Positions 1 to 64,000 of a DNA stretch of 64,000 bases are shown in pieces. Position numbers and translations under genes: made by a program. Under the pieces are notes generated by a model, which saw nothing but the letters and a program-made list of their open reading frames with translations, had not been told where the DNA came from and did no database searches. Each line of letters begins with the position of its first letter. Position 1 is the first letter of the stretch. Source of the DNA: Niabella aurantiaca DSM 17617 (GTDB taxonomy: Bacteria; Bacteroidota; Bacteroidia; Chitinophagales; Chitinophagaceae); the NCBI RefSeq assembly GCF_000374125.1, contig NZ_KB893625.1:248001-312000 (forward strand). The letters run 5' to 3'.

Positions 1-246
1 AAAATTAACGGTAACGTTACCGGAAAATGAACGAAATTGCAGATGCGAAGTATACGGGAACGGGCAGAAGAACATTCCGAAAGATATCGGATCAGGACGT
101 ATGCTGCTTTCGGGCGGTAGCGCAAATGCTGGAATGGATGTTGGATTCGGGCATCTGCCGGGGGGAGAAAAGAACATTGCCACTGCCTTTTGAGGCCATA
201 CCGGGCGAAGCTATTTTTATTTTTCAACGTTTAAATCATACAGATT
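1..246. other. Region upstream of istB, no istA recognised
   Basis: All three forward frames were read. Frame 2 is open from the window edge to a stop near 193 and gives a plausible-looking carboxyl end that I cannot assign. Frame 3 is open from 27 to 356 and runs through the istB start. Neither resembles the IstA transposase C-terminus, which normally abuts or overlaps istB. A 12-base perfect palindrome, GGTAACGTTACC, lies at 11-22. The stretch may be the end of another gene or the scar of a decayed insertion. Confidence 0.35.
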
Positions 247-993
247 ATGAATGCCGCAACACTCGACAAAATGAGACAAATGAAACTGCTGGGCATGCAC
301 CAGGTCGTAACAACCGGTCTCAACGCCGAAAAATCCGGCTTATATACAGCCGATGAATTGATTGCCCAGCTCGTGGAGGCAGAATGGGACGACCGCCGGA
401 ACCGTAATACCGAGCAGCGGATCAAAAATGCCCGGTTCCGCTATAAAGCTGATATCAACGACCTTTATTATGATGTGGACCGAAACCTCGACCGGAATCA
501 GGTGATGGAACTTGCCGATTGTAGGTTTATTGACAAAGGAGGATGCGTGCTCATTACAGGCTGTACCGGCATCGGTAAGAGCTATATTGCTTCAGCGCTG
601 GGCTACCATGCATGCAGTCAGGGTTACCGGGTTATGTACCACAGTGCAGCCCGGTTGTTTGCAATGCTTAAAATGCGCAAGGCCGATGGCTCTTACTTCA
701 GGGAGATGAACCGAATTGAACGGCAACAGCTGCTGATACTGGATGACTTTGGTCTTCAGCCCCTTGATGCTCAAAGCCGCACAGCACTCATGGAGATTAT
801 AGAGGACCGATCTGGAAAAGGTGCGTTGATCATTACCTCCCAGCTGCCGGTAAGCCAATGGGATGATGTCATTGGTGAACAAATAATTGCAGATGCGATT
901 CTTGACAGGATTCTGCACCAGGCCCACCGGCTGGATCTTAAAGGTACCTCGCTGAGACAAAATTTAAAGCTTGAAGAAGCGCTGGTATCATAG
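247..993 (+). CDS. istB: IS21-family helper ATPase IstB
   Basis: This 248-residue AAA+ ATPase is the size of IstB, the protein that loads and regulates the IstA transposase at target DNA in IS21-type elements. The Walker A motif GCTGIGKSY lies near residue 105 and the Walker B motif LLILDDFG near residue 160. The N-terminal segment with TLDKMRQMKLLGM is the usual IstB start region, and the C-terminus with ILDRILHQAHRLDLKG is also typical. The gene is full length and intact. The odd point is that no istA is visible immediately upstream, so it may be an orphan helper or part of a broken element. No terminal inverted repeats were identified downstream. Confidence 0.88.
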   Translation: MNAATLDKMRQMKLLGMHQVVTTGLNAEKSGLYTADELIAQLVEAEWDDRRNRNTEQRIKNARFRYKADINDLYYDVDRNLDRNQVMELADCRFIDKGGCVLITGCTGIGKSYIASALGYHACSQGYRVMYHSAARLFAMLKMRKADGSYFREMNRIERQQLLILDDFGLQPLDAQSRTALMEIIEDRSGKGALIITSQLPVSQWDDVIGEQIIADAILDRILHQAHRLDLKGTSLRQNLKLEEALVS

Positions 994-1514
994 ACTGGCA
1001 CCGGTTGGCTTTGACCGCATTGTTTAGAAACGTTCTGGCGGGCTTTGATTGCTTTAGCCATTAGTCAGTTAACGAGCGATTGAGAAGGTTGCCATTTTAT
1101 GGAATGATTCGCTTTTTAAGGAGACTGCTTGAGTTCCGGATTTTTTTAACAGGAGCCCCGGCTGCTCTTTCATTTGAACGGTAGATGATTGCCAGAGAAG
1201 GTTTACAAGGCCGTTAAAATAGCTGCTGTAGTGATTTTGATAGCTGGCTTTTTTATTATGGGTCGGGCGGATGATCACCAGGGCAAACAGCCCGGCTCAA
1301 TAGGATATCGCCCGGTGCTAACCCTCGTCAAATGGAAGCAAGGCAGCGCCGGGAACAATACAGGTCGGATGTACTATTGGAATAAATGAGATACCCATTG
1401 CGGTGTCTGCGGGGGAGCGATCTTTATACGGCTTCCACGATGGATGTCTTTTAAAGACAAACGTTTGCATAGAGATCTTCGGACCAGATTGAGTAAATTC
1501 GACAAAAACTACAC
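994..1514. other. Intergenic region after istB
   Basis: No convincing gene is seen. A 66-codon frame at 1189-1389 needs a TTG start and has no recognisable features. The right end of the insertion sequence should fall here but I could not identify a terminal repeat. The 3' part holds a CAAACGTTTG palindrome (1458-1467) and the presumed promoter of the following operon. Confidence 0.4.
1458..1467. promoter_or_regulatory. Palindrome CAAACGTTTG, possible LacI-type operator
   Basis: A 10-base perfect palindrome with a central CG lies 48 bases upstream of the DUF5107 gene. LacI-family operators commonly have such a central CG, and a related CAAACGTTG sequence lies upstream of the LacI gene near 25640. 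Palindromes of this length occur by chance many times in 64 kb, so this is only a candidate. Confidence 0.25.
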
Positions 1515-4500
1515 ATGAAAAGAGGTTGCTTCTGTATGACGGTACTGCTGTTCTTTTGCCTGTCCCTGACTGCGCAAAAAAAAGCGGTGATCCGTGAGCT
1601 GAAAAAAAGTTATGTGACCTATCCTTTCTCAGATCCGAACCCGGTTCCGTCCTTTGAAAAAATATATCCCTATTTCCGGTTTGATGGCTTTACGGCAACG
1701 CCTGTCCGGAAGGAATGGAAGGTGGTGCAACTGGAGAATGATTTTATCCGGGTGGAAGTGTTTCCGGAGATCGGGGGCAAGGTATGGTCTGCTTATGACA
1801 AAGTGCACCGGCGGTATTTTCTGTACAATAACCGTGTGGTAAAGTTCAGGGACATTGCGATGCGCGGTCCCTGGACCAGCGGGGGTGTTGAATTTAACTA
1901 TGGGGTGATCGGCCATACGCCCAACACGGCCACTCCGGTTGATTACAAATTGAGCACCGCTGAAGATGGTAGTGTCAGCTGCATTATCGGATGCCTGGAG
2001 ATGCTGACCCGGACCCGCTGGAATGTGGAGATCAAACTGGAAAAAGATAAGGCCTTTTTTACAACCCGCTCGTTCTGGTTCAATGCCACTGCTACGGACC
2101 AACCCTATTACCAGTGGTCCAATTCGGCGGTCTATGCAAAAAAAGACCTGCAACTGGTGTACCCCGGTACCGCAGCGATCGGTCACTCCGGTGAGGTGGT
2201 TCAGTGGCCCTATGATACCGCTGCCGGAAAGGATGTTGCGCAATGGAAAGAGAACGACTATGGCGGTTCCAAATCCGTTCACGTCATCAATAGTGGTAAG
2301 CCGTATTTTGGAGCATACTGGAAGGGGGAGGATTTCGGAATGCTGCATTATACGGCCAGTGATGAAAAGCTGGGGCGGAAAATGTTTTCCTGGGCCCTGA
2401 GCGATCAGGGGGATATCTGGAAGGAGCTGCTGACAGACAGTGACGGGCAATATGTAGAGATGCAAAGTGGCCGGCTGTTCAATCAGAACTCGATATCCAG
2501 CAGCCGGACGCCGTTCAAACAAACACAGTTCGTTCCCTATGGCGCCGATCAATGGACGGAGTACTGGTATCCCTTTGTCGGAACGGGTGGCGTTACAGAT
2601 GCAAATGAGATCGGTGTTGCGGGGATCGACGGCGCAGCACTCCGGATTGCTCCCCTGGCTTTTATAAAAGATACGTTGTACATACGCGACCGGAAAGGAG
2701 CCGTGCTGTACGCACAGTGGGCGGAATTGCAACCGCTGGTCACCAAGACCTTTGAGGCGGGACTGTCTGCCGGTCAGTGGAAGGACGCCACCGTTCACCT
2801 GGCGGGATATACATGGACGGTGAATGATAAGGCATTGCAGCGACCGCTTACCGCTCCTGAAGATTTTAACTGGAACACCGGGTATGGATTGTATATGCAG
2901 GCACGGGATCTGACGGGACTGAAGAATTATCCGGAGGCGGAAATAAAAGTACGGCAGGCATTGGAGAAGGATAAAAATTATGTTCCGGCGCTGACCTTGT
3001 TGTCGCAGCTGCTTTATAACCGGATGCAATACGATTCAGCTTTTAACATTGCAAAGCGGGCGCTGAGCATCGACACCTACGATGCGGCGGCCAACTATTA
3101 TTACGGATTGTCGGCGTTCAAGACAGGAAGGATCAATGATGCGATCGACGGTTTTGATGTGGCGGCTCTTACTTCGGGGTTCAGAAGTGCGGCTTATACA
3201 CAAATGAGCAGGATCTTTTTTCTGCAGAAGGATTATACCGGTTCATTGAAATACGCCGAAAAATCGTTGCTCAATAACCGCCGGAATATAGAAGGGCTGC
3301 AGTTGAAGTACCTGGTCAACCGGATAACGGGAAAAGAAAATACAGCGGTCGAAAAAGTGATCGCAGCGGCAGAGCCACTGAATACATTCCTGTTGTTTGA
3401 AAAATATTACCGGGATCCGGGAGCCGCCGCCGCAAAAGCACTGGCCGCACCTATCCGGAATGAATTCCCGTACCAGACCTACCTGGAGCTGGCCATCTGG
3501 TACAACCAGCTCGGGCGTATCGAAGAGGCCAAACAACTGTTGACCTTGTCGCCGGATCATAATGAGCTGCAGTATTGGCGGGCCTATCTAAACCGGGATC
3601 AGGCTGCGGGTACCACCTATTTGGAACAGGCCCTTTCGGCGGACCCGGATTTCGTGTTCCCCTTCAGGGAAGAGTCGGGGCCGGTGTTCGACTGGGCAGC
3701 CAGCCATACAAAAAGCTGGAAGCCGGTGTACCTGCGTGCACTGCTGCACCTCGCAAAAAATAACCGAAGCGAAGCCCGGCAGTTACTGGAAGGCATCCAT
3801 GAGCCGTTGACCTTTGCTCCGTTTTATATTGTGCGGGCCTCATTGGATGAAGATACCGCTTTACAACGCCGGGATCTGGAGCGTGCCAGAGAAACCGGCA
3901 ACGGATGGCGGTATCAAAACTACCTCACGCGCTATTATCTCTCTGCCGGTGCGTATAATAAGGCATTACAGGTGATTGAGCCGTATTGCCGGAAGCATCC
4001 GGAAGATTATATCAATGGCATGTTGTATGTGCGGGCATTGATGCGCAACAACCGGTATGCGGATGCTAACCAGGTATTGCAGCAATTACAGATCCTGCCT
4101 TTTGAAGGGGCCGGGGAAGGAAGAAGGCTTTATGAAGAAACAAAGCTGGTGCTGGCACTGGAAGCGCTTGGTCATAAGAAGCACACAGATGCACTGCGCT
4201 ATATAAAGGAGGCCGGGCTGTGGCCGCGCAATATGGGCGCGGGCAAACCTTATGACGATCTTATCGATAACCGGCTGGAACAGTTCTTTGAAGCGGTTGT
4301 CAGGATCAGCATGAAAAGAGAGCCGGAAGGAAGCGCCCTGCTGCAACAGGTTGCGGCTTCAGATAAGGCAGTAGCCTCTGTCAATACCCTGGCACAGGTA
4401 GCTGCGCTGGTATGGCTGAACCGGAAGGAAGCAGCAGCAGCGCTGTTTGACAAATGGGCCGCAGGCCAGAAGGATGCCGGCAGGGTACGTTGGGGAAAAC

Positions 4501-4601
4501 GTTTCCTGAATGAGCCGCTGATTGGCCGGAAGCCGGATCTGGACCTGTTCACGCAGCTGGTAAGGACGATTACGGAAGCAGAAGACAGACCCTTGTTTTG
4601 A
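1515..4601 (+). CDS. DUF5107 domain protein with C-terminal TPR repeats
   Basis: A 1028-residue exported protein. Residues 1-20 form a signal peptide ending at LTAQ. Residues about 45-340 match the DUF5107 domain as I know it: a galactose-mutarotase-like beta-sandwich with phrases such as IGGKVWSAYDK and GGVEFNYG. From about residue 470 the chain becomes repeated helix pairs of tetratricopeptide type (for example YPEAEIKVRQALEKD and MQYDSAFNIAKRALSID). DUF5107 proteins are found next to glycoside hydrolases and are thought to bind or act on sugars, but the reaction is not established. The next gene, 109 bases on, is a DUF4091 protein in the same direction, so the two are probably co-transcribed. 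An open frame of 466 codons on the opposite strand is a shadow. Confidence 0.85.
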   Translation: MKRGCFCMTVLLFFCLSLTAQKKAVIRELKKSYVTYPFSDPNPVPSFEKIYPYFRFDGFTATPVRKEWKVVQLENDFIRVEVFPEIGGKVWSAYDKVHRRYFLYNNRVVKFRDIAMRGPWTSGGVEFNYGVIGHTPNTATPVDYKLSTAEDGSVSCIIGCLEMLTRTRWNVEIKLEKDKAFFTTRSFWFNATATDQPYYQWSNSAVYAKKDLQLVYPGTAAIGHSGEVVQWPYDTAAGKDVAQWKENDYGGSKSVHVINSGKPYFGAYWKGEDFGMLHYTASDEKLGRKMFSWALSDQGDIWKELLTDSDGQYVEMQSGRLFNQNSISSSRTPFKQTQFVPYGADQWTEYWYPFVGTGGVTDANEIGVAGIDGAALRIAPLAFIKDTLYIRDRKGAVLYAQWAELQPLVTKTFEAGLSAGQWKDATVHLAGYTWTVNDKALQRPLTAPEDFNWNTGYGLYMQARDLTGLKNYPEAEIKVRQALEKDKNYVPALTLLSQLLYNRMQYDSAFNIAKRALSIDTYDAAANYYYGLSAFKTGRINDAIDGFDVAALTSGFRSAAYTQMSRIFFLQKDYTGSLKYAEKSLLNNRRNIEGLQLKYLVNRITGKENTAVEKVIAAAEPLNTFLLFEKYYRDPGAAAAKALAAPIRNEFPYQTYLELAIWYNQLGRIEEAKQLLTLSPDHNELQYWRAYLNRDQAAGTTYLEQALSADPDFVFPFREESGPVFDWAASHTKSWKPVYLRALLHLAKNNRSEARQLLEGIHEPLTFAPFYIVRASLDEDTALQRRDLERARETGNGWRYQNYLTRYYLSAGAYNKALQVIEPYCRKHPEDYINGMLYVRALMRNNRYADANQVLQQLQILPFEGAGEGRRLYEETKLVLALEALGHKKHTDALRYIKEAGLWPRNMGAGKPYDDLIDNRLEQFFEAVVRISMKREPEGSALLQQVAASDKAVASVNTLAQVAALVWLNRKEAAAALFDKWAAGQKDAGRVRWGKRFLNEPLIGRKPDLDLFTQLVRTITEAEDRPLF

Positions 4602-4710
4602 CCGGCCCGCTCCGGTACCGTTTGTTCCGTAAGATACCCGCAACCGGAGGCCCGGGGCTTTAAAAAATGAATCAGACTCATCAATATAAAACCTGTCAAA
4701 TTAAAAGATC

Positions 4711-6429
4711 ATGATCAGAAAGTTATGGCTGCTGGCGATAGTTTTTTCGTTTACAAAAGGATATGGGCAACGTAGCGCAGACCTGTACCAGGTGGATGCA
4801 CTGGAAAAGATATTCAAAGAAAGGGCCTATTTTCCCCCGCTTCAGGACGATACGATCCGTGCGGCGGCAGGAGAAACGGCATCCATTCAGCTGGTGCTGA
4901 GGGCCAACCGGCCGGTCAGGGGGCTATCATCCCGGGCGGTTTGTTTACCCGGCAATGCCTCAAAGCTTACCGCCAAAACGGGCTGGGTCACCTATGTGCC
5001 TGTCGGGCGAAGCTATACACCGGCTTCAAAAGACCTGCTGCGTTCGGTTTCCGGCTATTTCCCCGATCCGATCGTGGATGATACATTGCTGACGCTCGCC
5101 CAGGGGGAGATCAATCCCCTGTGGGTATCCATTCCCATACCGGCAACCACCGCGGCCGGCATCTACAAGATACAGGTAAGCGTAAACGGGCTGGTAAATG
5201 GGAAAAAAGAACGGTTCCTGCGCACGGTTCCGGTTAAAGTGTATCCCGTAAAAGTGCCGGAGACTTCGTTGTGGATCAGCAACTGGTCGGCTCATTTTAG
5301 TCCCGTATCGCTGGAGCTGCTGAACAAGGGAAATAAAGTAACCCTGTATTCACCGTTGTACTGGCAACTGCTGAAAGTGCATGCCGATATAATGGCGGCA
5401 CACAACCAGAACGTGCACCGGATCTATGCGGCCTGGAATACCAAATACACGTTGCAAAACGGGAAATATACTTTTGATTTTGCCAACTTCGATAAGGAAG
5501 CGGAGCTGTTTGAAAGAGCCGGGGCATTGAAACGGATCGAGGGCGGCCACCTTGCCTGGAGGTCCGGGGCCTGGGATGATCCTTTTTTTGTAGAAGTACC
5601 GCTGGAAGACAATGAAGCAACAAGGAAATTGAAGCCGGGTCCCAACCCGTCCGCGTATCTGTATGGCATGCGGTCCGTGCTCCTGCCGGTAACCGATGCA
5701 AGGGCACAGAATTTTCTCGACCAGTTCCTGCCGGCTTTAAAAGCGCACCTGGCGCAAAAAGGCTGGCTGGAGAAATACATACAGCATATTTCGGATGAGC
5801 CAACGGCGAAGAACGCACCGTCCTATGTAGCCATCAGCAGCTATGTAAAAAAGTATTTACCGGGTGTAAAGATCATGGATGCCGTGCTTACTTCAAAAGA
5901 ATTGAAGGATGGCATTGATGTATGGGTACCGGTGCTGGATGTGTTTCACAAGGATTATACCTTTTACCAGGAGCTGCAAAAGAGCGGGAAGGAGGTGTGG
6001 TTCTATACCTGTGTGGGACCGCGGGGAAACTACGCCAACCGGTTTATTGAGCAACCGCTGATCCAGACGCGGTATCTGCACTGGATCAATTATAAATACG
6101 GAGCCACGGGGTATTTGCACTGGGGGCTGAACTATTGGGGCGGACGGGACCCGCTAAGGGATGATGCCTCCCGCGACCGCGGCAAACTTCCTGCAGGCGA
6201 CGCCAATATCGTATATCCCGGCTATAAAAAATTGTACACTTCAATCCGCTTTGAGGCCATGCGCGACGGGATCTATGATTATGAGCTTTTAAAGATGATG
6301 GAAAAAAAGGATGCCGCCCGGGCAAAGGGATTTGTAAACGACCTGATCATGAATTTCAATGCTTACGACAACAGCATCCGTTATTTCCGGAAAATAAGGA
6401 AACAGTTGCTGGAAGCGCTGGCGATGTGA
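4711..6429 (+). CDS. DUF4091 protein, GH123-like glycoside hydrolase fold
   Basis: A 572-residue exported protein with a signal peptide at residues 1-20 (MIRKLW...GYGQ). An N-terminal beta-rich domain (about 30-190) is followed by the DUF4091 region, which belongs to the GH123-like clan of beta-N-acetylgalactosaminidases. The motif HISDEP near residue 360 supplies the adjacent Asp-Glu pair typical of these substrate-assisted enzymes. Near the C-terminus, YLHWGLNYWGG and FEAMRDGIYDYELL are characteristic DUF4091 phrases. It follows the DUF5107/TPR gene and likely works in the same sugar pathway in the periplasm or at the surface. The true substrate cannot be read from sequence. Confidence 0.83.
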   Translation: MIRKLWLLAIVFSFTKGYGQRSADLYQVDALEKIFKERAYFPPLQDDTIRAAAGETASIQLVLRANRPVRGLSSRAVCLPGNASKLTAKTGWVTYVPVGRSYTPASKDLLRSVSGYFPDPIVDDTLLTLAQGEINPLWVSIPIPATTAAGIYKIQVSVNGLVNGKKERFLRTVPVKVYPVKVPETSLWISNWSAHFSPVSLELLNKGNKVTLYSPLYWQLLKVHADIMAAHNQNVHRIYAAWNTKYTLQNGKYTFDFANFDKEAELFERAGALKRIEGGHLAWRSGAWDDPFFVEVPLEDNEATRKLKPGPNPSAYLYGMRSVLLPVTDARAQNFLDQFLPALKAHLAQKGWLEKYIQHISDEPTAKNAPSYVAISSYVKKYLPGVKIMDAVLTSKELKDGIDVWVPVLDVFHKDYTFYQELQKSGKEVWFYTCVGPRGNYANRFIEQPLIQTRYLHWINYKYGATGYLHWGLNYWGGRDPLRDDASRDRGKLPAGDANIVYPGYKKLYTSIRFEAMRDGIYDYELLKMMEKKDAARAKGFVNDLIMNFNAYDNSIRYFRKIRKQLLEALAM

Positions 6430-6468
6430 GAATTTGAGAATGTGGGAAATGTGAAAATATGGGAATGA
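6425..6468. repeat. Dispersed repeat, copy 1
   Basis: The purine-rich stretch containing GTGAGAATTTGAGAATGTG matches, in inverted orientation, the stretch at 18601-18638. The two copies differ by a few substitutions and a short internal expansion. It begins at the stop codon of the DUF4091 gene. Confidence 0.6.
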
Positions 6469-6799
6469 TAAGGGACTCCAACATTAGACGATCTTAAGCC
6501 AGGTTCAATAATATTCAACTCATCAGAACCGACAATCCGGTGTACAATTTGAAAATTTGAACGACTGAGGCGGGAGTCATACTGAACCGGCATCAAAATT
6601 ATTTTTATCCATTTATGGGCCGGGCAATGAGGACACTGCCCCAGGGCGCGGGCCAAGGTTTGTGGAGACACAAACCCTTTAACAGGAGAGCCATTTTAAT
6701 AAAATAGATACCGGTCTATTATCAGATTCCCCTCAAAAAAACAAAATCCCAGGGATCTCAAACTGATAAGCAAGACACTGATAGCGAAAAGCTAACCCC
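6430..6799. other. Convergent intergenic region
   Basis: This lies between the ends of the DUF4091 gene (+) and the coiled-coil gene (-). Apart from the dispersed repeat at its start I see no gene, RNA or clear terminator hairpin. Confidence 0.5.
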
Positions 6800-7990
6800 T
6801 TAAACCTTATACATCCTGTTCGCAGAATTGATGTACTCCAGCGGATCAAAGGTTTTATCAAATGATTCCTGCAGCTCTTTCATCTTAATTTCCAGGTCCT
6901 TGATACGGCTTCCCAGTTGCGGGTCCGTACGGTATTTTTCAAACAGTTCCTTATACTTTAAGAGGTTCTGGCTGATACGGAAAGTGACCTGGCCAAAGCG
7001 CTGTTTCAGGGATTGTACATCGTTCATCTGTACATAAGCTGCCTGGCGCCATTCTTTGGGATTGGTTTTCTTTTCGTTGGCCACAAATTTGGCGGCTTCG
7101 TCCCTTACCCGGGTGAGGTATTGATAACGCCTTTCTGCATCGTTCTGCCGGGAAAAGTTGTTGTTAAAATCAGCCTGCGATATCTTTATGATGCCGAGGT
7201 TCTCCTTCAGCGACTTGTCATATTTTTTCTGAAGATCCTGCAGTTCGGCAGTAATGGCTTCCCATTCGTTTTCGATCTGGCCATTGTCAAAGTTAAACTG
7301 GCTGATCTTCATGGTAAGCGTCAGCATCTCTTCGCTTTGTGCCTTCAGCGCTTTTTCCTTTTTCCCAATATTATCAATATAAGTGGTCATGCTCGAAAAC
7401 AGGGCGGACGTGATGGGGCCGGTAACCGGTACCCCTTTGCTAAAACCGCTGGCAAAGGTGAGCAGGTTGCTGGTTACATTCAGCACCGGGCTTTCCGTCT
7501 TTTTTTCCTTTACAAATGCGGCGTACGAATTGTACCATTTTGTGTAGCCGTCATAATTCATGGGGTTGCCGGTTTCGCTCAATGAATTAAAAAAAGCTTT
7601 GGTAGAATTAAAAAGGACCAGGGGTTTGATCTCCCTTTCCATGGAAATAAGATTGACCATGGCCGACTGGTAATTGGCCTGGAAGATATTCAGCTCATTT
7701 TGCTCGATCGCTTTTTGTTTTTCTTCCACTGCCTTCACCCGCAAAACCAGTTTGTCTGCCTTCTCCCTTACATCGTTTGACTGGTTAATGGACTTGTCGA
7801 GTGCCGACATCCGCTGGTCCAGCTGTGATACCGTGGAGTCGAAAGACTTGGTCTTTGCCGTAAAATTCTTCTGAATATCTGCCAGCACCTTGTCCCGCAG
7901 CGATTGGGCGCCGGTAACAGAGGTATCCTGCGCGCCGGCTGTTAATGAAAAATAAAGAACGCCTGTCAATACCGCAAACTTTTTCATCAT
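6800..7990 (-). CDS. Exported coiled-coil protein of unknown function
   Basis: A 396-residue protein with a signal peptide (MMKKFAVLTG to about residue 20, AGAQD). Most of the chain is charged and helical with heptad-like spacing: residues about 30-130 (FDSTVSQLDQRMSALDKSI, VKAVEEKQKAIEQNELN), about 215-290, and a final helix ELQESFDKTFDPLEY. A central, less charged part around 165-195 contains LLTFASGFSKGVPVTGPI. I do not recognise a named family. The two leading ATG codons at 7990 and 7987 are equivalent choices. It is probably a periplasmic structural or scaffolding protein. The adjacent receiver gene on the same strand is about 190 bases upstream, so co-transcription is uncertain. Confidence 0.75.
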   Translation of the reverse strand: MMKKFAVLTGVLYFSLTAGAQDTSVTGAQSLRDKVLADIQKNFTAKTKSFDSTVSQLDQRMSALDKSINQSNDVREKADKLVLRVKAVEEKQKAIEQNELNIFQANYQSAMVNLISMEREIKPLVLFNSTKAFFNSLSETGNPMNYDGYTKWYNSYAAFVKEKKTESPVLNVTSNLLTFASGFSKGVPVTGPITSALFSSMTTYIDNIGKKEKALKAQSEEMLTLTMKISQFNFDNGQIENEWEAITAELQDLQKKYDKSLKENLGIIKISQADFNNNFSRQNDAERRYQYLTRVRDEAAKFVANEKKTNPKEWRQAAYVQMNDVQSLKQRFGQVTFRISQNLLKYKELFEKYRTDPQLGSRIKDLEIKMKELQESFDKTFDPLEYINSANRMYKV

Positions 7991-8180
7991 GTAGGTTTAT
8001 AGTTTTTAAATAGCATCCGTCTACAGATCCTGCAATATAAGGTACCTGCCGTTTGAGAAAAACACAAATAACCAGCCAAATTGGCCCTTTTTAGGAATAC
8101 AGACAGGCAAGCCTGATATGGGATAACTGAAAATCAGTGGTTTAGCGCAAAAATAGGAAAAAGCAGGGACAATAAAAAAC

Positions 8181-8651
8181 TCAGGAAAGAAGGGATTGCC
8201 GGAGCAGGAATTCCATTTGCCGGTTATTTTCCTCCAGTTTTTCGGCGATTTGTTTTTTCGACAGGTTAAATGTGTACAACTCCAGCCCCTCCATGATGGT
8301 TTGTCTGAGGAGGGCCTCTTCCCAGGGCTTTTGGATGTATTTGAACACCCTTCCTTTGTTGATGGCATCCACCACAGCATTGATGTCTGCGTACCCTGTA
8401 AGCAGCATCCGGATAATATCCGGGTAGTCATTTATAATGGATTCCAGAAATTCGATACCCGTGGTTTCAGGCATTCTCTGGTCGGTGATGATCAGATGGA
8501 TCTTCTGTTCCTTTAATATTTGTAAGGCTTTGGCCACGCTTTGGGCCGTAAACACAGAAAAATCGCGCCTGAAACAGGCCTTGAAGGAATTCAGGTTATG
8601 AATTTCGTCATCAACATACAAAACGTTTGAATACTGAAGACTTTGCTCCAT
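8181..8651 (-). CDS. Single-domain response regulator
   Basis: A 156-residue protein consisting of a receiver domain and a short coiled C-terminus with no DNA-binding domain. Acidic pocket residues lie in YVDDE (about 14-15), the phospho-acceptor is Asp57 in ITDQRMPE, Thr85 is in LLTGY, and the conserved Lys108 is in YIQKPW. The C-terminal helix KKQIAEKLEENNRQMEFLL could serve for dimerisation or partner binding. It is closely similar to the receiver domain of the hybrid protein encoded at 12697-13791 (shared VLYVDDE, NLNSFKA, DQRMPE, LLTGY). It is divergently transcribed from the ThiF-GNAT-kinase operon, 68 bases apart, which suggests it belongs to the same signalling system. Confidence 0.88.
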   Translation of the reverse strand: MEQSLQYSNVLYVDDEIHNLNSFKACFRRDFSVFTAQSVAKALQILKEQKIHLIITDQRMPETTGIEFLESIINDYPDIIRMLLTGYADINAVVDAINKGRVFKYIQKPWEEALLRQTIMEGLELYTFNLSKKQIAEKLEENNRQMEFLLRQSLLS

Positions 8652-8675
8652 AATTTATTTTGGAATTAATTTGTG

Positions 8676-8683
8676 TAAGTTTG
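8676..8683 (+). promoter_or_regulatory. TAnnTTTG promoter box of the ThiF operon
   Basis: TAAGTTTG fits the Bacteroidota -7 box TAnnTTTG and lies 36 bases before the chosen start at 8720. It sits inside the long open frame, which supports starting the protein at 8720 and not at 8660. A clear -33 TTTG at ideal spacing is not evident. Confidence 0.45.
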
Positions 8684-8719
8684 CGTCTATATTGTATAAA
8701 TCAAAATTACTTAATATTT

Positions 8720-9841
8720 ATGGAAAAAAGCGCAGCTGCTCATGAATCCGCTTGGCTGCAGGCGGCATCCGCCTCCGATAATGTTTACAGACCCTTGTTT
8801 TTCAGGATATACCACGAAGAAGAGCGGCAACGGTTTTGGGAACTTCGGCGCACCGTAAAAGACCTGACTATTTATGATCAGATCGCAAATCAACTGCTTG
8901 AATACATAAAGATTTCTTATTTTACAAGACTAAAGCCCGGCGACGACCCGGGCCGGTTTATGGAGGAAGCGCTGGGGGGGCTTACCCCGGAAGAATACGG
9001 GGTTTGGGTATATTACCCCTGGTCAAAAAAAATGGTGCACCTGCTGGATGAGGAAGCGTTCATTGCCGTGAGAACCAGCAGGAACACGTATAAGATCACC
9101 CCTGAGGAAAGGGATATCCTCCGGACAAAGAAAATAGGGGTCATCGGCTTATCGGTAGGCCAGTCGATTGCTTTTACGCTTGCCATGGAGCGGGTATGTG
9201 GTGCCCTGCATCTGGCTGATTTTGATGCCATTGAACTCAGCAATATGAACCGTTTGAATGTGGCGGTACAGGACATCGGGTTGAATAAAGCGGTCCTGGC
9301 TGCACGGAAGATCGCAGAGCTGGATCCCTTTCTGGATGTCCGCTGCTTCGAGGAAGGGATCACGGACGAGAATCTGGATGCCTTTTTTTCGGAGAACGGA
9401 AAAATTGACATCCTTGTTGAAGAATGCGACGGTATTGATGTAAAAATATCCAGCAGGTTAAAAGCCCGGTCGCTGGGAATACCGGTGGTAATGGATACAA
9501 ACGACCGGGGAATGCTGGATGTGGAGCGGTTTGACCTGGAGCCGGAAAGGCCCATATTCCATGGCAGTATTGACGAAGGGATGGACACCGAAAAACTAAA
9601 AGGATTGTCAAATGAAGAAAAAATTGTTATTCTGGGCAAGATATTTGATCTTACAAAAATTTCTGACAGAATGAAAAGATCACTTGGAGAAATGAACAAA
9701 ACAATAAATGCTTGGCCGCAACTTGCCTCTTCCGTTGTTTTGGGCGGAGCCATGGTTACGGATACCTGCAGAAGGATTTTACTGTCCGAGATACAGAGCT
9801 CCGGCAGGTATTATATTGATTTTAATGATTTAATAAAATAA
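8720..9841 (+). CDS. ThiF/E1-like adenylyltransferase (Rv1355c/MoeY-like)
   Basis: A 373-residue protein. An N-terminal helical region (1-135) is followed by a ThiF/MoeB-type Rossmann domain: GLSVGQS at 143-149, then LADFDAIELSNMNRL, GLNKA and EECDGIDVK, which supply the nucleotide loop, Arg, Lys and Asp of E1-like adenylating enzymes. The late motif RPIFHG resembles the ThiF half of Rv1355c-like proteins, which carry a nitroreductase domain absent here. No CxxC zinc pairs are present, so it is not a standard MoeB or ThiF. The start was moved from 8660 to the ATG at 8720 because of the promoter box and the lack of similarity before it. It would activate a carboxyl group with ATP. The GNAT gene follows after 11 bases, arguing that the two act on one pathway. 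Confidence 0.78.
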   Translation: MEKSAAAHESAWLQAASASDNVYRPLFFRIYHEEERQRFWELRRTVKDLTIYDQIANQLLEYIKISYFTRLKPGDDPGRFMEEALGGLTPEEYGVWVYYPWSKKMVHLLDEEAFIAVRTSRNTYKITPEERDILRTKKIGVIGLSVGQSIAFTLAMERVCGALHLADFDAIELSNMNRLNVAVQDIGLNKAVLAARKIAELDPFLDVRCFEEGITDENLDAFFSENGKIDILVEECDGIDVKISSRLKARSLGIPVVMDTNDRGMLDVERFDLEPERPIFHGSIDEGMDTEKLKGLSNEEKIVILGKIFDLTKISDRMKRSLGEMNKTINAWPQLASSVVLGGAMVTDTCRRILLSEIQSSGRYYIDFNDLIK

Positions 9842-9852
9842 GATACCGACCA

Positions 9853-10539
9853 TTGGAAATTGTAATAAGAGCGTTCAGAGCTACTACTGACCCCGTTACG
9901 TGTTTGAATTTTATCGAAGGTCATCGTCGGCTGCTTGAATTACATTTTGGCATTGTTGCCATTACATCCAGCAATCAGGACTGGATGTATCATGATAACA
10001 CATTTGTGATCGTTGCGGAAGATAAAGAAAGGACCAAAGTGTATGGCGGCGCAAGAGTTCAGATGGCAGACGGAAAACTGCAGCTGCCCATCGAAACAGC
10101 TATCAGCAAGTACGACCCGTCCGTACATACAATGGCCGGCCAGCCCGGGGTTTCGGAGATCTGCGGTTTATGGAATTCCACGGAGGTAGTGGGCTGGGGT
10201 ATTGGTAGTTTTTTTATGAGCCGTGCCGGGGTGGCAGTTGCCTGTATGCTGAAGTCTACCAAAGTGCTGTTTTTGGCGGCGCCCATTACCGTAAGAATGG
10301 GTAAGCGAATGGGGGCGGAGATTGAAACATCGCTGGGCAACAACGGGAACTTTTTTTATCCCAAGGACGACTTTATAGCCACTGCAATGGCGATCAACGA
10401 CTGCTCGGTCCTTTCGAAAGCCGATGAAAAAGAAAGAACCCGGATCTTTAATATCGTAGAGCGCCCGGTACAGCAAACACCGGAAGATGGTCCCAAAGGA
10501 CAGCTGATGGTAGACTATCAGCTGGATATAACCGGCTAA
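9853..10539 (+). CDS. GNAT-fold acyltransferase resembling LuxI/FeeM synthases
   Basis: A 228-residue protein starting with TTG 11 bases after the ThiF stop. No ATG is available near the N-terminus. The layout resembles the autoinducer-synthase branch of the GNAT fold (LuxI, FeeM): an N-terminal part with WMYHDNTFVIVAED, then VYGGARVQM, then a conserved acidic-aliphatic segment SEICGLWNS, then a helix-rich acyl-carrier region with FLAAPITVRMGKRMGAEI. LuxI-type enzymes show a similar order of (G)xxR, then E-(I/L)-x-R. The match is by pattern only, and the usual Arg after the Glu-Ile pair is not present. It may transfer an acyl group from acyl-ACP to an amine. The downstream kinase starts 4 bases after its stop, so synthesis and sensing genes appear tightly coupled. 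Confidence 0.6.
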   Translation: MEIVIRAFRATTDPVTCLNFIEGHRRLLELHFGIVAITSSNQDWMYHDNTFVIVAEDKERTKVYGGARVQMADGKLQLPIETAISKYDPSVHTMAGQPGVSEICGLWNSTEVVGWGIGSFFMSRAGVAVACMLKSTKVLFLAAPITVRMGKRMGAEIETSLGNNGNFFYPKDDFIATAMAINDCSVLSKADEKERTRIFNIVERPVQQTPEDGPKGQLMVDYQLDITG

Positions 10540-10543
10540 TGCA

Positions 10544-12682
10544 ATGTATAAGCTGATAACCATATTTTTTTTCTCTTTTTTTTTCGTTCGCGCAGAAGGA
10601 CAGCGTTTGACGAACATCGATGACAGTGAAAAAACATACCTGGTTACGCAAAGCCAAATTGAATACCTGGAAGATGGAAAAGGCCAGTATACGTTTCCGG
10701 AAGTAGCACAGCTGCCCTTTCAGTCCTTTAAAGGACAGGTGCCCAGTTTTTTTATAAGCCATTCTGTATTCTGGTTACGGATCCGGCTCCGGAACAACAC
10801 CGATATTTCCCGTCTGTTGATCGCGCTCAATCATCCCACACTGGATGAGGTTCAGTTCTTTGCAGTAAAAGAGGATACAACCATTCTCGATTCCGTCACC
10901 ATTTCGGAGGGGAAGCCATTTAACAGCCGGATCAATAAGAATCAGAATTACCTGTTTAATCTTTCCCTGGCAAAAGGCGGCGAGCAGCTGGTGTATATAA
11001 GACTGCGTGCAGGGGAACAGATACTCGTTCCCATAGAAGTGGGCGCCACCAAACCCGTTCGCGAAAGCCTGGCCATAAAAGACCTGGTCTTTGGTTTGTA
11101 CACCGGGCTGATTATGGTGATGTTCCTGTATAACTTTTTCCTGCTTTTTTCCACAAAGGACAAAAGTTATTTTTACTACATCCTCTATGTGCTCTTCGTA
11201 GGGTTGAGCCAGGCCATGCTGCAGGGGTATGCCTTCCGGTTTTTATGGCCCAATCATCCGGCAATCAATACCTATGCCAATGTAATGATCCCGTTCTTCA
11301 ACGGCATTGCTGCCGCAGAGTTTATAAGGCAGTTCCTGAACCTGAAACAGTTGTCTGCAAAGCTGAACCGGCGGATGCTGATCATTGAGGCTGCTTATTG
11401 TGTAGCCTTTGTGCTGAGTATTTTAAAACTCCAGCAGGAAGCCCAGGTTACAGTGCAATTTGTTGCGGCGGCCGGATCTGCTTACGTATTAGTGATGCTG
11501 AGCAGGCTGAGCTACCGGAAAATAAGAGTTGCAAGGATCCTGTTACTGGCATGGTCGGTATTCCTCTGCAGTGTGATCGTTTTTGTGCTCCGGAATGCCG
11601 GGTTGCTTCCTTACAATGACCTTACCTATTATGCGTTGCAGATCGGATCGGCAGTGGAGGCGGTACTTCTTTCCCTGGCGCTGGCAGACAAGATCAATAC
11701 CTATCGCCGCGAGGAGGAGCTGGCCCGGAAGGAAGCGTTACGCGTTTCAAGAGAGAACGAGCAACTGATAAAAGAACAGAACATTGTACTGGAAAAGGAA
11801 GTAAAAAGTCGTACAGAAGAGCTGCAGCAAACCAACGAGGAATTGAAAGAAGCCATGAACCAGATCCAGCATACACAGGCAAAACTGGTCGAAAATGAAA
11901 AAATGGCTTCGCTGGGTCAGCTGACAGCGGGGATCGCCCATGAGATCAATAACCCCATTAATTTCGTAACTTCAAACATCCGTCCCCTGGAAGCAGATGT
12001 TACAGATCTGCAACAGGTGATCCGGAGGTACGAAAAACTGGATCTGTCGAAGGAGCTGTCCTCCCAGCTGCAGGACATCGAAAAGTATAAAAAGGAGATC
12101 GACCTGGAATATGTTTATGAGGAAATAGCGATCCTTCTTTCGGGGATAAAGGAAGGAGCGAACCGCACTTCAGAGATCGTAAAAGGGCTGAAAAGTTTTG
12201 CAAGGGTCGACGAAGCCAGCTGGAAAAGTGTCAATCTCAATGAAGGGATCGAATCCACGCTCCTGCTGGTAAAGAACAGTTTTCCGCAAAAATTTCAGCT
12301 GGTAAAAGAGCTGGGTAACATCCCCCTGGTAGAATGTGAGCCAGGTAAAATCAACCAGGTGATCATGAATGTTGTTACCAATGCCGTTCAGGCCATATGC
12401 GAACGAATGCGGAAGGAGCCGGATATCGGCATACTGACCATTAAAACCTGGGAACAGGAAGGGCAGGTAAAGATCAGCATCGGAGACAATGGCTCGGGGA
12501 TGACGGAGGAGGTCCGGAACAAGATCTTTGATCCTTTTTTTACAACCAAGGATGTAGGGGAAGGAACCGGATTGGGCCTGTCCATCGTTCAGGGGATCAT
12601 CGAAAAGCACAATGGCTCCATTCAGGTATTTACAGAAACAGGAAGAGGTACTACCTTTATAATTAGTTTACCCGTTCGCTAA
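10544..12682 (+). CDS. 7TMR-DISM sensor histidine kinase
   Basis: A 712-residue membrane kinase. Residues 1-20 are a signal sequence, and about 25-175 form a 7TMR-DISMED2-type extracellular sensor ([31 protein letters not shown]). Seven hydrophobic helices follow at about 180-395, then a coiled coil (395-450, [20 protein letters not shown]). The dimerisation/phospho-acceptor helix holds His466 in GIAHEINNP, and the ATPase domain shows [25 protein letters not shown] and GTGLGLSI. The extracellular domain type is thought to bind small or carbohydrate-like ligands. It starts 4 bases after the GNAT gene and ends 14 bases before the hybrid receiver gene, so all are one operon. It likely detects a ligand connected to the two upstream enzymes. 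Confidence 0.9.
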
Positions 12683-12696
12683 AATACTGATGTTCC

Positions 12697-13791
12697 ATGA
12701 TGCCCGAAATTAATGTACTTTATGTAGATGATGAGCAGCAGAACCTCAATTCGTTCAAGGCTGCCTTCCGGACCAGGTACCGGGTCTTTACGGCTGTTTC
12801 TGTAGCTGCGGCGATGGATATACTGGACCGGGAGGAGATCCATGTGCTTATATCCGACCAGCGGATGCCTGAGATCACCGGCGTCGAATTCTTTAAAATG
12901 ACCAAGGAACAATATCCGCATATTCCCCGGGTGCTGCTCACCGGATATACCGATATAGAAGTGCTGGCTGAAGCCGTAAACCAGGGAGATATCTATCGGT
13001 ACATCACCAAGCCCTGGGATGAGCTGGAATTGCACAACAGTGTATTGAACGCATATGACCATTACAAAGCCAACCGTGACCTTCGGGAAAAGATCTCGGA
13101 ACTTCAGAAAGCCAATGACGGGCTGAACCGGTTTGTGTACAGCCTGTCGCATGAGTTAAGAGCGCCCATCGCCTCCGCAACAGGCATTCTTGACCTGGTG
13201 AAGATGGAAGGCAAAATGGATGACTCAGGGGAGTACTGGAAGTTGATGGATGCCTGCATTCAGAAGCTGGACTACTATGTATCCCAAACGGTTCAGTTTT
13301 ATAAAACGGCCCGTTTTAAAGTAGCGCAGGAGCAGATCCATTTTGAAGAGCTGGTGCGTTCCCTGATCGACCTGTACCGGACCTCCAATGGTACAAAGGG
13401 GATCCGGTTTGACGTGTCGGTTGAAGAAGCCCACGTCTTTTACGGGGATGTTTTCCGGATCGAGATCGTTCTTGCCAACCTGCTTTCCAACGCCATCAAA
13501 TGCCAGCGCTCCGGGGAGCCCGATAAAAAAGTAGTGGTCCGGATCGTCACGGCAGACGATGGCGCCCGTATCACTGTAGCCGACAACGGAACAGGTATGG
13601 ATACGGCAGAAACGGAAAAGATCTTCGATCCCTTTTTTAAGGGAGCGCAGCCCGGCGGTCTGGGGCTGGGATTGTACATCCTGCGGGAAGCGCTGGAAAA
13701 GCTCAACGGAACCGTAACGGTCGATTCCCGGAAAGGGGAGGGCACCGTATTTGAGATCTATATTCCCTCTAACCCTGAAAATAAGGGATAG
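12697..13791 (+). CDS. Receiver-histidine kinase hybrid
   Basis: A 364-residue cytosolic protein with an N-terminal receiver domain (Asp11-Asp12, phospho-acceptor Asp54 in ISDQRMPE, Lys105 in ITKPW), a linker helix, and a HisKA domain with His152 in SLSHELRAPI. The HATPase domain has NLLSNAIKC, DNGTGMD, FDPFFKG and GGLGLGLYI. No membrane segment is present. Putting the receiver before the kinase suggests that the 7TMR-DISM kinase phosphorylates this protein, which then passes the signal on. Its receiver is a close paralogue of the stand-alone receiver at 8181-8651, a natural candidate for the next step. No DNA-binding output domain is encoded in the cluster. Confidence 0.9.
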   Translation: MMPEINVLYVDDEQQNLNSFKAAFRTRYRVFTAVSVAAAMDILDREEIHVLISDQRMPEITGVEFFKMTKEQYPHIPRVLLTGYTDIEVLAEAVNQGDIYRYITKPWDELELHNSVLNAYDHYKANRDLREKISELQKANDGLNRFVYSLSHELRAPIASATGILDLVKMEGKMDDSGEYWKLMDACIQKLDYYVSQTVQFYKTARFKVAQEQIHFEELVRSLIDLYRTSNGTKGIRFDVSVEEAHVFYGDVFRIEIVLANLLSNAIKCQRSGEPDKKVVVRIVTADDGARITVADNGTGMDTAETEKIFDPFFKGAQPGGLGLGLYILREALEKLNGTVTVDSRKGEGTVFEIYIPSNPENKG

Positions 13792-13817
13792 GATGTGGTT
13801 TTCAGGATATCCCTGTC

Positions 13818-13825
13818 TACTTTTG
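13818..13825 (+). promoter_or_regulatory. TAnnTTTG promoter box of the M3 peptidase gene
   Basis: TACTTTTG matches the Bacteroidota -7 box and lies 15 bases before the ATG at 13841. It falls inside the longer open frame from 13751, showing that the inner start is the real one. Confidence 0.55.
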
Positions 13826-13840
13826 CGTAAAATCAATTTT

Positions 13841-15985
13841 ATGAAGCAGCACATTGTGGTACTTTGCATTTTTTTAATCATTACTTCCTGTACGATGCCC
13901 GGTAATACACCCGATAAAACAGATACTGCAAACACAGAGAATCCGTTGTTGGAAGAAAGTGCGCTTCCATATCATACCATTCCTTTTGATAAAATAAAGG
14001 AAAGTGATTTTGTACCGGCCTTTGAAAAAGGAATGAAGGAAGAACTGGCAGCGGTTGACAGCATTGCCGGTAACCCGGCCGCTCCTTCCTTTGAGAATAC
14101 ACTGGTTGCTCTTGAAAAAACCGGACGATTGCTGGACCGTGCCAACGCGGCCTTCAATGCGCTGACGAGCGCCAATACCAACGACAATCTTCAGAAGATC
14201 CAGGAGGCGATGGCTCCCAGGCTCTCCGCACATTCCGATTCCATCTACATGAATACAAAGCTGTATGAAAGAGTGGATGCCGTATTTCGGCAACGGGATA
14301 AGCTGAAGCTGGATGCTGAATCAAAACGCCTTCTGGAATATTATCACCAGAAGTTTGTAATGAACGGGGCCGCGCTTCCCGATTCTGCAAAGGCAAAGCT
14401 CAGGCGGCTGAACGAAGAGGAAGCCACGCTGAGTACCCGGTTCAGCAATCAGTTGCTGGCTGCCGGCAAGGCTGGTGCGCTGCTTGTAGCCGACAGGACC
14501 GCGCTGGCAGGATTGCCCGATGCGGAGATCCAGGCAGCCGGTGAGGCCGCAAAAAAAAGTGATCATGAGGGGCAGTACCTCATCGCGCTGACCAATACTA
14601 CCCAGCAGCCCGCCCTTCAGTCATTGACCAACCGCGCTACCCGGCAAAAGCTTTTTGATGCATCCTGGACCCGCGCCGAAAAAGGCGACTCCAATGATAC
14701 CCGGAACAATATATTGCGGATTGCAGCCATCCGGAAAGAAAAGGCCAGCATCCTGGGATATCCAAATTACGCGGCGTGGAAGCTTCAGGACCAGATGGCC
14801 AAAACACCACAGGCCGTGAACGCATTTTTAAGCCGGCTGGTTCCCCCGGCGCTGGCAAAGGTTGCCGCCGAGGCAGCAGATATAAAAGCAATGAAGACCC
14901 GGCAGAAAGATACAACGGAGCTTACGCCGTATGATTGGGATTTTTATGCCGAAAAAGTAAGAAAAGCAAAATATGATCTGGATGAATCGGAAGTGAAACC
15001 CTATTTTGTACTGGACAGCGTGCTAAAGAATGGTGTATTCTATGCGGCCACTCAACTCTATGGGATTACATTTAAGGAACGCACGGATCTGCCGGTGTAC
15101 CAGGAGGATGTAAAAGTATACGAGGTCTTTGATAAGGATGGTTCGGCGATGGGCTTGTTTTACTGCGATTACTTTAAACGGGATAATAAAAATGGCGGAG
15201 CCTGGATGGATAATTTTGTAACGCAATCCAAATTATTCGATGCCCGACCGGTGATCGTGAACGTATGCAATTTTCCGAAGCCTGTAAAAGGACAACCGGC
15301 GCTGCTCAGCTTTGATGACGTAACCACAATGTTCCATGAATTCGGACATGCCCTGCACGGGTTATTTGCCAGCCAGATGTACCCTTCACTGTCCGGAACA
15401 AGCGTATCCCGTGACTTTGTCGAGATGCCTTCACAATTCAACGAGCACTGGGCGCTGGATTCCGCCGTGCTGAAAAACTATGCCCGGAGCTATAAGACCG
15501 GCGAGCCCATTCCGCAGGTATTGGTAGATAAGATCCGGAACGCCGCAACCTTTAACCAGGGTTATGCCATTACCGAATTGCTGGCTGCGGCCAGGCTGGA
15601 TATGCAATGGCACCTGCTTTCTTCTGCAGACAGTGCCGTTACCGACGTAGATGCGTTTGAGCAAAAAGCACTTCAGAAAAGCGGTTTGGCCATTGCTGCT
15701 GTTCCGCCCCGGTACCGGTCCTCTTATTTTTTACATATTTGGGCCAACGGTTATTCTGCGGGGTATTATGCATATAGCTGGGCGGAGATGCTGGATCACG
15801 ATGCCTACGCCTGGTTCCGCGAGAACGGGGGGCTCAAAAGGGAAAACGGGCAGCGTTTCCGCGATATGATCCTCTCAAAAGGAAATTCAGAAGACCTGGC
15901 CACAATGTATAAGGCCTTCAGGGGCAGGGAGCCGGACATTACCCCGTTACTGGAGAACCGGGGATTGGCTCCGGCGAAGAAATAA
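13841..15985 (+). CDS. dcp: M3 family peptidase, dipeptidyl carboxypeptidase-like lipoprotein
   Basis: A 714-residue metallopeptidase of the thimet/Dcp family. A lipoprotein signal (FLIITSC, lipid Cys17) precedes the mature chain. The zinc motif HEFGHALHG begins at residue 499, with the third ligand expected in the following FVEMPSQFNEHW segment. The C-terminal helices with YYAYSWAEMLDHDAY are typical of bacterial M3 peptidyl-dipeptidases, which release dipeptides from peptide C-termini. The Bacteroidota lipoprotein form acts in the periplasm. The start at 13841 is chosen over 13751 because of the lipobox and the promoter box at 13818. The long-frame start overlaps the preceding kinase gene and would place about 30 extra residues before the signal peptide. 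Confidence 0.92.
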   Translation: MKQHIVVLCIFLIITSCTMPGNTPDKTDTANTENPLLEESALPYHTIPFDKIKESDFVPAFEKGMKEELAAVDSIAGNPAAPSFENTLVALEKTGRLLDRANAAFNALTSANTNDNLQKIQEAMAPRLSAHSDSIYMNTKLYERVDAVFRQRDKLKLDAESKRLLEYYHQKFVMNGAALPDSAKAKLRRLNEEEATLSTRFSNQLLAAGKAGALLVADRTALAGLPDAEIQAAGEAAKKSDHEGQYLIALTNTTQQPALQSLTNRATRQKLFDASWTRAEKGDSNDTRNNILRIAAIRKEKASILGYPNYAAWKLQDQMAKTPQAVNAFLSRLVPPALAKVAAEAADIKAMKTRQKDTTELTPYDWDFYAEKVRKAKYDLDESEVKPYFVLDSVLKNGVFYAATQLYGITFKERTDLPVYQEDVKVYEVFDKDGSAMGLFYCDYFKRDNKNGGAWMDNFVTQSKLFDARPVIVNVCNFPKPVKGQPALLSFDDVTTMFHEFGHALHGLFASQMYPSLSGTSVSRDFVEMPSQFNEHWALDSAVLKNYARSYKTGEPIPQVLVDKIRNAATFNQGYAITELLAAARLDMQWHLLSSADSAVTDVDAFEQKALQKSGLAIAAVPPRYRSSYFLHIWANGYSAGYYAYSWAEMLDHDAYAWFRENGGLKRENGQRFRDMILSKGNSEDLATMYKAFRGREPDITPLLENRGLAPAKK

Positions 15986-15997
15986 AGACTCCAAAGA

Positions 15998-16068
15998 GCA
16001 AAGGATCCGCAAAGATCACCGGGAGATACGGCTACTGAACATCTTAGTGCACGCTGTGGATCCTTTGC
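15998..16068. repeat. Inverted repeat GCAAAGGATCC / GGATCCTTTGC
   Basis: An 11-base perfect inverted repeat with arms at 15998-16008 and 16058-16068 lies just after the M3 peptidase stop. The loop is 49 bases, too long for a simple terminator, and no T-tract follows. The flanking TTTGCGTGTCCTCGTG is the kind of CTTTGCG-rich dispersed sequence seen between genes in this phylum. Confidence 0.5.
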
Positions 16069-16168
16069 GTGTCCTCGTGTTTTAAACGTTACCGCAAAGC
16101 CATACAAAGGATTTGCAGGACCTCCTGGTGCCTCAGCCGCAACACGATCACCAATCTCCAAAATCAGC

Positions 16169-16176
16169 TACCTTTG
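16169..16176 (+). promoter_or_regulatory. TAnnTTTG promoter box of the acyl-CoA dehydrogenase gene
   Basis: TACCTTTG lies 20 bases before the ATG at 16197 and inside the longer TTG-started frame, which supports the inner start. Confidence 0.5.
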
Positions 16177-16196
16177 AGGATCATCAAAATTTTGTT

Positions 16197-17381
16197 ATGT
16201 CTGCAAAAGCTGATCTGTTTCAGAGCCCGGATTATTTTGAGCTGGATGCGCTTTTTACTGATGAGCACCGCCTGATCCGCGATGCCGTACGCACCTATGT
16301 AAAAAAGGAGATCACCCCGGTCATTGAAAAATATGCACAGGACGCGGCCTTTCCGGAACATATCGTAAAACAGTTGGGCGCATTGGGATGTTTTGGTCCA
16401 ACCATACCGGCAGAATATGGCGGAGGCGGGCTGGACTATATCAGCTATGGCCTCATGATGCAGGAGCTGGAGCGGGGCGATAGCGGCGTGCGCTCTACCG
16501 CATCCGTACAGGGCTCGCTGGTTATGTTCCCCATCTTTGCTTACGGAAGCGAAGACCAGAAAAGTAAGTACCTGCCGCTGCTCGCCAGTGGCGAATGGCT
16601 GGGCTGTTTTGGGTTAACGGAACCGGACCATGGAAGCGATCCCTCCAGTATGGTCACGCATTTTAAAGAAGAGGCGGACCATATCGTGCTGAACGGGGCC
16701 AAAATGTGGATCAGCAACGCACCATTTGCGCAGGTAGCCGTGGTTTGGGCAAAAGACCCGTCAGGGATCGTGCGGGGGGTCATTGTAGAACGGGGTATGG
16801 AAGGGTTCTCTACCCCGGCTACCCATAATAAATGGAGTTTAAGAGCCTCCGCAACGGGAGAGCTGGTTTTCGACAATGTAAGGATACCCAAAACGAATAT
16901 CCTTCCCGGGGTAAGCGGAATGAAAGGGCCGCTAAGCTGCCTGAACAAAGCCCGGTTTGGCATTGCCTGGGGCGTAATGGGTGCAGCGATGGATTGTTAT
17001 GATACGGCGCTGCGTTATGCAAAAGAGCGGACCCAGTTCGGAAAGCCGATCGCTGCGTTTCAGCTGCAGCAAAAAAAGCTGGCCGAAATGATCACGGAGA
17101 TCACCAAGGCACAATTGCTCAATTGGCGGCTGGCAGTATTGATGAATGAGGAAAAAGCTTCTGCGCAGCAGGTAAGTATGGCCAAGCGCAATGCCTGCAG
17201 CGTAGCCACGCAGATCTGCAGGGATGCGCGGCAGATCCTGGGCGGGATGGGGATCACAGGGGAGTACCCGGTCATGCGGCACATGATGAACCTGGAGAGT
17301 GTAATCACATATGAAGGTACTCATGATATCCATTTGCTCATTACGGGTATGGACATCACGGGGATCAATGCGTTTAAATAG
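16197..17381 (+). CDS. Acyl-CoA dehydrogenase, glutaryl-CoA dehydrogenase type
   Basis: A 394-residue flavoprotein of the acyl-CoA dehydrogenase family. The FAD/substrate region has GCFGLTEPDHGSDP, followed by GAKMWISNAP and WSLRASATGELVFDNV. The C-terminal domain carries the catalytic base Glu373 in ITYEGTHDIH and the FAD-contact segment QILGGMGITGEYP. This combination and the length fit glutaryl-CoA dehydrogenase, which oxidises and decarboxylates glutaryl-CoA to crotonyl-CoA in lysine and tryptophan breakdown, better than medium-chain enzymes. The ATG at 16197 is used because the TACCTTTG box lies just upstream. The gene stands alone with no neighbouring lysine pathway genes. Confidence 0.88.
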   Translation: MSAKADLFQSPDYFELDALFTDEHRLIRDAVRTYVKKEITPVIEKYAQDAAFPEHIVKQLGALGCFGPTIPAEYGGGGLDYISYGLMMQELERGDSGVRSTASVQGSLVMFPIFAYGSEDQKSKYLPLLASGEWLGCFGLTEPDHGSDPSSMVTHFKEEADHIVLNGAKMWISNAPFAQVAVVWAKDPSGIVRGVIVERGMEGFSTPATHNKWSLRASATGELVFDNVRIPKTNILPGVSGMKGPLSCLNKARFGIAWGVMGAAMDCYDTALRYAKERTQFGKPIAAFQLQQKKLAEMITEITKAQLLNWRLAVLMNEEKASAQQVSMAKRNACSVATQICRDARQILGGMGITGEYPVMRHMMNLESVITYEGTHDIHLLITGMDITGINAFK

Positions 17382-17577
17382 GACGGAGTCCTGTTCAGGT
17401 TTTAAGTTCAGCGTTCAATGTTGAGGCTGGTTGCTTGGAACCTGGTTCTTGTCTTTTTTTTTGAGATTTGGTTCTTGCTTTTTTTCTTCCTGATTCTTTG
17501 AGCGAACATTTCATCATCCCCCCTGAATCCCGGATATTTGCTGTTTATTGATATTTGGATTTTAGAATTTAGCTATT

Positions 17578-18084
17578 ATGCGTGTATATCTGATCGGTTT
17601 TATGGGAGCGGGGAAAACACATTGGGGAAAGATCCTGAGTAAAAAGCTGGAGCTGCCCTTTTATGATCTGGACGATCTTATTGTGGAATCCGAAGGACGG
17701 CCCATTACCAAAATTTTTGAAGAAGAAGGGGAGGAGTATTTCCGGATGAAGGAAAAGGAAATATTGTATATGATCACCGACAGTCATCCCAACCTGCTGC
17801 TCTCCTGTGGTGGCGGGGCGCCCTGTTATTTTAATAATATCGACTATATGAACCAGCAGGGCACCACCGTTTGGCTGAATACCCCCTTCGATATTTTACT
17901 GGGCCGGCTGCGGCAGCAAAAAGCGCACCGTCCGCTTTTAAAAGACCTGGATGACGAACAATTACAGGCCTATATTGTTAAAAAAAATAACGACCGGCGC
18001 ATCTATTATGATCGCGCAAAACTAAAAGTAGACGACTGTCATATCCGGCCGGAAGAATTTGTAAAACAGATCATCGATGCATAA
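17578..18084 (+). CDS. aroK: Shikimate kinase
   Basis: A 168-residue P-loop kinase that phosphorylates shikimate in aromatic amino acid and chorismate synthesis. The Walker A loop GFMGAGKT is at residues 7-14. The shikimate-binding residues appear in YDLDDLI (about 30-36) and the CGGGAP loop (about 79-84), and the adenine/lid part follows with HRPLLKDL. The length is normal. Its stop overlaps the start of the DUF423 gene by 8 bases, so the two are translated from one message. Confidence 0.95.
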   Translation: MRVYLIGFMGAGKTHWGKILSKKLELPFYDLDDLIVESEGRPITKIFEEEGEEYFRMKEKEILYMITDSHPNLLLSCGGGAPCYFNNIDYMNQQGTTVWLNTPFDILLGRLRQQKAHRPLLKDLDDEQLQAYIVKKNNDRRIYYDRAKLKVDDCHIRPEEFVKQIIDA

Positions 18085-18463
18085 AGCATATCTTACATTG
18101 GGAGCAGCCCTGTCGGGGCTGGGTGTTATACTGGGCGCGTTTGGTGCTCATAAGTTAAAAGAGATCGCACCGGAGTCGGTACCTACGTTTCAGACCGGTG
18201 TGCAGTACCAGATGTACCATGCCCTTGCGCTGATCCTGGTTGCCATCCTTTTCGAAAAATATCCTGTAAAGCTCATGTCCTGGGCAGGTGCCGCTTTTCT
18301 GATCGGCATTCTGCTTTTCTCCGGGTCGCTCTATGCATTGGCCGCGCTGAAGGCTACCGGTAAAGTAGGCCTGGGCGGATTGGGAATATTGACGCCCATA
18401 GGCGGATTGTTCTTTATCGCCGGTTGGGTGATGTTGGTGCTTAGTGTACTCAATAACAAATAG
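18077..18463 (+). CDS. DUF423 family small membrane protein
   Basis: A 128-residue protein with four hydrophobic helices. It begins LTLGAALSGLGVILGAFGAHKL and later contains GVQYQMYHALALILV, the signature phrases of DUF423 (YgdD/YwdK) inner-membrane proteins of unknown function; the first phrase is quoted from overlapping 10-residue pieces. It overlaps aroK by 8 bases, indicating translational coupling, though a functional link with shikimate metabolism is not evident. Confidence 0.9.
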   Translation: MHKAYLTLGAALSGLGVILGAFGAHKLKEIAPESVPTFQTGVQYQMYHALALILVAILFEKYPVKLMSWAGAAFLIGILLFSGSLYALAALKATGKVGLGGLGILTPIGGLFFIAGWVMLVLSVLNNK

Positions 18464-18600
18464 TTAGAACCGGTTGGGTTGATGCTGATATTTGATTTTC
18501 TTCTGAAAGCCGGTAGATTGCCGCTAAAGGAGCGGCTCCTGGTTTAAAATTCCGTGTCGGGCACCTGTTGATACCTGGAGTAAGCGTACACTTCCAGCGC

Positions 18601-18638
18601 TCATTTTCATATTTTCACATTTTCAAATTCTCACATTA
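18601..18638. repeat. Dispersed repeat, copy 2 (inverted)
   Basis: The pyrimidine-rich stretch with CACATTTTCAAATTCTCACA is the inverted counterpart of 6425-6468. It lies directly before the ftsK promoter box. Confidence 0.6.
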
Positions 18639-18649
18639 AACAGTAATAG

Positions 18650-18657
18650 TATCTTTG
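18650..18657 (+). promoter_or_regulatory. TAnnTTTG promoter box close to the ftsK start
   Basis: TATCTTTG fits the Bacteroidota -7 box and ends only 5 bases before the ftsK ATG. Transcription would begin at or very near the start codon, giving a leaderless or nearly leaderless message. Confidence 0.5.
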
Positions 18658-18662
18658 CTTTT

Positions 18663-21224
18663 ATGGCGACTAAGAGTAAACCGAAGAGCAAAAGACCAAC
18701 AGCACGGACGAGTAAAAATACAACAGGTACCTGGAAAGTTGAAAAAGAAGAAAAAGTTCAACTGAAGGCGTTAGCCCGGGACGAACGCACCTGGAAAATT
18801 GCCGGAACCACCTTCCTGCTGATATCTGTTTTTCTGATCATTTCCTTTATTTCTTACTTCTTTACCTGGCGGCAGGATTTTACCCAGATATCCCGGGGAA
18901 GCGAAATCCTGTGGGACCCGGATATCAAAATGATGAACCTCCTGGGCAAGCTGGGCGGGCTTAGCGCACATTATTTCATTTACCGGCTGTTTGGCATTGC
19001 AGCGGTTTTGATCAGCACCTTCTTTTTTGTAGTGGGAGTAAATCTTTTATGGCGGCGCAGGGTCTTTTCTGTATGGAGGAACCTCAAGTATGTGACCCTG
19101 GGAATGCTGGTTGTATCCGCAATTCTGGCGTATCTGTTGCCAAACGAAGAGTTTCGCTGGGGCGGCGGTGTTGGTAATATGATCGCGGGCTGGCTGACGG
19201 GCTCCCTGGGCATGATCGGGGCCGGTGCGGTGCTCGCCCTGATCGTGGTTGCCTATTTCATCTGGCAGTTTAATCCTGCTTTTAGCTTTCCCAAAAAGCT
19301 GAAGCGGCCGCAAACAGCAGGTGCCGTGGCTCCTGCGGGTCATGAGGGCGATATTCCGGAAGCGAAAGTGCCGGATGTACCGGAAACAAAAGGGGCACAG
19401 CTCATGATCGATACCGGCGTGGAGAAGCCCCAATACGATATTAAGCTGATCAATAAAGAACCGGGTGTACAGGCAAAGGAGGAAGAAGAGGGGTACGAGC
19501 GGATCACCGTTCTAAAACCCGAGACCCGGAAAGTCCCGCCCGTTGAAGCAAAAGAAACGCTGCAAGAGCAAACACAGGAGCTGGAATTACCGGTTACCAG
19601 CAAGTCCGTAAAGGCCGGGAAACCGGTTTTGGAAGAAGACCTCAAGCTGGAGATCAATTCCGGTCCCATTGCCCCCGCGCCTGCTACTGCCGCGGCAACA
19701 GCCCCTGCAGAAAAGAGTAAGGTGTATGAGCCGACGCTGGATCTGAAGCACTATAAAAAACCTTCCCCGGATCTGTTGGAATCGCACGGCAGCGAGCGGG
19801 TGGTACAGGACCCGGCCGAGCTGGAGAACAACAAAAACCAGATCATAAAAACACTGGCCAATTATGACATTGAGATACAGAAGATCAGCGCTACAGTAGG
19901 CCCTACGGTAACGCTTTACGAGATCGTGCCTGCAGCAGGTGTGCGCATTTCAAAGATCAAGAACCTCGAAGATGATATTGCGCTGAGCTTGTCGGCCCTT
20001 GGCATCCGGATCATTGCGCCCATTCCCGGCCGCGGTACCATTGGTATTGAAGTGCCCAATGCCCGCAAGACCATTGTAAGTATGAAAACTTTATTGGCAT
20101 CCGATAAGTTCCGGAACAGTAGTTTTTCGCTGCCGATTGCGCTGGGAAAAAGGATCGATAATGAGAACTTTATTGTAGACCTGGCCACCATGCCGCACCT
20201 GCTGATGGCCGGTGCCACCGGCCAGGGTAAGTCCGTAGGGATCAATGCCATTCTCGTATCCCTGCTGTACAGCAAGCATCCGTCGCAGCTGAAGTTTGTA
20301 CTGGTCGATCCCAAGAAGGTAGAGCTGAGCGTGTACAGCCAGATCGCCAATCACTTCCTGGCACGCCTGCCCAACGAAGAGGATGCCATTATCACCGACA
20401 CCAAAAAAGTGATCAATACGCTCAATGCCCTGTGTATTGAAATGGACAACCGCTATGACCTGTTAAAGGATGCCGGTTGCCGGAACATCAAAGAGTACAA
20501 TGCCAAGTTTACGGCACGCAAGCTCAACCCGGAGAAAGGGCATCAGTTCCTTCCGTTCATTGTGCTGGTGGTAGATGAGTTTGCCGATCTGATCATGACG
20601 GCGGGTAAGGAAGTGGAAATGCCCATTGCCCGTCTGGCCCAGCTGGCGCGCGCCATTGGTATCCACCTGATCATTGCCACCCAACGGCCTTCCGTAAACA
20701 TAATTACCGGTATCATCAAGGCCAACTTCCCGGCCCGTATCGCCTTCAAGGTAAGCAGCAAGATCGACAGCCGTACCATCCTGGACGCCGGGGGGGCAGA
20801 TCAGCTGATCGGGAAGGGGGATATGCTCATCAGTCTCAACGGGGAGATCTCCAGGCTGCAGTGTGCATTTGTAGACACACCGGAAGTGGATAAGGTGGTA
20901 GACTTTATTGCTTACCAGGAAGGATATCCGCAGCCTTTCCTGCTGCCGGAATACATTGATGAAAAAGATATGGAAAGCGGTGATTTTGACCTGGACGACC
21001 GGGATTCCCTGTTCGAGGATGCAGCCCGGCTCATTGTGGCCAACCAGATCGGATCCACCTCCCTGCTGCAGCGCAGGATGAAGCTGGGGTATAACCGTGC
21101 CGGCCGTTTGATGGATCAGCTGGAGCAGGCCGGTATCGTTGGTCCCAACCAGGGAAGCAAGGCCCGGGAAGTGCTGATCAAAACGGACGCAGAGCTGCAG
21201 GAACACCTGGATATGCTGGGTTAA
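18663..21224 (+). CDS. ftsK: DNA translocase FtsK/SpoIIIE
   Basis: An 853-residue septal DNA pump that clears chromosome termini from the closing division septum. A very basic N-terminus (MATKSKPKSKRPTARTSK) precedes four membrane helices at about 55-210. A Pro/Glu-rich linker covers about 215-370. The RecA-like motor has Walker A GATGQGKS at 517-524 and Walker B FIVLVVDEFADL near 635. The C-terminal gamma winged-helix domain (about 780-850, STSLLQRRMKLGYNRAGRLM) reads the polar DNA motif. The length is typical of Bacteroidota FtsK. A promoter box lies right before the start. Confidence 0.95.
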   Translation: MATKSKPKSKRPTARTSKNTTGTWKVEKEEKVQLKALARDERTWKIAGTTFLLISVFLIISFISYFFTWRQDFTQISRGSEILWDPDIKMMNLLGKLGGLSAHYFIYRLFGIAAVLISTFFFVVGVNLLWRRRVFSVWRNLKYVTLGMLVVSAILAYLLPNEEFRWGGGVGNMIAGWLTGSLGMIGAGAVLALIVVAYFIWQFNPAFSFPKKLKRPQTAGAVAPAGHEGDIPEAKVPDVPETKGAQLMIDTGVEKPQYDIKLINKEPGVQAKEEEEGYERITVLKPETRKVPPVEAKETLQEQTQELELPVTSKSVKAGKPVLEEDLKLEINSGPIAPAPATAAATAPAEKSKVYEPTLDLKHYKKPSPDLLESHGSERVVQDPAELENNKNQIIKTLANYDIEIQKISATVGPTVTLYEIVPAAGVRISKIKNLEDDIALSLSALGIRIIAPIPGRGTIGIEVPNARKTIVSMKTLLASDKFRNSSFSLPIALGKRIDNENFIVDLATMPHLLMAGATGQGKSVGINAILVSLLYSKHPSQLKFVLVDPKKVELSVYSQIANHFLARLPNEEDAIITDTKKVINTLNALCIEMDNRYDLLKDAGCRNIKEYNAKFTARKLNPEKGHQFLPFIVLVVDEFADLIMTAGKEVEMPIARLAQLARAIGIHLIIATQRPSVNIITGIIKANFPARIAFKVSSKIDSRTILDAGGADQLIGKGDMLISLNGEISRLQCAFVDTPEVDKVVDFIAYQEGYPQPFLLPEYIDEKDMESGDFDLDDRDSLFEDAARLIVANQIGSTSLLQRRMKLGYNRAGRLMDQLEQAGIVGPNQGSKAREVLIKTDAELQEHLDMLG

Positions 21225-21315
21225 AATCTGTTAAAAACTGTTAAACGCCGCAACCCGGTATCAATCTTGACGTCTAAGGAGTATAAAAATTATCAAAACA
21301 AATTTTAAAAAGAAT

Positions 21316-21963
21316 ATGAAGAAAGTATATGTAAGTGCGGTGCTTTTATTGGTGGCTGTCTTTTCCTTTGCCCAACAGCGGGATCCCAAAGCTAAGGCCA
21401 TACTGGATGCCGCAAGCGCAAAGTTTAAATCCTACCAGACGGTAACCGCAACCTTTGCTTATGCCAGTCAGAATGCCCAGGGCAAGGTGATGGCGAAGAA
21501 GAGCGGAACCATTCTGATGAAAGGAGATAAGTTCAATATCAGTTTTGGTAATAATAAGATCTTCAGCGATGGCAAAACCGTTTGGAATTATGATCCGTCC
21601 AGTAAGGAGGTAACCGTTAACAATGCCAACAAATCAGAAAGCACCATCACCCCGCAAAAATTGTTTACAGATTTTTATAGTAAAGATTTTATGTATGTGA
21701 TGGGCAATGATACCAAGGTGGCCGGTAAGCCGGTAAACGTCATCATCATGCAGCCCATCGACAAGAACAAAGCGTTCAGCCGCCTGTATCTTGCGGTTGA
21801 TAAAGCGGCCAGGACCATCGCCAGTGCCACAATCGTGGAAAAAAATGGCAACCGTACCGTTTACAGTGTGGGCAGTTTAAAAGCGAACAAACCCATGTCT
21901 GATGCGCAGTTTTCCTTCGACCCGGCAAAGTATCCCGGCGTGGAAGTAGTGGATCTGCGATAA
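21316..21963 (+). CDS. LolA-like outer-membrane lipoprotein carrier
   Basis: A 215-residue periplasmic protein with a signal peptide (cleavage after FSFAQ, about residue 20). The rest is a LolA/LppX half-barrel: FKSYQTVTATFAYAS, GTILMKGDKFNI, DGKTVWNYDPSSKEVTV and FSFDPAKYPGVEVVDL. In the Lol system LolA carries lipoproteins from the inner to the outer membrane. Bacteroidota LolA proteins often sit downstream of ftsK, as here, and a shared transcript is likely because only 91 bases separate them. A terminator follows. Confidence 0.88.
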   Translation: MKKVYVSAVLLLVAVFSFAQQRDPKAKAILDAASAKFKSYQTVTATFAYASQNAQGKVMAKKSGTILMKGDKFNISFGNNKIFSDGKTVWNYDPSSKEVTVNNANKSESTITPQKLFTDFYSKDFMYVMGNDTKVAGKPVNVIIMQPIDKNKAFSRLYLAVDKAARTIASATIVEKNGNRTVYSVGSLKANKPMSDAQFSFDPAKYPGVEVVDLR

Positions 21964-21985
21964 GCGAATCGGATAAATGAATCAT

Positions 21986-22015
21986 AAAGTGCTCCGGGAA
22001 CGGGGCACTTTTTTT
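21986..22015 (+). terminator. Rho-independent terminator after the lolA-like gene
   Basis: The stem AAAGTGCTCC / GGGGCACTTT (10 pairs, one G-T) with a GGAAC-type loop is followed by a run of seven T. It ends the ftsK-lolA transcript facing the convergent S41 protease gene. Confidence 0.85.
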
Positions 22016-22103
22016 CGACCATGAGCCGGCGGAAATGATCATTGGAAGCCGGAACGGCCGTAGAATGAGAGCGGATCATTCGTTTCTTTTACCGCAGCAT
22101 GGA

Positions 22104-24380
22104 TCAGTTTGCCGCATGGATCAGCTGAAGCGCTTTTTCGTAAAACTCATCCCGTCCTTCAGCCACTCCTTTTAGGGTGCGTTCCAAAGGTATGTCAGGT
22201 ACAATACCTTTTATATGGTGTTTACTACCATCATGATTCTTTGCCACCATTCCCGTCCAAATAATGGTATATCCTCCCGGCAAATCGGCGGTATTAGCGT
22301 CGCCATTGGCACCGGCGGAGGGCTGGCCGATGATGGTGGCGAGTTTGAAATCTTTGATAAAACCCAGGTAACTTTCTGACAGGCTGCCAGCACGGCTATC
22401 CGCTATAAAAACAACTTTTCCGGTAACCCGGGGTTTCTTGGGTTTCATATTCCATCCGGAGCCTTTGAACTCGATATTTTCCTGGTCGGGATAAGCCGTC
22501 TGCGGAGTGAACAGCCATTTTGTATCTTCTTCCTCTTTTAGAAGATGGTAGATAAAGTCATTGTTGCTTTCCGGATGACCGCGGAAGTCGCAAATGATGC
22601 CCCGGGCTTTGACAAGCTCCGGCATCCATTTATCGATCGAATTCTGCAACACGGTACTCATATTAAGATAAAATAGATCGTTTTCAATTTTACTACTTGT
22701 TTTTTTCAACCGGTTCAGACTATTGTAATATTGCGCATCAGTAAAACTTCGTTCCAATTTTTGACGATGAAGCGCTCCGTCCTGTCTGAAGCTTATTTCC
22801 ACTGTAGTGTATCGGGAACCGTCTAACAGTGTGGTAACGGCAGCGTATGATTTCCACTGTGGGGACCCGGAAATAGAACTCATTTTATCTTTGTAAACAT
22901 CCATCACATCTTTCCCGTTTATTGTTGTAATGACCGCCCCTCGTTTTATTCCGCTGATGCTGGAGTCTAACACCTGGTCTACGACCACTTTTCCCTCCAC
23001 CCAGGCTAATTGTAAGGGTACGTTATATGCATGAGTGGTGTCTCCCCATAAACCAACCCGCATGTGACCATCATTCAAAGGCTCCATAAGCTTTAACAAG
23101 GTTTGTCGAAATTCGAGTGGGGTTTTATCTGCAAACGACCTTTTGATCGCCTCGCTCAATAGTTCATCAGCGCTTTTGGACGCGTCTTCCCAGTAAGGGA
23201 AAAAATGTTTAAACAGATTCCATGAAATAGCAATGGCTCCCAATCTTACACCCAGGTTTTCCGCCGTTTTGTGCTGCTGATAAAACGCCGTTATTTCCTT
23301 TTTAAGCGCAACAAGCTTTGCACTATCTGCAACAGGAAAGGTATGGTTGGCGGTACCATAGAGCGCTATGGGAAAGATGACAGCTATATTTTTTGCAATG
23401 GATTTTTGAAGCGTGGTGCCGGGGGGGGGAATATGTTTATAGTTGATGGTGTTTATGTTTACTATGGAACGGTTGCGCTCCAATCCCCTAGGCTCACTTG
23501 CCACAGAAAGCACTTTGTTGTTTCCAAGGGTAGCCATTGTATACTTATATCTTTTTGCCGGGGCTATATTCCAATCCGCCGGAAGTGTACTGGCCCATGT
23601 TTCAAAATCTCCATTATTGATGGTTACCGGTTCCCATTGCTTTAGAACCTTATCATAGACAAATATCTTTATATCATCGAACCACACAGAACCCCTTCCT
23701 TCCAGCATTCCTCCAAGTATAATTTGACGGGCGTTTTTATCAACTGTTCCGGATACTTTGTAAACTGTCCATTCATTTTTTTTGGCAGGCTCACTATCGA
23801 TATTATATGAAAGCCCGGCTCTTCCAGCCTTGTATATTTTGATCCGTAAATAACCACTGCCATCGGTAACATCCGCTTTCATTTTTCCTTCCATCCTGAT
23901 CTGCTTCCCCCTTAAGCCGGAGGCGTCGATAACCTGTGTAAACAGCTCAGACCTTTCCGATGACTCGACAGAAGCTTCTATGGGACGGTTTATTCTTTTG
24001 CTGGAATAAGGCCGGCGATCATTGATCCCCACGCCCGTATGAAACCAAAATATGTTTTGATGATCCTGTGGCTTTTCGGGTGTGATGCTTGCAACGTTGA
24101 AATGAGGCTCGCGCCCCAGCTGAATGGACGGGGCGATGGGCATGAATAAATTGCTGAGGGTTCTAAGCAGTTCATCGTCTGAAGAAGCTTTTAGAACCTG
24201 GTGGGCGCCATAAACTGCAAACTGATTCCAGTTAATGGACGCCGCCTCGTCCGACGGATGAAAATGTCTGATATATCCATACAGCTTTGTAAAGGCTTCA
24301 ATATTTTTTTGCTGTTGTGACGTTTGAGCGCCAACAGTCATTCCATGAAATAGCAGCAGGACGATAACGAAATTTTTCAT
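22104..24380 (-). CDS. S41 family peptidase with N-terminal accessory domain
   Basis: A 758-residue exported protein with a signal peptide (MKNFVIVLLL...GAQT). Residues about 20-330 hold a helical start (LYGYIRHFHPSDEA) and a beta-rich, possibly carbohydrate-binding region (GKMKADVTDGSGYLRIKIY, WFDDIKIFVYD). A PDZ-like segment (about 460-520, ISGIKRGAVITTINGKDV) precedes the C-terminal S41 domain with IICDFRGHPESNNDF and the nucleophile serine in VFIADSRAGSLSESY. Several Bacteroidota S41 enzymes have this layout. It is a tail-specific type protease acting outside the cytoplasm. The target is unknown. Confidence 0.85.
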   Translation of the reverse strand: MKNFVIVLLLFHGMTVGAQTSQQQKNIEAFTKLYGYIRHFHPSDEAASINWNQFAVYGAHQVLKASSDDELLRTLSNLFMPIAPSIQLGREPHFNVASITPEKPQDHQNIFWFHTGVGINDRRPYSSKRINRPIEASVESSERSELFTQVIDASGLRGKQIRMEGKMKADVTDGSGYLRIKIYKAGRAGLSYNIDSEPAKKNEWTVYKVSGTVDKNARQIILGGMLEGRGSVWFDDIKIFVYDKVLKQWEPVTINNGDFETWASTLPADWNIAPAKRYKYTMATLGNNKVLSVASEPRGLERNRSIVNINTINYKHIPPPGTTLQKSIAKNIAVIFPIALYGTANHTFPVADSAKLVALKKEITAFYQQHKTAENLGVRLGAIAISWNLFKHFFPYWEDASKSADELLSEAIKRSFADKTPLEFRQTLLKLMEPLNDGHMRVGLWGDTTHAYNVPLQLAWVEGKVVVDQVLDSSISGIKRGAVITTINGKDVMDVYKDKMSSISGSPQWKSYAAVTTLLDGSRYTTVEISFRQDGALHRQKLERSFTDAQYYNSLNRLKKTSSKIENDLFYLNMSTVLQNSIDKWMPELVKARGIICDFRGHPESNNDFIYHLLKEEEDTKWLFTPQTAYPDQENIEFKGSGWNMKPKKPRVTGKVVFIADSRAGSLSESYLGFIKDFKLATIIGQPSAGANGDANTADLPGGYTIIWTGMVAKNHDGSKHHIKGIVPDIPLERTLKGVAEGRDEFYEKALQLIHAAN

Positions 24381-24553
24381 TGGTAATCCGTTTTAGCCAG
24401 ACATAAATATATATAGCGTTGCCTGAATGTGTTTATGGAAGAGTCTCAATGTATTGTTAATATATGCTTTGGCCCCGGGGGAATCGGTTTGCCTTTTATC
24501 CGCTGTTGCGCAAAGTAACGCAGCCGGTCTGCACACCAATGGCCGTGCAGGCT

Positions 24554-25594
24554 TTATGAATGATGAACAATCAGCTTACAGGGAATATGCAGGGTAGATG
24601 CGGGCAGGGGCTGGTCGGATTCGTTTTCGATATGTTTCAGTAACAGCGTTGCAGCGGCGATGCCCATGTCAAACGAATTTTCATCAATTGATGCGCTGGG
24701 CTTATGATCCAGGTATTGGATCAGCGGCAGGTTGCCGAACCCTACGATCGCTACCTGTTGTAATTTCTGCGGGTAATTTTCTTTGATGAAGCGGAGGGCG
24801 TCAAGACTGACATAGCTTTTGAATGTAAAAAGCGCCGTAGGCGGATCAGGAAGTGCAAACAGGGCTTCCATCACTTCGTCGGTTTGTGTAACAGAAAAGT
24901 CAATTTCCTTGACCAGCGAGGGGTCGTAGGAAATACCTCTTTTTTCGAGGGCCATACGGTAGGCTTCATGCCGGAGGTGGCTGGTGCCCAGCGCCTTTGG
25001 CCCCATCAGGTGCGCAATACGGCGATGCTGCTTTTTTATAAGATAATCAATGGCCAGTTCCGCTGCATGTTTATTATCCGTAACCACCGAGTCGAAGCCC
25101 GGATCGTTTAGCGAGCGCGACAGAAAAACCACCGGGATGCCGGTTTGCTCAAGCCGCTGAAAGAGCGCGGTTGTTTTTGTGTTCTTGGAAATGGCAATGA
25201 TCACCCCATCCACACGGTTGCTGATCAGGTTCTGGATGATCTGCGCTTCTTTTTCCGTGTCTTCATGCGATTGGGCTACAATTACCTGGTATTTATTGTC
25301 GCCGGCAACCGCCTCCACTCCGTTGATGGCCAGTACATAGAACTGGTCCAGCAGGTCGGGGATCACCAATCCGAGCGTAAACGATTTGCTTTGCTTAAAA
25401 TGCCGCGCTGCTTCATTGGGAATATAATTCCACTCGTTTGCCAGTTTTACAACCCGTTCTTTGGTAAGCGTGCTGATGCTGGGATTGTCGTTCAAAGCCT
25501 TTGAAACGGTAGAAACAGACATGTTGAGTTTTGCTGCAATATCTTTTATGGTAACGCCCTTTTTCACTGTTGATGATCTCAGATATTTGCTCAA
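24554..25594 (-). CDS. LacI-family transcriptional regulator of the PUL
   Basis: A 346-residue repressor-type protein. The N-terminal helix-turn-helix reads VTIKDIAAKLNMSVSTVSKAL with the hinge helix PNEAARHFKQ (the first motif is given as two joined 10-11 residue parts). The periplasmic-binding-protein-like effector domain follows from about residue 65 (LGLVIPDLLDQFY, GVIIAISK, IAHLMGPKALGTSH). It is divergent from the SDR-SusC-SusD operon, which suggests that it controls the locus in response to a released sugar or uronate. The start gives the usual short N-terminus before the helix-turn-helix. It is a different protein from the LacI member at 48525. Confidence 0.92.
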   Translation of the reverse strand: MSKYLRSSTVKKGVTIKDIAAKLNMSVSTVSKALNDNPSISTLTKERVVKLANEWNYIPNEAARHFKQSKSFTLGLVIPDLLDQFYVLAINGVEAVAGDNKYQVIVAQSHEDTEKEAQIIQNLISNRVDGVIIAISKNTKTTALFQRLEQTGIPVVFLSRSLNDPGFDSVVTDNKHAAELAIDYLIKKQHRRIAHLMGPKALGTSHLRHEAYRMALEKRGISYDPSLVKEIDFSVTQTDEVMEALFALPDPPTALFTFKSYVSLDALRFIKENYPQKLQQVAIVGFGNLPLIQYLDHKPSASIDENSFDMGIAAATLLLKHIENESDQPLPASTLHIPCKLIVHHS

Positions 25595-25637
25595 AAGTTC
25601 TGAAAAATCCTGTGATTTTCAAAAAAAATATTTTTTA

Positions 25638-25650
25638 TTCAAACGTTGTA
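25638..25650. promoter_or_regulatory. Candidate LacI-type operator
   Basis: TTCAAACGTTGTA is an imperfect palindrome around AACGTT in the divergent region between the LacI gene and the SDR-SusCD operon, and shares CAAACGTT with 1458-1467. The position suits autoregulation plus operon control. Evidence is limited to sequence and position. Confidence 0.3.
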
Positions 25651-25810
25651 ATATTGGATTAGCGCCGTTTTGACGCTTCCGCTATTGAAAACCGATAGGA
25701 TTAATGATATATTCGTGCTGTTTAAGAGAAAAAACTACTGAAATACATTGCAACGCCGGAGAGAAACGATTCATTGATTTTTGCTCGGCTTTAGATTAAA
25801 AAAAAGAAAT

Positions 25811-26623
25811 ATGACAGCGTTCGACCTTGCTGGTAAAGTTATTGTGATCACCGGAGCAACGGGCATTTTAGGAAAAGCTTTTATAGATGGTATCGTGGCT
25901 GCCGGTGGGGCTGTGGTAATAGCCGGCAGGAATGAAAAAGTAGCGAAGGAACGCGAGGCCCGGGTAAAAGCACGCGGAGGAAAGGCGCTGTCAATTATTG
26001 CAGATGTTACCAGGGAACCGGAACTGATTGCCGGCCGGGACCGCATCCTGAGCGAATTTGGGCGGATTGACGGTCTGGTAAATGCAGCCGGCGGTAATAT
26101 GAAGAACGCCATCATACAGAAGGACATGGGGCTTTTTGACCTGGACATACCCGCCCTGCGCGAAGTGATCGATCTGAACTTAATGGGAACCGTATTGCCA
26201 ACGCAGGTCTTTGGAAAAGTGATCGCGGAAAATGGCGGGGGCAGCATTGTCAATATATCTTCCATGGCCTCCCAGCGGGCAATTACAAGAGTGCTGGGAT
26301 ACAGTCTTGCAAAGAGTGCTATTGATGCATATACCAAATGGTTTGCTATGGAATTGGGAAACCGCTATGGAGACGCTGTCCGGATGAATGCAATTGCGCC
26401 GGGTTTCTTCCTTACAGAACAAAACAGAGAACTGCTGACGACACCCGGGGGTGGAGTGACCGAACGGGGTGCAGCTGTGGTGCAGCACACACCATTTAAG
26501 CGGCTGGGCGATCCGGAAGAACTGATTGGGGCATTGGTATGGCTGCTGGGCGATGCTTCCCGTTTTGTAACAGGAACCGTGATCAATGTAGATGGAGGAT
26601 TCTCCATTTTTAGTGGGGTGTAA
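25811..26623 (+). CDS. SDR oxidoreductase, D-mannonate oxidoreductase-like
   Basis: A 270-residue short-chain dehydrogenase. The NAD(P) loop is TGATGILG (about residues 16-23), NAAGGN is the core structural motif, the catalytic Ser is in NISSMASQ (about 149), and Tyr164-xxx-Lys168 lies in YSLAKS. The insert MKNAIIQKDMGLFDLDIP and the C-terminal WLLGDASRFVTGTVINVDGG fit the SDR type of D-mannonate oxidoreductase (UxuB-like), which interconverts fructuronate and mannonate in glucuronate breakdown. The ATG at 25811 is preferred to a TTG at 25781. It begins the PUL operon, and a GH115 alpha-glucuronidase lies further along, consistent with a uronate role. A generic sugar dehydrogenase is the alternative. 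Confidence 0.75.
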   Translation: MTAFDLAGKVIVITGATGILGKAFIDGIVAAGGAVVIAGRNEKVAKEREARVKARGGKALSIIADVTREPELIAGRDRILSEFGRIDGLVNAAGGNMKNAIIQKDMGLFDLDIPALREVIDLNLMGTVLPTQVFGKVIAENGGGSIVNISSMASQRAITRVLGYSLAKSAIDAYTKWFAMELGNRYGDAVRMNAIAPGFFLTEQNRELLTTPGGGVTERGAAVVQHTPFKRLGDPEELIGALVWLLGDASRFVTGTVINVDGGFSIFSGV

Positions 26624-26678
26624 GACGGCCGTTTTCCGATATAAGGCTGCTTTTAATATAACGAATGCAATTTTAAGT

Positions 26679-29600
26679 ATGAGAATTTTACGAGTGCATT
26701 GCTTGCTCGCGTTGGTCTGCGTGCTGACGGGGCTGAGTGCTACAGCAAACAGCAGAGCGTATCCACACGCTTGCGTTGCCGGGCCAGGTGAACCAACATT
26801 AGCTGCAGATTCCCTGGTTTCCGGCGTGGTAAAAAATGTAAAGAATGAGCCGCTGGAGGGGGCCACGATCCTGATCAAGAACTCCGCCCGCTCGGCACTG
26901 ACCAACGGCAACGGCGAGTTTTCCATCCTGGCAAAAGATCAGGATACCCTCATGATTTCCTATGCCGGCTATGAAACCAAGGAAATAGCCGTCGGCAGCA
27001 GCCGGATCTTTTCCGTTACACTAAATACTGCCGGAGAAAATCTCTCCGATGTTGTGGTGGTTGCCTTCGGAACACAGAAAAAATCAGAGGTGGTCGGCTC
27101 CGTAACTCAGATAAAACCAGAGGAACTAAAGATCCCTTCCAGCAATCTGACCACGGCGCTGGCCGGACGTGTTCCGGGGATGATTGCCGTACAACGGACC
27201 GGCGAGCCGGGAGCCGACAATGCCGAATTTTATATACGCGGCATCACCACTTTTGGATATGGCAGAGGACCGTTGATCTTAATTGATGGAATAGAATCGA
27301 CCACCAATGACCTTGCAAGAATTAATGTGGATGATGTGGCCAGCTTCAATATTTACAAAGATGCTACAGCCACAGCATTGTACGGGAGCCGTGCGGCAAA
27401 CGGCGTGATCTCCATTTCAACCAAGGAAGGTAAAAGAGGCGCGGCGAGGATCTCGCTCCGGGCAGAAACCAACCTCTCCATGAATACACGGGATGTGGAA
27501 CTTGCGGACCCGGTCACATATATGAAGCTGAACAACGAAGCGATCCTTACACGAAATCCGCTGGAGCAGGTGCTGTATTCGGATGAGAAGATCGATAATA
27601 CAGTGGTTGGCTCCGGCTCCTACATCTTTCCTTCGACAGACTGGAGAAAGGAAATGTTTAAGGACCATACGGTGAACCAGCGTTTGAACATGAGCGTGAG
27701 TGGAGGTGGGGATGTAGCCAAGTATTATGTGGGAGGAACCTTTACCCAGGATAATGGCCTGCTGAAAGTAGACCAGAGAAATAATTTTAACAACAACATC
27801 AATTTCAGGACCTATTCGCTGCGGTCCAATGTGAACATGTTCGTTTCGCCCAGTACCGAAATGATCGTACGCCTCTCGGGTGTATTTGAAGATTACAACG
27901 GGCCGATTTACTCCGGCGGCGGTATGTATACAAGGGTTATGCGTGCCAACCCGGTACTGTTCCCCGCTTACTATCCAAAAGATTCGGCACACCGGTTTGT
28001 GAACCATATTATGTTTGGCAACTACGGCAACGGCGATTACCTGAACCCTTATGCTGATATGGTACGCGGTTACCAGGACCGTGGCCGCTCCAAAGTGGGA
28101 GCACAGCTGGAGCTGAAGCAGGACCTCAAAGCGATTACCCCCGGATTGAAAGCACGTGGAAGGCTGAGTACCGACCGGCATGCGTATTTTACCATTACCC
28201 GGCAATATCTGCCTTTTTATTATGGGTTGTCTAACTACAATCTCAGAGAAGGTACATACAATGTTTACCTAATCAATGAAGAAGAAGGAAGAGAGACCCT
28301 CGATTACGACGAGGGTACGAAGGAGATCAATTCAACCATTTACGGAGAAGCAGCGATCGATTATTATCGTACATTCAATGCCCGGCATACATTAAGTGGA
28401 ATGGTCATCGGGTATCTGCAGGAGCGCCTCAACCCCAATGCAGGCAGTATTCAGCAGTCGTTGCCGTTCCGGAATATCGGTTTATCAGGAAGGGCTACTT
28501 ACGGCTTTGACAACCGGTATCACATAGAGTTTAACTTTGGCTACAATGGCTCAGAACGCTTTTATAAAACGCAGCGCTGGGGATTCTTTCCCTCCGCGGG
28601 TATTGCGTGGACGGTTTCCAACGAGCCCTTTTTCCAAAATATAAAGGATAAGATCAACCTGTTAAAGTTCCGCGCTACTTATGGATATGCAGGCAAAGAT
28701 GATATTGGCGATGCAAAAGACCGTTTCTTTTACCTGTCGGAAGTAAACTTAAGTAATGCCACCTATGGCTCGGTGTTTGGGAGAGATAACGGCTATTCCC
28801 GCCCGGGTGTTTCCATTTCCCGCTATTCCGATCCGAATATTACCTGGGAAACTTCGCGTGACGCCAACTTTGCAATCGAGTTAGGGATCTTAAGAAAGCT
28901 GAATCTGGTAGCTGAGTATTACCGGAGGAACCGGTACAATATTTTGCAGCAACGGGCATCCACACCGGCATCCATGGGTTTATGGGCACAGCCACAAACC
29001 AACATTGGCGCGGTTACGGGGCAGGGGGTGGATGTGGACCTGAGCTTTAACCATACGTTTGCCAACAATATGTTTATACAGGCAATGGCCAACTTTACCT
29101 ACGCCTCTGCCAAATATAAAGTGTTTGAAGAGTACGAGTATCCCGGTGCCTGGTGGCGGTCGCGGGTGGGCTATCCCATCAACCAGCAATGGGGATACAT
29201 TGCCCAGAGTTTGTTTGCGGATGAAGCCGAGGTAGCCAACTCGCCGGTGCAGGGTTTTGGTCAGTATATGGCGGGAGATATTAAGTACAAAGATGTAAAC
29301 GGAGATGGAAGGGTCACCGAGCTGGATATGGTTCCGCTGGGCTACCCCACCACACCGGAGATTGTTTATGGATTTGGATTGTCTTTTGGCAATCAGCATT
29401 TCGATGTCCAGGCCTTCTTCCAGGGTGCGGGCCGAACCTCTTTCTGGATCGACCCCGAGGCCACTGCGCCCTTTAACGCTTATTATTATAACAATGATGA
29501 ACGTTCTTCAGGAATCCGGTATGTGAACCAGTTGCTGCAGGCGTACGCAGACAGTTACTGGTCGGAGGATCACCGCGATCTGTATGCGCTCTGGCCCAGG

Positions 29601-29873
29601 CTGAGCACGTATCCGATCACGAATAATACCCAAACCAATTCCTGGTTTATGCGCAACGGTGCCTTTTTAAGGCTGAAGCATGTGGAGCTGGGGTACAAGC
29701 TGCCCCATGCATGGCTGAACAGGCTTGATATCGCCAGCGCAAGGGTGTATGTGAGTGGTATTAACCTGTACACCTGGAGCAAGTTCAAGATCTGGGATAT
29801 CGAAATGGGCGGCAACGGCTTGCGGTATCCCAACCAGAAAGTGTATAACCTGGGACTATTAGTAGATTTTTAA
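26679..29873 (+). CDS. SusC/RagA family TonB-dependent outer-membrane transporter
   Basis: A 1064-residue outer-membrane receptor that imports oligosaccharides with energy from TonB. A signal peptide (MRILRVHCLLALVCVL, to about 25) is followed by a carboxypeptidase-regulatory-like beta-sandwich (about 45-125, SGVVKNVKNEPLEGATI), the plug domain (about 130-260, with ALAGRVPGMIAVQ and YGSRAANGVISI) and a beta-barrel ending YNLGLLVDF with a C-terminal Phe. The ATG at 26679 is chosen because the signal peptide begins there, since the longer frame overlaps the SDR gene. SusD follows after 20 bases, forming the standard pair. Confidence 0.95.
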   Translation: MRILRVHCLLALVCVLTGLSATANSRAYPHACVAGPGEPTLAADSLVSGVVKNVKNEPLEGATILIKNSARSALTNGNGEFSILAKDQDTLMISYAGYETKEIAVGSSRIFSVTLNTAGENLSDVVVVAFGTQKKSEVVGSVTQIKPEELKIPSSNLTTALAGRVPGMIAVQRTGEPGADNAEFYIRGITTFGYGRGPLILIDGIESTTNDLARINVDDVASFNIYKDATATALYGSRAANGVISISTKEGKRGAARISLRAETNLSMNTRDVELADPVTYMKLNNEAILTRNPLEQVLYSDEKIDNTVVGSGSYIFPSTDWRKEMFKDHTVNQRLNMSVSGGGDVAKYYVGGTFTQDNGLLKVDQRNNFNNNINFRTYSLRSNVNMFVSPSTEMIVRLSGVFEDYNGPIYSGGGMYTRVMRANPVLFPAYYPKDSAHRFVNHIMFGNYGNGDYLNPYADMVRGYQDRGRSKVGAQLELKQDLKAITPGLKARGRLSTDRHAYFTITRQYLPFYYGLSNYNLREGTYNVYLINEEEGRETLDYDEGTKEINSTIYGEAAIDYYRTFNARHTLSGMVIGYLQERLNPNAGSIQQSLPFRNIGLSGRATYGFDNRYHIEFNFGYNGSERFYKTQRWGFFPSAGIAWTVSNEPFFQNIKDKINLLKFRATYGYAGKDDIGDAKDRFFYLSEVNLSNATYGSVFGRDNGYSRPGVSISRYSDPNITWETSRDANFAIELGILRKLNLVAEYYRRNRYNILQQRASTPASMGLWAQPQTNIGAVTGQGVDVDLSFNHTFANNMFIQAMANFTYASAKYKVFEEYEYPGAWWRSRVGYPINQQWGYIAQSLFADEAEVANSPVQGFGQYMAGDIKYKDVNGDGRVTELDMVPLGYPTTPEIVYGFGLSFGNQHFDVQAFFQGAGRTSFWIDPEATAPFNAYYYNNDERSSGIRYVNQLLQAYADSYWSEDHRDLYALWPRLSTYPITNNTQTNSWFMRNGAFLRLKHVELGYKLPHAWLNRLDIASARVYVSGINLYTWSKFKIWDIEMGGNGLRYPNQKVYNLGLLVDF

Positions 29874-29893
29874 ACTCATGAAATTGTGTTAAG

Positions 29894-31798
29894 ATGCGAA
29901 ATACATTATTGATAGCAATTTTAATAACGTCTGTCATTACATCATGCAAGAAGTATCTGGATGTGGTTCCCGACAACATTGCTACCATCGACCATGCCTT
30001 TAATATGCGGCAGCAGGCAGAAAAATTTTTATTTACCTGTTACAACTATCTTCCCCGGCACAGTGCCATGTCCGGATCTGCCGATGAAAACCCGGCGCTG
30101 GGCGGAGGCGATGAGCTGTGGTTTCATAATTTTTATGTACCCAGCTCCTGGAATATTGCCCGCGGATATCAGAATGTGGTGAACCCGTATGATAATTTCT
30201 GGCAGGGATCGGGTGGGGGAATAGACCTTTATCAGGGCATCAGCGACTGCAATATTTTTCTGGAAAACATTGGCCGGACGCCGGATATGGAGCAGGGTGA
30301 AAAAAACAGGTGGATCGCTGAAGTGAAATTCTTAAAAGCCTATTATCATTTTTACCTTACAAGAATGTACGGCCCCATTCCGATAAAGAAAGTGAACCTT
30401 CCGGTGAACGCCAGTCCCGACGTGGTGAAGGTGCACCGTGATCCGGTAGACTCCTGCTTTAACTATGTAGTGGCGCTGATCGACGAAGCCATTCCGGACC
30501 TGCCGGAAACCATCGTAAATGAAGCTGCCGAACTGGGGCGGATCACCAGGCCGATTGCCCTGGCCATCAAAGCCGAAGTACTGGTTACGGCAGCAAGCCC
30601 GCTTTTCAATGGCAATACCGACTATGCGAATTTTAAAGACAACCGCGGCATTGCTTTGTTCAATACCACTTATGACCCCCAAAAATGGGTAAGAGCAAAA
30701 GAAGCCTGCAAAGCTGCGATTGACGCCTGCCATGCCGTAGGAAATAAACTCTACTACTATAGTCAGAGCAACCGGCAATACGATATACCCGATACCCTCA
30801 AGCTCCAGATGAACATCCGGAACGCCATGAACGAAAAGTGGAATGCTGAAATTATCTGGGCCAACACCAACAGCATGGTCGATAATTTGCAGATCCAGTC
30901 TACCCCCAGGGGGCTTGATCCTTCCAAGCGGGCTTCCAGGAGCACTTTGGGCAACTGCGCTGTGCCACTGAAAACAGCCGCAAAGTTCTATACAAAAAAT
31001 GGTGTGCCCATTGATGAAGACAAAACCTGGGATTATAGCGGAAGGTTCGCACTCATCCAGGGTACCGAGGAATCAAAAAATTATCTGGTACCGGAATACA
31101 CGACGGCAAAGATGAATGAAGGCCGGGAGCCACGCTATTATGCCGATCTTGGCTTTGATGGCGGCGTCTGGTACGGTCAGGGTAAGTTTGATGCGGCGGA
31201 AGATATGTGGTATGTATCGTCTAAAAAAGGAGACCCGGCTGCCAATATAGCAAATGACAGCTACAACATTACCGGTATCTGGCCGAAGAAATATGTGAAC
31301 TATGTAAATGTGATCCAGGACAATACCTATGCAAGAGAGAACTACCCCTGGCCGGTGATGCGGCTTGCGAATCTTTATCTTTTATATGCGGAGGCGTTGA
31401 ACGAGGCCGACGGACCTTCTCCCGAGGCGTACTCCTATCTGGATAAGATCCGGGAGCGTGCGGGTTTGCAGGGAGTGGTTGACTCCTGGGCAGCTTTTGC
31501 CTATAACCCCACAAAGCCTGCAACCAGGGAGGGCCTGCGGGAGATCATACAGCGGGAACGGACCATTGAATTAATGTTTGAAGGACAGCGCTTCTGGGAC
31601 CTGAGGAGGTGGAAGACGGCTATACAGGAGCTGAATCAGCCCATTACAGGTTGGGATATCGAGCAGAAAACACCTGAGGGGTATTATCGCGAAAGACTAT
31701 TGTATCAGCAGACGTTCAGTCTGAAAGACTATTTGTGGCCGGTACGTGAACTGGAGATCTTCGCCAATAAGAACACCGTTCAGAACCCCGGATGGTAA
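29894..31798 (+). CDS. SusD/RagB family nutrient-binding lipoprotein
   Basis: A 634-residue surface lipoprotein forming the lid of the SusC transporter. The lipobox is ITSC with lipid Cys18. SusD phrases include AEVKFLKAYYHFYLTRMYG, RPIALAIKAEVLVTAASPLF and, near the C-terminus, REIIQRERTIELMFEGQRF followed by WDLRRWK. The tetratricopeptide-like core of SusD proteins is expected here. It binds the glycan and hands it to SusC. It is 20 bases after susC, and the following lipoprotein gene starts 29 bases after its stop. Confidence 0.95.
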   Translation: MRNTLLIAILITSVITSCKKYLDVVPDNIATIDHAFNMRQQAEKFLFTCYNYLPRHSAMSGSADENPALGGGDELWFHNFYVPSSWNIARGYQNVVNPYDNFWQGSGGGIDLYQGISDCNIFLENIGRTPDMEQGEKNRWIAEVKFLKAYYHFYLTRMYGPIPIKKVNLPVNASPDVVKVHRDPVDSCFNYVVALIDEAIPDLPETIVNEAAELGRITRPIALAIKAEVLVTAASPLFNGNTDYANFKDNRGIALFNTTYDPQKWVRAKEACKAAIDACHAVGNKLYYYSQSNRQYDIPDTLKLQMNIRNAMNEKWNAEIIWANTNSMVDNLQIQSTPRGLDPSKRASRSTLGNCAVPLKTAAKFYTKNGVPIDEDKTWDYSGRFALIQGTEESKNYLVPEYTTAKMNEGREPRYYADLGFDGGVWYGQGKFDAAEDMWYVSSKKGDPAANIANDSYNITGIWPKKYVNYVNVIQDNTYARENYPWPVMRLANLYLLYAEALNEADGPSPEAYSYLDKIRERAGLQGVVDSWAAFAYNPTKPATREGLREIIQRERTIELMFEGQRFWDLRRWKTAIQELNQPITGWDIEQKTPEGYYRERLLYQQTFSLKDYLWPVRELEIFANKNTVQNPGW

Positions 31799-31827
31799 TC
31801 TATAAATTAAAATCAAACGCACATACC

Positions 31828-33027
31828 ATGGCAAAAAGATATGTATTTGTTTTAAGCGTTATTTGCTGCATTGGCCTGTTGTTCTCCTGCTCGCGGGAAA
31901 ACTACATCAGTCCGATGGCTGACGATGGCAGCGCTCCTTCACCGGTTACCCAGGTGTCTGTAAAGCCACTGCCCGGGGCGGCCCTCCTGCGCTATAAATT
32001 ACCGGCAAACGAAAACCTGCGCTATGTGAAGGCTGTTTTTGAAATAAGACCCGGTGTGCAGCGGGAAACCATTTCATCTTTGTATCAGGACAGCCTGGTG
32101 GTCGACGGCTTTCCGGATGTAAAAGAATACGAGGTAAAACTGTACGCTGTAAGTTTTGGTGAAAAAAGCTCCGAGCCTGTAACGGTAAAGGTCACCCCAT
32201 TGACCTCTCCTTTGCAGGAAGCATACAATACTCTGCAGTTTGAGGAAACCTTCGGAGGAACCACCATAACGTTTATGAACAGCGGAGAGGCCAGCCTGGC
32301 AGTAACAATGCTGACACCGGATTCTACCGGAAAGCTTACGGAGATACAGACCTATTATACGAAATCCTTACAGGGCAAGTACTCCGTCCGTGGTTTTCCC
32401 AGTGAACCGCGTGTATTTGGCGCCGTTGTCAGGGACCGGTGGGGGAATCTTTCGGACACCATCAGGCAAACCATTACACCCGTGTTTGAAGAGCTGATCC
32501 CCAAAGACCTGTTCAAAAGTGTAGTATTGCCCACCGATGTGGTGGGGGGGCACGCCAACGCCTCCTGGACACTGGATAAGATATGGAACGACAGCTACGG
32601 AGCCGGTTCAACCCAGTTTCACACAAAGCCCGGTTCCGGGATGCCGCAATGGTTCACGTTCGATATGGGCCGCGTTTGCCTGCTGAGCCGGTACAAGTTT
32701 TACCATCGGGCCGGAAGCCAGTATGTATACCAGCTGGGCGCGCCAAAAAAATGGGAAGTATGGGGGAGCGTGAATACGCCCGATCCCTCCGGTAGCTGGA
32801 ACGGGTGGGCAAAACTGATGGATTGTGAGTCCTACAAACCTTCGGGTGAAGGGCCCGTAACGGCGGAAGATGTAACCTATGCCGTTGATCAGGGAGAGGA
32901 CTTTATTTTCCCCGAACAGGTTCCCGTAAGGTACCTGCGGTTCAAGATCAACGAAACCTGGGGCTTCCTTGACTATATATACATCGCTGAAGTAACTTTT
33001 TGGGGAGATGCCGATATCACCCCTTAA
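31828..33027 (+). CDS. DUF4959/DUF5126/DUF5000-type surface lipoprotein
   Basis: A 399-residue lipoprotein, with lipid Cys21 in GLLFSC. The first domain (about 30-130, SPVTQVSVKPLPGAALL and KYEVKLYAVSFGEKSS-like text) resembles DUF4959, the second (about 135-220, ITFMNSGEASLAVTML, VVRDRWGNLSD) DUF5126, and the C-terminal part (about 250-395, FTFDMGRVCLLSRYKFYHR, ETWGFLDYIYIAEVTFWG) DUF5000, a discoidin-like fold. Such proteins occupy the position of SusE/SusF-type glycan-binding proteins in many PULs and probably hold the polysaccharide at the cell surface. The ATG at 31828 is preferred since the longer frame overlaps susD by 7 bases and begins before the signal peptide. Confidence 0.82.
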   Translation: MAKRYVFVLSVICCIGLLFSCSRENYISPMADDGSAPSPVTQVSVKPLPGAALLRYKLPANENLRYVKAVFEIRPGVQRETISSLYQDSLVVDGFPDVKEYEVKLYAVSFGEKSSEPVTVKVTPLTSPLQEAYNTLQFEETFGGTTITFMNSGEASLAVTMLTPDSTGKLTEIQTYYTKSLQGKYSVRGFPSEPRVFGAVVRDRWGNLSDTIRQTITPVFEELIPKDLFKSVVLPTDVVGGHANASWTLDKIWNDSYGAGSTQFHTKPGSGMPQWFTFDMGRVCLLSRYKFYHRAGSQYVYQLGAPKKWEVWGSVNTPDPSGSWNGWAKLMDCESYKPSGEGPVTAEDVTYAVDQGEDFIFPEQVPVRYLRFKINETWGFLDYIYIAEVTFWGDADITP

Positions 33028-33113
33028 ACACCGGCAATGACCGGAAAAATGATTTGTGAACTTAATAGGTTGTTCGGACAGCATCCGCACAACGGATATA
33101 AAAAACTAAGCGC

Positions 33114-34256
33114 ATGAAGAAGATAGAACCATTGATATTGATCCTGTTCCTGCTTGCAGGGGGTGTTTTTTCAGGCTGCTCCAAAATGGATGATACCTAC
33201 AAAGAATTCCTGGATTACGGGCAGCAGAAATACCCCGGGAAGCCGGTGAGCGCAAAAGTATCGCCGGGGTATAAACGCATGATACTTTCCTGGGCCAACT
33301 CATCTGACCCGAAAGTTACCAGGGCCATGGTGTACTGGAATAACCGAACAGACTCTCTGGAAGTGGCATTGGATCCTTCAAAGGACTCCACCTACCTGCC
33401 ATTCAACAATATGCCGGAGGCTACCTATGTTTTTGAGATTTATACCTTCGATGACGAGGGCAACCGTTCGGTAAAAACAGAAGTGATCGGCAAAGTGTAC
33501 GGCGATTTTTATAAATCAACGCTTTTGTCCAGACCCATTTACGATGCTACCGTTGTCAGCGACAGTCTCTGGATCGTGTGGGGCGGAATATCCGATACGG
33601 CGATCGTGGGCACAGAAGTGTTATTTAAAGATAAGGACAATGTGACCCGCAAATATTTTGTTGATAAATCGATCCTGCTTTCGCAGTTTCCCGATTTTCC
33701 ACGGGGAACGATTCAATACAGGACTGTTTATGTTCCCGGTCTGTTTGCCATTGACACTTTCTATACGGAATGGATTTCGATGTACGTAAAAGGCCAGCGA
33801 TATCCGTTGCCAAAAGACGGATGGATCGCAACGGCGTCCAGCTTTGATATAAGATCCGGAAACAGTTACCGGCCCCCTTCCAATCTTATTGACAATAACC
33901 CTGTATCGTTGTGGGTAAACCAGATCGCAGCAAATACAACGCCTCCCACAGCCCAAACCTATTATCCGCATTGGGCAGCCGTTGATATGGGAAGTACCTA
34001 CGATCTTGAGGGTTTTATTGTACAACAGCGCAATACGGCAACCAACCTGGTAAAAGATGTGGAACTGTACACGAGCGCCGATGGGGAGCACTGGACCTTC
34101 CAGTTGAAATATACCCTTGAAAACAGGGCGTCCGCCGAGGCCTTCATCGATCTTCCGCAGGCAACCTCAGCCAGGCATATCAAACTGATTGCACTGAACG
34201 ACTATGGCAATTCGAACAACGTTGCCCTGGCAGAGTTTGGAGCATATATCCGGTAA
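33114..34256 (+). CDS. DUF4998 lipoprotein with C-terminal discoidin-like domain
   Basis: A 380-residue surface-type lipoprotein (lipid Cys22 in GVFSGC). Residues about 25-235 look like DUF4998: KMDDTYKEFLDYGQ, SPGYKRMILSWANSSDPKV and NMPEATYVFEIYTFDDEGN. From about residue 240 the chain is an F5/8 type C (discoidin-like) sugar-binding domain with NLIDNNPVSLWVNQI, WAAVDMGSTYDLEGF and HIKLIALNDYGNSN. It is another glycan-binding partner of the SusCD pair, encoded 86 bases after the previous gene. Confidence 0.82.
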   Translation: MKKIEPLILILFLLAGGVFSGCSKMDDTYKEFLDYGQQKYPGKPVSAKVSPGYKRMILSWANSSDPKVTRAMVYWNNRTDSLEVALDPSKDSTYLPFNNMPEATYVFEIYTFDDEGNRSVKTEVIGKVYGDFYKSTLLSRPIYDATVVSDSLWIVWGGISDTAIVGTEVLFKDKDNVTRKYFVDKSILLSQFPDFPRGTIQYRTVYVPGLFAIDTFYTEWISMYVKGQRYPLPKDGWIATASSFDIRSGNSYRPPSNLIDNNPVSLWVNQIAANTTPPTAQTYYPHWAAVDMGSTYDLEGFIVQQRNTATNLVKDVELYTSADGEHWTFQLKYTLENRASAEAFIDLPQATSARHIKLIALNDYGNSNNVALAEFGAYIR

Positions 34257-34325
34257 GGCAGATGGTACTGGAACCGGCCGGGTATTTGTAGCATATATAG
34301 CGCGTACCTTTAAACAGACCGAAAA

Positions 34326-35687
34326 ATGCAACGGAGAAGGTTTTTGAATGATATGGGAAAAGGCACCATAGCGCTGGCTGCCGGAACCTCCGTTTGGAGC
34401 GGAGCAGCCTTTGCGGCCGCTTCAGGATTGGATAATGGCGGGCTTCCGAAGGCTCGCTCAAAGATGCCGGACGAAACACCACGGTTGCCCAGAGACCTGG
34501 AAAAGCTGGTGGGAAATACGGCGCTGCTGAAGAAGCCGGACCATTTAACGGTAGCGGCCTACCTGTTTCCCAATTACCATCCGTCGGCCATTCATAATAA
34601 ATTGTATGGCGAAGGGTGGACGGAATATAACCTGGTGCGCAGCGCCCGGCCCTGGTTCCAGGGGCATCAGCAGCCGCGCGGACCACTGCTGGGTGAGCTG
34701 GATGAAAGCAAACCGGCCACCTGGGAGAAATACAATACACTTGCCAAACAAAGCGGCATTGATGTATATATATGGGATTGGTACTGGTACAATGGCGAAC
34801 CGGCCCTGCACGAAGCCCTGGAAAATGGATTTTTAAGAGCTTCCAATGCGGCAGATGTACAGTTTGCCTGTATGTGGACGAACCATCCCTGGTACATTCT
34901 GTTCCCGACAGAGCAAACGGATGGAAAACCCGGTTATCCGCCCAGCTACCAGCCACCGGATGTGACGCTGGAAGAATGCTGGCGCAGTATGTCCTATATC
35001 ATCTCGCGGTATTTTCATTTGCCCAACCACTGGAGGATCGGCGGCAAACCCGTGCTCTGTATCTGGGACCCCAACCGCTTGGAAAAAAATATCGGTATGC
35101 CGGCTGCAAAGAAACTGTTTGCAGACCTGCGCGCTTATGCAAAACAGCTTGGTCATAAAGGCATACACATTCATTCATCGGGCTTTTATACCCCCAACAG
35201 TAAAGAGGTGGGGTATGATACTGCAGGCTCCTACAATCCGCTGGATTGGACCACCCGGCGGTTTCAGCCGAAGGAGAACGAGATCTCGGACTATGAAGTG
35301 GCAGCCGCTGATGTAGCGTTTAAGCTTTGGCCGGAGCACCATAAAGATTTTAAAGTGCCCTACATCCCGGCACTGTCGCCGGGTTGGGATTCTACCCCCC
35401 GGTACATCATGCCCAAAAAGCGGCCGGCAATACCCAATCGTGATGAGTGGCCGCGTTGCGTGATCTATAACAACGAAAGCCCCGCCGCTTTTAAAGCCTT
35501 TGTGCAAGCCGCCTTTGCTTACCTGAATAAAAATAAAGAAGTGCCCGCTATCCTTACGATTGCCTGTTTCAATGAATGGACGGAGGGCCACTACCTGTTG
35601 CCGGACAACCGTTTTGGATATGGTATGCTGGATGCGCTCGCGGAAGCGCTTGAAATAAAAGGTACCCACCTGCTTCATGGAAAATAG
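34326..35687 (+). CDS. GH99-like/WbsX-type protein, Tat-type signal
   Basis: A 453-residue protein. The N-terminus MQRRRFLNDMGKG followed by a hydrophobic Ala-rich stretch has the twin-arginine export pattern. The body is a glycoside-hydrolase-99-like (WbsX) TIM barrel: AAYLFPNYHPSA, GEGWTEYNLVRSARPWFQGH, IDVYIWDWYWYNG, CMWTNHPW and, near the C-terminus, IACFNEWTEGHYLLP. GH99 members cleave alpha-mannosidic links from the interior. The WbsX-like branch is less well characterised. A paralogue with a Sec-type N-terminus follows 29 bases downstream. Both probably act on the PUL substrate in the periplasm. Confidence 0.82.
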   Translation: MQRRRFLNDMGKGTIALAAGTSVWSGAAFAAASGLDNGGLPKARSKMPDETPRLPRDLEKLVGNTALLKKPDHLTVAAYLFPNYHPSAIHNKLYGEGWTEYNLVRSARPWFQGHQQPRGPLLGELDESKPATWEKYNTLAKQSGIDVYIWDWYWYNGEPALHEALENGFLRASNAADVQFACMWTNHPWYILFPTEQTDGKPGYPPSYQPPDVTLEECWRSMSYIISRYFHLPNHWRIGGKPVLCIWDPNRLEKNIGMPAAKKLFADLRAYAKQLGHKGIHIHSSGFYTPNSKEVGYDTAGSYNPLDWTTRRFQPKENEISDYEVAAADVAFKLWPEHHKDFKVPYIPALSPGWDSTPRYIMPKKRPAIPNRDEWPRCVIYNNESPAAFKAFVQAAFAYLNKNKEVPAILTIACFNEWTEGHYLLPDNRFGYGMLDALAEALEIKGTHLLHGK

Positions 35688-35716
35688 AGGTAAGGGTGCT
35701 TTTCAAATGCGCGATC

Positions 35717-36925
35717 ATGTATAAAAGAAGCCTTCAGGTGCCGGTTGCGTTATGCCGGAAAATATTGTTATGGATCATTTGGTTTTTAAATGGCCAGGGC
35801 GCGGTGTACGCTCAAAACGACGCCTCTCCGGGCTATACGCTTGCCTGCTATTATTTCCCCAATTATCATATAGATAAAAGAAACGAAGCATACCATGGAA
35901 AGAACTGGACGGAGTGGGAGCTGCTGAAAGCGGCCCGCCCGCGCTTTGCCGGGCACGATCAGCCCAAGAAGCCGCTTTGGGGCTATGAGGATGAAGCCGA
36001 TCCGGAAGTAATGAAAAAAAAGATCGATGTGGCTGCATCCTTCGGGATCGATGTGTTTATTTACGACTGGTATTACTATGATGACGGCCTTTTTTTACAA
36101 CAGGGATTGGAAGAAGGTTTCATGAAAGCGGCGAACAACCGCAGGGTGAAATTTGCTCTGATGTGGGCTAACCACGACTGGACGGATCTTTTTCCAAAGC
36201 GGATCGCAGCTCCGTACAAAGTGATGTACAAAGGGAATATTACGCCGGCTACCTGGGAGGTGATGACCGATTATATCATTGATCATTATTTTAAACATCC
36301 ATCCTACTGGCAGATCAATGGCGCTCCGTACTTTTCCGTGTATGAGCTGGATAAGCTGATCCAGTGCTTTGGCAGTTTGCAGGCCACGGAAAAAGCGCTG
36401 CGGGCTTTCCGGAAAAAGACGATCCGGGCAGGCTTTAAAGACCTGCACCTGAACATTGTAAAACCGGTTTCACCGGAGGCCATCGAAGGGCTGGGTTTTA
36501 ACTCGTTTACCTCCTATGCATGGATCCACCACATAGCTCTCAACGGCTTTCCGGAGGTAGCTTATGAGCAGGCCCGGAAAGATTATTTTAGCTATGCGGA
36601 TAAAGCGGTGGCAACATTTCCCGTGCCTTATTTTCCAAATGTCTCTATGGGGTGGGATGCTTCTCCGCGCTGCGATCCGGACAGCACCTTTAAGAACCGG
36701 GGCTATCCCTGTACGCCGGTAATAACGGGCAATACGCCCCAGGCATACAGGAAGGCGCTGGAGCAGGCGAAGGTATTCGTAAATGCGCACCCGCGAACCA
36801 AACGGATCATTACCCTGAATTCCTGGAACGAATGGACTGAGGGAAGCTACCTGGAACCGGATGTAACGCATAAAATGAAATATCTTGAAGCCGTTAAAAA
36901 TGTTTTTGGAGGAAAAGATGAATAG
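35717..36925 (+). CDS. GH99-like/WbsX-type protein, second copy
   Basis: A 402-residue paralogue of the preceding gene. Shared phrases include ACYYFPNYHID, GKNWTEWELLKAARPRF, IDVFIYDWYYYDDG, LMWANHDW, and LNSWNEWTEGSYLEP. The signal peptide is Sec type (LCRKILLWIIWFLNGQGAV, cleavage near AQN). The ATG at 35717 is used. A GTG 21 bases upstream would add a few residues. Its last 8 bases overlap the GH115 gene start. The pair differ in the active-site surroundings (CMWTNHPW versus LMWANHDW), so they may have different specificity. Confidence 0.82.
   Translation: MYKRSLQVPVALCRKILLWIIWFLNGQGAVYAQNDASPGYTLACYYFPNYHIDKRNEAYHGKNWTEWELLKAARPRFAGHDQPKKPLWGYEDEADPEVMKKKIDVAASFGIDVFIYDWYYYDDGLFLQQGLEEGFMKAANNRRVKFALMWANHDWTDLFPKRIAAPYKVMYKGNITPATWEVMTDYIIDHYFKHPSYWQINGAPYFSVYELDKLIQCFGSLQATEKALRAFRKKTIRAGFKDLHLNIVKPVSPEAIEGLGFNSFTSYAWIHHIALNGFPEVAYEQARKDYFSYADKAVATFPVPYFPNVSMGWDASPRCDPDSTFKNRGYPCTPVITGNTPQAYRKALEQAKVFVNAHPRTKRIITLNSWNEWTEGSYLEPDVTHKMKYLEAVKNVFGGKDE
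36908..36912 (+). promoter_or_regulatory. Shine-Dalgarno sequence for the GH115 gene
   Basis: GGAGG lies 5 bases before the ATG at 36918, inside the end of the GH99-like gene. Shine-Dalgarno sequences are uncommon in this phylum, so it helps choose ATG 36918 and suggests coupled translation. Confidence 0.5.
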
Positions 36926-39872
36926 CAGAATGAGCAGCAGGAAGGCGATCCTAACGGGGTTGGCGGTGCTGTTTTTTCTATTGCCGGGGAAGTTGCTGCA
37001 TGCCCAGGTAACCCTGACGGACCGGAGCTCCGGCGATAATGTTTTTCAGCTGGGAGGAGCAGGTGCGGTTCAGCTCTGTTATGATGCCGGGGATGCGGTA
37101 ACGGTTGCCAAAACGGCCGGGTTGTTTGCGGAAGATGTTTATAAAGTAACAGGGCAGCGGATCCGCCTGGGAACTGCATTTAACGGTCGGGTTAAAAACG
37201 GGATCATCGTGGGCACGGTCAGCGGAAACGCGCTGATCCGGGAGCTCGTGCGGCAGGGAAAGATCGATGTTGCTAAAATGGAACATGGATGGGAACAATA
37301 TGCTGTGGCAGTGGTGAAACGGCCGGTAAGAGGTGTGGAAAAAGCGTTGGTGATTGCCGGCAGCGACCGGCGCGGCGCAGCTTACGGGCTGCTGTCCGTT
37401 TCGGAAGCGATCGGGATTTCGCCCTGGTACTGGTGGGCGGATGTGCCGGTGAAAGAACGGCGGCAATTATTTATAACGGTAAGACCCTTTGTTTCAAAGC
37501 CGCCGTCGGTCAAATACCGGGGCATTTTTATCAACGATGAGGACTGGGGATTGCTGCCCTGGGCCAAACATACCTTTGATCCTGAATTGAAAGACATCGG
37601 CCCCAAAACCTATGCACGGGTTTTTGAGCTTTTACTGAGACTAAAAGCCAATTATCTCTGCCCGGCTATGCACGAAGCCAGTGGCGCCTTTAATAAATAT
37701 CCGGAAAATAAGCGGGTAGCAGATTCTTTTGGAATTGTAATGGGATCGGTGCACCCGGAGCCGCTGCTGTTTAACAATGCCAGCGAATGGGATAAAAAAA
37801 CAATGGGCGAATGGAACTATCAAACGAATAAGCAGAACATCCTGAAAGTGCTTGATAAACGCGTCCGGGAAAATTCACCATACGAAAATGTATATACGAT
37901 AGCGCTGCGGGGTATGCACGACAAGGAGATGGAAGGGAATTACAGTATGAAGGAACGGGTGCGCCTGGTTGGGGAAGCGGTAAAGGACCAGCGGGCTATT
38001 TTAAAAAGACATATTGATAAACCGCTGGACGAAATACCACAGGCGTTTACGCCCTATAAAGAAGTGCTGGATATTTACAGGAACGGGTTGGAGCTGCCGG
38101 AAGATGTAACCATTGTATGGCCCGATGACAATTACGGCTATATGAAGCAGCTGAGCAATAAAGAAGAGCAGCAGCGTTCCGGCCGGTCGGGGGTATATTA
38201 CCACGCCTCCTACCTGGGGTCTCCGCATGATTATTTATGGCTGAGCTCCACGCCTCCCAACCTGATGTATGAAGAATTGAGTAAAGCCTATAAGACCGGT
38301 GCCGACAGGTTATGGTTGCTCAACGCCGGTGATATCAAATCCTGCGAAGCTCCCGTAACGCAGTTCCTGGCGATGGCTTATCGTATCGATGACTTTAATT
38401 TTGAGACAGCGCCCCTGTTCCGCGCGCGGTGGCTGAGCGGTATCTATGGCGCCCGTTATTTTGAAACCTTTAAGGCGATCACGACCATTTACGACCGGCT
38501 GGCTTTTTCAAGAAAGCCTGAATTCATGGGCTGGGGTTATGAATGGAATGTAAACAAATATCCGCGGGAACGTCCTGCCGATACGGAATTTTCCTTTGAT
38601 CATTACCGGGAGGCGGAGGACCGGATGGAAACCTGTAAACGCATGGAGGCAATGGCTGCAGAGGTTTGGACCCGGCTTCCGGAAGGACAAAAAGCATCTT
38701 TTTTTCAACTATTATACTACCCGGTAAAAGGCGCGGGACTGATGAACCGGATGTGGCTGACTGCCCAGCTGCAACGGCAGTATGTTGCGGAAGAACGGGC
38801 GGCCTCCAGTGATCTGAGGAGGGAAACCGGTAGATTATACGATAGCCTGCGGCTGCTTACAGGAACATACAATACCTTGCTGAACGGGAAATGGAACCGC
38901 ATTATGTCATTGAGGCAGGGTATTACGGCTTCTTATTTTGAAAAGCCGCGCCTGGATTCGATCCTGCTGCCGGCAAAGGGCGTATTGAAGATCAAGCCCG
39001 AGGGGGCTATAGCTTCCGGCAGCGATCTGCCTACCTTTAGCCGCTTTTTTAAGAAGACACATTTTATAGAGCTGTACAATACGGGCAGGAAGCCCCTGCA
39101 ATGGTCGGCGAAAACAGGAGCGCCCTGGATCCGGCTGAGCACAACGCGCGGGAGCGTGCACCGGCAGGAGCGGGTGCAGGTATCTGTAGACTGGGACCGG
39201 GTGCCGGCAGGAACCGGTGTTCAGGGCTTTGTGGAGATCCGGTCGGGAAATGAACACCGTACGGTTGCCGTATCGGTATGGAACCCGCAGCAATGGGCAG
39301 CAGATAGCCTGAAGGGGCTGTTCCTGGAGTACAATGGCATCGTGTCCATACCGGCAGCGCAATACCACCGAAAAGTGGAAAATGGCGCCATCCGCATGCA
39401 GCAGGTAGATGACCTCGGCTATGAAGGCCGGTCTGTAATGATGGGCGATCCCGTAGCACCGATGCAGGATCCTAAAAGAAGCGATGCGCCCAACCTGCAA
39501 TACGATTTTTACACTTTTGGTCGCGGCAGGGTAAAAGTATATACCTATGTATTGCCGCTGTTCCCCCTCAGCTCCAACCGGGATTTTGGGTTTCATGAGT
39601 CTTCCAATGCACAGACAAAATACGGGATCAGTATCGATGATGGTGCCGTAGCGTATCCGTCTTCCTCTGCTTCTGAATATTCACAGCGGTGGTCCGAAAA
39701 CGTGCAGCGCAATGCCGCCGTAAATGAGTCCATGCTTTACATCGATAAACCGGGTAAACATACGCTTAAGATCATCTGCGGAGATCCGGGGATGGTGGTC
39801 CAGAAAGTCGTGATCGATCTTGGCGGCATGAAATTTTCTTATCTTGGCCCTCCGTCAACAAGGATTCCATAA
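36918..39872 (+). CDS. Glycoside hydrolase family 115 alpha-glucuronidase
   Basis: A 984-residue exported enzyme. Signal peptide ends near KLLHAQ. The N-terminal domain (about 30-180, FAEDVYKVTGQRI, GIIVGTVSG, IAGSDRRGAAYGLLSVSEAIG) and the catalytic barrel (about 185-500, FINDEDWGLLPWAKHTFDP, LLRLKANYLCPAMHEASGAF, YTIALRGMHDKEMEG, IVWPDDNYGYM) are characteristic of GH115. A C-terminal beta-sandwich follows after about residue 680. GH115 enzymes remove (4-O-methyl-)glucuronic acid from side chains of xylan and related polymers. The gene overlaps the previous one by 8 bases and precedes a sulfatase. The ATG at 36918 is supported by the Shine-Dalgarno sequence. Confidence 0.9.
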   Translation: MNSRMSSRKAILTGLAVLFFLLPGKLLHAQVTLTDRSSGDNVFQLGGAGAVQLCYDAGDAVTVAKTAGLFAEDVYKVTGQRIRLGTAFNGRVKNGIIVGTVSGNALIRELVRQGKIDVAKMEHGWEQYAVAVVKRPVRGVEKALVIAGSDRRGAAYGLLSVSEAIGISPWYWWADVPVKERRQLFITVRPFVSKPPSVKYRGIFINDEDWGLLPWAKHTFDPELKDIGPKTYARVFELLLRLKANYLCPAMHEASGAFNKYPENKRVADSFGIVMGSVHPEPLLFNNASEWDKKTMGEWNYQTNKQNILKVLDKRVRENSPYENVYTIALRGMHDKEMEGNYSMKERVRLVGEAVKDQRAILKRHIDKPLDEIPQAFTPYKEVLDIYRNGLELPEDVTIVWPDDNYGYMKQLSNKEEQQRSGRSGVYYHASYLGSPHDYLWLSSTPPNLMYEELSKAYKTGADRLWLLNAGDIKSCEAPVTQFLAMAYRIDDFNFETAPLFRARWLSGIYGARYFETFKAITTIYDRLAFSRKPEFMGWGYEWNVNKYPRERPADTEFSFDHYREAEDRMETCKRMEAMAAEVWTRLPEGQKASFFQLLYYPVKGAGLMNRMWLTAQLQRQYVAEERAASSDLRRETGRLYDSLRLLTGTYNTLLNGKWNRIMSLRQGITASYFEKPRLDSILLPAKGVLKIKPEGAIASGSDLPTFSRFFKKTHFIELYNTGRKPLQWSAKTGAPWIRLSTTRGSVHRQERVQVSVDWDRVPAGTGVQGFVEIRSGNEHRTVAVSVWNPQQWAADSLKGLFLEYNGIVSIPAAQYHRKVENGAIRMQQVDDLGYEGRSVMMGDPVAPMQDPKRSDAPNLQYDFYTFGRGRVKVYTYVLPLFPLSSNRDFGFHESSNAQTKYGISIDDGAVAYPSSSASEYSQRWSENVQRNAAVNESMLYIDKPGKHTLKIICGDPGMVVQKVVIDLGGMKFSYLGPPSTRIP

Positions 39873-39884
39873 TAAACAAACCAG

Positions 39885-41396
39885 ATGAAGAAAAGATATC
39901 CTACAAACAGGGCGAAAAAAGGGCTCATCCTTTTCCTGTTTTTTTTAGGGCTGCAGACCGGCCCGGTACACGGGCAGCAGGGGGAAGCCCGCCGGCCCAA
40001 CATCCTGCTGATCGCCATCGATGACCTGCGGCCGGAGCTGGGCGCGTATGGGAAAAGCTATATGAAAACGCCGCATATTGATCAGCTGGCCCGTGCGGGG
40101 CGGGTGTTCCTGAACCACTATGTAAATGTACCTACCTGCGGGGCTTCCCGTTATTCAATGCTCACCGGCCGCCTGCCGCAAAGACCGGCGGCCCTGCGAA
40201 ATGATGCATTTGAAAAATTTACAGCGGGAAGGCCGGATGGGGAACAACCGGAGTCTTTCGTGGAATTGTTCCGGAGGAACGGGTACCTTACGGTGGGCAT
40301 TGGCAAGATCAGCCATTCCCCGGATGGGAAAGTATATGGCTATAACCAGCCGGTATCCGACAATCCGGAACTTCCCAATAGCTGGGATGCTTTTTATTTT
40401 AACGCCGGCAAATGGCAAACGGGGTGGAATGCCTTTTTTGGCTATGCAGGAGGAGCCAACCGGCAGAGTATGAAAAACCAGGTGCGTCCATACGAGGAAA
40501 AGGAGGTGGCGGATACGGCCTATCCCGACGGCCTTACCGCCCGGCTGGCGGTGGAGCAGCTAACCAGGCTAAGCGGGCAGGCAAAACCTTTTTTGCTTGC
40601 TGTTGGTTTCTTTAAACCACATCTGCCGTTTACAGCGCCCAAAAAATACTGGGATCTGTATGAGGAAAGCAGGATCCCTCTTTCACCGTCTCCGGATATT
40701 CCGGGGTCTGTCAATGCAAAGAGCCTTCATAACAGCAATGAGTTCAACCAGTATAAAAAGGGGGAGGAGAAACCATCGCTGAAAGACCCTGTATCCGACG
40801 CTTATGCGCGCAAATTGCGGCATGCCTATTTTGCCGCTGTAAGTTATGTAGATGCACAGGTAGGAATGGTACTGGATGCGCTAAAGCAGGCAGGCCTCGA
40901 TAAGAATACGATCGTGGTGCTGTGGGGCGACCATGGCTGGCATCTGGGCGACGAACGGGTTTGGGGTAAGCACACCCTGTCTGAATATGCCCTGCGCAGT
41001 CCGCTCATTATCCGGGTTCCGGGAATGCCTGCAGCGGGCAAACCTTCACAGCGGATCGCACAGTCGGTAGATATTTATCCTACCCTGCTGGAGCTGGCGC
41101 GGCTGGCACCGGAAGACACGCTGGACGGCCGGTCGCTTTACCCGGATCTTGTTCAGCAGCCGGGCAAAACCGGCGGATCGGTAGCCTATAGCTATTTTAA
41201 CCGGGGGATCAGCGTCCGCACGGACCGCTATCGCCTCACAAAGTATTACCGGAAAGAAACACCGCTGATCGAACTGTACGACTACCGTAAAGATCCTTAC
41301 GAAACAAAGAACGTTGCGGCGCAAAACCCCGCTGTTGTGGAGGCCTTGCTGCCGCTGGTGGAAAACAAAAAAACCTCCATTCAGCAATACTGGTAG
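39885..41396 (+). CDS. Sulfatase, iduronate-2-sulfatase-like
   Basis: A 503-residue arylsulfatase-type hydrolase with an N-terminal signal (LILFLFFLGLQTG). Metal-binding start NILLIAIDDLRPELGAYG is followed by the active-site motif CGASRYSMLTGRLPQ, in which Cys85 would be converted to formylglycine. Later motifs are VGIGKISHSPD, FFKPHLPF and WGDHGWHLGDERVWGKHT. The C-terminus (LYDYRKDPYETKNVA) is typical of iduronate-2-sulfatase-like members. It removes sulfate esters from sugars. It closes the PUL operon 12 bases after GH115, which implies a sulfated substrate or a sulfated side chain. The maturase needed for formylglycine formation is not in the window. Confidence 0.9.
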   Translation: MKKRYPTNRAKKGLILFLFFLGLQTGPVHGQQGEARRPNILLIAIDDLRPELGAYGKSYMKTPHIDQLARAGRVFLNHYVNVPTCGASRYSMLTGRLPQRPAALRNDAFEKFTAGRPDGEQPESFVELFRRNGYLTVGIGKISHSPDGKVYGYNQPVSDNPELPNSWDAFYFNAGKWQTGWNAFFGYAGGANRQSMKNQVRPYEEKEVADTAYPDGLTARLAVEQLTRLSGQAKPFLLAVGFFKPHLPFTAPKKYWDLYEESRIPLSPSPDIPGSVNAKSLHNSNEFNQYKKGEEKPSLKDPVSDAYARKLRHAYFAAVSYVDAQVGMVLDALKQAGLDKNTIVVLWGDHGWHLGDERVWGKHTLSEYALRSPLIIRVPGMPAAGKPSQRIAQSVDIYPTLLELARLAPEDTLDGRSLYPDLVQQPGKTGGSVAYSYFNRGISVRTDRYRLTKYYRKETPLIELYDYRKDPYETKNVAAQNPAVVEALLPLVENKKTSIQQYW

Positions 41397-41753
41397 GGTG
41401 GAAAAGGATGGTATCCGTTTTATTAAAAATATGTATCGTATTTTAAATGGGTTGAGGAGATACCATAGCCCTCAGCTTAAGCGAAAAGTAAAATTGAGGA
41501 GCGGCATTTATAGACCGGTCTTTATGCGGGAAATGCATCCTGGCGGGATGTGGCGATGGCTGCCGGCCGGGAGGCATGGAGTTTGTTATTTAAAGAACCG
41601 CGTCAAAGGAGAACGGGCGCCTGCTGATGGCCGTACGGACAGGTCGGGCCCGGTTTTATGCCTGATGTGAGATCCGCTCCCGAACGGGGCACTAAAAAGC
41701 TAAAAGCTAAAAGCTGAAGGCTGATCGCTCAAATCTCAATAACACACCTCCTG
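41397..41753. other. Intergenic region after the PUL
   Basis: The sulfatase and the antiporter genes converge here. No gene is recognised. A frame continuing to 41670 is the tail of a shadow frame. The sequence ends with a short direct repeat (41693-41721) and CCCGAACGGGGCACT at about 41679, partly shared with the terminator at 21986. Confidence 0.45.
41693..41721. repeat. Short tandem repeat of TAAAAGC
   Basis: Units TAAAAAGC, TAAAAGC, TAAAAGC and the variant TGAAGGC follow each other in intergenic DNA. Confidence 0.6.
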
Positions 41754-42842
41754 TTAAGGAAAAATGGTCAGGAATAAATAAGCTGCAAAAATAACCAGCA
41801 ATACCACTCCGTACAGGATATTGGTTTTGCCCGTTACCAGCGACAGCATTACGGTAAAAATAGAAAGGATCAGCAACACTACGGATGTGGTATCAATGCC
41901 CAATAAAACAGGCGTATGGCTGAACAGGGTATAAATGGCTACCGCTGGGATGGTAAGCCCGATGCTGGCCAGCGCCGACCCCAGCGCCAGGTTCATACTG
42001 GTCTGCAGCCGGTTCCTGCGCGCCGCCTGAATGGCAGCAATGCATTCCGGCAACAGCACTACCATGGCGATGATGATCCCCACCAACGAATTGGGCGCGC
42101 CAATGGAAGCGACCCCTGCTTCTATTGAAGGTGAAAGCATTTTTGCCAGCAATACCACAGCGCCCAGACAGGCGATCAGGAGTACCAGGCTTGTAATGGT
42201 GGTCTTGTTGGAAGGAGGTGCAGCATGTATGTTTTCATTCTCCTTGCCTTCCGCATCAGCGGGCAGAAAGTAGTCGCGGTGGCGGATGGACTGGATCATG
42301 ATAAAGCTGGCATAGATGATCAGGCTGACCACCGCGGCAAAGATCAGTTGCGGCTGTGTGTATTGGGGGCCGGGCTGACTTACCGTATAATTGGGCAATA
42401 CAAGTGTTAAAACGAGGATGGCGGTAAGCGCTACCAGCGCCGATGTAGTCGAATGTTTGGTCACGAATTGCTCCCGGTATTTGGCGCTGCCGATCAGGAT
42501 GCAGATACCGATAATAAAGGTAAGGATGATCATGATGGCGGCAAATACGGTGTCCCGCGCCAGCGCAGCGGTGTTTGTGCCCCCGGACGACATCAGGGAA
42601 ACCAAAAGAGAGACCTCGATCACGGTTACCGCCAGCGCCAGGATAATGGTTCCGAAAGGCTCTCCTACACGGTGGGCCACTACTTCGGCATGATGCACGG
42701 CCGCCAGAACGCCCGCGATCAGCACCATACAAAGGATTATGAGGGGAAGCGTGCCCGTCATTGATCCCATGGTAAAATAGGCGATCCAGGCCAGGATGGG
42801 GGTCAGTAATGTCCAGATGGGTAACGACAGGTTCAATTTCAT
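41754..42842 (-). CDS. Ca2+/H+ antiporter, ChaA-like
   Basis: A 362-residue CaCA-family membrane exchanger with about ten or eleven hydrophobic helices. The two conserved alpha repeats are visible as GEPFGTIILALAVTVIEVS near residue 60 and VGIIIAMVVLLPECIAAIQ near residue 255, each with a Glu that binds the cation. A hydrophilic loop with KENENIHAAPPSNK divides the halves. The length matches ChaA/YrbG-like exporters that remove Ca2+ (or Na+/K+) in exchange for protons. It follows kdsA after 10 bases on the same strand, so it is probably co-transcribed. Confidence 0.88.
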   Translation of the reverse strand: MKLNLSLPIWTLLTPILAWIAYFTMGSMTGTLPLIILCMVLIAGVLAAVHHAEVVAHRVGEPFGTIILALAVTVIEVSLLVSLMSSGGTNTAALARDTVFAAIMIILTFIIGICILIGSAKYREQFVTKHSTTSALVALTAILVLTLVLPNYTVSQPGPQYTQPQLIFAAVVSLIIYASFIMIQSIRHRDYFLPADAEGKENENIHAAPPSNKTTITSLVLLIACLGAVVLLAKMLSPSIEAGVASIGAPNSLVGIIIAMVVLLPECIAAIQAARRNRLQTSMNLALGSALASIGLTIPAVAIYTLFSHTPVLLGIDTTSVVLLILSIFTVMLSLVTGKTNILYGVVLLVIFAAYLFLTIFP

Positions 42843-42852
42843 AGAAGATTGT

Positions 42853-43680
42853 TTAGGCAGAAGTGATGGCTTTCCGGATTTTGATCAGCTGTGCCAGCAG
42901 CGGCTCCAGGTGATCCAGCTGCAGCATATTGGCCCCGTCGCTCTTTGCAACTGCGGGATTGGGATGTGTTTCAATAAACAGGCCGTCGGCCCCGGTTGCA
43001 ATGGCCGCCTTTGCAATAGTGCCGATCAGCCCCGGGTTGCCGCCCGTAACCCCGCCGGCCTGGTTGGGCTGCTGCAGGCTATGGGTGCAGTCCATCACCA
43101 CCGGTACGTTGTGCTCCCGCATCCAGGGAATGTTCCGGAAATCCACTACCAGGTCCTGGTAGCCGAACGTGTTTCCCCGCTCCGTCAGGATCACTTTTTC
43201 ATTTCCGGCATGTTTTACCTTATCTGCTGCAAACTTCATGGAAGGCCCGCTCAGGAACTGCCCCTTCTTGATGTTCACCACTTTTCCTGTTTTGGCGGCA
43301 GCTTCGAGCAGGTCCGTTTGCCGGCTTAAAAAGGCCGGTATCTGCAGCATATCTACGTATTCCGCGGCAATGGCGGCTTCTTCATGCGCATGAATATCGC
43401 TGACAGTAGGTATCTGATACCGGTCCTTTACCTGTTTCAGCAGTTTCAATGCGACTTCGTCGCCGATACCGGTAAAGGAATCTCCGCTGGTCCGGTTTGC
43501 TTTTCTGTAGGAAGATTTAAATACATAAGGAATACCCAGGTTCCTGCAAATACCCGAGACCTTTTCAGCCACTTCCATTACCAGCGGTTCACTTTCGGCC
43601 ACACAGGGCCCCGCCAGTAAAAAAAAGTTGCCGGCTTCGTATTGCTGGCCCGCAAAAAGATCCGTTAAAAATTGTTCCAT
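42853..43680 (-). CDS. kdsA: 3-deoxy-8-phosphooctulonate synthase (KDO8P synthase)
   Basis: A 275-residue enzyme that condenses phosphoenolpyruvate with arabinose 5-phosphate to make KDO 8-phosphate for lipopolysaccharide. Family phrases include FLLAGPCVAESEP, SSYRKANRTS, ILTERGNTFGYQDLVVDFR, VVMDCTHSLQQPN and LFIETHPNPAVAKSDGANM. The start at 43680 (MEQFLTDLF) is used. The longer frame would carry 31 unrelated residues and run through the promoter box at 43686-43693. The antiporter gene follows. Confidence 0.95.
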   Translation of the reverse strand: MEQFLTDLFAGQQYEAGNFFLLAGPCVAESEPLVMEVAEKVSGICRNLGIPYVFKSSYRKANRTSGDSFTGIGDEVALKLLKQVKDRYQIPTVSDIHAHEEAAIAAEYVDMLQIPAFLSRQTDLLEAAAKTGKVVNIKKGQFLSGPSMKFAADKVKHAGNEKVILTERGNTFGYQDLVVDFRNIPWMREHNVPVVMDCTHSLQQPNQAGGVTGGNPGLIGTIAKAAIATGADGLFIETHPNPAVAKSDGANMLQLDHLEPLLAQLIKIRKAITSA

Positions 43681-43685
43681 AACTG

Positions 43686-43718
43686 CAAATATAACCGGTA
43701 ACAGGGCGTTTGACCAAA
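43686..43718 (-). promoter_or_regulatory. kdsA promoter (TTTG...TATATTTG)
   Basis: On the minus strand, TATATTTG (complement of 43686-43693) ends 5 bases before the kdsA ATG, and a TTTG (complement of 43715-43718) lies 21 bases further upstream, near the usual -33 spacing. This gives a nearly leaderless message, as for ftsK. Confidence 0.55.
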
Positions 43719-43830
43719 CGGGTTTTTGGGTGGCAGATGATCGCTTTATGCCGTTGCGCAGGGTTTTTTGCACAAAAAAAATGCTATTTCAAACGATTGC
43801 GCAGTATCAGCATCCTGACGGATCTGCCAG

Positions 43831-43838
43831 TATATTTG
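43831..43838 (+). promoter_or_regulatory. TAnnTTTG promoter box of the SDR gene
   Basis: TATATTTG lies 20 bases before the ATG at 43859. The clear box gives the gene its own promoter, divergent from kdsA. Confidence 0.55.
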
Positions 43839-43858
43839 CATTCTAAAAATATTGCTGC

Positions 43859-44818
43859 ATGACAAAAGAAAAGATCCTGGTGATTGGAGCTTCCGGTCAG
43901 ATCGGGGTAGAACTAACGATGGCCTTAAGGGAAATTTATGGAAATAGCAACGTGGTGGCCTCCGATCTGAGGGAGGAGAACCCCCTGTTAAAAGGTTACG
44001 GTCCCTATGTAAGCCTGGATGTGATGAACAAAGAAATGCTGCATGTACAGGTCATCCGCCAGAACATTACCCAGATCTATCTGCTGGCCGCCATCCTCTC
44101 TGCCACCGGCGAAAAAAATCCGGGTCTGGCCTGGCATTTGAATATGCAGGGTCTTTTAAATGTGCTGGACATTGCACGCGAAGAGCATATCAGCAAAGTG
44201 TACTGGCCTTCATCCATTGCCGTTTTCGGGCCTACATCACCCAAGCAATATTGTCCCCAGCAAACGATCATTGAACCGACCACCGTATATGGGATCAGCA
44301 AATATGCGGGAGAGTTCTGGTGCAATTATTATAATATGAAATACGGGGTGGATGTGCGGAGCATCCGTTACCCCGGTCTGATCTCTTATAAATCGGCCCC
44401 GGGCGGCGGTACGACGGATTATGCTGTCGAGATTTTTCACGACGCGCTCGAAGAGCAAAGATACACGAGCTTTTTGAGTGAAGATACCTACCTGCCCATG
44501 ATGTACATGCCGGACGCCATCCGGGCTACCATTGAGCTGATGGAAGCCCCGGCGGAAAAGATCTCCATACGGACCTCCTACAATGTGGCGGGCATCAGCT
44601 TTTCACCAAAGGAAATTGCGGCGGAGATCCAAAAGCATATGCCGGATTTTGAGATGACCTATGAGCCGGATTACCGCCAGGAGATCGCCAACAGCTGGCC
44701 CCAAAGCATTGATGATACGGTTGCCTTTAACGACTGGGGTTGGAAACATGAGTACGATCTTGCTGCCATGACCGAAGATATGATGAAACACCTGCCGGAG
44801 GTGTTGGCCGGGAAATAA
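43859..44818 (+). CDS. Extended SDR, L-threonine 3-dehydrogenase-like
   Basis: A 319-residue NAD-dependent epimerase/dehydratase family protein. The nucleotide loop is GASGQIG (about residues 10-16), followed by LAAILSATGEKNPGLAW and WPSSIAVFGP. The catalytic Tyr-xxx-Lys is in TVYGISKYAGE (about 143-147). The phrases SIRYPGLISYKSAPGGGTTDY and MMYMPDAI are characteristic of the SDR-type L-threonine 3-dehydrogenase, which oxidises threonine to 2-amino-3-oxobutyrate. The partner 2-amino-3-ketobutyrate CoA ligase is not in the window. Confidence 0.88.
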   Translation: MTKEKILVIGASGQIGVELTMALREIYGNSNVVASDLREENPLLKGYGPYVSLDVMNKEMLHVQVIRQNITQIYLLAAILSATGEKNPGLAWHLNMQGLLNVLDIAREEHISKVYWPSSIAVFGPTSPKQYCPQQTIIEPTTVYGISKYAGEFWCNYYNMKYGVDVRSIRYPGLISYKSAPGGGTTDYAVEIFHDALEEQRYTSFLSEDTYLPMMYMPDAIRATIELMEAPAEKISIRTSYNVAGISFSPKEIAAEIQKHMPDFEMTYEPDYRQEIANSWPQSIDDTVAFNDWGWKHEYDLAAMTEDMMKHLPEVLAGK

Positions 44819-44845
44819 CCCGGGATGAGTTTTGGAATCGGTCGC

Positions 44846-45466
44846 TTATTTTTTCTGCTCGTATTTCCAGTGCCGTCCTTTGCCTTCGGCGATCCATTCC
44901 AGTGCCGTGGCCATCCTTTTTTCGCGGGTGGCGGCCGTTTTGGCCCCGGTGATCCACTGGATGTATTCTTTGCGGTGCGAAGGCGGGAACTTTTCAAAAT
45001 TCATCCGGGCTTTTTTGTTCCCGGATAGTGCTTTTGCAAAATAATCGGGTACCGGCAGTGCTGCCCGCAGGGATGTCGGGGCTTTTTTCAGGATGAAGCC
45101 CTCGTCGATCAACGTCATGGCTTCTTTTATAATGTCGGTGAGCGCCTTGTCTTTGGGGAGGTCGTTCACTGAGGTCAGTTTGCCCAGCTGCCCCATGGCT
45201 TTATCATCACCTTCAAGGACCTGGTAAGGTTTCAGCGACCGGATCGCATCGCCCAGCCAGAAGCCGAGAGATGCATGTTGCTTAAATGCCGCCATGCTGC
45301 ACAGGATCTTTCCCTTATAGGAAAAATGCGGGAACGACCATTTCATCGTTTCTTCAACCTTTGGACAGGTCTGGCGCACCAGCATCCGTATATGCTTCAG
45401 TATGGGTTGGGCAAAAGGCAGTGCTTTAGCAATATATATATCATGCCGGGGATCCTGGAGTGCCAT
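44846..45466 (-). CDS. YdeI/OmdA family protein
   Basis: A 206-residue cytosolic protein. The N-terminal DUF1801-like half (about 1-110) reads FAQPILKHIRMLVRQTCP, ETMKWSFPHFSYKGKILCSM and FKQHASLGFW. The C-terminal OmdA half (about 140-206) includes PDYFAKALSGNKKARMNFE and FPPSHRKEYIQWI followed by TREKRMATALEWI. Proteins of this kind (YdeI) are linked to resistance and envelope stress in a few bacteria, but the biochemical role is unknown. The start at 45466 is preferred over 45502. Confidence 0.85.
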   Translation of the reverse strand: MALQDPRHDIYIAKALPFAQPILKHIRMLVRQTCPKVEETMKWSFPHFSYKGKILCSMAAFKQHASLGFWLGDAIRSLKPYQVLEGDDKAMGQLGKLTSVNDLPKDKALTDIIKEAMTLIDEGFILKKAPTSLRAALPVPDYFAKALSGNKKARMNFEKFPPSHRKEYIQWITGAKTAATREKRMATALEWIAEGKGRHWKYEQKK

Positions 45467-45635
45467 GCTGGAACGGATTGTTTCTTTACCGGAAGATACC
45501 AAAAAGCGAGGAGATCTGCAAATGGAAGGCCGTAACAGGTCGGCGTATCTTTAAGCATATTTGCGCATCAGCGGCTGGAGATTTAGCATGCATCCGGACC
45601 TGTTTTTTTGGACGTTTGCTCCAAACAGGTTATTT

Positions 45636-45652
45636 TCGGTAACGTTAACGGT
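45636..45652. promoter_or_regulatory. Candidate operator upstream of the FucP-nagA operon
   Basis: CGGTAACGTTAACGGTG has a near-palindromic core GGTAACGTTAAC, related to GGTAACGTTACC at 11-22. It lies about 130 bases before the transporter start. It could bind the LacI-type regulator encoded at 48525, but AACGTT occurs often by chance. Confidence 0.3.
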
Positions 45653-45780
45653 GTTTGCCATCCGGTGGTATTCCTGAGGCTGTGCCCCCGGCTGGTGCAT
45701 AGGAGATCTTGATGCCGGATTGTTGTATCCTACCGTATGTTTTTTTTTGAATGCCGGCAACGGCAAAAATATTGCATGAA

Positions 45781-47112
45781 ATGAATGATCAGGATTATCG
45801 GGACCGGAAAAAAGCGGTTACCCCGCTGGTGATCGTAGGAGCGCTGTTTTTGATCATCGGCGCTGTTTCCTGGGTGAACGCCATTCTCATCCCTTATTTT
45901 AAGATCGCCTGCGAGCTTACGCATTTTGAGTCTTATTTCGTGGCGCTGGTGTTTTATATTTCCTATTTCTTTATCTCGCTTCCTGCCGGTCTTCTCTTGA
46001 ACAGGATCGGGTTTAAAAAGGGCATCATGGTTGCCTTGTGGATCATGGCGCTGGGGGCCTTTGTTTTTATTCCCGCCGCCCAAACCCGCACTTACGGCGT
46101 CTTCCTTTGTGGCCTTTTCCTGATCGGGACAGGACTTTCGGTTCTGCAAACGGCGGTGAACCCTTATGTGACCATCCTGGGGCCAATTGAGCGGGCGGCG
46201 CAGCGCATCAGCATCATGGGGGTTTGTAATAAGTTTGCCGGTATCATTGCGCCCCTGGTCTTTGCCGCAGTAGTGTTAAAACCCGAAGACGCCCAATTGT
46301 TTCAGCAATTGCCGGGCATGATGGAAGTACAGAAGAACGCGGCGCTGGATGAGCTGATCCGCCGGGTGATCGGGCCCTATGCCGTTGTGGGTGCCGGCTT
46401 GTTCCTGCTGGGCCTGCTGGTGCGGTATTCTCCGCTGCCGGAGATCAATACGGCGCAGGAATCGGCAGCCGTAAGAGCGGCAAATTCAGGAAAGCGCTCG
46501 ATCCTCCAATTCCCGCACCTGATACTGGGAGCCATTGCGATATTTGTGCATGTGGGTGCCCAGATCCTTTCCATTGATACCATTATCAGTTATGCAGGCT
46601 CGATGGGGATCGACCTGGTGGCGGCCAAGCGGTTTCCTTCGTACACCCTTTTTGCGACCATGATCGGTTATGGGATCGGCATCCTGTGTATCCCGAAGAT
46701 CTTCAGCCAGAAAACGGCGTTGAAATGTTGTACCCTGCTGGGGTTTGTACTTTCGCTGCTGGTGGTTTTTACCGGTGGACGGGTACAGTTGCTGGGGTAC
46801 ACCGCGGATAGTTCTATCTGGTTCCTGGCGGCGCTCGGTTTTGCCAACTCGCTCATATGGGCCGGCATATGGCCCCTGGCAATCGAGGGCCTGGGCCGGT
46901 TTACAAAAGTAGGCGCCGCAGTGCTGATCATGGGGCTGGTGGGAAATGCACTCATGCCGGTGCTCTATGGATATTTTGCAGAAACGATCGGGCTGAAGGC
47001 CGCATACTGGATACTGATTCCCTGCTTCATATACCTGATCTTTTATGCGTTCTATGGACATAAAATAAGACGTTGGCATTATGCAAAAGCACCTAAAGAT
47101 TATAAACGGTAA
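45781..47112 (+). CDS. FucP-type sugar MFS transporter
   Basis: A 443-residue permease with 12 hydrophobic helices. Family features are LIIGAVSWVNAILIPYFK in the first helix, LPAGLLLNRIGFKKGI in the loop between helices 2 and 3, and GLSVLQTAVNPYVTILGP followed by RAAQRISIMGVCNKFAG. This places it in the fucose/glucose/N-acetylglucosamine permease group. The downstream nagA, overlapping by 32 bases, suggests N-acetylglucosamine or a related amino sugar as cargo. The ATG at 45781 is chosen, and one at 45751 would add 10 residues. Confidence 0.85.
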   Translation: MNDQDYRDRKKAVTPLVIVGALFLIIGAVSWVNAILIPYFKIACELTHFESYFVALVFYISYFFISLPAGLLLNRIGFKKGIMVALWIMALGAFVFIPAAQTRTYGVFLCGLFLIGTGLSVLQTAVNPYVTILGPIERAAQRISIMGVCNKFAGIIAPLVFAAVVLKPEDAQLFQQLPGMMEVQKNAALDELIRRVIGPYAVVGAGLFLLGLLVRYSPLPEINTAQESAAVRAANSGKRSILQFPHLILGAIAIFVHVGAQILSIDTIISYAGSMGIDLVAAKRFPSYTLFATMIGYGIGILCIPKIFSQKTALKCCTLLGFVLSLLVVFTGGRVQLLGYTADSSIWFLAALGFANSLIWAGIWPLAIEGLGRFTKVGAAVLIMGLVGNALMPVLYGYFAETIGLKAAYWILIPCFIYLIFYAFYGHKIRRWHYAKAPKDYKR

Positions 47113-48280
47113 GATCATAACGCCCCGGGGCATCCTGAAAGGGCATACCCTGTACTGCATTGATGGCAAGATCGCCGCAATTACCACAAGCCACGAGGAG
47201 ATGGACCCCTGCATCGAAATTGATGCCGGAGGTGCCTATGTGTCTCCGGGCTTTATTGATATTCATGTACATGGCGGGGGTGGGTATGATTTTATGGATA
47301 ACCAGGTGGGGGAGTACATGCAGATCGCTGCAACGCATGCCCGGCAGGGCACCACTGCCATGAACCCCACCACGCTGAGCTGCGGCGCGGAAGACCTGGC
47401 GGCAACCATACGTGCTTATGAGCAGGTGGCGGGGGCAGACTATAACGGCGCCCGGTTCATCGGTCTGCACATTGAGGGGCCTTATTTTGCCATGAACCAG
47501 CGGGGTGCCCAGGACCCGCGTTACATCCGCAACCCCGATGAGCAGGAGTACAAAGCATTGATCGCATCCACCCATGTTATCAGGCGGTGGAGCGCAGCGC
47601 CGGAGCTGCCGGGAGCCATCGCATTCGGAAAGTATCTGCGGTCCAAACAGATCCTGCCCGCGATCGCACATACCGATGCTATTTACGAGGAGGTGGCGGC
47701 AGCATACCACCAGGCAGGCTATACACTGGCCACACACCTGTACTCCGCCATGAGTGGTGTTACCCGGCGGAACGCATTCCGGTATGCCGGGGTTGTGGAG
47801 AGCGCCTACCTTCTGGAAGATATGTTTGTAGAGCTGATCGCAGATGGCCGGCATCTGCCCGCACCGCTGCTGAAGCTGGCTTACCGGATCAAAGGTGCAG
47901 ACCGGATCGCCCTGATTACCGACGCCATGAGGGCGGCAGGTACACGGGTAACAGAAAGCATGCTGGGTAGCCGTAAGGATGGGTTAAAAGTGATCGTTGA
48001 AGACGGGGTTGCTAAATTGCCGGACCATTCTGCTTTTGCCGGAAGCATTGCCACCTGCGATCTGCTGGTGCGGAATATGATGCAGCTGGCGGAAGTGCCT
48101 TTGGAAGAGGCCGTGCGGATGATGACCCAGACCCCTGCGGTTATTATGAACGTATCGGCTTCAAAGGGTTCCCTGGAGAAAGGAAAGGATGCTGATATCG
48201 TCATCTTTGATGAAGATATTCTGGTGCGCAAAACCATTGTTGGCGGAACCGTGATATTCAGTGCCGGTCAATCTGCATAG
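47081..48280 (+). CDS. nagA: N-acetylglucosamine-6-phosphate deacetylase
   Basis: A 399-residue amidohydrolase converting GlcNAc-6-phosphate to glucosamine-6-phosphate and acetate. The metal-linked HxH is His62-His64 in DIHVHGGGG, then a Glu in GLHIEGPYFAMNQRGAQDP, HTDAIYEE and THLYSAM supply further histidines, and catalytic Asp281 is in LITDAMRAAG. Residues near the C-terminus, GSLEKGKDADIVIFD, belong to the amidohydrolase outer domain. It overlaps the transporter gene by 32 bases, so expression is coupled and import and first step of catabolism are joined. Confidence 0.92.
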   Translation: MQKHLKIINGKIITPRGILKGHTLYCIDGKIAAITTSHEEMDPCIEIDAGGAYVSPGFIDIHVHGGGGYDFMDNQVGEYMQIAATHARQGTTAMNPTTLSCGAEDLAATIRAYEQVAGADYNGARFIGLHIEGPYFAMNQRGAQDPRYIRNPDEQEYKALIASTHVIRRWSAAPELPGAIAFGKYLRSKQILPAIAHTDAIYEEVAAAYHQAGYTLATHLYSAMSGVTRRNAFRYAGVVESAYLLEDMFVELIADGRHLPAPLLKLAYRIKGADRIALITDAMRAAGTRVTESMLGSRKDGLKVIVEDGVAKLPDHSAFAGSIATCDLLVRNMMQLAEVPLEEAVRMMTQTPAVIMNVSASKGSLEKGKDADIVIFDEDILVRKTIVGGTVIFSAGQSA

Positions 48281-48379
48281 ACCGGCTGTACGTGAAGTTT
48301 GGGATGCTGCAGGTGCGCAGATAGACCGCAGCTGCTGTACAAGGCATATTTTTATCATTAAAGTTAAAGATGATCAGTG

Positions 48380-48402
48380 CCTGCCTGAATAGGTCAGGCG
48401 GG
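48380..48402. repeat. Palindromic element, REP-like
   Basis: CCTGCCTGA at 48380-48388 pairs with TCAGGCGGG at 48394-48402 to give a small hairpin. The core GGTCAGGCGGGC is also found in inverted form at 56379-56390. Confidence 0.45.
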
Positions 48403-48497
48403 CATCAGCAGCTGCTTAAAAAAAATAGCCGGCACCTCAGCGGCCACACAATAGGTGCATTTACCCTGCGGCAGGGCCGGGAAATATAAATTAACGG

Positions 48498-48505
48498 TAT
48501 ATTTG
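48498..48505 (+). promoter_or_regulatory. TAnnTTTG promoter box of the LacI-type gene
   Basis: TATATTTG lies 19 bases before the ATG at 48525, so this regulator has its own promoter in addition to any read-through from nagA. Confidence 0.55.
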
Positions 48506-48524
48506 GTGGTAAAATTCAAATCAG

Positions 48525-49577
48525 ATGAAGCCAGCCGGACGTATTGGTGTTAAGGAGATTGCAAAAATGACGAATGTATCCATTGCAACAGTGGACCGGG
48601 TATTGCACAACCGGCCGGGAGTTTCGCCCGCAACGGAAAAAAAGATCAGGGCGGTCATCCGGAAATATAACTACCAGCCCAATATCCTTGCGCGGACCCT
48701 GGCTACGCGGAAAACATTAAAGCTGGCGGCGCTGATCCCTGCTGTTTCCAAAGAGACCACCTATTGGCAGGCTCCCCTGGATGGGATTGACGAGGCAGAA
48801 AACGAGATCCGCCAGTTTGGTATTGCAGTAGAAAAGTATTTTTTTGATCTGAATGATGCGCAGAGCTTTGTGCGCCAGGCCAGGAAGATCCTGCGGAATA
48901 AGGCAGACGGGGTTTTGCTGGCGCCTCATTTTGCAAACGATGCAGAAACGTTTTCCCGGCAACTGGCAGACAAGCAGATCCCCTTTGTTTATATCAATTC
49001 GGATGTGCCCGGGCAGGAGAACCTGAGCTATATCGGACCGCATCTCTATCAGAGCGGATACCTGGGAGGGCAGCTTGCAGATTTTATCGGCGGGGAAAAG
49101 AGTACATGTCTCGTGGTGAATATCTCCAGGATCCCGGACAGCTACTACTATCTGTTAAAAAAGGAAGAAGGCTTCCGGGCCTATTTTGAAGGACGCAACA
49201 AGGTAAAGATCCTTAAGACCGATATCCAGAAAACAGATTATCCCTCTATAAAAAAAGAATTGACTGCCTTGCTGAACACGCATAAAATAGACCTGATCTT
49301 TGTAACCAATTCGAGGGTATTTTATGTGGCGCGGTTCCTGGAGGAAAGGGGGATGGAACATATCCGGCTGATCGGGTTTGACATGATCGACCGGAATATC
49401 CGTCACCTGGAAGAGGGCACGATCGACTTTCTCATCTCGCAAAAGCCGAGAGAACAAGCCTACCGGGGCATATTGGCCCTGTACAATAAACTGATCAAAG
49501 GGGCGGATGTAGAGAAGCAATGCTTTATGCCCATCGACATCATCACAAAAGAGAATTACCGGTTTTACACTAACTGA
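48525..49577 (+). CDS. LacI-family regulator with sugar-binding domain
   Basis: A 350-residue regulator. The helix-turn-helix has GVKEIAKMTNVSIATVDRVL (residues about 8-27) and the hinge includes PNILARTLATRKT. The effector domain is of the periplasmic-binding-protein type (LAALIPAVSKETTYWQAPL, DGVLLAPHFAND, YINSDVPGQ, IRLIGFDMIDRNI). The valine-aspartate in place of the usual SKAL in the recognition helix is typical of a Bacteroidota LacI subgroup. It follows the transporter-nagA operon in the same direction and probably regulates it in response to an amino sugar. Confidence 0.88.
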   Translation: MKPAGRIGVKEIAKMTNVSIATVDRVLHNRPGVSPATEKKIRAVIRKYNYQPNILARTLATRKTLKLAALIPAVSKETTYWQAPLDGIDEAENEIRQFGIAVEKYFFDLNDAQSFVRQARKILRNKADGVLLAPHFANDAETFSRQLADKQIPFVYINSDVPGQENLSYIGPHLYQSGYLGGQLADFIGGEKSTCLVVNISRIPDSYYYLLKKEEGFRAYFEGRNKVKILKTDIQKTDYPSIKKELTALLNTHKIDLIFVTNSRVFYVARFLEERGMEHIRLIGFDMIDRNIRHLEEGTIDFLISQKPREQAYRGILALYNKLIKGADVEKQCFMPIDIITKENYRFYTN

Positions 49578-49615
49578 CGGAACCGGTATTAATTGTCTTT
49601 GCTATATTAAAAGGA

Positions 49616-49762
49616 TCAGGATTGCCCAAACAGGTTGGCTACAGCTCCTTCCAGCATCGGGAACTTTTCGATGATGTAATTTTTAACGGCTTCAACAGCC
49701 TTCAGTGCCTGATCATCGTTGAGATTGGCTTCTGCCTTTAGTTTGTCGATTAATTCCTGCAT
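49616..49762 (-). CDS. Small 48-residue helical protein
   Basis: An uninterrupted frame starts with ATG at 49762 and ends with TGA at 49616-49618, giving 48 residues: it begins MQELIDKLKAEANLNDD, continues with QALKAVEAVKNYIIEKFPML and ends EGAVANLFGQS. The composition is of a two-helix amphipathic protein, with well-balanced codons. A sequence of this kind appears to be conserved in related genomes in my recollection, but this was not checked. It lies 254 bases after the clpX stop on the same strand. The function is unknown. Confidence 0.65.
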   Translation of the reverse strand: MQELIDKLKAEANLNDDQALKAVEAVKNYIIEKFPMLEGAVANLFGQS

Positions 49763-50015
49763 ATGAACGGTTTTATATGAAGCAGCAAGATAAGAAAGAC
49801 CCTATATCCCGCAAAAAAAATCGTTCGGGCGTACAATGTACAGGTCTTTGAAGGCCTTAAAAGCAGGAAGCCTTTTAATGAATAGCAGCATCTGTGGAGC
49901 AGGCCACATTGCTAAACTTCACGATCCATACATTACGAAAATCCCGGTCACCAAAGGCGGCCGGGATCCGTTAAAATATATGTCAGTACATATACCCGCA
50001 GAGGCGGATAAACTG

Positions 50016-51263
50016 CTATGCTGCCTTTACAAGGCCCATTTTGCTCTTATCGAACTTACGCCGTGCGTATTCCCGGGTAAGCGTGAACTGTGTTTCCGAA
50101 GCAGAGGGCAGCTCGTACATGGCATCGGTTAAAATGCTTTCGCAAATGCTGCGCAGTCCCCGTGCTCCTAATTTATATTCCACCGCTTTATCAACCATGA
50201 AGTCCAGGACAGCAGGTTCTATTTTCAGCTCAATTCCCTCCAGTTCAAACAGCTTATTGTACTGTTTCATCAGGGCGTTCTTGGGTTCTGTCAGGATCGC
50301 ACGCAGCGTGCTGGCATCCAGCGGATCCAGGTGGGTTACCACCGGCAAACGTCCCAGCAGCTCGGGGATCAGCCCAAAGGTCTTCAGGTCCTGTGCATTC
50401 ACAAAACGCAGCAGGTTCTTCTTCATATCTTCCTGCTCGTCCTTATCTACGTTAAACCCGATGGTATTGGTTTGCACCCTGCGGGCAATGATCTTGTCCA
50501 CCCCGTCAAAGGCACCGCCGCAGATAAAGAGGATATTTTGCGTGTTTACCTTTATCAGTTTCTGATCGGGGTGTTTGCGTCCTCCCTGCGGGGGCACCAG
50601 CACGTCCGTACCTTCCAGCAACTTCAGGAGGCCCTGTTGCACCCCTTCACCGCTTACATCCCGCGTAATGCTGGGGTTATCGCTTTTACGGGCCACTTTG
50701 TCCAGCTCATCGATATAAACAATGCCGCGCTCGGCCGCTTCCACATCATAATTGCATACCTGCAGCAGGCGGGTCAGAATACTTTCCACGTCTTCGCCCA
50801 CGTAGCCGGCTTCGGTAAATACCGTGGCGTCCACGATTGCAAAAGGAACATTCAGCATTTTAGCAATGCTCCGGGCCAGCAGGGTTTTTCCCGTACCGGT
50901 TTCGCCCACCATGATGATATTGCTTTTCTCTATTTCGACATCGTTATGAGTATCAAGGTCCCGGTTCTTTTGCTTCAATCTTTTGTAATGATTGTAAACG
51001 GCCACAGCCAGCACTTTTTTGGCGTCGTTCTGGCCGATTACATAGTCGTCCAGGAAGGTTTTGATCTCCATGGGCTTCCGGATGGACTGATTGAATCCAC
51101 TGACACTTTTGGTGTCTTCCCTGAAATGGAGCTCCTGGTTAATAATTTCCTGTGCGTGTTCCACACAGTTTTCGCAAATATGGCCGTCCTGCCCGGCGAT
51201 GAGTATTTCTACTTCATCCCGGTTCCTTCCGCAAAACGAACATTTTAACACATTATCCGGCAT
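50016..51263 (-). CDS. clpX: ATP-dependent Clp protease ATP-binding subunit ClpX
   Basis: A 415-residue AAA+ unfoldase that feeds substrates to ClpP. The N-terminal zinc domain has Cys8, Cys11, Cys30 and Cys33. Walker A is GETGTGKT (near residue 120), Walker [14 protein letters not shown], and the pore loop GYVGEDVES. The ClpP-contact loop IGF is visible at [11 protein letters not shown]. The C-terminal small domain ends normally. It has its own promoter box at 51289-51296. The clpP2 gene lies upstream and a small gene downstream on the same strand. Confidence 0.97.
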
Positions 51264-51288
51264 AGTCCGATTATTAAAGATTAAGGTG

Positions 51289-51296
51289 CAAAGTTA
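51289..51296 (-). promoter_or_regulatory. clpX promoter box
   Basis: TAACTTTG on the minus strand matches TAnnTTTG and lies 25 bases before the clpX ATG. It overlaps the T-run that ends the preceding clpP transcript. Confidence 0.5.
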
Positions 51297-51323
51297 AAAA
51301 AATCGCTGTGATTACAGCGATTT
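51296..51323 (-). terminator. Rho-independent terminator after the second clpP gene
   Basis: On the minus strand a perfect 10-pair stem AAATCGCTGT / ACAGCGATTT with a four-base loop is followed by a run of T (51296-51302 on the complement). It separates clpP from clpX transcription. Confidence 0.8.
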
Positions 51324-51363
51324 TCCTGTTTTTATGATTTTATTCTTTCTTTTTGCGATACGT

Positions 51364-52023
51364 TTACAGCTGATCCACAATCTGGTCTGCAATTCCATAG
51401 GCAAGGGCCTCTTCTGCGTCCATCCAGTAATCGCGATCAAAATCGCGCAGGATATCATCCACGGTTTTACCGCAATTTTCTGCCAGTATCTGTGCCCCGA
51501 TCATTTTAACCCGCTGAGTCTGTTTTGCTTGTATCTCCAGATCACTGCTCACTCCGCGAATGAATCCGCCAAGGGAAGGCTGATGGATCATCACCTCTCC
51601 GTGGGGATAAATATAGCGTTTTCCTTTTTCGCCACCGCTGAGGAGGATGCTGCCCATGGACGCGGCCAGTCCCATACAAATGGTACTTACCGGGCTCTTG
51701 ATCATCTTCATGGTGTCATAAATGACCATTCCGCTGGTAACCACTCCACCCGGACTGTTGATGTAAAACCGGATCTCTTCGCCCGGCTTGTCGGCATCCA
51801 GCAACAACAATTTGGTGGTGACCTCCCGCGCGCTTTTGTCGTCCACCACACCCCACAGGTACACCGCTCTCTTATCAAAGAACAGCCTTTCCAGGCGTTT
51901 GTTCAGCATCATCAGGTCGTCTCTTTTGTCTGCGGCTTCTTTAGGCTCCTCTTCTTCGCCTTCACCATCACCATCAAAACGAAATGGTTTTAGCCATTTA
52001 TCTTCATTTAAATTGGATATCAT
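51364..52023 (-). CDS. clpP: ClpP protease subunit, second copy
   Basis: A 219-residue serine peptidase subunit. An acidic N-terminal extension (EGEEEEPKEA, about 21-30) precedes the ClpP fold. The catalytic triad is Ser122 in GLAASMGS, His147 in EVMIHQPS and Asp198 in DRDYWMDAEEA. ClpP rings form the degradation chamber for ClpX. It follows another clpP gene on the same strand after 98 bases, which makes mixed rings possible. A terminator lies after it. Confidence 0.93.
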   Translation of the reverse strand: MISNLNEDKWLKPFRFDGDGEGEEEEPKEAADKRDDLMMLNKRLERLFFDKRAVYLWGVVDDKSAREVTTKLLLLDADKPGEEIRFYINSPGGVVTSGMVIYDTMKMIKSPVSTICMGLAASMGSILLSGGEKGKRYIYPHGEVMIHQPSLGGFIRGVSSDLEIQAKQTQRVKMIGAQILAENCGKTVDDILRDFDRDYWMDAEEALAYGIADQIVDQL

Positions 52024-52037
52024 GTTTTATTTTTTTA

Positions 52038-52069
52038 GTTGATAAGTTGATCCGTTGATCCGTTGATCC
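52038..52069. repeat. Tandem GTTGATCC repeat
   Basis: Four copies of the 8-base unit (GTTGATAA, then three GTTGATCC) lie between the two clpP genes, just upstream of the second clpP start. Such GTTGA runs recur between genes in related genomes. Confidence 0.75.
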
Positions 52070-52121
52070 GTCTAAGCAGCCATAAAAATCATGCTGTAAA
52101 CTTTTCAACTTGTTAACTGTC

Positions 52122-52805
52122 CTACTTTTTTTTCTTATTCACCAATAGTACTTCATCCACAAAGCCATATTCTTTTGCTTCGATAGCGGTCATCCATTTA
52201 TCCCGTTCAAAATCTTTTTCGATCTGTTCAATGGACCTGTCGGTATGATGGTTCACGATTTCATACAATTCTTTTTTCAGTTTGCGGATTTCGTTCACCG
52301 TGATCTCGATATCGCTGGCCTGCCCCCCGATACCACCGCTTGGCTGGTGCATCATAATGCGGGCATGCTTTAAGGCCGCCCTTTTACCGTGGGTTCCTGC
52401 CCCGAGGAGCACGCAGGACATGGAGGCCGCCATACCAATACAGATGGTGGCCACATCAGGGGTCACGTACTGCATGGTGTCATAAACACCTAAGCCGGCG
52501 TAAACACTACCACCCGGGCTGTTGATATACATATTGATGTCCCGGACGCGATCCGTACTGTCGAGGAACAGCAGCTGGGCGGTTACGATATTGGCCACTT
52601 CATCATTGACGGGATAGCCGAGGAAGATGATGCGGTCCATCATCAGCCGGCTGTACACGTCCATAACCGCTACATTCATGGGCCGTTCTTCAATGATATT
52701 GGGCGTTAATGCCGTTACCAGATGATTACCATAGCTGTGCAGGGTATTGCTTGAAATACCCCGGTGCTTTACCGCATATTTTTCAAATTCTGAGTTATAA
52801 GTCAT
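52122..52805 (-). CDS. clpP: ClpP protease subunit, first copy
   Basis: A 227-residue ClpP with the triad Ser128 in GMAASMSC, His153 in RIMMHQPS and Asp202 in ERDKWMTAIEA. The N-terminus is 20-30 residues longer than the mature protein, as in other ClpP precursors. The Cys131 next to the active site (ASMSC in place of ASMGA) sets it apart from most. It is the first of two tandem clpP genes and is transcribed toward clpX. Confidence 0.94.
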   Translation of the reverse strand: MTYNSEFEKYAVKHRGISSNTLHSYGNHLVTALTPNIIEERPMNVAVMDVYSRLMMDRIIFLGYPVNDEVANIVTAQLLFLDSTDRVRDINMYINSPGGSVYAGLGVYDTMQYVTPDVATICIGMAASMSCVLLGAGTHGKRAALKHARIMMHQPSGGIGGQASDIEITVNEIRKLKKELYEIVNHHTDRSIEQIEKDFERDKWMTAIEAKEYGFVDEVLLVNKKKK

Positions 52806-53078
52806 AATTATCCTGTGTTACAAGTTTAAGTAGATCACTGTTATTTTGCCCGGCTGCTTTTATACTCCGGTCATTAACAAACAGTTTTTAAAAGTAATCA
52901 AATATTTCTCCATTTACAAAATAGGGGTTTTAAATGTCAAGTTGGCTGATTTGGACCCGGTAAATTCGTCATATATACATGTTGACCGGGGTATCCGGTT
53001 ATTTTGGTAACGATTTCTTGATGGAAAGACTGCCGTTTAATTCTTAAAATTGAAATAACTTTAACCAAATCCTGAAAA

Positions 53079-53894
53079 ATGAAACGGAAAGACTTTCTTA
53101 AAATAGCGGCACCGGCGTTTTTACTGCTGGCAAATGGAAACGTTGTGCGGGCGGAAGAGCAGGTGAATGAACTGCTGAAAAAGAAAAAGCGGCTGCGTTT
53201 TGCCATTGCTTCCGATCTGCATTACGGGCAACCAGGCACGGATTATGACGTTTTTTTAAAAAACGCGGTAACACGGATCAACGGGGAACATGCCAAAGTT
53301 CCTTTTGATTTCTGCATGCTCAATGGCGATATTGTGCACAATGATCCCGTGCATTACCCGGCGGCAAAGCAACATATTGAGCGGCTGAAAATGAAGTACT
53401 ATGTAACGCCGGGAAATCACGATATGGTTACGCCGGAACACTGGGAGCGTATCTGGAACCAGCCGGTGAATTATGATTTTGTGGTGAATGGTACCGTGTT
53501 CCTGGCGGGTACTACCTCCAATGAAAAAGGGGAATATATCTGTCCGGACCTGCAATGGATGGAGCAAAAGCTGGAGCAGCATAAGAAGGCCCGGAACCTT
53601 TTTGTGATCGTCCATATCAATCCCGCCAAATTAACCACACATGGGATCGACTGCCCCGAGTTCCTGGCATTGCTGAAACGCTATAAGAATGTAAGAGCCG
53701 TCTTCAACGGGCATGATCATGATGAGGACGGTATCAAAAAGAAGCTCGATATCCCCTTTGTTTTTGATGCGCATGTGGGTGGTAACTGGGGCACCTCGTA
53801 CAGGGGGTTCCGGGTAGTGGAGCTGCTGGAAGACAGCCGCGTACTTACATACGTGCTGAATCCTATAGAGCGGCTGAACGAAGCGCGGCTTTAG
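53079..53894 (+). CDS. Metallophosphoesterase, exported
   Basis: A 271-residue calcineurin-like phosphoesterase. The N-terminus MKRKDFLKIAAPAF resembles a Tat-type signal but with a single Arg-Lys pair. Metal-binding motifs are ASDLHYG, LNGDIVHND, TPGNHD, VHIN and GHDHDED in order. The substrate is unknown, and such enzymes in this group often act on phosphodiesters or nucleotides. It is alone on the plus strand between genes on the minus strand. Confidence 0.85.
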   Translation: MKRKDFLKIAAPAFLLLANGNVVRAEEQVNELLKKKKRLRFAIASDLHYGQPGTDYDVFLKNAVTRINGEHAKVPFDFCMLNGDIVHNDPVHYPAAKQHIERLKMKYYVTPGNHDMVTPEHWERIWNQPVNYDFVVNGTVFLAGTTSNEKGEYICPDLQWMEQKLEQHKKARNLFVIVHINPAKLTTHGIDCPEFLALLKRYKNVRAVFNGHDHDEDGIKKKLDIPFVFDAHVGGNWGTSYRGFRVVELLEDSRVLTYVLNPIERLNEARL

Positions 53895-53964
53895 CATCGC
53901 CTCACAGGAAATGCAACCCATAGCAAATGGCTGACGGCGGCGCGCAAATACGGCCACCGGTTAT

Positions 53965-54876
53965 TTATATGGCTTCAGAAGAGGGCCATGCAAACCGTTG
54001 TACCGCTTCAACCGGTATACCGTGCATCTTCTCCCGTAGCTGATCCGGGGGGATCAGGATGCTGGTAAACGGAAGCACGGTGCCATTGGTCATATAGATC
54101 TTGTATACCGCAAAATCGCGGATGGGGCTGCGCGTGTTTGGTTGCCCTTTTAGCTCAATTTTAAGGATGTCCTGCTTTTTATATCTGGTTTGTTGTTCTG
54201 CTGTTCCAAAATAAAAGTCCGGCAGACCTTTGGAGCATATGATCACCGTGTTTTTATCTGTGCGATAATACCTGTAAAGCAAAAGAAGGTTGAGGCCTCC
54301 GCCCAATGAAAAAAGAATAAAGAAGAACACGAATAAAAAGACCTGTGTGCCCGTGCTATCGTAATTCCGAATATCGGGGAAAATAGTTCCGATAAAAAAT
54401 ATCCAGATAAAAATATAAAACAGGGTGCTGCCCCTGGAGATCATCTGCCAAAAGCTCAGGTCCTGTACCGAATAACGGAAGTCCCTGGTTTGAAAGTGTT
54501 CCTTTGTATTTCGAAAGAAGTTTTTTTGAAGATGAAAGCCTTCAGGCGGGTTATCGGATAACGCAAAGAATGTTGTAAGCGCACCCGCGACATCCTCCGG
54601 TTTCTCAAGAGTTTGCTGGTAAAGCTGTCCGGCCGAATTGCAATAATATGTAATATATTTGTTGTTGTAAAAGAGTGCCAGTTTCAGATAGTTACCCCGG
54701 TCATCCTGCACCACCATTCCGGGCCCTGTATGCCCCACAACAAAATGAAGCCTTTGATCTGTCCAGGGATACTGATGGATCAGCGCCATCGTTTCCCGGA
54801 GGTAACGCGCAGCGATCCCCGTGAATTCGCCTTTTTCAAAATCCCGGAACTGTAGTTTACTGGTCAGACGATTCAT
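53965..54876 (-). CDS. Membrane protein of unknown function
   Basis: A 303-residue protein with two membrane helices at about 146-167 (LFYIFIWIFFIGTIF) and 178-202 (VFLFVFFFILFSLGGGLNLL). The soluble N-terminus (1-130) has LRETMALIHQYPWTDQRLHF and GMVVQDDRGNYLKLALFYNN. A C-terminal soluble part follows. No known domain is recognised. It lies between trigger factor and the phosphoesterase; a terminator follows trigger factor, so it is a separate transcript. Confidence 0.8.
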   Translation of the reverse strand: MNRLTSKLQFRDFEKGEFTGIAARYLRETMALIHQYPWTDQRLHFVVGHTGPGMVVQDDRGNYLKLALFYNNKYITYYCNSAGQLYQQTLEKPEDVAGALTTFFALSDNPPEGFHLQKNFFRNTKEHFQTRDFRYSVQDLSFWQMISRGSTLFYIFIWIFFIGTIFPDIRNYDSTGTQVFLFVFFFILFSLGGGLNLLLLYRYYRTDKNTVIICSKGLPDFYFGTAEQQTRYKKQDILKIELKGQPNTRSPIRDFAVYKIYMTNGTVLPFTSILIPPDQLREKMHGIPVEAVQRFAWPSSEAI

Positions 54877-54894
54877 ACCAGTTTAAAAATACGA

Positions 54895-54925
54895 AAGAAG
54901 CCGTTCCTTTTGAGAACGGCTTCTT
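54895..54925 (-). terminator. Terminator after trigger factor
   Basis: A perfect 12-pair stem AAGAAGCCGTTC / GAACGGCTTCTT with a seven-base loop. On the minus strand TTTCGTATTTTTAAAC follows. It lies 16 bases after the trigger factor stop. Confidence 0.85.
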
Positions 54926-54941
54926 AAACTTCTTGTATCGG

Positions 54942-56348
54942 TTAATGGTGATGATGCTGGTGCTCACTGACCATTTTGGAAAAGTCTTCCACGCTGATGG
55001 AGGTTGCTTTAGGTTTGATCTTTGTTTCGGCCCATTCAAATACCTTTTGGGATTGCAGGCGGTTGTATGCGTCGTCCACATATTTGCGGTCCCGCATCAT
55101 CCGGTCAATATAATCATTTACCCAGGACTGATCATCTGTGGCCCCCATGGCACCACCCATGTATTGGAACAGCTGCTGTTTGGCAAAATTGCGGATCTCG
55201 TCGGGCGCTACCTGGAGATTGTTGTCGGTAACGATCTTTTCCGTGATCAGCGTCCACTTCAGCTGGTTCAGGAACGAAGGCATTTCTGCTTCGATCTCCT
55301 CGGATGTTTTTACGGGCTGTTTGTCTTCACCTTCCTGTGCCTGGTTGTTTTGCGTGGTCAGCCAGTTCTTCAGGAAGGCTTCGGGAAATTCAATGCTGGT
55401 ATCATCCACCAGCTTATGGAACAACTGGTCATGGATCTGGTTGCGGCTCTGTGAAGCCCAGTAATTATAGATCTCGTCTTTGATCCGTGCTTTGAAATCC
55501 TCTTCGGTCTTTACATCGCCTGCAGGATACAGCTGGGTAAAGAACTCTTCGTTCAGCTCCTTTTTTTCCAGAAGGCCAACTTTTGTGATGGTAAGCTTAA
55601 AGGTCTTGTCCTTTGTTCCGGCATCGTCCTTGTTCAGCCCCAGGTCCTGTGCAATAAAATCCAGTTCTTTTTCTTCAAATGCCCCGCCCAGCTTGATGTT
55701 GATGCTGTCTTCCGCTTTTTTCCCCATCAGCTCTTTTCTAATCGCAGGAGCGAAGTATTTCACCAGCAGCGAGTTGTCTTTTTTAATGCCTTCTTCAACC
55801 TCGTTTCCATCGGCATCGGTTTCAGTAAAAGTTACATTGACTACGTTGTCGTCTACTTCCACGGTTTCTTTGTCTTCCATATTACCATACCGGTTTTGCA
55901 GGCGCTCTACTTCCTCGGTCACCATGGCATCGGTAATATCGATATTGTAGCCGGTAATATCCGTTTTGGCCAGATCCAGCATTTTGAAATCGGGCTTCAG
56001 ACCTATTTCAAAATGAAAATCATAATCCCCGGGCTGACTTACATCCAGTTTGGACAGATCATTTTCCAGGGGAAGGGGTTGGGCAAAAATATCTACTTTA
56101 TTGGTATCCAGGTAGGATACAATTTCTTTATCAACAGACCGCAGCACCTCGTCCATAAAAAGGGAGGGCCCGTACATTTTCTTTATCAGACCTGCGGGCA
56201 CTTTTCCGGGACGGAAGCCGGGAATATTGGCTTTTTTGCTGTATTCTTTTAGTGCTTTTTCGAATCCGGGTAAATAATCCGTTTTTTCCAGCTTTACGCT
56301 CAACTTTTCGTGAAGGGGGCCAATTTTTTCTTGTGTAATTGTAGCCAT
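54942..56348 (-). CDS. tig: Trigger factor, ribosome-associated chaperone
   Basis: A 468-residue chaperone. The ribosome-binding loop is GFRPGKVPAGLI (residues about 41-52). A central PPIase-like region (about 150-240) is divergent, with DGNEVEEGIKKD and AEDSINIKLGGAFEE. A long helical C-terminal chaperone part follows, including FEWAETKIKPKATSIS. The extreme C-terminus ends EHQHHHH, five histidines among the last six residues. It folds nascent chains leaving the ribosome. The next gene on the same strand lies beyond a terminator. Confidence 0.95.
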   Translation of the reverse strand: MATITQEKIGPLHEKLSVKLEKTDYLPGFEKALKEYSKKANIPGFRPGKVPAGLIKKMYGPSLFMDEVLRSVDKEIVSYLDTNKVDIFAQPLPLENDLSKLDVSQPGDYDFHFEIGLKPDFKMLDLAKTDITGYNIDITDAMVTEEVERLQNRYGNMEDKETVEVDDNVVNVTFTETDADGNEVEEGIKKDNSLLVKYFAPAIRKELMGKKAEDSINIKLGGAFEEKELDFIAQDLGLNKDDAGTKDKTFKLTITKVGLLEKKELNEEFFTQLYPAGDVKTEEDFKARIKDEIYNYWASQSRNQIHDQLFHKLVDDTSIEFPEAFLKNWLTTQNNQAQEGEDKQPVKTSEEIEAEMPSFLNQLKWTLITEKIVTDNNLQVAPDEIRNFAKQQLFQYMGGAMGATDDQSWVNDYIDRMMRDRKYVDDAYNRLQSQKVFEWAETKIKPKATSISVEDFSKMVSEHQHHHH

Positions 56349-56375
56349 TTGTGTTGTTTAATGTTTAACAGTTTA

Positions 56376-56400
56376 AAGCCCGCCTGACCGGACGGGCAGG
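56376..56400. repeat. Palindromic element, REP-like
   Basis: AAGCCCGCCTGACCGGACGGGCAGG contains stem GCCCG / CGGGC and the inverted form of the 12-base core seen at 48391-48402. It lies between trigger factor and the tRNA. Confidence 0.45.
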
Positions 56401-56444
56401 TTTAAGGTTGTTAACATTAAACCTCAAGCTTTAAACTTGTATCG

Positions 56445-56526
56445 TCCGGATGAAGGGACTCGAACCCCCACACCTTGCGGCATCAGATCCTAAGTCTGAC
56501 GTGTCTACCAATTTCACCACATCCGG
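56445..56526 (-). tRNA. tRNA-Leu (anticodon UAG)
   Basis: Reading the minus strand, the acceptor stem CCGGATG pairs with CATCCGG and discriminator A. The D-arm follows as TGGTGAAATTGGTAGACAC, the anticodon arm is TCAGA-CTTAGGA-TCTGA with anticodon TAG, the long variable arm is TGCCGCAAGGTGT and the T-arm contains GTTCGAGTCCC. The long variable arm and anticodon give tRNA-Leu(UAG). CCA is not encoded. Confidence 0.93.
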
Positions 56527-56844
56527 ATAAGAACTTTATTTCGGGCTGCAAATGTAGTGTATTCTGCTATAAAAAAGCAGTTTCCCCGGAAAAAATACAG
56601 GGAAGCGCGGGAGCAGCATGGCCGCCGATGGACTGATTTTAACTCCGGGATTTAAGAGCCTGTTTAAAATTCATTCAATGGCTTTATTATGGCTGTTTTG
56701 GGCTGCGACGGCGTTAAATTTTTCGCCATAGTGACCTACTATGCCTGCTCTCGAAAGCATTCGGGATGCCTTGTTCCCCCCAACACAGATCTGTGAACCG
56801 GCGCAAGAGATATTCATAGGATAGCAAATAACGGGTTTAAAGAA
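56527..56844. other. Intergenic region between tRNA-Leu and the small gene
   Basis: No gene is seen. A stretch at 56655-56745 reads TTCATTCAATGGCTTTATTA then GGCTGCGACGGCGTTAAATT and an inverted CATAG / CTATG pair (56727-56743). It resembles a dispersed non-coding repeat from related genomes in my recollection, but no second copy lies in the window. Confidence 0.35.
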
Positions 56845-57015
56845 TCAGGGCTGTTTAAGGAATATGGTTTTTTGTAAAAGGGCATTCACCTTCTTTAGCT
56901 TTTCGCTAAACAGGGAACCGTCAACGGCAGGATCGATGCGTTCTACATAAACCGTGGTGCCATTTAATACCAGTTTTTTCCGGCTGTTTTTTTTCGTATT
57001 TTTTATGGTGCTCAT
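56845..57015 (-). CDS. 56-residue protein next to the DUF6934 gene
   Basis: An open frame with ATG at 57015 and TGA at 56845-56847. It begins MSTIKNTKKNSRKK, continues LVLNGTTVYVERIDPAVDGS and ends LFSEKLKKVNALLQKT, IFLKQP, so a basic N-terminus is followed by a short strand and an amphipathic helix. It starts 9 bases after the DUF6934 stop on the same strand. The arrangement suggests a two-gene unit. Function unknown. Confidence 0.55.
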   Translation of the reverse strand: MSTIKNTKKNSRKKLVLNGTTVYVERIDPAVDGSLFSEKLKKVNALLQKTIFLKQP

Positions 57016-57024
57016 ATAACAAAT

Positions 57025-57408
57025 TTAATAAATTCTTTGGACAAAAAAGGCCAAATATGAAGCAACGATTTTAGGATTGAAAGTCAGCTCATTATATAGC
57101 TGGTCGGCTTTCACAAGGCCGGTAATCTTAAATTCTTTAGTAAATTCCGCGTAATACATTTTCAAAATCCGCTGGTAAAGTCTCATGCGTTCCGGGGTGC
57201 TCCCGGTAAAGATTATTTTGATACCCGGTCTTAGCAGGGTAAACGCCTTCAGGATGCGTACAACGGTTGCCAGTACTTTTATGATATCCCCGTTGTTGGA
57301 GATCACAGCGTCATCGATTGTTCCGTCCGGGCACAGGTCGCCAAAGCCCAGGTTGTAAATATACGGTGCTGCGGTTGGAGAAAATTCAACAACTTTTTCT
57401 AAATCGGT
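57025..57408 (-). pseudogene. DUF6934 family gene, 5'-truncated
   Basis: On the minus strand an open frame of 127 codons runs from an in-frame TAA (57409-57411) to the stop at 57025. It contains YNLGFGDL, DAVISNNGDI, KVLATVV, IIFTGSTPERMRLYQ and YLAFFVQRIY, a pattern I know from the DUF6934 family of Bacteroidota. These proteins usually have about 25 further N-terminal residues, and no ATG, GTG or TTG occurs in the first part of this frame. The AT-rich DNA upstream does not encode the missing part in another frame. It is either a truncated gene or one with an unusual start; the ATC at 57306 region would give a shorter, incomplete protein. A 56-residue gene follows 9 bases later. Confidence 0.6.
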
Positions 57409-57619
57409 TTATAGCGTTAGCGTGCTACAGTTTAACAAAATTACGAATATAATAGTATAAATATATAAAAAATTAACAAGCTGTATATTCCTTCGTAAAT
57501 TTAATGAGGCTCCGGATAAGAACAGCGGATATTACGCTGCGCGCCAGAATTTCTGTAATTTTAGCAGGAGGAAAGAATCGTTAAAAAGAAACAAGGAAGG
57601 GGAGTGTGTCCATCATTGC

Positions 57620-59872
57620 ATGAAAACTGTAGAACAAAAACCTAAATATAGCCTTAACGAAGAGCAGGAAAAAAAGCTGATCCTGAGGGAGTACCGGGCA
57701 TTACTGCGCGCGCTTAAGGACAAAATAAAACCGGGCGACAAAGACATTCTGCGGCGGGCTTTTGAAATGGCTGCCGACGCGCACAGCAGCATGCGGCGAA
57801 AAAGCGGCGAACCCTATATCCTGCATCCGATCGCTGTGGCAAAAATATGTGTGGAAGAGATCGGGCTGGGCGTGCGGTCTACCGTGTGTGCATTGCTGCA
57901 TGATACCGTCGAGGATACCGATATCACACTCCAGGATATCGAGCGCGAATTTGGTTCGGAAATAGCGCGGATCGTGGACGGCCTGACCAAAATTTCGAAT
58001 GTCATCGATTCTTCGGCTTCCCAGCAGGCTGAAAATTTTAAGAAGATCCTGCTGACGCTTACCGACGATCCCCGGGTGATCCTGATCAAACTGGCCGACC
58101 GCCTGAACAATATGCGCACGCTGGACAGCATGAAGCGGGAAAAGCAACTAAAGATCGCTTCGGAAACGGTGTATATCTTTGCCCCCCTGGCACACCGTAT
58201 GGGCCTGTACAGCATCAAAACGGAGCTGGAAGACCTGGCCATGAAATACCTGGAGCCGGATACCTACAAAGAAATTGCAAAAAAACTGGCCGAGACCAAG
58301 CGCGACCGTACCCGGTACATCAACGAGTTCATCAAGCCCATCAAGGAAAAGCTGGAAAAAAATAAGTTTGACTTTGAAATATACGGCCGGCCCAAGAACA
58401 TCCACTCCATCTGGAACAAGATGAAAAAGAAGGGCGTGACCTTTGAAGAAGTGTACGACCTTTTTGCCATCCGGATCATCCTGAACTCTCCGCAGGAGCG
58501 GGAGAAGGAAGATTGCTGGAAGGTCTATTCCCTGATCACGGATGAATACACCCCCTCCATTGAACGCCTGCGCGATTGGGTGAGCAATCCCAAATCCAAT
58601 GGCTACGAAGCGCTGCATACCACGGTGATGGGCCCCCGGGGAAAATGGGTGGAAGTACAGATCCGCACAAAACGGATGAATGAGATCGCGGAGAAAGGAC
58701 TGGCCGCCCACTGGAAATACAAAGAGGGCAGCGCCAATGAGAACCGCTTTGATAAATGGTTCCAGCAGATCCGCGAAGTGCTGTATAACCAGGACGCTGA
58801 CAGCGTGGATTTTTTGCAGGATTTCAAAATGAGTTTTCTCACCGAGGAAATTTACATTTATACCCCCAAGGGCGATATCAAAATGCTGCCGGTAGGCAGT
58901 ACCGCGCTGGATTTTGCCTTTTCCATTCATACGGCCATCGGTGCCAAAACGATCGGCGCCAAAGTCAATCACAAACTGGTCCCCATCAGTTATAAGCTGC
59001 GCAGCGGCGACCAGGTGGAGATCATTACCAGCAATAAACAGACGCCTTCGGAAGACTGGCTGTCGTTTGTAGTGACTGCCAAGGCCAAGGCCAAAGTAAA
59101 AGAAGCGCTTAAGGAAGAAAAGAAAAAAGTAGCGGATGAAGGCCGGTATACCATTCAGCGGAAGCTGGAGGGAATGGGGGTATCCGTGCAGCAGGCGAAC
59201 CTGGATGAGCTGGTGCAGTTCTACAAGCTGCATTCCAACCTGGAGCTGTTCTACCAGGTGGCGATCAAAAATATCGACCTCAAAGAACTCAAGGAGTTTA
59301 AGGTGATCGGCGACCGGATCGAATATCCGCGGCCGGTAAAAATTGTCCAGGAAAACAAAATAGAAAGCCATACCCCGGCACAGAATAACAATAAGCAGGA
59401 CACCGAACTGATCATTTTCGGGGAAAGCAGCGATAAGATCATGTACCACCTGGCCAACTGTTGCAAACCCATCCCGGGAGATGACGTTTTCGGGTTCATC
59501 ACCACGGGGAAGGGGCTGGCCATCCACCGGACCAATTGCCCCAATGCCCCAAAACTGCTGGCTAATTACGGGCACCGCATCGTAAAGACTAAATGGGCGA
59601 AGAACAAGGAGATCTCGTTCCTGACCGGTGTCCGGATCATCGGTATGGATGACGTGGGTGTGGTGAGCAAGATCACCAGCCTTATTTCCGCCGAGCTCAA
59701 GATCAATATCGCAGCCCTGACCATCGAAGCTTCTGAAGGGTTGTTTGAAGGGAACATCAAAGTATATGTACACGATAAGGAAGAACTGGATGAGCTGGTG
59801 AACCGGCTGAAAGACCTGGATGGCATTGAATCGGTGGAACGGTACGATACGGAGGACCTGCCGGCAAAGTAA
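57620..59872 (+). CDS. rsh: RelA/SpoT-type (p)ppGpp synthetase/hydrolase
   Basis: A 750-residue long RSH protein that makes and degrades (p)ppGpp in the stringent response. The HD hydrolase domain has HDTVEDT at residues 94-100. The synthetase domain (about 200-370) includes GRPKNIHSIWNKMKKKG, DLFAIRIILN and YEALHTTVMGP. The TGS domain (about 405-465, IYTPKGDIKMLPVGSTALDF) and a C-terminal ACT domain (about 670-745, GVRIIGMDDVGVVSKITSL) follow, with conserved cysteines in NCCKPIPGD. Both catalytic halves look intact. A 586-codon frame on the opposite strand is a shadow. Confidence 0.95.
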   Translation: MKTVEQKPKYSLNEEQEKKLILREYRALLRALKDKIKPGDKDILRRAFEMAADAHSSMRRKSGEPYILHPIAVAKICVEEIGLGVRSTVCALLHDTVEDTDITLQDIEREFGSEIARIVDGLTKISNVIDSSASQQAENFKKILLTLTDDPRVILIKLADRLNNMRTLDSMKREKQLKIASETVYIFAPLAHRMGLYSIKTELEDLAMKYLEPDTYKEIAKKLAETKRDRTRYINEFIKPIKEKLEKNKFDFEIYGRPKNIHSIWNKMKKKGVTFEEVYDLFAIRIILNSPQEREKEDCWKVYSLITDEYTPSIERLRDWVSNPKSNGYEALHTTVMGPRGKWVEVQIRTKRMNEIAEKGLAAHWKYKEGSANENRFDKWFQQIREVLYNQDADSVDFLQDFKMSFLTEEIYIYTPKGDIKMLPVGSTALDFAFSIHTAIGAKTIGAKVNHKLVPISYKLRSGDQVEIITSNKQTPSEDWLSFVVTAKAKAKVKEALKEEKKKVADEGRYTIQRKLEGMGVSVQQANLDELVQFYKLHSNLELFYQVAIKNIDLKELKEFKVIGDRIEYPRPVKIVQENKIESHTPAQNNNKQDTELIIFGESSDKIMYHLANCCKPIPGDDVFGFITTGKGLAIHRTNCPNAPKLLANYGHRIVKTKWAKNKEISFLTGVRIIGMDDVGVVSKITSLISAELKINIAALTIEASEGLFEGNIKVYVHDKEELDELVNRLKDLDGIESVERYDTEDLPAK

Positions 59873-60214
59873 GCGGAGAAAAGAAAAATATTGAACGTAA
59901 GAATGCAAAAGAGCAACGGGGTTTTGGACCCGGGATGCAGCAGCAACCGGATCTCCGTGCTTTCCGATTTGATGTTTTACATTGGTTATGCTGAATTTTA
60001 CCGGGGATACGATGAGGGTTTAACTAACAACTGGTGGTTTGTTTATGATGCTATCCGTTTTTGAGGCAGGGGGCTTCCGCGTAAAGCGTTAAACGCTCCG
60101 GAATTGCCGTTCCGGAACCTTAAACATGAACCCCCAAAAACGGCTCCCGATCCTTGAGAGCTTCCCCGTTAACTTTTAAACAAATCAACTTGTAAACTTT
60201 CGCCTTCAAACCTC
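59873..60214. other. Intergenic region before purA
   Basis: A possible 53-codon frame at 59903-60064 (starts MQKSNGVLDPGCSSNRI) has no recognised features and may be chance. No hairpin terminator was seen after rsh. The 3' end carries the purA promoter. Confidence 0.35.
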
Positions 60215-60222
60215 TATTTTTG
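60215..60222 (+). promoter_or_regulatory. purA promoter box
   Basis: TATTTTTG matches TAnnTTTG and lies 27 bases before the purA ATG. Confidence 0.55.
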
Positions 60223-60249
60223 CAGCTTTAAGATAATAAAAAGTTCATA

Positions 60250-61512
60250 ATGATAGATGTTATTCTGGGTCTGCAATGGGGTGATGAGGGCAAAGGCAAG
60301 ATTGTAGACTTTTTTGCAAAGGACTATGACGTAGTAGCACGTTTTCAGGGTGGCCCCAATGCCGGTCATACCCTTTACCGGAACGGAGAAAGGCTGGTGC
60401 TGCGCCAGATCCCTTCCGGGATCTTCAATGAAGGAAAGATCAACCTTATCGGTAATGGGGTGGTGCTGGATCCGATTTCCCTGGAAAAGGAATGCGAGCA
60501 GCTTACAAAATTTGAAGGCGACCTGAAGAAAAATCTTTACGTAGCGGAGCGTACCAACCTCATCATTCCTACGCACCGGGCATTGGACAAAGCATCGGAG
60601 CTGGCCAAAGGCAAAAGCAAGATCGGTTCTACCTTAAAAGGAATCAGCCCGGCCTATATGGACAAAACCGGCCGGAATGCATTGCGGGTGGGCGACATCC
60701 TGAACCCCGACTTCAGGAATATGTACGAGGCGCTGAAAGAAAAACATTATATACTGCTGAACTCCTATGGTTTTGATGAGGATATCAGCCAGGATGAGGC
60801 CGACTTCTTTAAGGCCATCGAATTCCTGAAAACACTGAATATTGTAAACGGTGAATATTTTATCAACAAGCTGCTGAAGGAAGGAAAAAAGGTACTGGCC
60901 GAAGGCGCCCAGGGCAGCATGCTGGATGTGGATTTTGGCACGTTCCCCTTTGTAACCTCTTCCAATACGATCTCTGCCGGTGTGTGCAGCGGGCTGGGCG
61001 TGGCGCCGCAGCATATCAAAGAAGTGATCGGTATTACAAAAGCATATTGTACGCGTGTGGGAAGCGGCCCCTTTCCTTCGGAGCTGGATAATGAGGACGG
61101 TCAGCGCCTGCGGGATATTGGTAAAGAATACGGAGCCGTTACCGGCCGTCCCAGACGTTGTGGCTGGATCGACCTGGTTGCCCTGGATTTTGCCTGCATG
61201 ATCAACGGCGTTACCCAGCTGGTGATGACCAAGGCAGATGTGCTGGACCATTTTGAAAAGCTGGAAGTTTGCACGGCATACGCGCTGGACGGACAGGAGA
61301 TCCGCGAAGTACCGCTGCGCCTGGACCTTGCCGCTTATCAGGCAAAGTTTGAGGCCTTTGATGGATGGCATGCCGATATCTCCGGGGCAAAATCCTATGA
61401 AGGATTGCCGGAAAAAATGAAGCAATACATCACCTTTATCAATGATTATCTTGGGGTTCCTGTAAAGTACATTTCCAACGGTCCGGAAAGGGAACAATTG
61501 ATCAAAATTTAA
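60250..61512 (+). CDS. purA: Adenylosuccinate synthetase
   Basis: A 420-residue enzyme joining IMP and aspartate with GTP to make adenylosuccinate in AMP synthesis. The GTP/IMP loop WGDEGKGKIVD is near residues 10-20 and FQGGPNAGHTLY follows. Further conserved parts are STLKGISPAYMDKTGRNALR, LAEGAQGSMLDVDFGTFPFV, VGSGPFPSEL and GRPRRCGWIDLVAL. The length is normal. It has its own promoter box. Confidence 0.97.
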   Translation: MIDVILGLQWGDEGKGKIVDFFAKDYDVVARFQGGPNAGHTLYRNGERLVLRQIPSGIFNEGKINLIGNGVVLDPISLEKECEQLTKFEGDLKKNLYVAERTNLIIPTHRALDKASELAKGKSKIGSTLKGISPAYMDKTGRNALRVGDILNPDFRNMYEALKEKHYILLNSYGFDEDISQDEADFFKAIEFLKTLNIVNGEYFINKLLKEGKKVLAEGAQGSMLDVDFGTFPFVTSSNTISAGVCSGLGVAPQHIKEVIGITKAYCTRVGSGPFPSELDNEDGQRLRDIGKEYGAVTGRPRRCGWIDLVALDFACMINGVTQLVMTKADVLDHFEKLEVCTAYALDGQEIREVPLRLDLAAYQAKFEAFDGWHADISGAKSYEGLPEKMKQYITFINDYLGVPVKYISNGPEREQLIKI

Positions 61513-61596
61513 TTCATAAAAATCAGTTTAAAAAATTTGGAGAATTAAAAACTTCGATTAAAATTTACATTTTCATTTATCAGATTTTATTAGGTT

Positions 61597-62019
61597 ATGG
61601 CAAAATCAAATAAGTCAACTGGAACAGACAAGAAGACAAGTGCAGGAAATGCGCCTGCGGAAAAAGCGTCCTCAAAACCGAAGAAAAAAGAGGATGAATT
61701 AGAGGATGAAGAGGATCTTTACGAGGAGGAGGAAAAAACGCCCGCAAAAGGAAAAAAAGGGAAGGCTTCAAAAAATGATGACGACGATGATGAGGATGAT
61801 CTTGATGATGTGGATGATGATTGGGATAAAGTGGAAGATGATGAGGATTGGGACAAGGATTTTGAAGAATTTGACATTCCGAAATCCAAATCAAAATCGG
61901 GTGGCAAGGGTAAGAAATCGTATGATGAGGACGAAGAGGAGTTTAAACCAGACGAGGAGTTCGATGACCTCTTCGGCAACAATGATGATGATTTTGATGA
62001 CGACGATGATTTCCGGTAA
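61597..62019 (+). CDS. Very acidic low-complexity protein
   Basis: A 140-residue protein. The first 40 residues are basic and polar (MAKSNKSTGTDKKTSAGN). The rest is dominated by Asp and Glu, with Lys-rich islands (GKKGKASK at about 55, KSKSKSGGKGKKSY at about 98) and an Asp-rich tail (GNNDDDFDDDDDFR). Predicted to be disordered. It could be a nucleic-acid or histone-mimic-like chaperone or an RNA polymerase delta-like protein, but I recognise no family. It lies 84 bases after purA and 30 before pabB in the same direction. Confidence 0.78.
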   Translation: MAKSNKSTGTDKKTSAGNAPAEKASSKPKKKEDELEDEEDLYEEEEKTPAKGKKGKASKNDDDDDEDDLDDVDDDWDKVEDDEDWDKDFEEFDIPKSKSKSGGKGKKSYDEDEEEFKPDEEFDDLFGNNDDDFDDDDDFR

Positions 62020-62049
62020 GGATCATCCGGCAGAATTTAATAAGAAACA

Positions 62050-63342
62050 TTGGATAGTGAACTGATAGCAGGCCAAAGTTTTCCGCTCGACGACACGGTC
62101 TTCATAAAGACAAAAGTGTTAAACTGGTTAAGACGGTTTAACACTTTTTGCTTTTTGGACTCCTGTGAGTTTCCGGATGGAGATTTTGATTTTCTTGCCG
62201 GGGCCGGCATCCGGCGGCAGATCACGCTTTCGGGTCATGAGGCGCTGGAGCGGTTTGATGCATTGGTAAAGGAAAAAAGGCAATGGCTGCTGGGCCACTG
62301 GAACTATGAACTGTATGCGGGAACAGCCGGGCCGGCTTCTCAAAACGAGAAGGCAGTAGATTTTCCCGGAGGCTTCTTCTTTGAACCGGAATGCGTGGTC
62401 TATGCAACCGGCGGCCGGCTTTTTATTGAGGGGCAGGATCCGGCGGCCGTTTATAAAGAGCTGTGCTGCGAGGTAGCGATCGTACCGCGGCCACCGCATT
62501 TACAGGAACCCGTCCGCTGCCGGGTAACAAAAGAAGAATACCTGCAAACCATAAAAAAGCTGCAGGAACATATTCACCGGGGCGACTGTTATGAGATCAA
62601 CTATTGCGTGGAGTTTTTTACGGAAGGTGCGGCCATCGATGCCCCGGATATCTACCGCCGGCTTGCCGCACATTCACCCAATCCTTTTGCCGGTTTATAC
62701 CGGCTGCATGGCCAGTGGCTGATCTGTGCCAGTCCGGAAAGATTCCTGAAAAAAAAGGGGGACCAGCTCATCAGTCAGCCCATCAAAGGGACCCTGTTGC
62801 GAAGCAGGACCGACGCTGCGGGCCTGCAGGAAGAACAGGCGCAGCTGTTTCAAAGCGAAAAGGACCGGGCGGAGAATGTAATGGTAGTGGATCTGGTCAG
62901 GAACGACCTGTCCCGTATCTGCAGCGAAGGATCCGTACAGGTAGATGAGCTTTTCGGGATCTATAGCTTTGCACAGGTGCACCAGATGATCTCAACCGTT
63001 TCCGGGACGCTGCGGGAGGGCGTTACTATGGCTGATATCCTGGATGCCACCTTCCCCATGGGCTCTATGACCGGGGCGCCAAAGATCCGCGTGATGCAGC
63101 TGATCCGCCGGTATGAAAAAACGGAAAGGGGTATTTTCTCGGGGGCGCTGGGCTATATACGGCCCAATGGCGATTTTGATTTTAATGTAGTGATCCGGAG
63201 CCTGATGTATAACGAACCGGCGGCATATCTTTCCTATAAGGTCGGATCGGGGATCACCATTTACAGCGACCCGGAAAAGGAGTGGGAAGAATGCCTGTTA
63301 AAAGCCAAAGCGATCCGGGCAGTACTGGAAGGCCGGGCGTAA
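62050..63342 (+). CDS. pabB: Aminodeoxychorismate synthase component I
   Basis: A 430-residue chorismate-binding enzyme. The PIKGT motif (Lys246) is the lysine-containing signature of PabB, in contrast to PIAGT of anthranilate synthase, so I favour PabB (making 4-amino-4-deoxychorismate for folate). Other family phrases are ENVMVVDLVRNDLSRICSEG, VHQMISTVSGTL, FPMGSMTGAPKIRVMQLI, and GALGYIRPNGDFDFNV. The start is a TTG at 62050; a GTG at 62116 would remove 22 residues. The N-terminal domain is short. The glutamine amidotransferase partner is not in view. Confidence 0.87.
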   Translation: MDSELIAGQSFPLDDTVFIKTKVLNWLRRFNTFCFLDSCEFPDGDFDFLAGAGIRRQITLSGHEALERFDALVKEKRQWLLGHWNYELYAGTAGPASQNEKAVDFPGGFFFEPECVVYATGGRLFIEGQDPAAVYKELCCEVAIVPRPPHLQEPVRCRVTKEEYLQTIKKLQEHIHRGDCYEINYCVEFFTEGAAIDAPDIYRRLAAHSPNPFAGLYRLHGQWLICASPERFLKKKGDQLISQPIKGTLLRSRTDAAGLQEEQAQLFQSEKDRAENVMVVDLVRNDLSRICSEGSVQVDELFGIYSFAQVHQMISTVSGTLREGVTMADILDATFPMGSMTGAPKIRVMQLIRRYEKTERGIFSGALGYIRPNGDFDFNVVIRSLMYNEPAAYLSYKVGSGITIYSDPEKEWEECLLKAKAIRAVLEGRA

Positions 63343-63358
63343 ACAGGCTGGTAGACCG

Positions 63359-64000
63359 CTACCGGTTGTTTTCAAACTGTTTTACCGCCTGCAGGAGCGG
63401 CTCCTTGCAGGACTCACTCACCGGGATCTCGATATTGCCCAGGCATACAAGATCCCGTTTGATGACCGTGATTTTTGAAAGCGCCACCAGGTAAGATTTG
63501 TGCGTGCGTGCAAAACTGCCCCGCGGCAGTTTTTCCTCTATGGCCTTTAGGGTCATGCGGGTAACTACGGGCCGGGAAGCGGTGGAAAGGTGGATCTTGA
63601 TATAGTCTTTCAGTCCTTCCACATACAGAATGTCGGCGATCACTATTTTAACAAGCGTATATTCCACATTTACAAAAAGGTATTGCGGTGCGGGCGCTGT
63701 ACCGGTATTTTTTGCTGTTTTAAGCTGAAATAATTCCTGTGCACGGTTGCAGGCCTTCAGGAGCCGTTCAAAAGAAAAAGGTTTTAGAATATAGTCCACC
63801 ACGTTGAGGTCAAAACCCTGCAAGGCATATTGCTCATAAGCGGTCACCATAATGATCATGGGCGGGTGCTCCAGCGTATGGAGGAACCGGATGCCGTTTA
63901 TCCCCGGCATCTGTACATCCATGAAAAGGAGGTCGATCGGTTCGGTCTGCAGATACCGGGAAAGTTCTAATGCATTCTTACAGGTACGGATCACTTCAAT
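63359..64000 (-). CDS. LytTR-type response regulator (partial)
   Basis: At least 213 residues, open through the window end, so the N-terminus is cut. Visible are the receiver domain with DLLFMDVQMPGINGI (phospho-acceptor Asp), MVTAYEQYALQGFDL and YILKPFSF (conserved Lys), then a linker, then a LytTR DNA-binding domain with LYVEGLKDYIKIHL and SFARTHKSYLVAL. This design usually pairs with a LytS-like membrane kinase encoded upstream, beyond the window. It faces pabB convergently with 16 bases between stops. Confidence 0.9.
   Translation of the reverse strand: MEVIRTCKNALELSRYLQTEPIDLLFMDVQMPGINGIRFLHTLEHPPMIIMVTAYEQYALQGFDLNVVDYILKPFSFERLLKACNRAQELFQLKTAKNTGTAPAPQYLFVNVEYTLVKIVIADILYVEGLKDYIKIHLSTASRPVVTRMTLKAIEEKLPRGSFARTHKSYLVALSKITVIKRDLVCLGNIEIPVSESCKEPLLQAVKQFENNR

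Follow-up and report, generated by a model that had tools for sequence, protein, structure and literature searches.

Among the closest described systems to the locus studied here are TrzAS, OxzAB and TyzACB of Mycobacterium, Rhodococcus and Pseudoalteromonas, in which, as in our locus, an Rv1355c-family ThiF gene lies beside an acyltransferase-like gene. In the published oxazolone pathway the cyclase TrzS is partnered by an N-acyltransferase; TrzS cyclises and desaturates N-acyl tryptophan, itself the product of TrzA, and c-di-GMP genes are described as adjoining trzAS; oxazolones are hydrolysed by acid and also react with methanol (PMC12856293). TyzA, related to the oxazolone pathway, is FeeM-like by fold, and FeeM and the acyl-homoserine lactone (AHL) synthase BjaI are its fold relatives (PMC10404671). 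A second group of relevant systems combines signal synthesis with a sensor. The Ralstonia operon PhcBSRQ is described as combining a single synthase with a sensor kinase, a receiver-kinase that has no DNA-binding domain, and a lone receiver; a single methyltransferase makes its signal, a fatty acid methyl ester (PMC8578825). Balancing selection on phcB and phcS has been reported (PMC6580516). In ComQXPA of Bacillus subtilis, the genes that make the signal are reported to co-vary between types with the 5′ end of the kinase gene (PMC6334282), much as the putative synthesis genes do here.

The locus lies at positions 8181-13791 of a 64,000-nucleotide stretch of the Niabella aurantiaca DSM 17617 genome, which we refer to as the window and to which all coordinates apply. 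In contrast to TrzAS, OxzAB and TyzACB, its ThiF protein lacks the oxidase half, its acyltransferase family is unnamed and only weakly similar, and the cassette includes a sensor kinase and receivers. Open reading frames and domain matches confirmed the arrangement described in the earlier note: genes for a ThiF protein, a GNAT-like protein, a 7TMR-DISM kinase and a receiver-kinase follow each other on the plus strand with gaps of 11, 4 and 14 bases, and a receiver gene is divergent from them (8181-8651, minus strand). The ThiF open frame extends upstream to a TTG at 8660 (8660-9841). A start at ATG 8720, giving 373 amino acids (8720-9841), is more likely and agrees with the four closest relatives. 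With this start, about 68 bases separate the divergent receiver from ThiF (8652-8719), a presumed promoter region.

The ThiF protein matched PF00899 (5.9e-17) in Pfam, and its residues 37-392 aligned to positions 5-339 of NF005901 with 467 bits. This is 9 bits below the whole-protein cut-off of 476, for a model 722 positions long whose flavin oxidase half is absent from the window protein. NF005901 was matched at E≤1e-60 by all 29 ThiF members scanned, including that of the window (34 are intact in all), and the ThiF fusions in L046 and L051 scored 781 and 790 against the same cut-off. Among the intact frames, 11 of 34 are long, of fusion length. D257, taken as the conserved ATP-site aspartate, is invariant in 29 of 29 members and aligns with a Rhodococcus family member; it would correspond to D217 of TrzS. 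By the match of its ThiF half, the window protein is assigned to the Rv1355c/TrzS-type cyclase family, and oxazolones are therefore favoured over AHLs as the product. When searching 12 Niabella genomes (G000 and 11 others) with the oxidase half from L046, no homologue was found, which is why a saturated product is expected in Niabella.

The second gene (9853-10539, plus strand, TTG start) encodes a GNAT-like protein of 228 amino acids, a putative N-acyl amino acid synthase. It had no Pfam or NCBIfam match at E≤0.1 and falls in no named family. The GNAT call of the earlier note is weaker than the other domain calls: at E≤1, Acetyltransf_1 is among the matches listed for 9 of the 26 members of the family, the best E being 0.0068. 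In the 26-member alignment G23, H24, W44, G65, G66, E102, W107, Y169 and P170 are among the invariant positions. When the family profile was compared by hhalign with P0006, which is labelled TrzA-like solely by its position adjoining an Rv1355c-family gene, 160 collinear columns were aligned, a weak match (E 0.0015, probability 16.8%). The score of 28.8 exceeded that of the best of 120 controls (23.6), these being all the eligible ORFs. P0007, a Streptomyces GNAT encoded beside ThiF, gave short, poor alignments only, as did P0011, the GNAT portion of a GNAT-ThiF fusion from Streptomyces that shows likeness to FeeM. No match was found in the PDB with the single sequence, and nothing better than E 0.33 with the profile. 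An AlphaFold prediction from the window protein and three relatives 95-96% identical to it had a mean pLDDT of 31.1. We regard the family assignment as weak. The GNAT frames are broken in G002, G003 and G012; we had considered these as pseudogenes, but assembly error is likelier, since an acyl-CoA dehydrogenase gene is also broken in all three and their completeness is 91, 72 and 83%.

The earlier note had also seen a LuxI-type motif order in this protein. If the GNAT-like protein were a LuxI relative making homoserine lactone, with ThiF as an accessory, the locus would encode an AHL system. The size of the protein and its invariant E102, whose equivalence to the LuxI glutamate is a guess, would fit, as would the fold relationship of TyzA to FeeM and BjaI. 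Against this, neither LuxI (Autoind_synth) nor FeeM was among the Pfam matches listed at E≤1 for the 26 members, and by the profiles tested the protein is not a member of the LuxI family. Moreover, the ThiF protein falls in the oxazolone family (NF005901), and capping the carboxyl group of an already closed lactone would have no obvious use. We consider an AHL system highly unlikely. What the locus shares with LuxI/LuxR and FeeM is a proposed acyl transfer to an amino compound; it differs in that the GNAT-like protein lacks a profile match and the presumed receptor is a kinase rather than a LuxR protein.

The third gene (10544-12682, plus strand) encodes, by its domains, a 7TMR-DISM sensor histidine kinase of 712 amino acids, with DISMED2 at residues 37-166 (3.4e-24), 7TMR-DISM_7TM at 180-383 (2.8e-49), HisKA from 457 and HATPase at 602-711 (3.5e-25). 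All four domains were present in 35 of 35 kinase members scanned, and the only DISMED2 match in its own genome is the cassette kinase. The fourth gene (12697-13791, plus strand) encodes a receiver-kinase of 364 amino acids (Response_reg, HisKA, HATPase) that resembles PhcR in layout. The divergent gene encodes a stand-alone receiver of 156 amino acids (Response_reg 4e-20), PhcQ-like in layout; it is, as noted before, a close paralogue, sharing 48% identity over 135 residues with the receiver domain of the receiver-kinase. The domain scan of the five genes likewise bore out the claim that no DNA-binding output is present, the receiver-kinase included. The likeness to PhcBSRQ is one of layout: the Ralstonia operon as described (PMC8578825) has neither ThiF nor GNAT.

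In the neighbourhood survey, which the earlier note had proposed as a check, the gene group was found to be kept across Bacteroidota genomes. Its recurrence in 44 genomes, chosen by the presence of GNAT, indicates more than chance. Without exception, these 44 loci have the DISM kinase gene downstream of GNAT in the same orientation; ThiF is present in 37 of the 44, and the best receiver match is the divergent upstream receiver in 32. Conversely, an Rv1355c-type ThiF (at least 146 bits over the ThiF half, with at most two candidates scored per genome) was found in 11 of 395 sampled genomes of the phylum, and GNAT in all 11. Three of the loci that lack ThiF have a methyltransferase gene at its position: an ICMT/PEMT-type enzyme in G218 and G471 (ICMT 1.5e-19 and 3.5e-18) and a class I SAM methyltransferase in G017. 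Loci that lack ThiF still pair GNAT with the sensor. In G023 and G029 the surroundings of the cassette yielded no capping gene, which counts against a signalling cassette. On plasmids, there was no GNAT relative at E≤1, and the receiver-kinase matched 4645 records, all at <60% identity, a set too large and too distant to be informative.

Two other roles were weighed against these data. An anti-phage E1 system was rejected: ThiF gave 12 partial E1-E2 matches (best 30.5 bits), none over the model length, both receivers had one weak match each (PDC-M60B, 19-20 bits), and the GNAT-like protein and the DISM kinase had no match to any defence model. Alternatively, the kinase could sense a foreign small molecule, such as a toxin, an antibiotic or a host or plant compound, which GNAT and ThiF or the methyltransferase inactivate or consume. 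Such a system would likewise yield interchangeable modifying enzymes and co-exchange of the enzymes with the sensing half. We nevertheless find it rather unlikely, as the characterised member of the ThiF family is described as using an endogenous amino acid and acyl-CoA (PMC12856293), and the pairing of GNAT and sensor persists where ThiF is missing (44 loci, selected by GNAT).

Comparison of close Niabella genomes revealed two independent cases in which ThiF, GNAT and the sensing half of the kinase differ, whereas the kinase half and the flanks are alike. Between the window and G015, the flanking genes are 83-91% identical (GH123 88, coil 91, M3 83 and acyl-CoA dehydrogenase 87%), and the receiver-kinase is 85% identical even though the block upstream differs. 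Identity is only 57% for ThiF and 45% for GNAT, and within the kinase it is 29% in the sensing half compared to 78% in the kinase half. Per 50 residues, it stays at 20-40% up to residue 350 and then rises to 62-94%. In blastn, similarity starts again at 11573, inside the kinase gene, so that the exchanged, type-specific part spans about codons 1-343 (10544-11572, plus strand). G008 and G016 showed the same pattern: coil, receiver, M3 and receiver-kinase are 94, 90, 90 and 83% identical, ThiF and GNAT 56 and 53%, and the sensing and kinase halves 27 and 88%.

AU tests rejected the clade of the flanks for GNAT (3.6e-5), ThiF (0.022) and the sensing half (0.001). The grouping of G008 with G016, which has a support of 99-100 in the kinase half, receiver-kinase, M3 and coil trees, was rejected by the sensing half (7.8e-7). 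Support for the flank clade was 99 for M3 and 100 for the receiver-kinase, but 87 for coil and 74 for the kinase half. These clade tests were designed after the identities were known and used quick trees, in which G015 is a long branch for GNAT; all genes that served as controls for relatedness lie no more than about 6 kb from the cassette in the window. In 36 of the 44 loci, GNAT distance tracked sensing-half distance after removal of kinase-half and receiver-kinase distance (partial r 0.54, p 0.0005); it was also correlated, though less strongly, with kinase-half distance (partial r 0.32, p 0.004). Judging from these comparisons, the enzymes and the sensing half appear to have been swapped together between species.

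This mosaic, in which enzymes and sensing half vary and the kinase half is alike, is of the kind that defines ComQXP pherotypes. ComX is a modified peptide. The Niabella enzymes are of other kinds, and the likeness is drawn from the pattern of variation. The mosaic also bears on the possibility that the enzymes make a lipid or antibiotic beside an unrelated stress-sensing two-component system, the oxazolone being an end product and not a ligand. For other species, links to stress have been discussed, as have N-acyl tyrosines with antimicrobial activity (PMC12856293). An unrelated sensor would have no reason to co-vary with the enzymes exactly as far as its sensing part extends and yet be alike in its kinase part, and we consider this explanation quite unlikely.

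We favour a quorum-sensing-like synthase-sensor cassette with a capped N-acyl amino acid as putative ligand, which we consider probable. In such a cassette, the GNAT-like enzyme would N-acylate an amino acid or similar amine, and ThiF would adenylate the carboxyl group of the N-acyl amino acid and close the oxazolone ring. The Niabella product would stay saturated, and the ligand is probably a saturated oxazolone; in other lineages the ring may also be desaturated by a ThiF-oxidase fusion, or a methyltransferase may cap the carboxyl group. The product, neutral and hydrophobic, would reach the kinase encoded downstream at its periplasmic DISMED2/7TM part. Phosphate would then move to the receiver-kinase and the lone receiver, both of which would work through contact with other proteins. 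The enzymes would form one specificity module with the sensing half, exchanged as a block between species to give signalling types (pherotypes) that may differ in signal specificity. A saturated oxazolone would be reactive and short-lived, which counts against this cassette. The proposal of the earlier note that the two enzymes make an acylated molecule sensed by the kinase gains support from the oxazolone family of ThiF, the kept neighbourhood and the block difference. Gene content, the ThiF family, the kept linkage, the methyltransferase genes at the ThiF position and the block difference with its break inside the kinase gene are direct observations; from them we infer the acyltransferase activity, substrates, product and ligand binding, as well as export, population-density behaviour and output. 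As in quorum-sensing systems, a putative synthase is linked to a putative receptor, and the two share what may be specificity types.

Among the open-licence PMC papers listed by our searches, we found neither oxazolone biosynthesis joined with a sensor kinase as a signalling system, nor such a system in Niabella or Chitinophaga, nor a 7TMR-DISM protein with quorum sensing. In the 2025 tryptazolone paper, what oxazolones do is presented as a major question still to be answered, and their resemblance to signalling molecules is pointed out (PMC12856293). More tentatively, with the balance close to even, bacterial oxazolones and capped N-acyl amino acids may serve as cell-to-cell signals that are read by a 7TMR-DISM kinase. 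Bacteroidota would then carry a dedicated synthase-receptor locus for them, in which pherotypes recombine and the capping enzyme can be exchanged (cyclase, cyclase-desaturase or carboxyl methyltransferase). Should this hold, quorum sensing would gain a new class of signal, and oxazolones a physiological role for the first time. Candidate ligands for a 7TMR-DISM receptor follow from the locus, as does a possible route of quorum sensing in Bacteroidota. Because gene linkage and shared evolution connect a sensor to the presumed synthase, the role of oxazolones becomes testable in cultured soil Bacteroidota, for which the natural type I and type II genomes (window-like and G015-like) are ready specificity controls.

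The five genes proposed at 8181–13791 in the earlier note were borne out, with their spacers and domains, by ORF and domain scans: a divergent receiver (8181–8651, minus strand), followed on the plus strand by ThiF (8720–9841), a GNAT-like protein (9853–10539), a 7TMR-DISM kinase (10544–12682) and a receiver-kinase (12697–13791). Across 35 kinase members, H466 is invariant, as are many positions in the ATPase part. Identity of the window GNAT to its counterpart is 96% in N. drilacis and 95% in N. pedocola. Upstream, at 6800–7990, a protein with no family over cut-off (83–93% identical) adjoins the cassette in 8 of the 13 genomes compared.

The GNAT-like protein belongs to a family without a name. 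Of 99 relatives, with the window's own genome counted among them, 33 carry a member, as do 13 of 395 genomes sampled across the phylum, two of which were already among the 33. A tblastn map of the 44 distinct GNAT-bearing genomes (33 relatives and 11 new from the phylum sample), a survey of the kind asked for in the earlier note, showed that the neighbourhood is conserved. The kinase lies downstream of the GNAT on the same strand in all 44, either adjacent or with one cassette gene between. A receiver or receiver-kinase then follows in 43, the locus of genome G001 running out at a contig edge; this ORF is receiver-only in G017 and G069 and a receiver-PAS-kinase in G201. The best receiver match is divergent and upstream in 32/44 loci. 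ThiF is present in 37/44. Where it would be, G218 and G471 carry an ICMT/PEMT-type methyltransferase and G017 a class I SAM methyltransferase; G023 and G029 have neither ThiF nor methyltransferase, and the ThiF-less loci of G045 and G048 reach a contig edge. The GNAT-kinase linkage is not explained by the frequency of DISMED2 genes, since any such gene is present in only 51 of 99 relatives, with 0 to 6 per genome and one in the window genome. With at most two candidates scored per genome, an Rv1355c-type ThiF half of at least 146 bits was detected in 11/395 phylum genomes, all of them GNAT-positive; the next scores (≤111 bits) were oxidase-half or generic ThiF matches.

In four loci of family f28 (L089, L090, L091 and L092, about 2400–7300), ORFs of 520–573 aa, weakly matching a receiver or receiver-kinase, and of about 403–418 aa precede the divergent receiver, with a 142–143-aa ORF between them in three. 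Several genes, including acyl-CoA dehydrogenase, are broken in L061, L063 and L064 (assemblies G002, G003 and G012), probably through assembly error.

With a score of 467 bits, the window ThiF falls in the Rv1355c family, as did all 29 ThiFs scanned, of 34 intact frames, at E≤1e-60. Among the best matches listed, it is 42–48% identical to Rv1355c-family proteins on Streptomyces, Mycolicibacterium and Rhodococcus plasmids, over alignments spanning 70–99% of its length. In the excerpted text of PMC12856293, Rv1355c is TrzS, a cyclase-oxidase converting N-acyl tryptophan to N-acyl tryptazolone, and its partner TrzA performs the N-acylation of tryptophan. The equivalent of TrzA in a sister pathway is TyzA, whose closest folds include FeeM and the AHL synthase BjaI (PMC10404671, in excerpt). 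Other N-acyl amino acid synthase genes adjoin ThiF and nitroreductase genes and, in Stieleria, also methyltransferase genes (excerpts of PMC12479983). Of the 34 intact ThiF frames (that of the window among the 34), eleven encode 693–797 aa, and tblastn detected the oxidase half in ten of these, G041 being the exception. The Niabella ThiF is the cyclase alone, and a G021 query, for which G021 served as positive control, found no oxidase-half homologue in 12 Niabella genomes; the Niabella product should therefore be a saturated ring.

Profile support for the GNAT fold is thin: Acetyltransf_1 matched 9 of 26 members (best 0.0068). The family profile gave a weak collinear match (E 0.0015, score 28.8; top score among all 120 eligible control ORFs 23.6) to an unnamed protein encoded on a Rhodococcus plasmid next to an Rv1355c-family gene. 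This protein and the GNAT family share the patterns E-x4-W and G-G-x-R-x-Q. Plasmid pLP1 of R. qingshengii (L068, 3820–8022) carries an Rv1355c-family gene that has a GGDEF gene and an unnamed, TrzA-like gene as neighbours. On a plasmid of Streptomyces sp. NBC_01431 (L067, 5128–8042), a GNAT-like part (Acetyltransf_1 0.0041, FeeM 0.036, both under cut-off) is fused to a ThiF without oxidase half, 47% identical to that of the window, and a beta-ketoacyl-ACP synthase III gene follows. On that of Streptomyces sp. NBC_01471 (L066, 4977–7874), a MerR regulator accompanies a ThiF without oxidase half (42% identical) that overlaps a different GNAT (Acetyltransf_3) by 4 bases.

Genome G015 is as near to the window in its flanks (GH123 88%, coil protein 91%, receiver-kinase 85%, M3 peptidase 83%) as are G005, G006, G010 and G014; acyl-CoA dehydrogenase is 87% identical in G015 and 89–91% in these four. 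GNAT and kinase are 94–96% and 81–83% identical in the four, whereas in G015 ThiF, GNAT and kinase are only 57, 45 and 54% identical. Per 50 residues, kinase identity to G015 is 24, 32, 20, 32, 38, 22 and 40%, then 66, 72, 94, 70, 76, 62, 90 and 83%. By blastn, ThiF matches were broken, none fell within 9769–11573, and the match was continuous from 11573 (codon 344) onward. A second such pair is that of G008 and G016, which the M3, coil protein, receiver-kinase and kinase-half trees all place as sisters (support 99–100). They are alike in coil protein (94%), divergent receiver (90%), M3 (90%), receiver-kinase (83%) and kinase half (88%), but unlike in ThiF (56%), GNAT (53%) and the sensing half of the kinase (27%). 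The divergent receiver varies with the block in G015 (69%) but not in this pair.

GNAT and sensing half define the same two types: type I with the window group, G016, G004 and G022 (another genus), and type II with G015, G011, G008, G007, G013 and, on GNAT only, G001. The ThiF tree splits uncleanly, G004 grouping with G015, G001, G007 and G013, and G008 and G011 falling on the window side, all with weak support. In AU tests, whose groups were drawn from flank trees after the identities were known, the flank-defined clade (support M3 99, receiver-kinase 100, coil 87, kinase half 74) was rejected by GNAT (3.6e-5), ThiF (0.022) and sensing half (0.00099), and G008+G016 by the sensing half (7.8e-7); the trees were quick ones, and G015 is a long branch in that of GNAT. 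Distances were compared over 36 of the 44 loci, eight being dropped because a gene was broken, truncated or missing. GNAT distance correlated with sensing-half distance beyond kinase half and receiver-kinase (partial r 0.54, p 0.0005), more weakly, yet not at zero, with the kinase half given the other two (0.32, p 0.004), and at −0.09 with the receiver-kinase.

ComQXP pherotypes differ in comQ, in comX and at the 5′ end of comP (PMC6334282, in excerpt); here as there, the putative signal-making genes co-vary with the stretch of the kinase gene that codes for sensing. The receivers without DNA-binding domains are laid out as PhcR and PhcQ, which lack such domains according to excerpts of PMC8578825, and balancing selection is reported for phcB and phcS in those of PMC6580516. 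These resemblances would lie in the mode of working, and we claim no membership. The main rival, a sense-and-modify role toward a foreign compound, predicts co-exchange of the enzymes and sensing half as well.

The single parts are already known, and the general scheme is that of a small-molecule synthase with a two-component sensor; searches of open-licence PMC papers brought up no account of this gene combination, of the unnamed synthase family, of interchangeable capping genes such as these or of a pherotype-like structure here. Under the signalling reading, the putative GNAT would most likely form an N-acyl amino acid, whose carboxyl charge a second enzyme would take away by ThiF cyclisation or by methylation. 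The DISMED2/7TM part of the kinase would then sense the product, and phosphate would pass to the receiver-kinase and receiver.
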